The notes under the pieces: generated by a model | Told to the model about the DNA's origin: nothing | What the model saw: only the letters and a program-made list of their open reading frames with translations | Databases searched by the model: none | Made by a program: the position numbers and the translations under genes | Shown: positions 1 to 36,573 of the stretch, piece after piece | Layout: each line of letters begins with the position of its first letter | How positions within the stretch are numbered: the stretch's first letter is position 1 | Assembly: GCA_018262285.1 (NCBI GenBank) | Contig: JAGTRX010000011.1 | Coordinates: 1-36,573, forward strand | Source of the DNA: Pseudomonadota bacterium | Lineage (GTDB): Bacteria > Pseudomonadota > Gammaproteobacteria > Burkholderiales > Rhodocyclaceae | Reading direction: 5' to 3' | DNA length: 36,573 bases

Positions 1-186
1 AAACATTTGCGCCGCACTCGCATCGGAAATGGCGCTAACACCGCCGAAATACAGGGGCGAGAATTTATGTTCGGCCGAGAAGAAAGTGATCCGCGCCCCG
101 GCTTCCTTGGCAAAGGAGATCGCCCGTTTGACCGTTTCCTGGGAAAAGCGCGAACCGTCAGTTGGCACTAGAATGTGTTTGAACAT
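1..186 (-). CDS. Universal stress protein (UspA family), N-terminal part, cut by window edge
   Basis: The minus strand reads from an ATG at 186 to the window edge, giving 62 codons without a stop. The N-terminus (MFKHILVPTDGSRFSQETV) is the classic first beta-strand and loop of the Usp fold, with the Asp of PTDGS expected to contact nucleotide. An AAGGA ribosome site lies just before the ATG. The family comprises small cytoplasmic stress-induced proteins, often ATP-binding. The C-terminal half, with the usual ATP-binding glycine loop, lies outside the window, so nucleotide binding cannot be judged. The gene is separated by 24 bp from the stop of the efflux pump gene that reads towards it on the same strand, and could be co-transcribed with it. 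Confidence 0.85.
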   Translation of the reverse strand, partial: MFKHILVPTDGSRFSQETVKRAISFAKEAGARITFFSAEHKFSPLYFGGVSAISDASAAQMF

Positions 187-210
187 ATCAATCCTTTTGT
201 AACGGTGGAA

Positions 211-1752
211 TCAGTGCCCTACGCTGTTGGGATCGACTGTTCGCGCCGGCTTCGGAGATAGCCAGATGGAAAACGAGGCCACGAAAAAAACCAGCCCGAT
301 CACAATCATCAATTCATTGGTCGCCAGCATCAGGCTCTGGACGGACACCAGACCATCGACCAATGCGCTTTCCAGTCCGCGCGGCAAACCCGCTGTTGCC
401 AGCGCTTGCGCACCATCTCCGCTGGTTGCCACGATTCCGGCCAGCTCGGCATGGGCATAGGTGGTCTTGTCTTGCCAAACAGTGGCCACCAGCGAGGTTC
501 CAATTGCCCCTGCCAAGGTGCGAATAAAATTCATCAATCCCGAGGCCGAAGCCATTTCTTTTTCTTCAACCGCGCCCATGACAACGCCCAGCAATGGAAC
601 AAAGAAAAACGGAAAACCGAGACCCATGAAGAGCAGCGGAATGCTGATCTGCCAGTAAGTCATGTCAGTGGTCGCCCCGGAGCGCCACAGGGTAATCCCC
701 GCCAAAACGAGTACACCCAGAAAAACCAGCCAGCGTGGATCAACGCGCTCGGAGGCGTTGGCGGCGACGGGGGCAAAAAAGATCGACAGCGCGCCGCCCC
801 AGGCGACAACCAGGCCGGCCCAGGTCGGGGTATAGCCCATGTTGTACTGCAACCAGAGCGGCGTCAGCACATTGACGGCGAAGAAAGCACCGAAACCTAG
901 GGTCAGCACCAGCATGCAGGCCGAAAAACCGCGATGGCGGAAAACGCGCAAGTCGACGATAGGATGCTGCTCCGTCAGTTCCCAGATCAGGAACGCCGCA
1001 AAACCAATGGCGGCAACCACGGCAAGGATGCAAATCTTGTCGGAAGCAAACCAGTCAAGGTCTTTGCCTTCGTCGAGCATGATCTGCAAGGCGCCAACCC
1101 AGACGACCAGCAACAGGATGCCGACCCGGTCGACCGGGTTTTTCTCCAGCGGCAGTTCGTAGCGCTTGAGCATCATCCAGGCGATCCAGCCGATTGCCAG
1201 CGCCATCGGGACATTGATGTAAAAAACGGTAGCCCAGCCATGCTGGTCCGTCAGCCAGCCGCCCAGCACCGGGCCAATAATGGGGGCCAGCATCGTCGTC
1301 ATCGCCCACAGGCCCATCGCCGCCATCGCCTTCTCTTTCGGGAAAATGCGCAGCAAGAGGACTTGCGACAAGGCCATCAGTGGGCCACCGGTCATGCCCT
1401 GGAAGACGCGCATGACGATCAGCATGGTGAGCGACGTCGACAGGCCGCAGAACAGCGAGAAAACCCCGAAGAAAATCACCGACAGCACGAAGACCCGCAC
1501 CGCCCCGAACCGCGCCGACAGCCAGCCGGTGAGTGGCACGGTGATGGCCTCCGCTACCGCATAGGCGGTAATGATCCAGGTGCCCTGGCTCGTTCCGGCG
1601 CCAAGGCCGCCGGCCATGTTCGGCACGGTGACGTTGGCGATGGTCATGTTGAGCACGGCGATAAAATTAGCCATCGCCAGCACGATGGCGGCCAGCATTA
1701 ACATGCCGCCTTGCAAATGGGGCTGGCCGTTGTGTCCTACCGGATGTTCCAT
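211..1752 (-). CDS. emrB: DHA2-family MFS multidrug efflux permease (EmrB-like)
   Basis: A 513-residue inner-membrane proton antiporter, expected to have 14 membrane helices. Visible family marks are the motif-A loop after helix 2 (GWLSARFGAVRVF) and the antiporter motif in helix 5 (GPVLGGWLTDQHGW, followed by FYINVP), both typical of DHA2/EmrB pumps. The frame is open to 1842, but I choose the ATG at 1752. It gives a normal N-terminus (MEHPVGHNGQ), has a GGGAG purine stretch about 11 bases upstream, and begins 20 bp after the membrane-fusion gene ends. The longer version would add about 30 unlikely residues overlapping that gene. It is the last gene of the outer-membrane-factor / fusion-protein / pump operon. 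Substrate cannot be told from sequence; EmrAB relatives export hydrophobic drugs and uncouplers. Confidence 0.9.
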   Translation of the reverse strand: MEHPVGHNGQPHLQGGMLMLAAIVLAMANFIAVLNMTIANVTVPNMAGGLGAGTSQGTWIITAYAVAEAITVPLTGWLSARFGAVRVFVLSVIFFGVFSLFCGLSTSLTMLIVMRVFQGMTGGPLMALSQVLLLRIFPKEKAMAAMGLWAMTTMLAPIIGPVLGGWLTDQHGWATVFYINVPMALAIGWIAWMMLKRYELPLEKNPVDRVGILLLVVWVGALQIMLDEGKDLDWFASDKICILAVVAAIGFAAFLIWELTEQHPIVDLRVFRHRGFSACMLVLTLGFGAFFAVNVLTPLWLQYNMGYTPTWAGLVVAWGGALSIFFAPVAANASERVDPRWLVFLGVLVLAGITLWRSGATTDMTYWQISIPLLFMGLGFPFFFVPLLGVVMGAVEEKEMASASGLMNFIRTLAGAIGTSLVATVWQDKTTYAHAELAGIVATSGDGAQALATAGLPRGLESALVDGLVSVQSLMLATNELMIVIGLVFFVASFSIWLSPKPARTVDPNSVGH

Positions 1753-1771
1753 GCGCCTGCTGCTCCCGGAT

Positions 1772-2725
1772 TCAGGGTTGAGTACTGCGCAAATCGATGG
1801 TCGCGGCCATCGACAGCCCCACCCGCAGTGGTGATTTTTCAAGTTCCTGCGGGTTCAGCCGGATACGGACCGGCAGGCGCTGCACCACCTTGATCCAGTT
1901 GCCGGTGGCGTTCTGCGCCGGAATCACGGCAAAAGCAGAACCCGTTCCGCCGGAAAAACCTTCGACAAGCCCATTGAAGACGACATTTTTGCCATGCAGA
2001 TCGGAGACCAGTTTTACGGCCTGGCCGACGCGAACCTTTTCCAGTTCAACCTCCTTGAAATTGGCGTTGACGTACATTTCCTGCAGGGGCACGACGGAGA
2101 GTAGTGGCATGCTCGGCTGCACGCGCTGGCCAAGTTGAACCTGCCGGCGAGCCACCACACCGTCAATGGGGGAGCGGATCACGGTGCGTTCGAGATCGAC
2201 ATTGGCTTTTTCGACGCGCGCCTGCGCCAGGGCAATGGCGGCTTTGGCCGCTTCGATGGCCGAACGTGCTGTGGCCTGTCCGTTTTTGGCGCTAGTTAAT
2301 TCATCGCCGGAAACTGAACCGGAGCCAGCCAGTGCGGCGCGGCGTTTTAGGTCGATTTCGGAGCGTTCCAGATTCGAGGTCGCAGCCGCCAGTTGGGCTT
2401 GCGCCTGCGCTTTGCCGGCTTCGGCCTGCTTCAGGGCCAGTTTGGTATCGGTTGCATCGATTACGACCAGCGTCTCGCCCTTTTTAACTTTTTGGGTATC
2501 GACGGCGTGAATTTCCGCCACTTTGCCGTCGATTTCTGCCGTCACCAGCGCAATATCGGCGGCTGTATAGGCGTTATCGGTCGCAACATAGCGTGACCCC
2601 ACCGTTTTCCAGTAAAACCAGTATCCGCCAGCGGCAATGCACACCACCACGGCGAGCAGCAAAAACAACCCCGCCCGCTTTTTATTGTCGCTGCGCTCGA
2701 TCAATACATCATTCTGCAATTCCAT
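1772..2725 (-). CDS. emrA: Membrane-fusion protein of tripartite efflux system (HlyD/EmrA family)
   Basis: About 317 residues. One N-terminal membrane helix (residues 18-38) anchors it in the inner membrane. A lipoyl/barrel-sandwich half-motif (DNAYTAADIALVTAEIDGKV) follows, then an Ala/Gln-rich coiled coil (about 92-182), the second lipoyl half (VIRSPIDGVVARRQVQLGQ) and a beta-barrel domain. This order is diagnostic of EmrA/HlyD adaptors that bridge the pump and the outer-membrane channel. Three in-frame ATGs lie close together (2743, 2734, 2725). I favour 2725 because AAAGGA sits nine bases ahead of it. The ATG at 2743 directly abuts the TGA of the preceding gene, which would also give translational coupling. 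Its partners are the flanking channel and pump genes. Confidence 0.88.
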   Translation of the reverse strand: MELQNDVLIERSDNKKRAGLFLLLAVVVCIAAGGYWFYWKTVGSRYVATDNAYTAADIALVTAEIDGKVAEIHAVDTQKVKKGETLVVIDATDTKLALKQAEAGKAQAQAQLAAATSNLERSEIDLKRRAALAGSGSVSGDELTSAKNGQATARSAIEAAKAAIALAQARVEKANVDLERTVIRSPIDGVVARRQVQLGQRVQPSMPLLSVVPLQEMYVNANFKEVELEKVRVGQAVKLVSDLHGKNVVFNGLVEGFSGGTGSAFAVIPAQNATGNWIKVVQRLPVRIRLNPQELEKSPLRVGLSMAATIDLRSTQP

Positions 2726-2743
2726 TTTACTCATTCCTTTCAT

Positions 2744-4258
2744 TCAAACTCTTGAGATCCAGTCTGGGCAAGCGGCGTCATTTTTTTTTCCGGAAGGAGC
2801 GCCAGCCAAGCGATAGCCGCCGCCCAGTGCACGAACCGTCGCCACATCCAGAATCAGCGCCCGCGTCTGGATTTCCGTCAGCGCCCGTTGCGCCCCCAGC
2901 ATGCCGTCTTCGGCAGCAAGCACGTCCAGATAGTTTGACAAGCCGCCTTCATAGCGCTGATTGACGATACGATGCGCCTCGCGCGCCGAGGCGAAGGAAT
3001 CGCTGAGCGCCTTGAGCTGTTTGGCGAGTTGTTGGCGGCTGGCGGCGACATCGGAGACTTCGCGCAAAGCATTAATCAGCGTGGCGTTATAGCTGGCAAC
3101 CGCCAGATCGTATTCGCCAAAAGCCGCGTCGAGTTGCCCTTCCAGACGTTTGGTATTGAAAATGGGCAGTGAAATTGCCGGACCGAAATTTCCGACCATC
3201 GAGCCCGACTTGGTCAGCATGTTGAGACCGAGCGAATGCACGCCAACAAAGGCGAGTAGATTGACGTTCGGATAAAACTCAGCTTTGCGCTGTTCGATGC
3301 GGTGGCTTGCCGCTTCGGCACGCAGGCGAGCAGCGACAATGTCGGGGCGCCGCCCCAGCAGTTCCAGCGCCAATTCCTGCGGCAACCCACGCGCAGCCGC
3401 CAGATCGATTTTGGGTCGTTCAATGCTCAGACTACGATCAGGGTCAGCACCTACCAGGGCAGCAATGGCGTTCTTCTGCAAGGCAATGCGTTCTTCCAGA
3501 ATGGCGACCTCGGCCTCGACGCCAGCCAGCCTGGACTCGACCTGCCGCACACTGCCGAGCGTCTCCAGCCCGTGCCGGTGACGATTGCGGAATAGATCAG
3601 CCGTCCTGGCGCGCACCTTCAAAGCTGCCATCGCCGTATCGTGCGCCTTGTGCAGATGCGCCAGCTCCGCGTAGGCAAAGCTGACGGCAGACGACAGGAT
3701 GAGCTTGGTCTGCGCGAGTTCGGCCTGCATGGACTCCTGCTCGTTCAGGGCAGAATTGAGAGCAGATTTGTTTTTGCCCCAGAAATCGAGTTCCCAGCCG
3801 AAATCAAGGGTCACCCGGCCATAATCGTTCCAGCCTTTTGGGGTGGCGGGTGGGGGTGGTGAGAGAAAGTTGTAGCTTTGCCGTTGTTCGCTGACCGAAG
3901 CGTTCAGCCCGACTTGCGGCAAACGGGAGCCTTCCGAAATCTGTACTCCTGCACCGGCTAGCCGCAGTCGCGCCCGTGCAATCGCCAGGTTTGGCGAGTT
4001 TTTCAGGGCCTCGTCGATCAAGGCGTCGAGTTGGGTGTCGCCATAACCGCGCCACCATGCTTCTTGCGGCCATTGCGCCTGCGATCCGGCCAGTGACTGC
4101 GCATGCTGGAGCTGACCAATCTCCTTGATTTCACCTGCAGGCTTAAATGGCGGAACAATGGCGCAGCCTTGCAAGGCCAATGCCATTATGAAGAACAAGA
4201 GCGCGTGACGCCCTGGATTGTTTTGCAACAATTTGCTTTTCAATCTTGCAATAGCCAT
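2744..4258 (-). CDS. Outer-membrane efflux lipoprotein (NodT/OprM-type TolC factor)
   Basis: 504 residues. The signal peptide ends in a lipobox (ALQGC, Cys32) with Ala at +2, which predicts lipidation and outer-membrane sorting. Two outer-membrane efflux repeats follow (about 65-270 and 285-475), with typical motifs such as QEAWWRGYGDTQLDALIDEA and ELLGRRPDIVAARLRAEAA. It should form the trimeric exit duct for the EmrAB-like pump encoded just downstream. It is the first gene of the operon, reading away from the tetR gene. The C-terminus is odd: a run of nine adenines (on the coding strand) encodes Lys-Lys in an unusual 18-residue tail after the normal family end; see findings. The start at 4258 has AGGGCGG about six bases upstream. 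Confidence 0.9.
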   Translation of the reverse strand: MAIARLKSKLLQNNPGRHALLFFIMALALQGCAIVPPFKPAGEIKEIGQLQHAQSLAGSQAQWPQEAWWRGYGDTQLDALIDEALKNSPNLAIARARLRLAGAGVQISEGSRLPQVGLNASVSEQRQSYNFLSPPPPATPKGWNDYGRVTLDFGWELDFWGKNKSALNSALNEQESMQAELAQTKLILSSAVSFAYAELAHLHKAHDTAMAALKVRARTADLFRNRHRHGLETLGSVRQVESRLAGVEAEVAILEERIALQKNAIAALVGADPDRSLSIERPKIDLAAARGLPQELALELLGRRPDIVAARLRAEAASHRIEQRKAEFYPNVNLLAFVGVHSLGLNMLTKSGSMVGNFGPAISLPIFNTKRLEGQLDAAFGEYDLAVASYNATLINALREVSDVAASRQQLAKQLKALSDSFASAREAHRIVNQRYEGGLSNYLDVLAAEDGMLGAQRALTEIQTRALILDVATVRALGGGYRLAGAPSGKKNDAACPDWISRV

Positions 4259-4300
4259 CGCATGCCGCCCTATAAGTAAACCGTAGGGGCTACTTTATAA

Positions 4301-4323
4301 CTTGACAATTTCCCGGTGTCAAG
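4301..4323. promoter_or_regulatory. Probable TetR operator: 7-bp inverted repeat in the divergent efflux/tetR promoter
   Basis: CTTGACA (4301-4307) and TGTCAAG (4317-4323) form a perfect inverted repeat around a nine-base spacer. It lies between the divergently read outer-membrane-factor gene (start 4258) and tetR gene (start 4361). The left arm contains a consensus -35 hexamer TTGACA on the plus strand, and the complementary TTGTCA serves the minus strand, where a weak -10 (TACGGT, 4280-4285) is spaced by 17. A bound TetR dimer here would block the efflux promoter and probably its own. Symmetry and position are seen; binding is inferred. Confidence 0.6.
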
Positions 4324-4360
4324 CAAAACTGCACTAATTGGTATACTTATGAGGTGGCGC

Positions 4361-5002
4361 ATGAGAAAGAAAACCGACGAGAAGCGGCAGTCGATCATTG
4401 ATGCTGCAAACAAGCTCTTTCGCGAACACGGTTTCGAAAAGAGCTCAATGGTTGAAATCAACGAGCGCGCCGGCTGCTCCAAGCGCACGCTGTATAGCTA
4501 TTTCCCGTCAAAAGAGGTTTTGTTCGTCGAAGCGATGACCGATCTGGCCGAGCACTACATGGACGACATATTCTCTTGCCTGAACAAGCCCAAGGACGAC
4601 CCCAGGAAAGCGCTAACCACGCTTGGCATCAATGCGCTCCAGCTGATTTGTTCGCCACGCATGCTGGCCTCCCGCCGCCTGCTGATCGCCGAAGCCGAAC
4701 GATCCGGTATCGGCAAGCTGCTCTACGAAAACATCATGGGATGGCAGCAGAAAATCACCAATTATTTCGCGCTCGCCATGCAGGAAGGCATGCTGCGGCA
4801 AAGCGATCCGGCGCTGGCTACAGCGCAATTCCGGGGCTTGATCGAAGCGGAATGTTATGAGCCCTGCCTGCTGGCTGTTCGCGAAACGCCACTCGATAAA
4901 GAAACGATCAACGTGGTTGTCGAGCGCGCAGTCAGTGCATTTTTACGCCTTTACGAACCCGAATCCGATAAAACGCCCGCCCGAAAGCCGGACTCGAACT
5001 GA
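4361..5002 (+). CDS. TetR/AcrR-family transcriptional repressor of the adjacent efflux operon
   Basis: 213 residues. The N-terminal three-helix DNA-binding domain contains the usual TetR pattern (RQSIIDAANKLFREHGFEKSSM, then the recognition helix CSKRTLYSYFPSKEVLF). The rest is an all-helical ligand-binding and dimerisation domain resembling the AcrR C-terminal type. I choose the ATG at 4361 because GAGGTGG lies just upstream. An in-frame ATG at 4349 and a GTG at 4316 would place coding sequence over the TATACT element and the operator. Divergent placement against a drug-efflux operon, with an inverted repeat between them, strongly suggests local repression relieved by a pump substrate. The inducer is unknown. 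Confidence 0.88.
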   Translation: MRKKTDEKRQSIIDAANKLFREHGFEKSSMVEINERAGCSKRTLYSYFPSKEVLFVEAMTDLAEHYMDDIFSCLNKPKDDPRKALTTLGINALQLICSPRMLASRRLLIAEAERSGIGKLLYENIMGWQQKITNYFALAMQEGMLRQSDPALATAQFRGLIEAECYEPCLLAVRETPLDKETINVVVERAVSAFLRLYEPESDKTPARKPDSN

Positions 5003-5026
5003 GGTTCGCCACCCTCGCGCGTTCGA

Positions 5027-7507
<2,481 letters not shown>

Positions 7508-7508
<1 letters not shown>

Positions 7509-8509
7509 CAGAAGGTACTCCCAGCTTTCTGCTGGTGCCCCTCCAGCGTATCGAGCAAGGTGCGGAAAGGCGCCAGTTCGTCGTAGCGGCTGGCAGTACG
7601 GTGGGCGTAGGCCAGAAAGCGCGGCAGGTCGGCGAGATAGCGATCCTTGCCGTCGCGGTAATTGAGGCGGCAGAAAATGCCCAGCACTTTCAGGTGGCGT
7701 TGCAGACCCATCAGTTCGTAGTGACGCCAGAAAACAGCGAAGTCTTCCGGCACCGGCAGGCTGGCGGCACGTGCTTGTTGCCAGTAGCGCGCCACCCAGT
7801 CAAGTTCGCGCTCTTCGTCCCAGGAAATGAAGGCGTCACGAAAGAGTGAAACAACGTCGTAGGTGATGGGGCCGTAAACCGCATCCTGAAAATCAAGAAT
7901 GCCGGGGTTGGGCTCGCCAAGCATCAGGTTGCGTGGCATGTAGTCGCGGTGCACGAAAACCGCTGGCTGGGCGAGGGCATTGTCGATCAACAACTGGAAA
8001 GTGGACTCGAGCACTTTTTGTTGTTCGTCGCTCAATTTAATGTCGAGGTGGCGCTGCAGGAACCAGTCGGGAAACAGATCGAGTTCGCGCTTGAGCAAAG
8101 CGTGGTCGTAGGAAGGTAATATGCCGGGCGTTGAGGACTGTTGCCACGCGATAAGCGCCGCGATGGCGTCGGCAAACAGCGCGTCAGCGCGCTGGTCGTC
8201 GCTTTGCAGGGTTTCGAGATACAGCGCATTGCCGAGGTCGGTGAGCAAAAGGAAACCGTGCTCATGATCCTCAAACAACACGCGCGGGGCGTTGAGCCCG
8301 GCTTCCTCGAGCAGGCGGGCGACGGCGACGAAGGGGTGGCAATCTTCTTTTTCCGGCGGCGCGTCCATCAGGATGCGGGTTTCGCCGTTCGGCAAGGTCA
8401 GGCGAAAATAGCGGCGAAAGCTGGCGTCAGCCGAGGCTGGGGTAATTTGAACGGACTGACCGGGAAAACGTTCGGCTACCCAGTCGTGAATAAGTTGGTC
8501 TCGCAGCAT
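7508..8509 (-). CDS. amgK: Anomeric MurNAc/GlcNAc kinase (AmgK-like, aminoglycoside phosphotransferase fold)
   Basis: 333 residues of the APH/choline-kinase fold. The catalytic Brenner motif is VFVHRDYMPRNLML (Asp199, Asn204) and the metal-binding motif is ILDFQDAVYGPITYDVVSL (Asp216/Asp219). Early residues SADASFRRYFRL match the glycine/serine-rich nucleotide loop of AmgK. AmgK phosphorylates the anomeric hydroxyl of MurNAc and GlcNAc in the cytosol, feeding MurU two genes downstream and bypassing de novo UDP-MurNAc synthesis, a route linked to fosfomycin tolerance in pseudomonads. The frame is open to 8842, but the ATG at 8509 (MLRDQLIHDWVAERF) is preferred because the longer version runs into the divergent lptD gene. 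The divergent amgK-lptD arrangement is common in beta- and gammaproteobacteria. Confidence 0.88.
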
Positions 8510-8588
8510 GCGGCTTCCCAGTTCGATGTAAAATGCCCGAATTCTAACATTGGCACTCCGGTTATCCGGGGTGTCGGCTCCTTGCCCG

Positions 8589-11027
8589 ATGATCCTGCGT
8601 CGCCGTCCGCTTGCCGTGCTGCTCTGTTGCCTGTTCGCCAAGGCACAGGCCGAGCCGTCGACTGCGCCGCCGCTTGCCGACCCGCAGCTTAAATTGCGGG
8701 TGGAACGCAAGTTTTTGTCCATCCTGCCGAAAGGCTTGGCGGGTGACAAGGATGCCCCCGTGCCGGCCTTTCTCATGGCTGACCAGATTGAGGGGCGGAC
8801 AGAATCGGAAACGCAGGCGGAGGGCAATGTCGAGTTTCGCAAAATGGGTTCGCAGCTCTTTGCTGACCGTGTGACCTACCAGCCGCTGAGCGACGAGGTG
8901 GATGCGGTGGGCAATGTTCGTCTGTTGCAGTTCGAGGACGAGATGCGTGGCCCCCATCTGCACCTGAAGGTCTCCGAACAGGTTGGTTTTTTTGAAGAGG
9001 TTGATTACAAGGTCAAGCGCGAGATAACCAGTAACGTCTATGGCAGCACTGCCGTAGTGGCGACGGTTGCTGACGGTGTGGCTTACAGCAATACGCCCAT
9101 GATGATCAATGTGCCGATGACCTACGGATTAATTGCGTCCACGCCGCCCCGGCGGCCGACCGAGGCGCAGGGGCATGCGAAAAGAATCGATTTTGAGGGC
9201 GAGAACCAGTTGCGCATGAAGGAGACCACCTATTCAACCTGTCAGCCGGGGCGTCCGGACTGGTATATGCGTGCCAGGGAGGTCCACCTCGATTACGATA
9301 GAGAAGTGGGTGACATGAGCAGCGGTACGCTCTACTTCAAGGAAATGCCCATTTTTTATTTCCCCTGGGCTTCCTTTTCATTGAATAGCAAGCGTAAATC
9401 GGGCTTCCTGACGCCAACCTTCTCGACGTCGACCAAGACAGGCTTTGACGTTACCTTGCCGTATTACTGGAATTTGGCGCCTAATTACGATGTGACCTTC
9501 TATCCGCGCGAAATTTCCAAGCGCGGTTTTCAATTGGGCGCAGATTCCCGCTATCTCGGCCATCTCTACAGTGGCGAAGCGCGCGTCGAATATTTGCCCA
9601 ATGACAAGGAGGCCGATCGTAGTCGCTATGCCTATAGTTGGAATCATACCCATAATCTGGGGCGCGGGCTGACGGCTTCGGTGAGTTGGAATGGCGTCTC
9701 CGACGTCAATTACTGGACTGACCTGTCGTCGCGTTTGATGCAAACGACGCAAACATTGTTGCCGCGTCAACTGACGCTCGGTTATGCCCCCGGTTCCTGG
9801 TGGTCGGCTAGCGCCACTTGGTTACGCTATCAAACCCTGCAGACGGTGGCGCAGCCTTATTTTCTCGAGCCGCAAATCAATTTTTCCGGGCGTCTGCCCA
9901 ATCTTTACAAGACTGATTTCAGCCTGACTGGGCAATACAGCCAATTTACCCATCCGACGATGACGGAAGGCAAGCGCACTTTTGTCTATCCTGAGCTGTC
10001 TTTGCCACTCTACTACCCGGCATTCAACATTACACCCAAGATCGGCCTGCACACCACACAATACAGCCTGACGCGGCGAACCGAAATGGAGAGGCCAGGC
10101 AGCATTAGTCGGGTTGTTCCCACCTTTACGGTCGATTCATCGGTCGTCTTTGAACGCGAGACGAAATGGATGGGGCTTGATCACATCCAGACCCTGGAGC
10201 CGAGACTGTATTACGTCAATATTCCCTATCGCAACCAAGAGGCGATTCCGGTCTTTGATACTGCAGTCACTGACTTCAATTCGGCCCAGATCTTCACTGA
10301 GAACCGCTATTCTGGCTACGACCGCATCAATGACGCCAATCAATTGACGGCTGCGGTGACGACGCGTTACCTGGATGCCAACAGCGGGGTCGAGCGCTTC
10401 AAGGCCATGATCGGCCAGCGCTATTATTTGCGCAATCCGCGGGTTTCCCTGCCGGGCGAGACGATTTTGCCCAAGACGTATTCAAACACGCTGGCCGCCT
10501 TCAACGGTCTGGTGTGGAACAAGACCTATGTCGATTCGGCTTGGGAATACAACAATCACCAAGGGCGTACTGACCGCTTCTCGATTGGTGTGCGTCATCA
10601 GCCGGACGAAGCCAAGGTCATCAGCGCCAGCTATCGCTATGTACGCAGCGGCATTGGCGGTACGACTGAGCCGGTCAGCCAGATTGACATTGCCGGTCAG
10701 TGGCCGCTGTCGCCGCGCTGGTATGCGGTGGGTCGATACAACTACTCGACGCGTGACAAGAAATTGCTGGAAGCCATCGCCGGGCTCGAATACAACTCTG
10801 GCTGCTGGTCGGCGCGTTTTGTCGCGCAGCGTCTGCAGGCTTTGCCGAATGCTTACGGATTGCCCGGTGTGGCCGGCAAGCCCAACACCACTTTCTTCTT
10901 CCAGCTTGAACTCAACGATTTTGCCAGTATCGGCTCCAATCCCATCCAATTGCTGCGTCGAAGCATTCCCGGCTTTGGCAAGGTCAATCAATTGCCCACC
11001 AGTGGCAGCCTTCTCACCAGCGAGTGA
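8589..11027 (+). CDS. lptD: LPS-assembly protein LptD (OstA/Imp)
   Basis: 812 residues. The signal peptide is cleaved after AKAQA (about residue 21). A periplasmic LptA-like beta-jellyroll domain (about 60-160) is followed by the large 26-strand outer-membrane barrel (about 230-800), with repeated Tyr-rich alternating strands and signatures such as FKEMPIFYFPWASFSL and SKRKSGFLTPTF. LptD with lipoprotein LptE inserts lipopolysaccharide into the outer leaflet. The mature chain has only two cysteines, Cys218 and Cys739, equivalent to one of the two disulfides of the E. coli protein. The frame opens at 8550, but the ATG at 8589 begins a proper signal peptide (MILRRRPLAVLLCC). The ribosome site is weak. 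It is the first gene of lptD-surA-pdxA-rsmA. Confidence 0.95.
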   Translation: MILRRRPLAVLLCCLFAKAQAEPSTAPPLADPQLKLRVERKFLSILPKGLAGDKDAPVPAFLMADQIEGRTESETQAEGNVEFRKMGSQLFADRVTYQPLSDEVDAVGNVRLLQFEDEMRGPHLHLKVSEQVGFFEEVDYKVKREITSNVYGSTAVVATVADGVAYSNTPMMINVPMTYGLIASTPPRRPTEAQGHAKRIDFEGENQLRMKETTYSTCQPGRPDWYMRAREVHLDYDREVGDMSSGTLYFKEMPIFYFPWASFSLNSKRKSGFLTPTFSTSTKTGFDVTLPYYWNLAPNYDVTFYPREISKRGFQLGADSRYLGHLYSGEARVEYLPNDKEADRSRYAYSWNHTHNLGRGLTASVSWNGVSDVNYWTDLSSRLMQTTQTLLPRQLTLGYAPGSWWSASATWLRYQTLQTVAQPYFLEPQINFSGRLPNLYKTDFSLTGQYSQFTHPTMTEGKRTFVYPELSLPLYYPAFNITPKIGLHTTQYSLTRRTEMERPGSISRVVPTFTVDSSVVFERETKWMGLDHIQTLEPRLYYVNIPYRNQEAIPVFDTAVTDFNSAQIFTENRYSGYDRINDANQLTAAVTTRYLDANSGVERFKAMIGQRYYLRNPRVSLPGETILPKTYSNTLAAFNGLVWNKTYVDSAWEYNNHQGRTDRFSIGVRHQPDEAKVISASYRYVRSGIGGTTEPVSQIDIAGQWPLSPRWYAVGRYNYSTRDKKLLEAIAGLEYNSGCWSARFVAQRLQALPNAYGLPGVAGKPNTTFFFQLELNDFASIGSNPIQLLRRSIPGFGKVNQLPTSGSLLTSE

Positions 11028-11032
11028 TTTCC

Positions 11033-12334
11033 ATGCGAACTTTTCTTTCCCTGCTGTTTTTTCTTTTAATTGCCAGTAACGCCGGATTCGCTCAGGCGCA
11101 GACACGGCGTGCTGATCCCATCGAGGCGGATCGCATTATCGCCGTGGTTGGTGAAGAGGTGATTACCCAGCATGAATTACGGGTGTATATCAATCGTGCC
11201 GTGCGCCAGCTGCAAAAGCAGGGGACGCAGTTGCCGCCGCGCGAGGTGCTGGAAAGGCAGTTGCTCGAGCGCATGATCATGGATCGCATTCAGCTCCAGT
11301 CCGCCAAAGAGAGCGGTATTCGCATCGATGACATCCAGCTTGACCAGGCGCTGGCGCGTATCGCGGCGGGCAATAAGATGACGGTTCAGCAATTCCGTCA
11401 GGCGCTGGAAAAGGATGGTGTCGAATTCGCAAAATTCCGTGACGACATTCGCGACGAGATTTCCATTTCGCGCCTGCGCGAACGGGAGGTCGATAGCCGC
11501 CTGGTGATTTCCGAAAGCGAAGTGGATAACTATCTGGCAGCCAATCAGAACCAGAGCAATGTCGAGGAATACCATCTTGCCCACATCCTGATGCGGGCAC
11601 CCGAGGGCGCCAGCCCGGAACAATTGCAAAAACTGAAACTGCGTGCCGAACAGGCGCTGGCACGCGCCAGGCAAGGCGGCAACTTTGCCGAATTGACGGC
11701 AGCCTTTTCAGACGCGCCGGACGCCTTGCAGGGCGGTGATCTTGGCTTTCGCCCACTGGACCGCATGCCAACCTTGTATGCCGAGGCGGCGGAAAAACTC
11801 CAGCCGGGAGGTGTCAGCTCCTTGTTGCGTTCTTCGGCGGGTTTCCACATCGTCAAACTGCTCGAAAAACGTGGCAAGGAATTGCCGCCGGTGCGCCAGA
11901 CCAAAGTTCGGCACATCCTTATCCGGGTCAATGAGGCGATTTCCGAATCCGAAGCGCGTCGTCGCCTGGAAACGGTGCGCGAGCGCATCGTCAACGGCCA
12001 GGATTTTGCCGAACTGGCTCGTCTTTATTCGCAGGACGGATCGGCCACCAAGGGCGGCGATCTGGGCTGGGTCAATGCCGGCGACACCGTGCCTGAATTC
12101 GAGCGCGCCATGGATAATCTGAAGGAAAAGGAATTGAGCCCAGTGGTGCAATCACCTTTCGGCATGCACATCATGCAGGTGATGGAACGCCGGCAGCGCG
12201 ACATGTCAGACGAGACGCGCCGCCTGATGGCCAAGCAGGCTCTGCGCGAACGCAAACTGGACGAGGCCTATCAGGACTGGCTGCGACAGTTGCGTGACCA
12301 GTACTACGTCGAAATGCGCCTGGAAGAAAAGTAA
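11033..12334 (+). CDS. surA: Periplasmic chaperone / peptidyl-prolyl isomerase SurA
   Basis: 433 residues. The signal peptide [20 protein letters not shown] ends near AQA. The N-terminal SurA chaperone domain spans about 25-170 ([17 protein letters not shown]), followed by two parvulin domains beginning near [13 protein letters not shown] and [14 protein letters not shown], and a short C-terminal helix. It escorts outer-membrane proteins, including LptD, through the periplasm, which explains its place directly after lptD. The ATG at 11033 is preferred over an in-frame GTG at 11024 because it opens directly into the signal peptide. It lies five bases after the lptD stop. Confidence 0.95.
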
Positions 12335-12336
12335 GC

Positions 12337-13311
12337 GTGCCGGCGCCGCTTGCCATCACCTCCGGCGAACCGGCCGGGATCGGCCCTGAACTCTGCCTGC
12401 GTCTGGCGGAACGTGAATGGCCGGTAGTTGTGTTGGGGGATCGTGGGCTGTTGGAAGAGCGCGCTGCACTGTTGGGGCTTAAGCCGGATTTTCGCGAATT
12501 TGTTGCAGGCCGGACACCTGTTGTGGGTTGCCTCGATGTTCTGCATATTCCACTTTTGGCTCAGGCCTCGCCTGGAAAGTTAAATCTGGCCAATGGCGCT
12601 TATGTCTTGGCCTTGCTCGACCGGGCGCTGGCGGGTTGCCAGACCGGCGAATTTTCGGGCATGGTGACAGCGCCGGTACATAAAGGCGTCATCAACGATG
12701 GCGGCATTGCCTTTACCGGCCACACCGAATATCTGGCCGAAAAAACGGGTACGCCTCGCGTTGTGATGATGTTGGCCGGAGCTGGTTTGCGCGTAGCGCT
12801 GGCGACGACGCATTTGCCATTGAAGGACGTTTCATCCGCCATTACGCGCGACGAACTGGAAACCACTATTCGCATTTTGCATACTGACCTCAACAGCAAA
12901 TTTGGCATTGCCCATCCGCGCATTTTGGTCGCCGGGCTCAACCCGCATGCTGGCGAGGACGGCCACATGGGGCGCGAGGAAATCGAAGTGATTACGCCGG
13001 TGCTGGAAAAGTTACGCGCAGAAGGCATGAACTTGGTCGGCCCCTTGCCCGCCGATACGCTCTTTACCCGCAAGGTGCTGTCTGGCAGCGATGCACAACT
13101 CGTCATGTACCACGATCAGGGCTTGGCGGTGCTCAAGTACGCAGCGTTTGAAGAGGGCATCAATATCACGCTGGGTCTGCCGATCATTCGCACCTCGGTT
13201 GACCATGGAACGGCGCTTGATCTGGCTGGAACCGGGCAGGCCGATCCCGGCAGTCTCTTTGCGGCGGTGGATTTGGCGGCGAAGCTGGCGGCAAAATCGG
13301 CAATGCAATGA
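12337..13311 (+). CDS. pdxA: 4-hydroxythreonine-4-phosphate dehydrogenase PdxA
   Basis: 324 residues starting with GTG two bases after the surA stop. Characteristic stretches are the N-terminal [13 protein letters not shown], the metal-ligand His in [21 protein letters not shown] (second His), and [19 protein letters not shown] (third His). PdxA oxidises 4-phosphohydroxy-L-threonine with NAD(P)+ in the DXP-dependent route to pyridoxal 5'-phosphate, as a cytoplasmic homodimer with a divalent metal. The stop overlaps the rsmA start by four bases. The surA-pdxA-rsmA order is the same as in enterics. Confidence 0.95.
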
Positions 13312-14084
13312 AGCATCTCCCCCGCAAACGTTTCGGACAAAATTTTCTGGTCGACCAAGGCATTATTGCCGGTATTGTTGCGGCTATTGCCCCCCAGCGC
13401 AATGATTGTCTGGTCGAAATCGGGCCAGGCCTTGGCGCTCTGACGACGCCATTGCAGCAGAAGCTGGATCACCTGCATGTCGTCGAAATTGACCGCGACC
13501 TCATCGCCAGATTGAAAAAAACCTATCTCCCAGAATGTCTTAGTATTCACGAAGGCGATGCACTGTCCTTCGATTTCTCTGCGCTGGGTGAGGGTTTGCG
13601 CATTGTCGGCAATTTGCCCTACAACATCTCGACGCCACTGTTATTCCATCTGGCCGGTTTTGCCAAAAATGTACGCGACATGCACTTCATGCTGCAAAAG
13701 GAAGTGGTCGAGCGCATGGTGGCCGTGCCGGGAGATTCCGAATGTGGCCGTTTGTCGGTGATGTTGCAATACCGTTTCCATGTCGACTGGCTGCTCGATG
13801 TGCCGCCGGAAAGTTTCGAGCCGCCGCCCAAGGTGCAATCCGCCGTTATCCGCATGATTCCAAAGCGTGGCGAGGAGTTGATGGCGCAAGATGAGGTCTT
13901 GCTGGCCAAGGTAGTGACGGCCGCATTCTCGCAGCGGCGCAAAATGTTGCGCAACACTTTGCGGGAACTGGTGAGCGCCGAACAGTTTGCGGCGCTGAAC
14001 ATCGATCCCACACTGCGCGCCGAAGATCTGGGCGTGGCGGATTATGTCCGGCTCGCCAATCTTCTTGGTTTAGAAGCAGGCTGA
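13308..14084 (+). CDS. rsmA: 16S rRNA dimethyladenosine transferase (m6,2A1518/A1519)
   Basis: 258 residues. It begins with the KsgA signature [14 protein letters not shown]. The SAM-binding loop is [13 protein letters not shown] and the catalytic motif is NLPYNIST. The C-terminal helical domain has the usual [12 protein letters not shown]. It dimethylates two adenines in the 3' terminal hairpin of 16S rRNA during late 30S assembly. The ATG overlaps the pdxA stop (ATGA), making it the coupled last gene of the operon. It converges with the lipase gene, leaving 17 bp and no evident terminator. Confidence 0.96.
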
Positions 14085-14101
14085 GTCTTCCGGCTTCCAA
14101 A

Positions 14102-14998
14102 TCAGCGACCTGTCGTTGCAGCCTGACGGGACAGAATGTCGATCAGCAGTTTGGGCGGATTCTTGCCGCTACCGACAATTTCGACGTGTCCGGCTTTGAC
14201 GAGATATTCGCGTGAGCGCCGGTCGGCATCGACTACCGCTTGGCGCTGTTCATCGACTGCGAATATTTCGTCTTTCTCAAGGCAGCGGCCTTTTTCATCA
14301 AGGGTGCGACAGCTTCCGCGCTCGTCGGTCACAATTTTCAGATGATCCGTAACTGCTTCCTGCAGCGTTCCGGGTTCCTGGATCAATGGTACGCCAGGCG
14401 GGATTTCCGACCATTTGCTGCCGGTGATGGCCAGGCAAATGAGTTTGTTGAGGCCGAGACTGAGAACGGAATGTGGCAGCGACGCGCAATGTGAAGAAGC
14501 GCGAATGCCGCCAAAGGGTGTCGAGACGGTAACGAGGCGGATATCGGCTCCAACCAGGGAAACACCATTTTCTTTGACCAATGCCCGCCTTGCCACCAGC
14601 CCGCCCTGGCTGTGCCCAACCACGGTAATGCGGCGTACCCCGGTTTTTTTGATCAGTTGTTCAAGGATTTGTGCGAGTTGCAGGGCGCTGTGCGAAATGC
14701 GGTCGCGGTCGTCGTAGTTGAAACAGTAGGCCTGTTTGCCTTGCGCCTTGAAAGCGTCGGCGACCAACGCATATTCGCCGGCGGAAGCCAGACAGCCATG
14801 GACGACGACAACCAACTCGCGCGAGGGGTCAATGTCGACAGGCCGGTCAAAGGCGGTATTGCAAATCCCGAACTGATCGATTTTAACGGAGACCCGGCCG
14901 CCTGAAAGAGCGGATACCTCGGCTGGGGGAATCGACAAGCCAGTCGCGCAGGCGGTCAGCAGCAAGGCCGAAAGGATGGCTGATAGTACTGTTTTCAA
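14102..14998 (-). CDS. Outer-membrane-type lipoprotein with lipase/esterase (alpha/beta hydrolase) domain
   Basis: 298 residues. The signal peptide ends in lipobox LLTAC (Cys17), with Ala at +2, predicting outer-membrane sorting. The body is an alpha/beta hydrolase: oxyanion strand VVVVHGCLASAGEYALVADA, then nucleophile elbow VVGHSQGGLVARR (Ser130), resembling triacylglycerol-lipase/PGAP1-like proteins. A fairly Cys-rich loop lies in the C-terminal half. The start codon is TTG, chosen because AGAGGA lies six bases upstream and no ATG/GTG fits. It is 12 bp downstream of another hydrolase lipoprotein gene, also on the minus strand, so the two are likely co-transcribed. The substrate cannot be predicted. 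Confidence 0.82.
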   Translation of the reverse strand: MKTVLSAILSALLLTACATGLSIPPAEVSALSGGRVSVKIDQFGICNTAFDRPVDIDPSRELVVVVHGCLASAGEYALVADAFKAQGKQAYCFNYDDRDRISHSALQLAQILEQLIKKTGVRRITVVGHSQGGLVARRALVKENGVSLVGADIRLVTVSTPFGGIRASSHCASLPHSVLSLGLNKLICLAITGSKWSEIPPGVPLIQEPGTLQEAVTDHLKIVTDERGSCRTLDEKGRCLEKDEIFAVDEQRQAVVDADRRSREYLVKAGHVEIVGSGKNPPKLLIDILSRQAATTGR

Positions 14999-15010
14999 TT
15001 GGTTTCCTCT

Positions 15011-15880
15011 CTACTTTTTCGGGCAATTTTTGAGGGAATGTTCAAGAAATTGCTGCAAGCTGGCGCGATTCTCCGTTCTGTCCGCCATGAAGGTGACGAG
15101 ATGATGGTCACCCTCCTTTCGCCAGTAGGTCGCATCCTTTGGCAACAAGGCGGCTAGTCGATCGCCATGCGCCACTGGTATCACACTGTCGGCGCTGCCG
15201 TGCACCAGCAAAATGGGCAATTTGCCAAACTGTCCGATGAGTGGCGCAGCGTCATGTTGGTTACCGACCAATAGAGTGGCGATAAAGGATTTTAGCGGCC
15301 GTGGCACATCATCAGAGGCCATTTGGTCGATGGCAATTTCGCGGTGGCTGGAAAAAGTGCCTTCGATGACAACGCCGCAAACGCCACGCCGTTCCCGCGC
15401 CAGGGCGGTCAGGCTGTAGGTTCCGCCCAGGCTCTGGCCGAAAACCAGCAGGCGGTTGTGATCGATGTCCTTGCGGCTCTGGATGTAGCGTATTGCCGCC
15501 ACGCCGTCCTGGGTTAAACCCTCGGGTTCCGGCGTGCCGGCGGATTTGCCGTAGCCACGATAGTCAAAAAGAAAAAGGTTAAAACCTTTTTCGGCTAGCC
15601 AGTCCGTGTAGTGCAGATGGCCGGAAATGTTCTTGCTGTTGCCATGAAAGTGAATCAGCGTGCCCTGGGCCTGACCTTTGGCCGGAATGAACCAGCCATG
15701 CAGGCGTGTGCCGTCGAGGCTGGTGAAGAAGATATCTTCATAGCGCAATCCCTGATTGGCGGGATTGGCATACTGCTCTTGCGTAGGCCGGTAAAAGTAA
15801 TGATGGGCATCGCAGCCTGGCAAGGAGGCAAGACACGCCAGCAAGCAATAAATTTCCAGCCATCTTTGTGGTCGTGCCAA
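15011..15880 (-). CDS. Lipoprotein alpha/beta hydrolase (BEM46/YfhR-like serine hydrolase)
   Basis: About 289 residues. A short signal sequence ends in lipobox SLPGC (Cys23) followed by Asp, the +2 residue that retains lipoproteins in the inner membrane of E. coli. The hydrolase fold is clear: FHGNSKNISGH, YRGYGKSAGTPEPEG, nucleophile elbow VFGQSLGGTYS, acid VHGSADSVIP, and base in EGDHHLVTF, so Ser, Asp and His are all in place. Either a TTG at 15895 or a TTG at 15880 could start it. I choose 15880 because GAGGA is seven bases upstream, whereas nothing similar precedes 15895. Together with the next gene it forms a two-gene unit of envelope hydrolases. Confidence 0.78.
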   Translation of the reverse strand: MARPQRWLEIYCLLACLASLPGCDAHHYFYRPTQEQYANPANQGLRYEDIFFTSLDGTRLHGWFIPAKGQAQGTLIHFHGNSKNISGHLHYTDWLAEKGFNLFLFDYRGYGKSAGTPEPEGLTQDGVAAIRYIQSRKDIDHNRLLVFGQSLGGTYSLTALARERRGVCGVVIEGTFSSHREIAIDQMASDDVPRPLKSFIATLLVGNQHDAAPLIGQFGKLPILLVHGSADSVIPVAHGDRLAALLPKDATYWRKEGDHHLVTFMADRTENRASLQQFLEHSLKNCPKK

Positions 15881-16004
15881 AGCGGAAATCCTCAAAATGT
15901 ACGGTCAGTTCAGCAGACGGATTCTCCGATTAAAGCCGTGAAAAAGCCAGAAAGATGGACAACGACTAAATACTTGCTCTTTCACGATGAGAATTGGCCA
16001 TCGA

Positions 16005-16033
16005 TTGCGCTTGATCCGGATTTTCGTTAGTCT
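16005..16033 (+). promoter_or_regulatory. Possible sigma-70 promoter for the DUF4332 gene
   Basis: TTGCGC (16005-16010) and TAGTCT (16028-16033) are separated by exactly 17 bases, about 60 bp ahead of the start at 16094. Both elements are imperfect. It is the best candidate in the 213-bp gap between the hydrolase gene start and the DUF4332 gene. The rest of that gap shows no gene or strong hairpin. Confidence 0.35.
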
Positions 16034-16093
16034 GCACATACCGCAGGCATTGCCGCATTCTGCGTTTTTCAACCACCCTGAGGAGTATCGAGC

Positions 16094-16498
16094 ATGGCCA
16101 AAATCGAAGATGTTGAAGGAATCGGTCCGGTATTCGGCGAAAAGTTGCGCGCTGCCGGTGTCAAGGATACGGAAGCGATGCTGCAAAACTGCAAAACGCC
16201 CAAGCAGCGCAAGGAACTGGCGGCCAAGACAGAAATTGCGGAAGCGAAAATCCTCAAGTTTGCCAATATGGTCGATTTGCGCCGGGTTAATGGCATCGGT
16301 TCCGAATTCTCGGAATTGCTCGAAGCGGCTGGCGTTGATACCGTTCCCGAACTGGCGCAGCGCAAAGCTGCCAATCTGGCGCAGGCAATGGCCAAGGTCA
16401 ATGAAGAGAAGAAGCTGACCCGTCGTGTGCCTTCCGAAACTGAAGTTGCAAAATGGGTCGAGCAGGCAAAAGCCCTGCCTAGGGCGCTGGAATACTGA
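16094..16498 (+). CDS. DUF4332 / helix-hairpin-helix protein
   Basis: 134 residues. Two similar helix-hairpin-helix units are visible: [17 protein letters not shown] (residues 7-23) and [17 protein letters not shown] in the middle. Each is followed by a helix and an Ala/Lys-rich stretch. This is the pattern of DUF4332 proteins, relatives of the HhH motifs that contact nucleic-acid backbone non-specifically. The protein is small and Lys-rich with no signal peptide, so it is presumably cytoplasmic, possibly DNA- or RNA-associated. No function is established to my knowledge. The ribosome site GAGGAG lies eight bases before the ATG. The acylphosphatase gene follows after about 50 bp on the same strand. 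Confidence 0.82.
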
Positions 16499-16547
16499 GC
16501 CAGCGCGATTGATGGCCGCAGGCGCCCCCTGCGGCTATTTTCACGAA

Positions 16548-16823
16548 ATGCTTTTGCATCTGCGTATCTACGGCCGGGTTCAGGGTGTTGGTTTTCGCCA
16601 TTACTTGACGCGAGCGGCGCGCCAGCTTGGTCTTTATGGCTGGGTGCGCAATCGCAGTGATGGTTCGGTCGAAGCGGTGGCGTGTGGTTCAGAAGAGGCA
16701 GTGCAACAATTGCTGGCCTGGTCACAGCGCGGCCCGTCAGCCGCCTTTGTCGAGCGGGTGGAAAGTCAGCCCTGGGAGGGTGAGACACCGAAGGCAGATT
16801 TCGTGCAGCGCTCCACAATTTGA
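16548..16823 (+). CDS. acyP: Acylphosphatase
   Basis: 91 residues, the standard size. The two family signatures are [19 protein letters not shown] (with the phosphate-binding Arg17) and [17 protein letters not shown] (with catalytic Asn35). It hydrolyses acyl phosphates such as acetyl phosphate and 1,3-bisphosphoglycerate in the cytoplasm. The frame is open further upstream. The ATG at 16548 starts right before the first beta-strand and fits the family; an in-frame ATG at 16512 would add 12 residues. No convincing ribosome site is present before either, so the start is uncertain. Confidence 0.92.
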
Positions 16824-16868
16824 AGAGAGGTGCCTTTTTGGTCGCTGGTGGTTTATTAGAAATTTACT

Positions 16869-16898
16869 TGTAATAATTGCGCAATCGGATCTATGCTG
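16869..16898 (+). promoter_or_regulatory. Likely sigma-70 promoter of the dodecin gene
   Basis: TTGTAA (16869-16874) and TATGCT (16893-16898) are 18 bases apart, about 33 bp before the dodecin ATG, in an AT-rich stretch between acylphosphatase and dodecin. Spacing and position fit a vegetative promoter. Confidence 0.45.
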
Positions 16899-16930
16899 TG
16901 AGTTCCGATTGTTCATCTAGGAGACAAGCC

Positions 16931-17164
16931 ATGTCAGTTGCCAAGGTTATTGAGGTATCTTGTGCCAGTAAAAAAAGTTTCGAAGATGCCATTGCCAGCG
17001 GGATTACCCGTGTAAATAACAGTGTTGAGCAGGTGCAGGGAGCCTGGATTCAGGAACAAAAAGTGATGGTCGAAAAGGGCAAAATTGTCGAATATCGCGT
17101 TAACATGAAGGTGACCTTCATCGTCGCGAGCCCGGTTCCGGCAAAGCCGGTGAAGAAAAAATAA
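16931..17164 (+). CDS. Dodecin (flavin-binding dodecamer)
   Basis: 77 residues, within the family's usual 65-75 plus a short Lys-rich tail (KPVKKK). The sequence shows the dodecin beta-alpha-beta-beta pattern: KVIEVSCASKKSFEDAIASG, then VQGAWIQEQKVMVEKGKIVEYRV and a final strand VTFIV. Trp39 in GAWIQEQ is the residue that stacks on the flavin isoalloxazine ring, and Gln41 fits the second flavin contact. Dodecins store or sequester riboflavin/FMN in the cytosol. AGGAG sits seven bases before the ATG; the upstream in-frame ATG at 16877 lacks such a site and would add non-family residues. It is a single-gene unit with its own promoter and terminator. Confidence 0.9.
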   Translation: MSVAKVIEVSCASKKSFEDAIASGITRVNNSVEQVQGAWIQEQKVMVEKGKIVEYRVNMKVTFIVASPVPAKPVKKK

Positions 17165-17181
17165 GTTTTTTTGAGTGACAT

Positions 17182-17211
17182 AAAAAAACCGGTGTTCGAA
17201 CCGGTTTTTTT
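17182..17211. terminator. Bidirectional rho-independent terminator between dodecin and the activase gene
   Basis: ACCGGT and ACCGGT (17188-17193 and 17200-17205) form a stem around the loop GTTCGA, extended by A-T pairs. Runs of A lie on the left and T on the right, so it works for the plus-strand dodecin gene and, symmetrically, for the minus-strand activase gene ending at 17259. Confidence 0.85.
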
Positions 17212-17258
17212 GTTTACGCCCTGCATTGGGAACGTATCATTTTTATAGCACTATGCCC

Positions 17259-20200
17259 TTATTTTTCGGCTGCCTGCGCCCTGAAGTAGCGTTCCGGCCC
17301 CACCGTCTTCAGCACTGCCAGCGTCAGCAGTTCATCATCCAGTTCGCCTTCGGCCGAGAACAGGTGCTGGATACGGCCGTTGCGGCTTCGCTTGCCTTGC
17401 ATCAGGCGCGGGGTCAGCGCTTCACCCATCGTTGATACCATGCAGCCGCTTGGGGCGATGTTGAGGACGACATCGGCGCCATGTTCGAGTTCGTGCAGCA
17501 CTTCGCCAACATAGGGGGCCAGTTCGCCGGCAGGACGCAGATTGGGCAAAACAGTGCGCGCCATATCCATCAGTTCACCAACCGGGGTGGGCAAGGGTAG
17601 CCCGGCGGCCTTGTAGATCGGGCCGCCAAGGATGTCGCGCAGGATGCTGCGCATGGTCTTCAGTTCGGCGATCTTGGCCTCGTCAGCCTTGATTTCGGCC
17701 TTGAGGTCGGGTGCTTGCTGGCAGCGTGATGCCTTGGCGCGGCGTGCGGCCATGCCGTGTTGTGTATAGTTGATTTCTTCTTCGATCAAGTATTCGGCGT
17801 AGCACCACAGTGGCGTGACGTGGAAATGGAAACGCCCGAAGCCCATGTTGGCGAGCAGATTGCGGAAGACCTGCTCGGCCATTGCGATGCGCATGTAGAC
17901 TTCGCCTGTTGCGAAGATATTGAGTTTTTCGGCGCCGCTATCAGGCTGCTCAGGCCATTCGTTGGTAAAGCGCGCAATGGGGGCGGCCAGATCCTTGCCG
18001 TGCATGCGGTAGCCAAAGAATTTGAGTGCCTGGCCGAATCCCTTGGTATTGCCATATTTCTTCAACAGCCAGGAAACAAGCTTGCCCGGCCCGCGGAAAT
18101 TTTCCTGAATGGCGTACAGTTCTTCCTTGAGGCCAAGGAAGGCCTGATGGTAGCGTTGGTATTCCTCAGTATTGCGGCAGACGGAAGCGGCGCGGAAATG
18201 AAGGTCTTGCAGCACGGCCTGCAACATGGCGCCTTGGTAGATGCGTACCTGCGCCCATTCCGGCAGACCGAAGTTGTAGCCATTACTTTCGTTGGCAACG
18301 AGGAACTGCATTGAGCCGCCACAGGCCAGGCGTGAACCCTTGTCATCGTTGGTGTCACTCTGGGTGATCTGGTGCGCCAAGAGCTTATGCACTTCAACGT
18401 ACTGGCCTTGCCGGCAGGGGCCGGTGCCTTTGTTGTTGAAGTAAAGTAGTCGAGTTTTACCAGCAGCGAGCGGGTCGTTCTGTTCCTTGCGGCGGGCGAA
18501 ATCTTCCATCGCCCACAGCAGATCGCCATAAACGGCGGCCAGCGGTGCACAGACGGAATCGCCGGCATAGGCACGGCCGCGCTTGACCAGTTTTTCCAAA
18601 TTGTATTCGGCGTGATAGGTGTCGATGCAGGTAAAGCCGGCGCCGCGCAGCACCGAGGTCAGGACGCGGTTGTCGGCTAGGGTCGGGATGTAGATGGCGT
18701 CGGTGGCCGGGTTGAGCGCGTCCTTGTTTTCCAGTTCGTCGAGCAGTTTGACTTCAAAAGCCTCGCTGCCACCCAGCGACAGCTTTTCGTGCAGACCGAG
18801 TTCGAGCTGGCGGACATAGGTGTTGACGCGGTTTTCCAGGTGCGCCAGTTCCTTGATGATGGCGTCGGACTGGATGAGCAGGAAAGGCCGTTTTTTCATG
18901 ATTTCGGCTGCCAGATGCGAAATCACGCTGTCCGGGCCGCAGGTGAAGGTGGAAATCTGTACCACCGGCAGCAGCTTGCCCGCCGTGTTATTTTCGATCT
19001 TCTCGAACAGTGCTTTGAGGCGCGGATGCTTGAGGCGCTGATGCAAATTCTTGTGCGCCACAGCATTGAGAATGGTCAGGATGGCGTGCGGATTGCGCCA
19101 GTAAATGTGGCGGAATTCCTCGTCCAGTTCGACATCAAGCACGTAGGAGGGAATGGCGAGCAGGCGCTTGTCGCGCAGCAGGCGCCGGATATGGCTATCG
19201 TAAATGCCGGGGGTTAGGATGTATTCACGGCCGACAACAACGGCAATTTCCTGACCCTTGCCTTGGGCTTCTTCGATCAGGTCAGCGGCAAAGTCAGCGG
19301 CTTCCTGCTTGAGTTTACGGTGCGCGGCGATGGCGGCCGTCAGTGCCACTTCCAGTTCCTGCCGCAGGGGAACGCGGCCGTAGTATTTGAAGACCGGGCG
19401 CAATTGTTCGTAGAGCAGATCGCAGAGGACACCTTCGTTCAGCTCGGAGAGCATGAGCGTGAACGAGTGGAAGCGCGCATTGGGGTACGCCACCTTGGCC
19501 AGATTGTTGGCGACGGCGACGCCGCCCTGATTGAGCGTACAGGTGCGGCCCATGCTCTTGCCTTCGGTCGGCAGCATTTCGATTTGCGGCACCAGAATCA
19601 TGCCGTGCGGCGCTTCCGCCAGACGCATGAACTGGCCGACGGCGCCGATGTGGGGGGCGCAGGTGTCCACATTGAATTGCGGCTGGCCACGCACCAGATC
19701 GTATTCATTGACGTTGTCGACATGCACTGGAATCTTGAATTGCTGGAAGATGGCGGCGATAAAACCGGCCCATTCGGAAACGCAGAAGCTGCGGGCGATG
19801 ACCAGACGCTTGTGGTCGTCGCTCTTGGGCAGGCGGGCATCGATGAAATCCCAGATTTCCTTGTAGCTGTCGCGCGGCGGATTGGGCAGCGCGATGGTCT
19901 GGTCGCGGTTTTGCGACATGCGTTCATTGATGGCGCTACAGCCGCCCAGCGTAAAGATGAACTGCTTGCCTTCCGTGTCGCGGCACTTGAGCGAGGTGCG
20001 GTTGCAGACGGCGGATTCGTCGCCGCAGGCCAGCCCCTTGCACTGGATGATCTTTTTTTCGAATTGCGATTCGATGAAGAGGGGCAGATCGATGTCGATG
20101 GAACCGGCCGGGGCGGCTTCGCGCAGCACGCGCACTAGCCCGAAACAGGCGCGGTGGCCGGGAAAGGGCGGCACCAGTGCGTAGGAAGGCGCATCCAGAT

Positions 20201-22019
20201 AGCTTTGCAAACGCGAGGTGACAGCCAGCGGTAGCGGGTCGGACAGCATGGTCTGGCCGTGCAGCAGCACGACCGTATTGGGCGGCAGATCAACCTGATT
20301 CCACAGGCTGCGCGCCATGTTCTCAACAATGGCCCAGTTGGCGGAAGCCAGAATTTCACCGCGCGGCACGCCTTCGGCCTGCAGCTTCTGGGCGTTTTCC
20401 ATCAGGAAGACGGCGCAGGTGGCGTTGATCGAGAAGCTCTTGGCGGCGTCGTAGGCCAGTTTGCTCGCTTCGCCGGCATTCTTGAGGCCGAAGAGGGCGG
20501 AGAGCGTATCCATCAAACTGCCAGTGCCGGCCGAGCACTTCAGGTTCATGGCGTTGTTGAACAGCTCGGCCTCACGCAGTGCGATGGTGGAGACCTTGGT
20601 ATCTTCGCCGCCGATGTCGACCAGAATGCAGAAATCCTCGTTCAGTTCGGCGATGCCGCGTTCTTTCAGCCAGCCCAGATGAGCGCGGGCAAAGTCGATG
20701 GAGCCGTGGGCGTGCGCGTAGTTTTCCACCAGCACCGAAGTGCGCGGCACCAGCGCCGGGTAAATGCGAGTGAGTGCTTCCTTCACCTGAAAGCGGGCAG
20801 AACCGGTGATGCCGATGGCGCGCACCTTGAGCGTCTGGCCGACCTGTTCGCGGATGTCCTGGAAAATGTTCTTGACGGTGTCGACGGTGTCGCCGGAGTT
20901 GCTGTAAGCCTTGATCGACAGCGCTTCGCCGCTTTCGTCGTCCTCGATCAGCACCTTGGCCATGGTCGAGCCGACATCGAGGCCGATGTTGACGGCGCGG
21001 CCGGCAAAGCTGGCGTTGCTGGGCAGAGCGCGGTCGTCGGGCAGGCGCAGGTATTTTGATTCGCCTTCCAGCTTGGCCTTGATGGCGGCGAAGGCCGGGA
21101 ATTCCTCCAACTCCGAATCGTTGAACAGAGCGGGGTCGGGCTGAGCCAGATTGGTGATGCCGACTTGCTGCACCAGATGATGCAGCGCTTTCAGGACGCG
21201 GCTGTTTTCGGTGTCGTAATCGACGGCGGTGATGCCGATGGCAGCCAGACAATCCTCGGCGCAGTCGCGGGCGAACTGCCAGCGGAAAATGCGGCCGATC
21301 AGACAGGCATGGTCAAAGCCCTTGGGCAGCTTCTGCATCGTTTTCTGCACTTCCGACTTCAGCGTCGTGGCCAGCGCGACAGAGAGCGGAATGCCCTGAT
21401 TCTTGTCGGAAATGGTGGCGGAAGAACTGAAGACGCCGCAGCGGTCGGCACGGGTGAGGACGGCCTGGCGTTTTTCCTTGCCGGCTTCACCCAGATATTC
21501 AGCCAGTAGATTGTCGACGGCATCACGCTTCAGGCCTAGTTTTTGCAGCACGCGGTCGAGGTTGACGCCAGTGCCGGCGCCGCAGCGCGGGTTGGTGATC
21601 AGCAGGTCATCCTTGAGCTGGCCTTCGCGGTCGAGGCCGATAATCATGTAGCCGGAGGCCGAAATCTCAACCATCGCTAGCGAACGAACGCTGCTGGCAT
21701 CGGTCTCGGCAATGGCTTCCTTGGCGGCCAGCCAGAGGGCAGCAGCGGGCATGAAGACCTTGCCGCAGCCCAGACCCTGGCGAATCATCGGCGCCAGTTT
21801 GCCGGTCAGGAAAATCGGGCTGTCGGAGCCACTGCCGAGGCGCTCAGTTAGCTTGCACTCGGCCAGCAGGGCTTGCAAATTCTGGTTACTGGCAAAGAGC
21901 TGGTCGGCAACTGCGTTGCCTTCGGCATTGCAAGCCAGCATGCGAATGTTGGCGATACCGGCGTCGATAAAAATCTGGGTGGCTTCGGGGGGCAAGACAA
22001 ATGCGTTGGGGTCGGTCAT
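17259..22019 (-). CDS. Giant 2-hydroxyacyl-CoA dehydratase activase-related protein: two BcrAD/BadFG ATPase domains, DUF2229 and HgdB-like C-terminus
   Basis: 1586 residues, cytoplasmic, no signal peptide. The first ASKHA domain (about 14-300) carries NPRCGAGTG with Cys146 and DRCGVFSSSATISDKNQG with Cys194. The second (about 343-640) carries GLDVGSTMAKVLIED, VDIGGEDTKV, KCSAGTG with Cys495 and NATCAVFLMENAQKLQAEG with Cys535. In HgdC/BadF activators these two Cys per monomer bind the inter-subunit [4Fe-4S] cluster, so both domains look competent and could form the cluster in one chain. A Cys-rich knot follows (Cys660, 665, 672, 679, 694). Next are a DUF2229-like region (about 740-960) and a C-terminal half with more conserved Cys (1027, 1157, 1202, 1233) resembling dehydratase D-component/double-cubane-cluster proteins. 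No CoA-dehydratase subunits are encoded nearby. The gene is transcribed alone, divergent from asnO. The ATG at 22019 has no clear ribosome site. The reaction is unknown. Confidence 0.85.
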   Translation of the reverse strand: MTDPNAFVLPPEATQIFIDAGIANIRMLACNAEGNAVADQLFASNQNLQALLAECKLTERLGSGSDSPIFLTGKLAPMIRQGLGCGKVFMPAAALWLAAKEAIAETDASSVRSLAMVEISASGYMIIGLDREGQLKDDLLITNPRCGAGTGVNLDRVLQKLGLKRDAVDNLLAEYLGEAGKEKRQAVLTRADRCGVFSSSATISDKNQGIPLSVALATTLKSEVQKTMQKLPKGFDHACLIGRIFRWQFARDCAEDCLAAIGITAVDYDTENSRVLKALHHLVQQVGITNLAQPDPALFNDSELEEFPAFAAIKAKLEGESKYLRLPDDRALPSNASFAGRAVNIGLDVGSTMAKVLIEDDESGEALSIKAYSNSGDTVDTVKNIFQDIREQVGQTLKVRAIGITGSARFQVKEALTRIYPALVPRTSVLVENYAHAHGSIDFARAHLGWLKERGIAELNEDFCILVDIGGEDTKVSTIALREAELFNNAMNLKCSAGTGSLMDTLSALFGLKNAGEASKLAYDAAKSFSINATCAVFLMENAQKLQAEGVPRGEILASANWAIVENMARSLWNQVDLPPNTVVLLHGQTMLSDPLPLAVTSRLQSYLDAPSYALVPPFPGHRACFGLVRVLREAAPAGSIDIDLPLFIESQFEKKIIQCKGLACGDESAVCNRTSLKCRDTEGKQFIFTLGGCSAINERMSQNRDQTIALPNPPRDSYKEIWDFIDARLPKSDDHKRLVIARSFCVSEWAGFIAAIFQQFKIPVHVDNVNEYDLVRGQPQFNVDTCAPHIGAVGQFMRLAEAPHGMILVPQIEMLPTEGKSMGRTCTLNQGGVAVANNLAKVAYPNARFHSFTLMLSELNEGVLCDLLYEQLRPVFKYYGRVPLRQELEVALTAAIAAHRKLKQEAADFAADLIEEAQGKGQEIAVVVGREYILTPGIYDSHIRRLLRDKRLLAIPSYVLDVELDEEFRHIYWRNPHAILTILNAVAHKNLHQRLKHPRLKALFEKIENNTAGKLLPVVQISTFTCGPDSVISHLAAEIMKKRPFLLIQSDAIIKELAHLENRVNTYVRQLELGLHEKLSLGGSEAFEVKLLDELENKDALNPATDAIYIPTLADNRVLTSVLRGAGFTCIDTYHAEYNLEKLVKRGRAYAGDSVCAPLAAVYGDLLWAMEDFARRKEQNDPLAAGKTRLLYFNNKGTGPCRQGQYVEVHKLLAHQITQSDTNDDKGSRLACGGSMQFLVANESNGYNFGLPEWAQVRIYQGAMLQAVLQDLHFRAASVCRNTEEYQRYHQAFLGLKEELYAIQENFRGPGKLVSWLLKKYGNTKGFGQALKFFGYRMHGKDLAAPIARFTNEWPEQPDSGAEKLNIFATGEVYMRIAMAEQVFRNLLANMGFGRFHFHVTPLWCYAEYLIEEEINYTQHGMAARRAKASRCQQAPDLKAEIKADEAKIAELKTMRSILRDILGGPIYKAAGLPLPTPVGELMDMARTVLPNLRPAGELAPYVGEVLHELEHGADVVLNIAPSGCMVSTMGEALTPRLMQGKRSRNGRIQHLFSAEGELDDELLTLAVLKTVGPERYFRAQAAEK

Positions 22020-22057
22020 GGATACAGGGAATCCAGTGGCAATTGCAAGAAGTTGTG

Positions 22058-22063
22058 ATTTTA
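22058..22063 (-). promoter_or_regulatory. Possible -10 element for the activase gene
   Basis: The minus strand reads TAAAAT here, about 40 bases before the activase ATG. A weak TTACCC -35 is found 17 bases further upstream. This is the best promoter candidate in the 97-bp divergent gap to asnO. No good plus-strand promoter for asnO was recognised. Confidence 0.3.
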
Positions 22064-22116
22064 CCTTGTTGGGACGCTGGGGTAAGCTACGAGTTCCTTG
22101 AACGGTTGAAAAGCCT

Positions 22117-23901
22117 ATGTGCGGTATTGCAGGAGAACTTCGATTTGACGGGCAGGCGCCTGATCTGGCCGTTCAGCGCCGCATGGCGGCAGTGTTGGCG
22201 CGGCGCGGGCCGGATGGTGAAGGCTTCTGGAATGCCGGATCGGTGGCTTTGGCACATCGACGGCTGGCGATCATCGATCTGTCGGAGCGTGCCAGCCAGC
22301 CAATGGTTGATGCTGCGCTCGGGTTGGCGCTAGTTTTCAACGGCACCATTTATAACTATCCGGAATTGCGCGCCGAATTGCGCGCCTTAGGGCATGTCTT
22401 TTTCTCGAACGGGGACACGGAGGTTATCCTGCGTGCTTACGCCCAATGGGGCGAGGCTTGTGCCGAACGTCTGCACGGCATGTTTGCCTTTGCCCTCTGG
22501 AACGGCAGGCGGCAGGAACTCTTTCTGGCGCGCGACCGTTTAGGCATCAAGCCGCTTTATTTTACGCAAACCGCGACCCATTTTCGTTTCGCTTCAACGC
22601 TGCAGGCTTTGCTGGCAGCCGGCGATGTCGACACCACTATCGACCCGGTGGCGCTGCATCACCAGTTTACCCTGCATGCTTCGGTGCCGGCGCCGTACAC
22701 GATCCTTCGCGGGGTGCGCAAACTGGAACAGGGAACAACGCTGACCATTACGACCAACGGGTGCACTCAACAGCGCCGTTACTGGTTTTTACCGGCGCAA
22801 CGCCCGCAGGTTCCCAAAAGCGAAGAGGAATGGACGGAAGCGATCGACGCGGCCTTGCGGCTGGCGGTAAAAAAACGGCTGGAGATTGCCGATGTCAAAG
22901 TCGGCGTTCTGCTTTCCGGCGGGCTGGATTCGTCGCTGCTGGTGGCGCTGCTGGCCGAACAGGGTGTGCGTGACCTGATGACCTTTTCCATCGGTTTCGA
23001 AGATTCGCCGGAAGAAAGCGGACACGAATTCAGATATTCTGATCTGGTGGCGGCGCGCTTTGGTACGCGCCACCACCAGTATCGCATCCCCAACAGCGAA
23101 GTATTGCGCCGCCTGCCCGAAGCGGTCGATGCCATGTCGGAGCCGATGGTCAGTCAGGACGTGGTTTCCTTCTATCTGCTCTCGGAGCAGGTGGCGAAAA
23201 CGATCAAAGTGGTGCAGAGCGGGCAGGGCGCTGACGAGGTGTTTGGCGGCTATGGCTGGCATCAGCACCTGGCAGTTGATTTCTCAGGAATGCCAGTCGA
23301 GCGCCTGCGCCGCCATTATTTCGACCGCGATCATGCCGAATTTGCCGGCATGCTTGAGGCGCCCTATCAGGTCGACGATGTCAGTTCGGCCTTGCTGGCG
23401 GCCAAATTGAACGAACCATTTGCCGACGAGTTTATCGATCAGGTCTTGCGTGCCGAGACGACACTGCTGATTGCCGATGATCCGGTCAAGCGCCTCGACA
23501 ACATGACTATGTGCTGGGGTCTGGAAGCGCGCGTTTCCTTCCTGGACCAAACTCTGGTTGAACTGGCGGCGCAAATGCCGCCGGAACTCAAATTAGGTTC
23601 GGGCGGTAAGCATGTGCTCAAGCGCATTGCTCGCGGCCTGTTGCCGGATGCTGTGATCGATCGGCCGAAAGGCTATTTCCCGATGCCGGCCTTGAAACAT
23701 GTGCGTGGCGAATTTCTTGATTTCATGCGGGATATTCTGGATTCGCAAGCCTGCCGAGAGCGCGGCATTTTTCGACGTGATTACGTCGAAAACCTGCTGG
23801 CTGAGCCGGAAAAACACACCACCCGCATCGAGGGTAGCAAACTCTGGCACTTGGCGCTGCTCGAATGCTGGCTGCAGCGCCAAGTAGATGGCGTAGCTTA
23901 A
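22117..23901 (+). CDS. asnO: N-acetylglutaminylglutamine amidotransferase / asparagine-synthase-like (AsnO type)
   Basis: 594 residues. The N-terminal class II glutaminase domain begins MCGIAGELRFDGQ, with the catalytic Cys2 exposed after Met removal, and continues RRGPDGEGFW. The C-terminal synthetase domain has the ATP-pyrophosphatase loop GVLLSGGLDSSLLVALL (267-273). Length and motifs (VVQSGQGADEVFGGYGW, DDPVKRLDNMTMCWGLEAR, DRPKGYFPMPALKH) match, from memory, the Pseudomonas AsnO subtype that amidates the osmolyte precursor to N-acetylglutaminylglutamine amide, rather than plain AsnB. Its usual partners, the NAGGN synthetase and an M42 peptidase, are not in this window. The stop codon is shared with the convergent XRE gene in a TTAA tetramer. 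No strong ribosome site is seen. Confidence 0.83.
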   Translation: MCGIAGELRFDGQAPDLAVQRRMAAVLARRGPDGEGFWNAGSVALAHRRLAIIDLSERASQPMVDAALGLALVFNGTIYNYPELRAELRALGHVFFSNGDTEVILRAYAQWGEACAERLHGMFAFALWNGRRQELFLARDRLGIKPLYFTQTATHFRFASTLQALLAAGDVDTTIDPVALHHQFTLHASVPAPYTILRGVRKLEQGTTLTITTNGCTQQRRYWFLPAQRPQVPKSEEEWTEAIDAALRLAVKKRLEIADVKVGVLLSGGLDSSLLVALLAEQGVRDLMTFSIGFEDSPEESGHEFRYSDLVAARFGTRHHQYRIPNSEVLRRLPEAVDAMSEPMVSQDVVSFYLLSEQVAKTIKVVQSGQGADEVFGGYGWHQHLAVDFSGMPVERLRRHYFDRDHAEFAGMLEAPYQVDDVSSALLAAKLNEPFADEFIDQVLRAETTLLIADDPVKRLDNMTMCWGLEARVSFLDQTLVELAAQMPPELKLGSGGKHVLKRIARGLLPDAVIDRPKGYFPMPALKHVRGEFLDFMRDILDSQACRERGIFRRDYVENLLAEPEKHTTRIEGSKLWHLALLECWLQRQVDGVA

Positions 23902-24377
23902 AGCGGTCGTCCAAGCCGTTTTTCAACTTGCTCACGTTCCCATTGCGGCCCCAGAAACCAGTCGGGGCGGAAGACGCGCGAAGCATGCAGAAGAACACCC
24001 AGACCCCAGCCGCCCATTACCCACAATGCCCACAGCTTGCTGGGGTTGAGCGTCAGGTTGATGGCGAGCAGAACAAGGCAGATAAAGACGTAGTTGAAGA
24101 GGTGCATATAAAACTTGCGCAATTTACGGACATGGGCAAAAGCTTCGCTTTCTTGCTGTTCGGAAAGAGCGCTGGGGGTGGTGGCAGGATTCATGGTTTG
24201 CTCCGGGCTAAGGGTTGAGAAATCGACCTCGAAAACCGCAGCCAGGGATTTGAGAGATTCAGCACTGGCTGGGTAGCCCGCCTCAATGCGTTGAATGGTG
24301 CGCGCGCTCAAGCCGCTTGCCGCAGCAAGCTGTTCTTGCGACCAACCGTATTTCAAGCGTAATTTTTGCACTGACAT
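23898..24377 (-). CDS. XRE-family helix-turn-helix protein with C-terminal 2TM domain
   Basis: 159 residues. An N-terminal Cro/cI helix-turn-helix spans about 2-58 (LRLKYGWSQEQLAAASGLSA, then RTIQRIEAGYPAS). A Ser/Glu-rich linker leads to a membrane part with two helices (about 92-110, FNYVFICLVLLAINLTL, and 115-131, LWALWVMGGWGLGVLLH), ending in a Trp/Arg-rich cytoplasmic tail. The layout fits HTH proteins carrying a '2TM' domain, putting the DNA-binding domain at the membrane. AGGAG lies eight bases before the ATG. Its TAA overlaps the asnO TAA on the other strand. The gene sits between asnO and a decayed copy of the asnO 3' end, suggesting insertion. Target and signal are unknown. Confidence 0.8.
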   Translation of the reverse strand: MSVQKLRLKYGWSQEQLAAASGLSARTIQRIEAGYPASAESLKSLAAVFEVDFSTLSPEQTMNPATTPSALSEQQESEAFAHVRKLRKFYMHLFNYVFICLVLLAINLTLNPSKLWALWVMGGWGLGVLLHASRVFRPDWFLGPQWEREQVEKRLGRPL

Positions 24378-24434
24378 CTTTCAGTCTCCTGTTGCTGTGG
24401 AGCGTCCAATTTGGCACAGGGCAGGACATTTCGC

Positions 24435-24473
24435 CACGACACGACCCCGACAAAAGCACGTCACGACCCGACA
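24435..24473. repeat. Imperfect tandem direct repeat upstream of the XRE gene
   Basis: CACGACACGACCCCGACA (24435-24452) and CACGTCACGACCCGACA (24457-24473) differ by one substitution and one missing C, with four bases between them. They lie about 60-95 bases upstream of the XRE start. They could be paired regulator sites for that gene or a chance duplication. No promoter is clear in this gap. Confidence 0.5.
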
Positions 24474-24530
24474 CAATACCGCCATTGAACTGCCAGTGGG
24501 CTGTTGAGGCAAGTCCCCGGGGCGGAAATG

Positions 24531-24602
24531 GTAGCGTGTCTCCTGGTGCTCGAATATTGTCTGCAGCGCCAGGTGGATGGGGCGGTAAAAGTCTCGGTGT
24601 GA
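24531..24602 (+). pseudogene. Decayed second copy of the asnO 3' end
   Basis: Positions 24547-24580 match the end of asnO (23858-23891) at 29 of 34 bases. The reading frame gives VLEYCLQRQVDG against LLECWLQRQVDG in asnO, followed by a short tail to a TGA at 24600-24602. Three of the five differences (CAA/CAG, GTA/GTG, one first-position Leu/Val) are silent or conservative, so it looks like the end of a related gene rather than random sequence. A weaker match (GGTAGC, encoding Gly-Ser in asnO) lies at 24530-24535 with intervening bases lost. Upstream, nothing further of an asparagine-synthase gene is recognisable. Confidence 0.6.
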
Positions 24603-24603
24603 C

Positions 24604-25191
24604 TTATGTTTTCAATGCAATGAGTTGAACGACCGCGCCAAGTCCAGTGTGGTAGATTCCCTCCACGATATTGCGTTCAAGTTCCAGGAGGTGAATAAAT
24701 CTTAATTCGCTTAATTCACCGATGAGAGATTCCTTGGAAATCATTGTGTCGGCTGATTTGCCGCCGCCGGTGCCATGCTTCAATTGCTCAGGAGTATAGG
24801 CCTCCAACAGAAAGATCCCTTTTCCCCTGAGTCCGGTGATCGCCTTTCGGTGTAGCTTTTTTCGTTCGGCGGAGGGAAGGGGGCAAAAAATGGAAATGAT
24901 CCCATCCCATTGGTTCTCGCCAAGGTCAAAGTCCGATAAGTCTGCATGAATCCATTCGACTTCAACGCCATTTTCATCTGCCAGTCTTTTGCCCTTGCTT
25001 AAACCAACCTGTGAGGCATCGACTGCAGTTACTGAATATCCCTGTTTTGCCAGAAATACGGCATTCCGGCCTTCGCCTTCGGCAAGACTGAGTACCCGGC
25101 CTTTGGGAATCCAGCGGAAATTTTCTTCCAGGAAATTATTTGGCGATTTACCATAGGCATATATTTCCGAGCTGTAGCGTTCATCCCACAT
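24604..25191 (-). CDS. Class I SAM-dependent methyltransferase (TehB-like)
   Basis: 195 residues of the Rossmann methyltransferase fold. The N-terminus MWDERYSSEIYAYGKSPNNFL is typical of TehB/thiopurine-type enzymes. SAM motif I is LSLAEGEGRNAVFLAKQGY, followed by VDASQVG (acidic loop) and WDGIISIFCPLPSAERKK (motif IV region). The ATG at 25191 has CAGGA seven bases upstream; a TTG at 25209 would add six residues. Codons are visibly more A/T-rich than in neighbouring genes, which hints at a foreign origin. It begins 44 bp after motD on the same strand with no terminator between, so it may be read through from the flagellar operon. The substrate is unknown. Confidence 0.82.
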   Translation of the reverse strand: MWDERYSSEIYAYGKSPNNFLEENFRWIPKGRVLSLAEGEGRNAVFLAKQGYSVTAVDASQVGLSKGKRLADENGVEVEWIHADLSDFDLGENQWDGIISIFCPLPSAERKKLHRKAITGLRGKGIFLLEAYTPEQLKHGTGGGKSADTMISKESLIGELSELRFIHLLELERNIVEGIYHTGLGAVVQLIALKT

Positions 25192-25235
25192 GCGGATATC
25201 CTGTAACAAAAGGTTGAGATAGGAATTGGGAAGGC

Positions 25236-26075
25236 TTATTGAGTTTGTGCAGCAGGCTCAGATGTTGTTGGGGTTGGCGGTGGTGTCTGGGGTTCTTGCG
25301 AGCCAATTTCCTTCGGTTCTTCCGGCCGGTTGGAGTCAATCAGGATACTGACGCGGCGATTGTTGGCGCGGCCTTCGAGGGTCAGGTTGGTTGTCGCCGG
25401 ACGGGTGTCGCCATAACCGATGGCGGTCAGGCGTTCAGCGCTGACGCCGCTGTCGTTGAAAAGTCGTAGCACGGTGGTGGCACGTACGGCAGATAATTCC
25501 CAGTTGGACGGGAAGGCCGGGGTGTTGATCGGGATATTGTCGGTGTGGCCTTCAATGGTGATCGGAAAATCGGTACCGGCCAGCACACGCGCCACGGATT
25601 GCATGGCACTCATCGAAGCGGGTTCGAGACGCGCCTGGCCGGGCGCGAAGAGAATGCTGTCGTTGATTTCAATGGTGACGCCACGGCTGGTTTCGAGCAA
25701 CTTGACCTTGCCTTGCCGAACCAGTGGTGCCAGAACATCCATGATGTCTTTGGCGACGTTTTTCATCTTATCGCGTTGAACCTGTTTCTCTTTGCCTTCG
25801 GCCAGTCCTTTGTCAGGTTTTCCCGCCGGTTTGGTCTGCAGGGGTGGCGAACCCTTGGTGAGAATGTTGATCTGCCCGCCCGGCTGGGCAGTGGTGTTGC
25901 TGAAGGCATTGACCAGAGCATTGGAAAGTACCTTGTATTTGCCCTCATTGACCGACGAGACGGCGTACATGACCACAAAGAAAGCAAAGAGCAGGGTGAT
26001 AAAGTCGGCGTAGGAGACCAACCAGCGTTCGTGGTTTTCGTGATCTTCGGGCGATTGTCGGCGGCGGCGTCGCAT
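25236..26075 (-). CDS. motD: Flagellar stator protein MotD (MotB family)
   Basis: 279 residues. A very basic N-terminus (MRRRRRQ) precedes one membrane helix with the essential proton-binding Asp24 in YADFITLLFAFFVVMYAVSS. A plug/linker follows, then an OmpA-like peptidoglycan-binding domain (about 130-250) with IEGHTDNIPINTPAFPSNW and NNRRVSILI. The tail is Pro/Thr-rich. With MotC it forms the 5:2 proton-driven stator. The name MotD follows the motCD usage for this position directly downstream of fliA; MotB would be equally correct functionally. The start lies 18 bp after the motC stop. Confidence 0.93.
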   Translation of the reverse strand: MRRRRRQSPEDHENHERWLVSYADFITLLFAFFVVMYAVSSVNEGKYKVLSNALVNAFSNTTAQPGGQINILTKGSPPLQTKPAGKPDKGLAEGKEKQVQRDKMKNVAKDIMDVLAPLVRQGKVKLLETSRGVTIEINDSILFAPGQARLEPASMSAMQSVARVLAGTDFPITIEGHTDNIPINTPAFPSNWELSAVRATTVLRLFNDSGVSAERLTAIGYGDTRPATTNLTLEGRANNRRVSILIDSNRPEEPKEIGSQEPQTPPPTPTTSEPAAQTQ

Positions 26076-26093
26076 GGCTGTGCATTCTCCCGC

Positions 26094-26834
26094 TTAGAAC
26101 GTGTAACCCTTGAGGCGGCTCTCGATGAGGCGCGGATTGTCGCCGGTGGCTATGCCTGCCAGACCGTCGAGTAACATGAATCGGGCTTTGACCAGACGCT
26201 GGATATGATGTTTCAGTTTGCCGGCGATGGGTAGAAAAATGAGGTTGGCAGCACCGACGCCGTAGATGGTGGCAACGAAAGCGACGGCGATGCCGGCACC
26301 GAGTTTGGAAGGATCGCTCAGGTTTTCCATGACATGGATCAGGCCCATGACGGCGCCCAGAATGCCGATGGTTGGCGAATAGCCGCCGGCCGATTCCCAG
26401 ATTTTGGCGCCCTGGCGCAATTCATCCTCGTAACTGTCGATTTCGACTTCCATGACTTCGCGCAGACGCTCGGGATCGGCGCCGTCAACCAGCATTTGCA
26501 GGGCGCGCTTGGTGAAAAGATCGGGGCTGCGGTTGATGAAGTTTTCCAGCGCCAACAAACCTTCGCGCCGTGAAATCTGGCTCCAGTTGTGAATCTCGGC
26601 AATGATGCGTTTGTGGTCAACGACAGGCGGCATCCAGACCCAGCGGGTCATGTGAATGCCGCGCTTGAAGACTTCAAACGGATTTTGCAACATGACGGCG
26701 CCGAGGGTTCCGCCAAAAACAATCAAAAGCGCTGTTGGCTGTGCCAGCGAGGAGATGTTGCCACCTTCAAGAACTTGACCGCCGATAATGGCGATCACCC
26801 CCATGATCAGGCCGCCAATACTGATTTTATCCAT
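26094..26834 (-). CDS. motC: Flagellar stator protein MotC (MotA family)
   Basis: 246 residues with four membrane helices (about 4-22, 31-50, 149-171, 181-203) and a large cytoplasmic loop carrying the charged torque-generating residues. The channel prolines are at Pro154 (GGYSPTIGILG) and Pro202 (FLPIAGKL), matching E. coli Pro173 and Pro222. It couples proton flow to rotor torque with MotD. The frame opens at 26948, but the ATG at 26834 (MDKISIGGLIMGV) is the family start. It overlaps the last eight bases of fliA (ATGGATAA), implying coupled translation. Confidence 0.93.
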   Translation of the reverse strand: MDKISIGGLIMGVIAIIGGQVLEGGNISSLAQPTALLIVFGGTLGAVMLQNPFEVFKRGIHMTRWVWMPPVVDHKRIIAEIHNWSQISRREGLLALENFINRSPDLFTKRALQMLVDGADPERLREVMEVEIDSYEDELRQGAKIWESAGGYSPTIGILGAVMGLIHVMENLSDPSKLGAGIAVAFVATIYGVGAANLIFLPIAGKLKHHIQRLVKARFMLLDGLAGIATGDNPRLIESRLKGYTF

Positions 26835-27582
26835 CCGTCCGACCCTTTCGTTTGACTTTGAGCGCGGGGAGTCGTGTGCCGAGTACTTCGGCGCGCAAGC
26901 GACCGATGGCCTGGCTGTGCAACTGGCAGACACGCGATTCGGTGACACCCAGGACTTCGCCGATTTCCTTCAAATTCAATTCCTGTTCGTAATAAAGCCC
27001 CATCATCAGTTTTTCACGTTCCGGCAACCGGTCAATAGATAGAACCAACTGGTGCCGCAATTGCTGGTCTTCGAGCAGATGAACCGGATTGGCATCGTCG
27101 TCAGTGAAATGACGATCAAGGAACCCCTCGTCTTCGTCGCCGGAAAAGTCCTCGAAGTATAGCAACTGATGGCCGCGGGCTTCCTGCAGGGTTTTCTGGT
27201 ATTCCTCAAGTGGAATGCCGAGTTGGGCGGAAAGCTCGGTTTCGTTCGGCGGGCGGCCAAAGCTTTGTTCCAGTTGGGTGATGGCTTCCTCGATGCGGCG
27301 CATTTCGCGGCGCAAATGGCGGGGCAGGGTATCGTTTTCGCGCAGGCCGTCGAGCATCGCACCCTTGATGCGTTGCGTGGCGTAGGTCTCGAACTGGGCG
27401 CCCTGGCCTTCCTCAAAGCGTTCCATGGCGTCCAGCAGGCCGATCATCCCGTTTTGAAAGAGATCGTCGAACATGACGCTGGCTGGCAGTCTTGCCATCA
27501 AATGATGGGCAATACGCTTGACGAGCGGCACAAAGCGCTGAACCAGTTGTTCCTTGTCCGGCTGTCCAGCGGCGTTGTACAT
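26827..27582 (-). CDS. fliA: RNA polymerase sigma factor FliA (sigma-28)
   Basis: 251 residues. Region 2 holds VMFDDLFQNGMIGLLDAMERF and FETYATQRIKGAMLDGLRENDTLPRHLR (core-binding and -10 recognition). Region 3 follows, and region 4 ends in the helix-turn-helix LNLKEIGEVLGVTESRVCQLHSQ recognising the flagellar -35. It directs late flagellar and chemotaxis genes once FlgM is exported. It starts three bases after the flhG stop (TAG GCC ATG) and overlaps motC. I found no clear sigma-28 promoter (TAAA-N15-GCCGATAA-like) inside this operon. Confidence 0.96.
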   Translation of the reverse strand: MYNAAGQPDKEQLVQRFVPLVKRIAHHLMARLPASVMFDDLFQNGMIGLLDAMERFEEGQGAQFETYATQRIKGAMLDGLRENDTLPRHLRREMRRIEEAITQLEQSFGRPPNETELSAQLGIPLEEYQKTLQEARGHQLLYFEDFSGDEDEGFLDRHFTDDDANPVHLLEDQQLRHQLVLSIDRLPEREKLMMGLYYEQELNLKEIGEVLGVTESRVCQLHSQAIGRLRAEVLGTRLPALKVKRKGRTDG

Positions 27583-27585
27583 GGC

Positions 27586-28476
27586 CTAACCCGCCTGAAT
27601 GGCGGTCGGTGTTATGCGTTGGCTCAAGTGTAGCAGGTGCTGGAAAAAAAGTTGGGCATTGCCGGTATCGTTTTCGCCTTGCCGCCAGTGTGGCAGGTCG
27701 GCGGCGAGTTCGCGGAAAGCCCGCGCAGCAGGTGAATCCGGGGCAACCGAAAGGAGCGGGCGGCATAAGGCAGCGGCTTGCTGCAGGGATTCGTCAAAGG
27801 GGATGGTGCCGGCGAATTCGAGGCGGGCGATACCGCGCTGGCGAGTCAGCGCGGCGATGTTTTCAAAGATGGCAGGTGCTTCGGCGAGATTGCGTGCTTT
27901 GCTGATGAGAATGCGGAAATGGCGGCGGGCAAAGGACTGGCTGACTTTTTTGATGAGCAGATAGGCTTCGGTGATCGAGGTGCTGCAGGCAGAGAGCATG
28001 ACCACCGTTTCGTGCGAGGCCAATCCGAGCGGTGAAAAACCGACAGGATGGCGGGTACTGGCGTCGACCAGAATGATGTCGAGTGGTTTGGAGAGTTGCT
28101 GCATGGCGCCGGTAAAGGCTTGCTGCTGGCTGCCGGAAAGCGCGCCGAGGCGTTTGATGGCGGTGGCGGCGGGCAAAATATGAAGACCGGCCATGGGTTC
28201 GATCAGGACATCGCCAAGATAGCGTTCGCCATTCAAGACATGGAAAAGGTCGAAACGTCCGGCCAGGCCAAAACAGGCGGCGACATTGTCGTTACCGGCA
28301 TTCTCGTCAAGTACCAGCACTTCCTTGCCCAGGCGTGCCAGCACGGCGGCGATATTGGCAACGGCAAGGCTGCGACCAAGGCCTTCACTGCCGGCGGTAA
28401 AGGTGACGACCTGCAGTTGGCGCTGACCAAAGAGTCGGCGCAGACCGTCAGCCTGGTCGATGCGGAAATCAGCCAC
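27586..28476 (-). CDS. flhG: FlhG (FleN/YlxH) MinD-like flagellar number regulator, with degenerate P-loop
   Basis: 296 residues, starting with GTG at 28476 inside the end of flhF (eight-base overlap) with GGAGG just upstream; the longer frame to 28578 would run within flhF. The N-terminal FRIDQADGLRRLF keeps the DQAxxLR motif that activates the FlhF GTPase. The MinD-type Walker A normally reads KGGVGKS, but here residues 29-36 are GSEGLGRS: both lysines are missing. Walker B (DIILVDAS) and the MinD-type loops are recognisable. A C-terminal region follows the ATPase fold. FlhG limits flagellar number together with FlhF. Loss of the ATP-binding lysines suggests it may not hydrolyse ATP. Confidence 0.88.
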   Translation of the reverse strand: MADFRIDQADGLRRLFGQRQLQVVTFTAGSEGLGRSLAVANIAAVLARLGKEVLVLDENAGNDNVAACFGLAGRFDLFHVLNGERYLGDVLIEPMAGLHILPAATAIKRLGALSGSQQQAFTGAMQQLSKPLDIILVDASTRHPVGFSPLGLASHETVVMLSACSTSITEAYLLIKKVSQSFARRHFRILISKARNLAEAPAIFENIAALTRQRGIARLEFAGTIPFDESLQQAAALCRPLLSVAPDSPAARAFRELAADLPHWRQGENDTGNAQLFFQHLLHLSQRITPTAIQAG

Positions 28477-29929
28477 GCCGCCCTCCGACGGCGGCCATGC
28501 CGGCGCTGGCCATGGCCATGCTTGATTCCATGGCGTCGTAGTGGTGTGGCGAGGCTTCCGGTACGTCCTTGAAAGCACGATGGATCAGGTAGGCGCGATT
28601 GGGCAGGTGCAGGTCTTCCGGTACGCGCTGGCCGTTCGAAACGTAGTGCAGGCGCATGCCGTGGCGCATGATGACGTCCAATGTCGAAGCCAGACTGGCG
28701 GCCTCGTCGACCTTGGTCAGGATGCAGCCGGCCAGTGTTTCACTGGCGTAGGCGCGCACGACGTCGTCCAGCGTGTCGCCACGGGCGGTGCAGGACAGCA
28801 GGAGCAGGCGTTGCACGTTGCAATCGGAAAGCATGTCGGTGAGTTCAGGCACCAGTTTGTCTTTCTGGCTCATGCCCATGGTGTCGACAATGACAATATG
28901 CTTATGCTGTAGCTCGGCCAGGGTGTGGCGCAGTTCGCTGCCGTCCTTGACCAGGTAAACCGGAACGCCAAGGATGCGGCCGTAGATTTTCAATTGTTCG
29001 TGGGCGCCGATACGGTAACTGTCGGTCGTGACCAGTGCCACCTTGGCCGGGCCGTGGCGCAGCACGGAGCGGGCGGCCAGTTTGGCGGTGGTCGTCGTTT
29101 TGCCGACGCCGGTGGGGCCGACCAGGGCATAAATGCCGCCGCGATCGATGATGTCGGTGTTGGCGCCGATGGTGAGCAGGTTGCGGTCGGCAGCGCCCTT
29201 GGCCCAGGCCAGCGCCTGATTGACGTCGAGTGCCAGCGGCAGTTCGGCCAGCAGTTCGCGGGCAAATTTGGGCGAGAAACCGGAGTCGAGCATCTGGCGC
29301 AAGACCTCGGCTTTTACTGGCTCGCGTCGAGCGGTTTCGCCCCAGGCAAAGCCGGCCAGATGTTGCTCGAACATTTTGCGCAATTCGCGGATTTCACCCA
29401 TGACTTCAGGTTGCACCACTTCAGCTTGTGCCGGTTTGGCGGCTGCGGGGCTGCTATTTTGACGTGGTGGTAACTCCAGGTTGCGCAGGCTGGTGTTCTT
29501 GGGGATGCCAGCGTTAACCGTTGAATGGGTTGGCGCTGCGATCGGTGTGGTTCGAACGGGTTCATGCCGCATACCCTGGGCGGGCGGGGTGACTGCAGGG
29601 GCTGGAGCGGGTGGGCGAGCCAGCGCGGCACGCGCTGAAGTCAGGCGAACCAGGTAGTCGTCTTCAATGTCGAGAATGGGGGTCTGAGCCGGCCTGACGG
29701 GCGCTGATGTTTGGATGGGCGCGGGGATGGGACGGCGCGGCGCGGGGGTAGAGTCTTCATTCGACTGGGTGGGGACAATCATTGCCATGTCGCGAGCGGC
29801 CACCGCCATGATCTCGACTCCGCCGGGAACACCCCGGTTGGACAGGATGATGGCGTCCGAGCCCAGGGTTTCCTTGACCTTTCTGAGTGCGTCGCGGGCG
29901 TTTGCGGCAATGAATTTTTTGACGTTCAT
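28469..29929 (-). CDS. flhF: Flagellar biosynthesis SRP-type GTPase FlhF
   Basis: 486 residues. The N-terminal B domain (MNVKKFIAANARDALRKVKE, then TLGSDAIILSNRGVPGG) is followed by a long Pro/Ala-rich linker (about 60-170). The C-terminal NG GTPase domain has the P-loop LVGPTGVGKTTTTAKLAA, VTTDSYRIGAHEQLKIYGRI, VDTMGMSQKD (DTxG) and TKVDEAASLAS (TKxD). FlhF places the new flagellum at the cell pole and is switched by FlhG. The ATG overlaps the flhA stop by four bases, and the end overlaps flhG by eight. Confidence 0.95.
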   Translation of the reverse strand: MNVKKFIAANARDALRKVKETLGSDAIILSNRGVPGGVEIMAVAARDMAMIVPTQSNEDSTPAPRRPIPAPIQTSAPVRPAQTPILDIEDDYLVRLTSARAALARPPAPAPAVTPPAQGMRHEPVRTTPIAAPTHSTVNAGIPKNTSLRNLELPPRQNSSPAAAKPAQAEVVQPEVMGEIRELRKMFEQHLAGFAWGETARREPVKAEVLRQMLDSGFSPKFARELLAELPLALDVNQALAWAKGAADRNLLTIGANTDIIDRGGIYALVGPTGVGKTTTTAKLAARSVLRHGPAKVALVTTDSYRIGAHEQLKIYGRILGVPVYLVKDGSELRHTLAELQHKHIVIVDTMGMSQKDKLVPELTDMLSDCNVQRLLLLSCTARGDTLDDVVRAYASETLAGCILTKVDEAASLASTLDVIMRHGMRLHYVSNGQRVPEDLHLPNRAYLIHRAFKDVPEASPHHYDAMESSMAMASAGMAAVGGRRG

Positions 29930-32010
29930 GTTCTACCTCCGATGATCGAGGTCACCTTGAGAATGCGGTTTTCGGGAATTTCGTTATGCGAGAGGATGCG
30001 CAGGTTGGGAATGCTGCGGCGCAGGAAGCGCGACAACAGCAGGCGCAGACTGGCGGGTACGAGCAGCACGGCGGGTTGACCAAGGTCTTCCTGACGTTGC
30101 GAGGCGCTGGCGGCCTCGCGCACCAGCGTGTCGGCCAGACCCGGTTCGAAGCTGGCATTGCCGGAGGTTCCGGAAATGGCTTGTTGCAACAGGCGTTCGA
30201 GCGAGGGGTCAAGCGACATGACCTGCACTTCGCCGTTGCCAGGGTAAAGTTGCTGGACGATGGCGCGTCCCAACGCCACTCTGACCTGCGAGGTGAGTTC
30301 GTCCGGGTCGGTGCTGCGGGAGGCGTGGTCGGCAACAGTTTCGATAATGGTGCGCATGTCGCGGATATGGACGCCTTCGTCGAGCAGGTTTTGCAGTACC
30401 TTTTGCAGGGTGCCGAGAGCAACGACCTTGGGAACGAGGTCTTCCGTCAGCTTGGGGATTTCCTTGCCGAGATGGTCGAGCAACTGCTGTACTTCCTGGC
30501 GGCCGAGCAGGTCGGAGGCGCTGTTGAGCAGCAGGTGGTTGAGGTGGGTGGCGACCACGGTCGAGGCATCGACAACGGTGTAACCGTAAGCCTGCGCCTG
30601 TTCGCGCTGGCCGGCTTCAATCCAGACGGCGGGTAGCCCGAAAGCGGGATCTTTGGTGGCGGTGCCGGAAACTGTGCCGGCAACGCGTCCCGGATTGATG
30701 GCCAGGAATTGGCCGGGGTAGGCTTCGCCGGCGCCAATTTCGACGCCCTTCAGCAGGATTCGGTAAGCATTGGGTCGCAGCTCGAGGTTGTCGCGGATAT
30801 GAACGGGGGAAACCAGGAAGCCGACTTCCTGCGCGAATTTCTTGCGGATGCCGCGAATACGGCGCAGCAGTTCGCCATCCTGGGTCTTGTCGACGAGCGG
30901 GATGAGGCGGTAACCCACCTCGAGTCCGAGCACATCGAGCGGCATCACATCCGACCAGCTGGCTTCCTGTGCTTCCTGCGTGGGCGCGGGGGCTACTGCG
31001 ACTGCTTCCGGCACGGCAGTGCGCTCCTTCTCCATCATTTTCCAGGCTGTCCAGCCCATCGCTGCGGCCAGTAGCAGGAAAACCATGTTGGGCATGCCCG
31101 GAATCAAGCCCAGCATGCCGACAATGGCACCGGTAATGCCGATGGCGCGCCAGTTGTTGAAGACCTGTCCAAAGAGTTGCTGACCAATATCGCGCTCGTC
31201 GGATACGCGGGTGACCACCATACCGGCAGCGATAGAGACAATAAGCGAGGGAATCTGCGCTACCAGACCGTCGCCAATGGTGAGCAGGGTATAGGTCTTG
31301 GCAGCCAGCCCGGCCTCCATGTTGTGTTGCAAAACGCCGATAAAGAGGCCGCCAATGACGTTGATGAACATGATGATGATGCCGGCGATGGCATCGCCGC
31401 GCACGAATTTCGAGGCGCCGTCCATGGAACCGAAAAACTCGGCTTCGCGGGAGATGTCGGTGCGACGGCGGCGGGCTTCGTCTTCGCCGATGAGGCCGGC
31501 GTTGAGGTCGGCGTCAATGGCCATCTGTTTGCCGGGCATGGCATCCAGGGTGAAACGTGCCGATACTTCAGCGACGCGGCCGGCGCCCTTGGTGATAACG
31601 ACGAAATTGATGACGACGAGAATGGCGAAAACGATGATACCGACCGCGTAATTGCCGCCGACCAGGAAGTGACCGAAAGCCTCGATGACCTTGCCGGCAG
31701 CGTCTGGGCCGGTATGGCCCTGCAGCATAACGATGCGGGTTGAGGCAACGTTGAGAGACAGGCGGAGCAGGGTGGTGACCAGAAGAACGGTCGGGAAGAC
31801 CGAGAAATCGAGCGTCTTGTTGGTGTTAACCGCTACCAGCAAGACCATGATGGAGATGGCGATATTGAAGGTGAATAGAACGTCCAGCAAAAAGGCCGGT
31901 AGTGGTAGCACCATCATGGCCAGGATGATGATGATAAATACCGGCGCGCCTATTTGCGATAGATTGAAACGGGCGAAAAATCTTTGTGCCGCGAGAGAAG
32001 CTGTTGCCAT
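29926..32010 (-). CDS. flhA: Flagellar type III export gate protein FlhA
   Basis: 694 residues. The N-terminal half has about eight membrane helices (first helices FIIIILAMMVLPLPAFLLD and ISIMVLLVAVNTNKTLDF). The FHIPEP signature AEVSARFTLDAMPGKQMAID is in the second half of the membrane region. The C-terminal cytoplasmic domain (about 330-694) docks export chaperones and forms the nonameric ring. It starts directly on the flhB stop (TAA then ATG). It is the largest gene of the flhB-flhA-flhF-flhG-fliA-motC-motD unit. Confidence 0.97.
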   Translation of the reverse strand: MATASLAAQRFFARFNLSQIGAPVFIIIILAMMVLPLPAFLLDVLFTFNIAISIMVLLVAVNTNKTLDFSVFPTVLLVTTLLRLSLNVASTRIVMLQGHTGPDAAGKVIEAFGHFLVGGNYAVGIIVFAILVVINFVVITKGAGRVAEVSARFTLDAMPGKQMAIDADLNAGLIGEDEARRRRTDISREAEFFGSMDGASKFVRGDAIAGIIIMFINVIGGLFIGVLQHNMEAGLAAKTYTLLTIGDGLVAQIPSLIVSIAAGMVVTRVSDERDIGQQLFGQVFNNWRAIGITGAIVGMLGLIPGMPNMVFLLLAAAMGWTAWKMMEKERTAVPEAVAVAPAPTQEAQEASWSDVMPLDVLGLEVGYRLIPLVDKTQDGELLRRIRGIRKKFAQEVGFLVSPVHIRDNLELRPNAYRILLKGVEIGAGEAYPGQFLAINPGRVAGTVSGTATKDPAFGLPAVWIEAGQREQAQAYGYTVVDASTVVATHLNHLLLNSASDLLGRQEVQQLLDHLGKEIPKLTEDLVPKVVALGTLQKVLQNLLDEGVHIRDMRTIIETVADHASRSTDPDELTSQVRVALGRAIVQQLYPGNGEVQVMSLDPSLERLLQQAISGTSGNASFEPGLADTLVREAASASQRQEDLGQPAVLLVPASLRLLLSRFLRRSIPNLRILSHNEIPENRILKVTSIIGGRT

Positions 32011-33144
32011 TTACGCAGGCTCCGGTACGAGTTCGGGTGGCACGGGCAGGTCTTGCGGCGGCAGCGGGTAATTGCCGCCGCCATGTTTCCACTGTGTCAG
32101 TTGATAAACGTAGGCCAGTACTTCGGCAACGGCGGTATAGAGGGCAGCGGGGATTTCGCTGTCGATCTCGGTATGGCGGTAGAGGGCGCGCGCCAGGGGC
32201 GGTGCTTCCAGCAAGGGCACACCGTGTTCGGCGGCAATTTCACGGATTTTCTGGGCGATTTCGCCGCTGCCCTTGGCGACAACCTTGGGCGCGATCATGC
32301 CGGCTTTGTAGGTGAGCGCCACCGAGTAATGGGTCGGGTTGGTGACGATGATGTCGGCCTGGGGTACAGCGGACATCATACGGCGACGGGCGGCTTGCAT
32401 TTGCAGGCTGCGGATGCGCCCCTTGACCTGCGGATCGCCCTGCATTTCCTTCATTTCCTGCTTGACCTCATCCTTGGTCATCTTGAGCTTGTCGAAGTAT
32501 TGCCAGAGCTGGAAGGGAACGTCGATGGCCACCACCACAGCCAATACCGAGACCAGAACGACAAAACAGAACATCATGAGATGGCCGGCGTGGGCAATGC
32601 CTTGTTCAAGCGGCTGCATCATCAGGCTGAAAATCTCTTCGCGCTTGCTCCAGATCAGAAACGCTGCGATACCGCCGACCAAAGAAGCTTTGAGAATGGC
32701 CTTGAGCAGTTCGAGCAGGCTGTTCCAGGAAAAGATGCGGCCAATGCCCTCCATGGGGTTGAGTCGACCAAAATCGGGCATGAGTTTCTCGCCGGAAAAA
32801 ATCCAGGCATTGAGGATAAGCGGCGAAATGACTGCGGCCAGCAACAGGACGCCGAGGATAGGGGCAAAGGTGTATAGCGCGTCGATGGCGGCGTTGCCAA
32901 GCTGAACCAGCATCTGCGCCGGTTCGTGGGCAGTTTTGGTGTCAAAATTAAAAGCATTGCGACCGATGGCTAGGGAGCGCTCGGTCAGCCAGCCGCCAGT
33001 GCTCCACAGGCTGGCGGCACCGACCATGAGAACCAGGAAGGTGCCGAGTTCGCGCGACTGCGGAACCTGCCCTTTTTCGCGGGCTTGCTCTAGGCGTCTG
33101 CCTGTTGGCTCTTCTGTCTTTTCGAGGTCGCTATCTTCTGCCAT
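32011..33144 (-). CDS. flhB: Flagellar export-specificity switch protein FlhB
   Basis: 377 residues. The N-terminus EKTEEPTGRRLEQAREKGQV is the family signature. Four membrane helices span about 32-210. The cytoplasmic autocleavage site NPTH is at 269-272 (IIVTNPTHYSVAL), exactly the E. coli numbering. FlhB switches export from rod/hook to filament substrates after cleavage. It is the first gene of the operon; no Shine-Dalgarno sequence is visible before its ATG, because a perfect inverted repeat fills the leader. Confidence 0.96.
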   Translation of the reverse strand: MAEDSDLEKTEEPTGRRLEQAREKGQVPQSRELGTFLVLMVGAASLWSTGGWLTERSLAIGRNAFNFDTKTAHEPAQMLVQLGNAAIDALYTFAPILGVLLLAAVISPLILNAWIFSGEKLMPDFGRLNPMEGIGRIFSWNSLLELLKAILKASLVGGIAAFLIWSKREEIFSLMMQPLEQGIAHAGHLMMFCFVVLVSVLAVVVAIDVPFQLWQYFDKLKMTKDEVKQEMKEMQGDPQVKGRIRSLQMQAARRRMMSAVPQADIIVTNPTHYSVALTYKAGMIAPKVVAKGSGEIAQKIREIAAEHGVPLLEAPPLARALYRHTEIDSEIPAALYTAVAEVLAYVYQLTQWKHGGGNYPLPPQDLPVPPELVPEPA

Positions 33145-33145
33145 G

Positions 33146-33169
33146 GCCGCAATTGTGGACGATTGCGGC
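33146..33169. repeat. Perfect 8-bp inverted repeat in the flhB leader
   Basis: GCCGCAAT (33146-33153) and ATTGCGGC (33162-33169) are perfect inverted copies around an eight-base centre. The repeat occupies the space between the -10 element and the flhB ATG, ending one base before that codon. It could be a regulator operator or, if transcription starts far enough upstream, an RNA hairpin at the initiation site. Confidence 0.7.
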
Positions 33170-33170
33170 T

Positions 33171-33176
33171 ATTATA
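33171..33176 (-). promoter_or_regulatory. Sigma-70 -10 box of the flhB operon
   Basis: The minus strand reads a perfect TATAAT, 26 bases before the flhB ATG, in a T-rich stretch. The -35 region is weak (TTTGCT at 16-base spacing), which would suit an activator-dependent early flagellar promoter. The only other signal upstream is the cheA terminator. Confidence 0.55.
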
Positions 33177-33269
33177 GGAAAAAATCAGAAAAAGCAAAGA
33201 GCTACGGGCAACTATTTACGTCTTTTCTCCAGAAAACTTAAAGTGATTTCTCAACATTTTTTGCGCTCG

Positions 33270-33294
33270 AAAAAAAAAGGGGCGGCAGCCCCTT
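33270..33294 (-). terminator. Rho-independent terminator after cheA
   Basis: On the minus strand GGGGC-TGCC-GCCCC, extended by two A-T pairs, is followed by about nine T. It lies 27 bp after the cheA stop and separates the chemotaxis operon from the flhB operon. Confidence 0.9.
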
Positions 33295-33320
33295 CTTTGT
33301 CACTACGTTGGCCAGGTCGG

Positions 33321-35258
33321 TCAGGCAAATTCGATCAAGCGGTCAGAATGCTGGCCGCCGAGGTCCGCAAGCAGTTCCTTGATGTCGAGGATGAGCACAA
33401 TCTGGCCATTGGAAAGAGTGGTAACACCTGCCACGCCGCGCGGCCGGAAATCTTCCAGCGATTTGATCACGGCGTCGTCACGGCCGGCAAAGCTGTCTAC
33501 GCCCAGAATGAAGGTGCGTTCGGCGGTTTGCATGAATACGCCGTACTCTGGCGGATTGACGACTGGCCAGCCGAGGAGCTTGGCCAGTGACATGACCGGC
33601 AAAATTTCGCCGCGCACCACCAGAGTTTCCTTGCCGCCGACCTCCTGCAATTTGTCGCGGTCGATGGGGAGGATTTCGCGCACCATGGACAGCGGTAGAG
33701 CGAAAGGCTGGTCGGCCAGCAACACCAGCAATACAGGCAGAATGGCCAGCGTCAGCGGCAGTGAAATGACGAAAACCGATCCCTTGCCTTGTTCGGAGCG
33801 TATTTCGATGGTGCCATTGAGCTTCTGGATGTTGGTCTTGACCACGTCCATGCCGACACCACGGCCGGAAACGTCGGAAATTTCGCTCTTCGTGGAAAAG
33901 CCCGGCAGGAAAATCATGTTCAGAGACTGGCGCTCATCCAAGGTATTGGCGTCTTCCTCGTTGATCAACCCCTTTTCGATGGCCTTGGCGCGGATGCGTT
34001 CGGCGCTCATGCCGCGTCCGTCGTCGGCGACGATGATGACGATATGGTCGCCTTCCTGCCGTGCTTCCAGGCGTACCAGGCTTTTCGGTGTCTTGCCTGC
34101 TTGCTGGCGCTCAAGCGGGGGTTCGACGCCATGGTCGACGGCGTTGCGAATCAGGTGGATCAAGGGGTCGGACAGGTCCTCGATCATGGTCTTGTCGACT
34201 TCGGTTTCTTCACCGGAGAGAACCAGTTCGACATCCTTGCCGAGTTGTCGCGCCAAATCGCGGGCAATGCGCGGGTATTTCTGGAAGAGCCGGCCAATTG
34301 GCTGCATCCGGGTTTTCATCACCGAATTTTGCAGGTCGGAGACCAGCAGATCAAGCTGGCTGACAGCCTGGTCGAGGGCGTGCAGTGTTTCCGGATCGTC
34401 GCGGCCAGCCAGGATATCGGCGCGCAGGCTGGTCAGACGGTTCTTGGTCAGACCGATTTCGCCGGACAGGTTAAGTACCTGATCGAGACGAGCGGTGTCG
34501 ACCCGGATGGTGTTTTCGCGCGTTTTGTCATCCATGCGACGGCTGGCGGCGGGCGGTCCGGGTTTGTCGGTGGCGCGTTTGCCATAGGCGGCTGCTTTGG
34601 CATCAACGGCTTTGGCGGCTTCAGCGCTAGCGGCTGGCGCGGTGCTGACGGCGGCAGGCTGTATGAGGATTTCTGACGGTTCAATAGGCGCGATCGGAAC
34701 GCCGGTGATCGCTGAGTGCAAGGCAGCCCAGTCCGGTTCGTTGCCAGTACGGGCGGGCGATTCGGTTTTTTGGGGTGCGGTGGCGGCAGCAGGAGCGGGC
34801 GTTGGTGTGGGTGCAGGAACTGGTTGTGCAGCGACCGGGGGATCAGGTTCAATCGGAGCCAGGGTCTCGCCGTGGATGGCACCTTTCAGCCCCTTAATGA
34901 GTGAATCATTGGCCGGTTTGGGTAGTGTGCCTTGCGAAAGTTCACTAAACATGTCGCGCACGCTCTTGGTGGCCAACATGATGAGATCCATCAGTTCCGG
35001 CGTCAGCCACAGTTCGCCGTTACGTAGCAGGTCGAACAGATTTTCGGTCAGGTGGCAGAGCGTGACCAATTCGGCGGCACTCAGGAAGCCAGCGCCGCCC
35101 TTGATGGTATGAAAGCCCCGGAAAATATCGTTGAGCAAACCTTTGTCGTCTGGTGTTTTTTCCAGATCGACCAGCTTGTTGTCGACATCCGACAGCAGAT
35201 CGGCGGCTTCCTGCAGGAAATCCTGCAGGAGATCTTCCATTCCGGCAAAATCGCTCAT
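33321..35258 (-). CDS. cheA: Chemotaxis histidine kinase CheA
   Basis: 645 residues. The P1 phosphotransfer domain (1-110) carries phospho-accepting His50 in FRGFHTIKGGAGFL. An Ala/Pro-rich linker (about 125-245) replaces a recognisable CheY-binding P2 domain. Then come the P3 dimerisation helices (about 246-310), the P4 kinase domain with N-box LIRNAVDHGVEPP and G-boxes DDGRGMSAERI and GRGVGMDVVK, and the CheW-like P5 domain (about 505-640). It phosphorylates CheY in response to receptors. GGGAGG lies six bases before the ATG. It is the last gene of cheY-cheZ-cheA and is followed by a terminator. No cheW or receptor gene is in the window. Confidence 0.95.
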   Translation of the reverse strand: MSDFAGMEDLLQDFLQEAADLLSDVDNKLVDLEKTPDDKGLLNDIFRGFHTIKGGAGFLSAAELVTLCHLTENLFDLLRNGELWLTPELMDLIMLATKSVRDMFSELSQGTLPKPANDSLIKGLKGAIHGETLAPIEPDPPVAAQPVPAPTPTPAPAAATAPQKTESPARTGNEPDWAALHSAITGVPIAPIEPSEILIQPAAVSTAPAASAEAAKAVDAKAAAYGKRATDKPGPPAASRRMDDKTRENTIRVDTARLDQVLNLSGEIGLTKNRLTSLRADILAGRDDPETLHALDQAVSQLDLLVSDLQNSVMKTRMQPIGRLFQKYPRIARDLARQLGKDVELVLSGEETEVDKTMIEDLSDPLIHLIRNAVDHGVEPPLERQQAGKTPKSLVRLEARQEGDHIVIIVADDGRGMSAERIRAKAIEKGLINEEDANTLDERQSLNMIFLPGFSTKSEISDVSGRGVGMDVVKTNIQKLNGTIEIRSEQGKGSVFVISLPLTLAILPVLLVLLADQPFALPLSMVREILPIDRDKLQEVGGKETLVVRGEILPVMSLAKLLGWPVVNPPEYGVFMQTAERTFILGVDSFAGRDDAVIKSLEDFRPRGVAGVTTLSNGQIVLILDIKELLADLGGQHSDRLIEFA

Positions 35259-35270
35259 GCGTTGCCTCCC

Positions 35271-36158
35271 TCAGAATCCCAGACTTTCGAGCAAATCGTC
35301 GACCTGCTGCTGATTGACGACAACGTCGCTGCGGCCGTCGGCATTGATGACGGGGCCATTCAGTAAATCGGTGACTTCCTGGGTGCGATGATCGTCCGGT
35401 ACCACTTCAAGCAAAACGCTCATCAGACCGGATTCGAGTTCCTGCGCCAGATTGACGATTTTCTTGATGACCTGTCCAGTCAAATCCTGGAAGTCCTGCG
35501 CCATCATGATTTCGTTCAATTGCGCCCGGGAGGCCTTGGTGCGTTGAGGCACTTGCTGTTTGAGATAAATACGGGTTTCTGTTGCCAGTTGCTTGAATTC
35601 ATCGACACTCAACTGGTTGGAATAGAGCATTTCCCAGCGTTGCGACAACACTTTGGAGCCGTTCTCGATCTCGTCAATGAGCGGGTTGGTGACGTCGCAG
35701 GCGTTCAATACCCGGCAGGCAGCCTGCTCGGTCAGGTTGGCGACATAAGCCAGCCTGTCCTTGGCATCAGGCAGGGCCGAGGCGGTTTTTTCAAGCAGCT
35801 TGTCGTAACCGAGTTCGTGGATGGTGTCGTGCAACTGCCGCGCCATCTTGCCGATATTGTTGAATACATTTTGCTGCTGATTGGGCCAATTGGTTGCGGC
35901 AACGGGGTCGCTCGCGGCCGGCTGGACGGATGCGGCGGGTTTGGCCGCTGCAGGCGGTGGGTTTGCGGGAGGTGGCGGCGCAGTGGGTGCCTTGTAGTCA
36001 GTGGCAACGGTGTCAAAGAGCGCCTGCAGGTCGTCGGAGTCGTTTTCCTCATCAATGGCGGCAGGCGCTGGTACGGGTGGCTTGGTGATGGACGGAGCAT
36101 CGGCAGCAATGCTGTCGAAGAGTGCCTCGAGATCGTTGGAGTCGTTTACGGCAGTCAT
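35271..36158 (-). CDS. cheZ: CheY-P phosphatase CheZ with duplicated N-terminal motif
   Basis: 295 residues, about 80 longer than E. coli CheZ because of an N-terminal extension. The long hairpin of helices (about 95-245) contains the catalytic DFQDLTGQVIKKI with Asp225 and Gln229. The C-terminal CheY-binding peptide QQVDDLLESLGF (284-295) is intact. The extension holds two similar segments, NDSNDLEALFDSIAAD (5-20) and NDSDDLQALFDTVATD (39-54), identical at 11 of 16 positions, then a Pro/Ala-rich linker. It dephosphorylates CheY-P. GGGG lies five bases before the ATG; the gene starts 12 bp after cheY and ends 12 bp before cheA. Confidence 0.93.
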   Translation of the reverse strand: MTAVNDSNDLEALFDSIAADAPSITKPPVPAPAAIDEENDSDDLQALFDTVATDYKAPTAPPPPANPPPAAAKPAASVQPAASDPVAATNWPNQQQNVFNNIGKMARQLHDTIHELGYDKLLEKTASALPDAKDRLAYVANLTEQAACRVLNACDVTNPLIDEIENGSKVLSQRWEMLYSNQLSVDEFKQLATETRIYLKQQVPQRTKASRAQLNEIMMAQDFQDLTGQVIKKIVNLAQELESGLMSVLLEVVPDDHRTQEVTDLLNGPVINADGRSDVVVNQQQVDDLLESLGF

Positions 36159-36170
36159 ATTTCCCCCATT

Positions 36171-36566
36171 TCAGAGCATGCCCATTTTCTCGAAAATCTT
36201 GTTCAGCTTCTCGGAAAGGGTGCCTGCCGTGAAAGGCTTGACGATGTAACCGCTGGCACCGGATTGGGCGGCAGCGATGATGTTTTCCTTCTTGGCCTCG
36301 GCCGTGATCATGAGTACGGGCAGATGCTTGAGGTTCGGGGTTGAACGGATGGTTTGCAACAGGGTCAGGCCGTCCATGTTGGGCATGTTCCAGTCGGTGA
36401 CGACGAAATCAAAGCCGCCACCCTGCAGGCGTTGAAGGGCGATGGCGCCATCCTCTGCTTCGTCGACATTGGTGAAGCCCAATTCCTTTAACAGGTTGCG
36501 GACAATACGGCGCATTGTGGAGAAGTCATCCACGACCAGAAATTTCATTTTGGGATCGACAGCCAT
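36171..36566 (-). CDS. cheY: Chemotaxis response regulator CheY
   Basis: 131 residues, a single receiver domain. The acidic pocket Asp13/Asp14 ([16 protein letters not shown]), phospho-acceptor Asp58 ([13 protein letters not shown]), switch Thr88 ([11 protein letters not shown]) and Lys110 (IVKPFTAG) are all present and spaced as in E. coli CheY. CheY-P binds FliM and changes motor rotation. It is the first of the three che genes here. Only seven bases of upstream sequence are in the window, so its promoter cannot be seen. Confidence 0.96.
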
Positions 36567-36573
36567 TCGCTTA

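Follow-up and report, generated by a model that had tools for sequence, protein, structure and literature searches.

A gene at 17259..22019 on the minus strand of the window, the 36,573-nucleotide stretch of DNA analysed here, encodes a protein of 1586 amino acids (ATG start) that is, on balance, best read as a PlsA/Ger-like, ATP-driven ester-to-ether reductase of the BCR/HAD superfamily. The enzyme is probably an oxygen-sensitive reductase. Its mechanism class is fairly secure, and its lipid substrate is suggested across an amino acid identity of about 23%. The protein combines an activator and a HAD-type reductase in a single chain and belongs to a divergent PlsA/Ger-like subfamily. The self-contained design is already known from PlsA and Ger; the window protein stands apart by its divergent branch, found in some Proteobacteria, and by the motif loss in its first activator domain (Act1).

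The gene is a single ORF encoding two ASKHA domains and a DUF2229 acceptor, as the initial annotation had proposed, and the chain order is Act1-Act2-knot-Red1-Red2, all on the minus strand. Act1 (ASKHA-1; residues about 1–340, 21000..22019) retains the cluster cysteines Cys146 and Cys194, and its usual phosphate motifs are replaced. Act2 (ASKHA-2; residues about 341–640, 20100..20999) carries the ATP motifs DVGSTMAK and DIGGEDTK and the cluster cysteines Cys495 and Cys535. A cysteine knot (residues 660–694, 19938..20042) is followed by the HgdB/HadBC-like unit 1 (Red1; residues about 720–1095, 18735..19862), which has the putative ligands C787, C827 and C1027 and contains the DUF2229 match (residues 741–952, 19164..19799), and by the PlsR-like unit 2 (Red2; residues about 1100–1586, 17262..18722), which has C1157, C1202 and C1526 as well as C1131 and C1281, both invariant in the subfamily only. 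The two Pfam matches, BcrAD_BadFG (PF01869; residues 345–601, within ASKHA-2) and DUF2229, are both above their curated cut-offs. Two stretches match TIGR00241 with 90.6 bits, below the curated cut-off of 125.4. PF06050 (HGD-D) was not reported for any of the 16 subfamily members with E-values up to 10 allowed, and the relatives L035, L048 and L049 show weak PF06050 matches at the region of the third cysteine. No transmembrane-like stretch was found in the window protein (best 19-residue Kyte-Doolittle mean of 1.58). Comparison with the nearest relative, L002 (86% amino acid identity), gave a dS of 0.65 and a dN of 0.088. Because 17 relatives occur in public contigs and dN/dS is about 0.13, the gene encodes a constrained protein under purifying selection.

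The Act1-Act2-Red1-Red2 design is already known from single-gene PlsA (plasmalogen synthase) and its relative Ger (glycerol ester reductase). This domain order of PlsA is given in the legend of Fig. 8 of PMC12838417. The same paper describes plsA-plsR of C. perfringens as two genes, a single gene as common in facultative anaerobes, and the formation of plasmalogens upon expression of plsA genes in E. coli. According to PMC13274423, Ger is an enzyme like PlsA and has two activation domains. It forms saturated alkyl ethers (PMC11150832, PMC13274423), and PlsA and Ger are said to be inseparable by sequence alone (PMC13274423). Outside the subfamily, the same architecture was found in proteins of 1282–1479 amino acids from Collinsella, Listeria, Paraclostridium, and Haliovirga, which are annotated as 'acyl-CoA dehydratase activase' or '2-hydroxyacyl-CoA dehydratase'. 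The comparison rows were labelled PlsA/Ger-type by their length, by the order of their genes and domains, and because PMC9702350 mentions Listeria, rather than by a named sequence; the rows scanned against NCBIfam returned no PlsA-named match. In two comparison rows (L036 and L046), Red2 lies on a separate downstream ORF with its three cysteines present. Split layouts in Fusobacterium (1002 + 410 amino acids, stop to stop) and Subdoligranulum (979 + 485 amino acids) resemble the plsA-plsR operon. An Enterococcus ORF of 4,248 bp (first ATG to stop) with an adjoining TetR-like ORF fits plsA of E. faecalis, which has a published length of 4,248 bp (PMC12838417); a TetR neighbor of plsA is described in PMC9702350. 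This ORF shares 54–55% identity with the Listeria and Acetoanaerobium proteins and about 25–29% with the Pseudomonadota PlsA/Ger-type rows.

The window protein shares 23% identity with the Enterococcus ORF (1066 columns, E 1.7e-20) and about 20–25% identity with the PlsA/Ger-type rows in long matches, below the >30% identity cut-off used to search for Ger homologues in Bacillota (PMC13274423). Profile comparison with hhalign matched all four regions of the subfamily to their PlsA/Ger-type counterparts, with probabilities of 95.4 for Act1 (E 1.7e-8), 99.8 for Act2, 93.3 for Red1, and 90.9 for Red2. Two activation and two reduction domains are present in one ORF, with Red2 recognized mainly through relatives. 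Like PlsA of Enterococcus and Lactococcus, the window protein is one chain with the same domain order, the core cysteines, and no partner dehydratase gene. It differs from PlsA in its length (1586 versus about 1415 amino acids), its low identity, the loss of the Act1 ATP motifs, and five extra invariant cysteines. Unlike plsA, it has no TetR gene named among the scanned window neighbors. By description, it also resembles Ger of Thermotoga maritima and Desulfatibacillum alkenivorans in having two activation domains.

For the activator half, the structure of residues 1–720 was predicted with a mean pLDDT of 81.4 and a pTM of 0.79, with poorly modelled cluster loops (residues 192–207, including Cys194, have pLDDT <50). 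The ASKHA-2 model (residues 341–639) is most similar to 9gai_C of methylbenzoyl-CoA reductase (Z 20.3, rmsd 2.5, 259 residues aligned), followed by HadI (4ehu_B, Z 20.0), HgdC (1hux_A, Z 19.4), and DCCP-R (7yyl_E, Z 19.1). The ASKHA-2 tree did not resolve the place of the subfamily relative to stand-alone activators. Both ASKHA domains had initially been described as complete. Both cysteine pairs are indeed kept, but the first domain lacks the usual ATP motifs throughout the subfamily. At the motif positions, Act1 reads FIDAGIANIR (residues 17–26) and VEISASGY (residues 117–124). Its DxGSTxxK motif is absent in 16/16 subfamily rows, where the D and G remain (and the K in L071), and GG(Q/E)DxK is changed to SASGY in the same 16 rows. 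The Act2 ATP motifs are kept in all 16. Among the comparison rows, both Act1 motifs are intact in six of the seven from Bacillota, Actinomycetota, and Fusobacteriota, with L035 partly changed. They are eroded in all five Pseudomonadota PlsA/Ger-type rows that have Act1 (L048, L049, L068, L069, and L070; in L069 the first motif only in part), so ATP motifs in both domains may not define PlsA/Ger. Across these few rows, the pairing of a live Act2 with an Act1 that appears to lack the usual ATP site is a wider theme in Pseudomonadota, and it is most extreme in the window subfamily.

In HgdC-type activators (1hux), one cluster sits between two subunits, with two cysteines from each. Since the cluster lies between subunits there, the tandem ASKHA domains can be regarded as one activator, and by this analogy they most likely build one shared cluster, not two. 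With the ATP motifs of Act1 lost, this activator is probably asymmetric, with a predicted ATP site in Act2 only. The loss of the usual Act1 phosphate motifs in 16/16 rows would also suit a degenerate or regulatory paralogue, in which Act1 is dead, electrons are not pumped, and the protein acts as a redox or ATP sensor. We regard such a paralogue as very improbable, given that the Act2 motifs are kept in 16/16 rows, the cluster cysteines are invariant, dN/dS is 0.13, and Act1 is also eroded in 5/5 Pseudomonadota PlsA/Ger-type rows.

The structure of the acceptor half (residues 640–1586) was predicted with a pLDDT of 70.6 and a pTM of 0.67, and its fold matches were obtained with VIA-align. Residues 724–1053 (model residues 85–414) match 3o3m_D of 2-hydroxyisocaproyl-CoA dehydratase (Z 12.2, rmsd 3.8, 253 residues aligned), 9gai_B (Z 11.2), DCCP (7yyl_D, Z 11.2; 6eno, Z 10.9), and BzdNO (8s02_B, Z 11.1). 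Foldseek alone gave no match for this half at E <= 0.001 (3o3m_D at E 0.019), and a profile search against PDB sequences returned only two thioredoxin-like chance matches. Using hhalign, unit 1 with comparison rows added matches a profile of ten HGD-D proteins with a probability of 94.2 (E 1.1e-7, 284 columns); with fewer comparison rows and another match-column rule, the probability is only 49 (P 1.7e-4). Unit 1 and unit 2, with comparison rows added, match each other with a probability of 95.5 (E 1.5e-8), and six ASKHA comparisons serving as controls gave P-values of 0.11–0.51. The strong values need the comparison rows: for the subfamily alone, unit 1 versus unit 2 gives no signal (P 0.39), unit 1 versus HGD-D gives P 0.002, and unit 2 versus HGD-D gives P 0.095. 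In none of the five set-ups used does unit 2 match the HGD-D profile more than weakly (P 0.0009 to 0.095). Because fold matches and profile comparisons agree, the C-terminal half most likely consists of two HgdB-like units in tandem; unit 1 is well supported as such a unit, and unit 2 mainly through relatives. R931 and Y933 in Red1 and G1372-E1373 in Red2 are common to at least 80% of the comparison rows and were not seen in the aligned stretches of YjiM.

The conservation of cysteines among homologues, on which the initial annotation had made its model depend, is high. Nineteen positions are Cys in every subfamily row that has a residue there (16 rows): 146, 194, 253, 464, 495, 535, 625, 660, 665, 672, 694, 787, 827, and 1027, and in unit 2, 1131, 1157, 1202, 1281, and 1526 (the last in 15/16 rows, with one gap where a row is cut at a contig end). 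The annotated cluster cysteines 146/194 and 495/535 and knot cysteines 660/665/672/679/694 are all present. Of the five-Cys knot, C660, C665, C672, and C694 are invariant in the subfamily, but C679 is variable and is Cys in only 12 of the 16 rows. Ten core cysteines (146, 194, 495, 535, 787, 827, 1027, 1157, 1202, and 1526) are common to the subfamily and the PlsA/Ger-type rows, and five (253, 464, 625, 1131, and 1281) are invariant in the subfamily only. Depending on position, the core cysteines are kept in 10 to 13 of the 13 comparison rows: 12, 12, 13, and 13 for those of the ASKHA domains, 13, 13, and 13 for unit 1, and 10, 10, and 10 for unit 2. The misses fall in the short or split rows L036, L046, and L047, and in L035.

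The pattern of cysteines bears on the cluster type. The [8Fe-9S] site of BzdN is described as held by six cysteines (Cys36/73/100/263/293/327), and the single [4Fe-4S]-OH2 site of BzdO by three ligands (Cys95/128/380) (PMC11971306). Cysteines C787/827/1027 of unit 1 align with C78/C108/C335 of YjiM in an alignment that spans nearly the whole unit, and these three columns hold Cys 10, 9, and 10 times among the ten HGD-D rows. All six double-cubane columns are Cys in four rows: YjiM, L039, an Azoarcus fusion, and Sulfurovum. In the window family, unit 1 has three invariant cysteines, all at core columns, and lacks invariant Cys at the other three double-cubane columns, unlike DCCP/DCCP-R of the E. 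coli YjiM/YjiL type, whose folds are otherwise alike. With three core cysteines in each Red unit and not six in one, two single [4Fe-4S]-type sites are expected rather than a double cubane. The initial annotation had guessed at a double-cubane [8Fe-9S] type. A DCCP-like protein with such a cluster, which would reduce small molecules, draws some support from the DCCP, DCCP-R, and BzdNO chains among the top fold matches (6eno, 7yyl_D, 8s02_B, and 7yyl_E), from the failure of fold alone to separate double-cubane from single-cluster units, and from the five invariant cysteines of unit 2. As six are needed in one unit and the units have three and five, we give this guess very little credence. Unit 2 carries the extra invariant C1131 and C1281, so an unusual cluster there is possible. 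The window protein also resembles HgdC/HadI and HadBC, with like activator and acceptor folds and with acceptor sites of three cysteines, like those of single-cluster proteins; in those systems, activator and enzyme are separate proteins, whereas here all parts are in one chain. The union of activator and acceptor proposed in the initial annotation is supported by the ASKHA-2 matches (Z 19–20), the conserved cysteines, and the similarity of residues 724–1053 to the HgdB/DCCP-like folds of HadBC, BzdNO, Mbd, and DCCP chains (Z 11–12).

A working mechanism can be proposed for a PlsA/Ger-like reductase. Ferredoxin or flavodoxin would reduce one [4Fe-4S] cluster with Cys146/194 (Act1) and Cys495/535 (Act2) as its ligands. 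At the only live site, that of Act2, ATP would then cause a change of conformation through which the electron gains a lower potential. The electron may next move, perhaps past the Cys4 knot, into the [4Fe-4S] clusters of Red1 (C787/827/1027) and Red2 (C1157/1202/1526). There it would reduce an acyl ester at its carbonyl; this ester would most likely be that of an acyl chain of a membrane glycerophospholipid, and protonation with loss of water, or further reduction, would yield a vinyl or alkyl ether. The cluster types and the donor, the path of the electrons, and the lipid substrate and its product are all inferred. PlsA and Ger are reported to convert acyl esters of membrane glycerolipids to vinyl or alkyl ethers (PMC12838417, PMC11150832). 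Since the architecture matches these enzymes, membrane glycerolipid esters are the candidate substrate class. The substrate had been left open in the initial annotation, and the likeness to PlsA/Ger replaces this with a concrete first hypothesis, with the lipid itself still conjectural.

The same machine may instead act on another substrate, as an ATP-driven reductase or dehydratase of a CoA thioester, another carbonyl, or an aromatic compound. The mechanism class would be identical, these folds also serve stand-alone HAD and BCR enzymes, and the very long stem of the subfamily together with its five subfamily-only invariant cysteines suggests an altered function. However, the fused Act1-Act2-knot-Red1-Red2 order and the extra residues are shared with PlsA/Ger-type proteins, and no neighbor gene family occurs in more than 3 of 18 loci. 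We therefore consider another substrate a serious but clearly lesser possibility, and retain ester-to-ether reduction as the preferred reading.

Relatives were retrieved by a pattern-based scan of 84,980 species, each represented by one genome; the count is a lower bound. The scan found at least 16 loci (L002–L017), which come from bins of Beta- and Gammaproteobacteria, from one bin of Desulfuromonadales, and from the isolate Formivibrio citricus DSM 6150 (L016); one further relative (L032) came from a viral collection. Full-length matches are rare: counting the genome of the window, they occur in 2 of 297 genomes of its family and 2 of 369 genomes of its class. Three more genomes in the class survey match weakly (E 7e-5 to 7e-4) with ORFs 30–50% identical to the PlsA/Ger-type row L048, and at the level of the phylum, DUF2229 itself occurs in 4 of 398 genomes. 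The tree is rooted at its midpoint and comes with warnings about long branches and composition. In it, the window protein falls among its own kin, and the 15 subfamily rows lie on one side of a branch with a support of 100/100. At about 6 changes per column, the stem of the subfamily leaves room for a change of substrate. L071 (46% identity) joined the subfamily rows after the tree. Three relatives were left out of the tree and of the residue, Cys, and motif counts: L011 (ORF breaks and N), L015 (match ending near residue 1109, and N), and L012 (partial). Alignment A1 leaves out L011 and L015.

If ether lipids are made by this protein, anaerobic plasmalogen or alkyl-ether synthesis would extend to a divergent branch of Betaproteobacteria, with a gene to mark it. 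To our knowledge, the host bacteria of this divergent lineage are not known to make plasmalogens. No report of ether-lipid synthesis by such proteins in Betaproteobacteria was found among the matches listed, and the founding papers on PlsA and DCCP may list these proteins. More tentatively, and with the odds rather against it, the subfamily may form a third and very divergent lineage among the self-contained, ATP-driven reductases of the HAD type, scattered over Beta- and Gammaproteobacteria and a Desulfuromonadales bin, with an asymmetric activator of one shared cluster and one ATP-binding domain, acting on membrane lipids or a wholly new substrate. If a pseudo-ATPase and an active ATPase share one cluster, this would matter for the ATP spent per electron in the superfamily; the ATP cost would be halved, or the gating changed, for each very-low-potential electron.

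The host genome (93.7% complete, 5.2% contamination) has the window gene as its sole BcrAD_BadFG match. In agreement with the initial annotation, no dehydratase subunit was found among the 20 window ORFs scanned against NCBIfam, and PF06050 has no match in the whole genome. Low-potential electrons are plausible, since the genome carries RnfC (E 4e-156) and a 2-oxoacid:ferredoxin oxidoreductase (POR). An anaerobic ribonucleotide reductase was not found in the genome, and PF00142 matches there are mere fragments covering 31 to 38 profile positions, giving no sign of a nitrogenase reductase. Upstream of the window gene there is no FNR box (4 mismatches; 193 of 200 shuffles are as good), and among the 16 upstream stretches scored, one-mismatch FNR sites occur only in L005, L013, and L015.

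A survey of the homologous loci, based on crude ORFs of at least 90 amino acids and flanks of varying length (L010 and L012 have none), identified no conserved partner gene. The largest neighbor cluster spans 3 of the 18 loci, so the gene seems to stand alone. The osmolyte (NAGGN) gene reported as adjoining is indeed next door in the window, but none of the ORFs at the other 17 loci clusters with it, and it was rejected as a linked gene. In L002, the counterpart of the reductase gene directly follows an OmpA-domain ORF, which clusters with the motD ORF of the window.

The relative encoded in Paraclostridium (locus L035, 4638-8486), which lies outside the subfamily, lacks both the Cys knot (residues 660-694 of the window protein) and the three unit 2 cysteines (C1157, C1202 and C1526 in the window protein). 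The cysteines of the activator and of unit 1 are kept in this protein. From this single case, the knot and unit 2 may act jointly.

The plasmid of Azoarcus sp. KH32C encodes a 685-aa fusion protein (2044-4101), of which the first ~290 residues (N-terminal) cluster with the adjoining activase. The HgdB-like unit fused after this part has cysteines at all six double-cubane columns. This protein represents a distinct activator-acceptor fusion.

Genes adjoining some of the subfamily members encode a glycerophosphodiester phosphodiesterase (L006, 7160-8227), a GDSL acylhydrolase (L009, 6899-7663) and an electron-transfer flavoprotein alpha subunit (L005, 12969-13925). These neighbors are suggestive of lipid and electron chemistry and are not conserved among loci. 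The region downstream of the window gene (14102-16818) contains two ORFs that resemble alpha/beta hydrolases, as well as one of 249 aa that matched no family. One-mismatch FNR-like sites are located 71-128 bases ahead of the likely start in loci L005, L013 and L015, and were equaled by 1-2 of 200 shuffles; no such site was found upstream of the window gene.

Subfamily member L032 (58-9809) is from an IMG/VR contig classed as viral. Its gene is located at the contig end, with DNA methylase, phage virion and tail-fiber genes as neighbors; this copy is either phage-borne or host DNA adjoining a prophage. A fused PlsA/Ger-type protein was also matched by 15 INPHARED 'phage' records; in six of these the match covers 80% or more of the protein. 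The one record read among the 15 (OR846627.1; L072, outside the subfamily) looks like host DNA submitted as phage.
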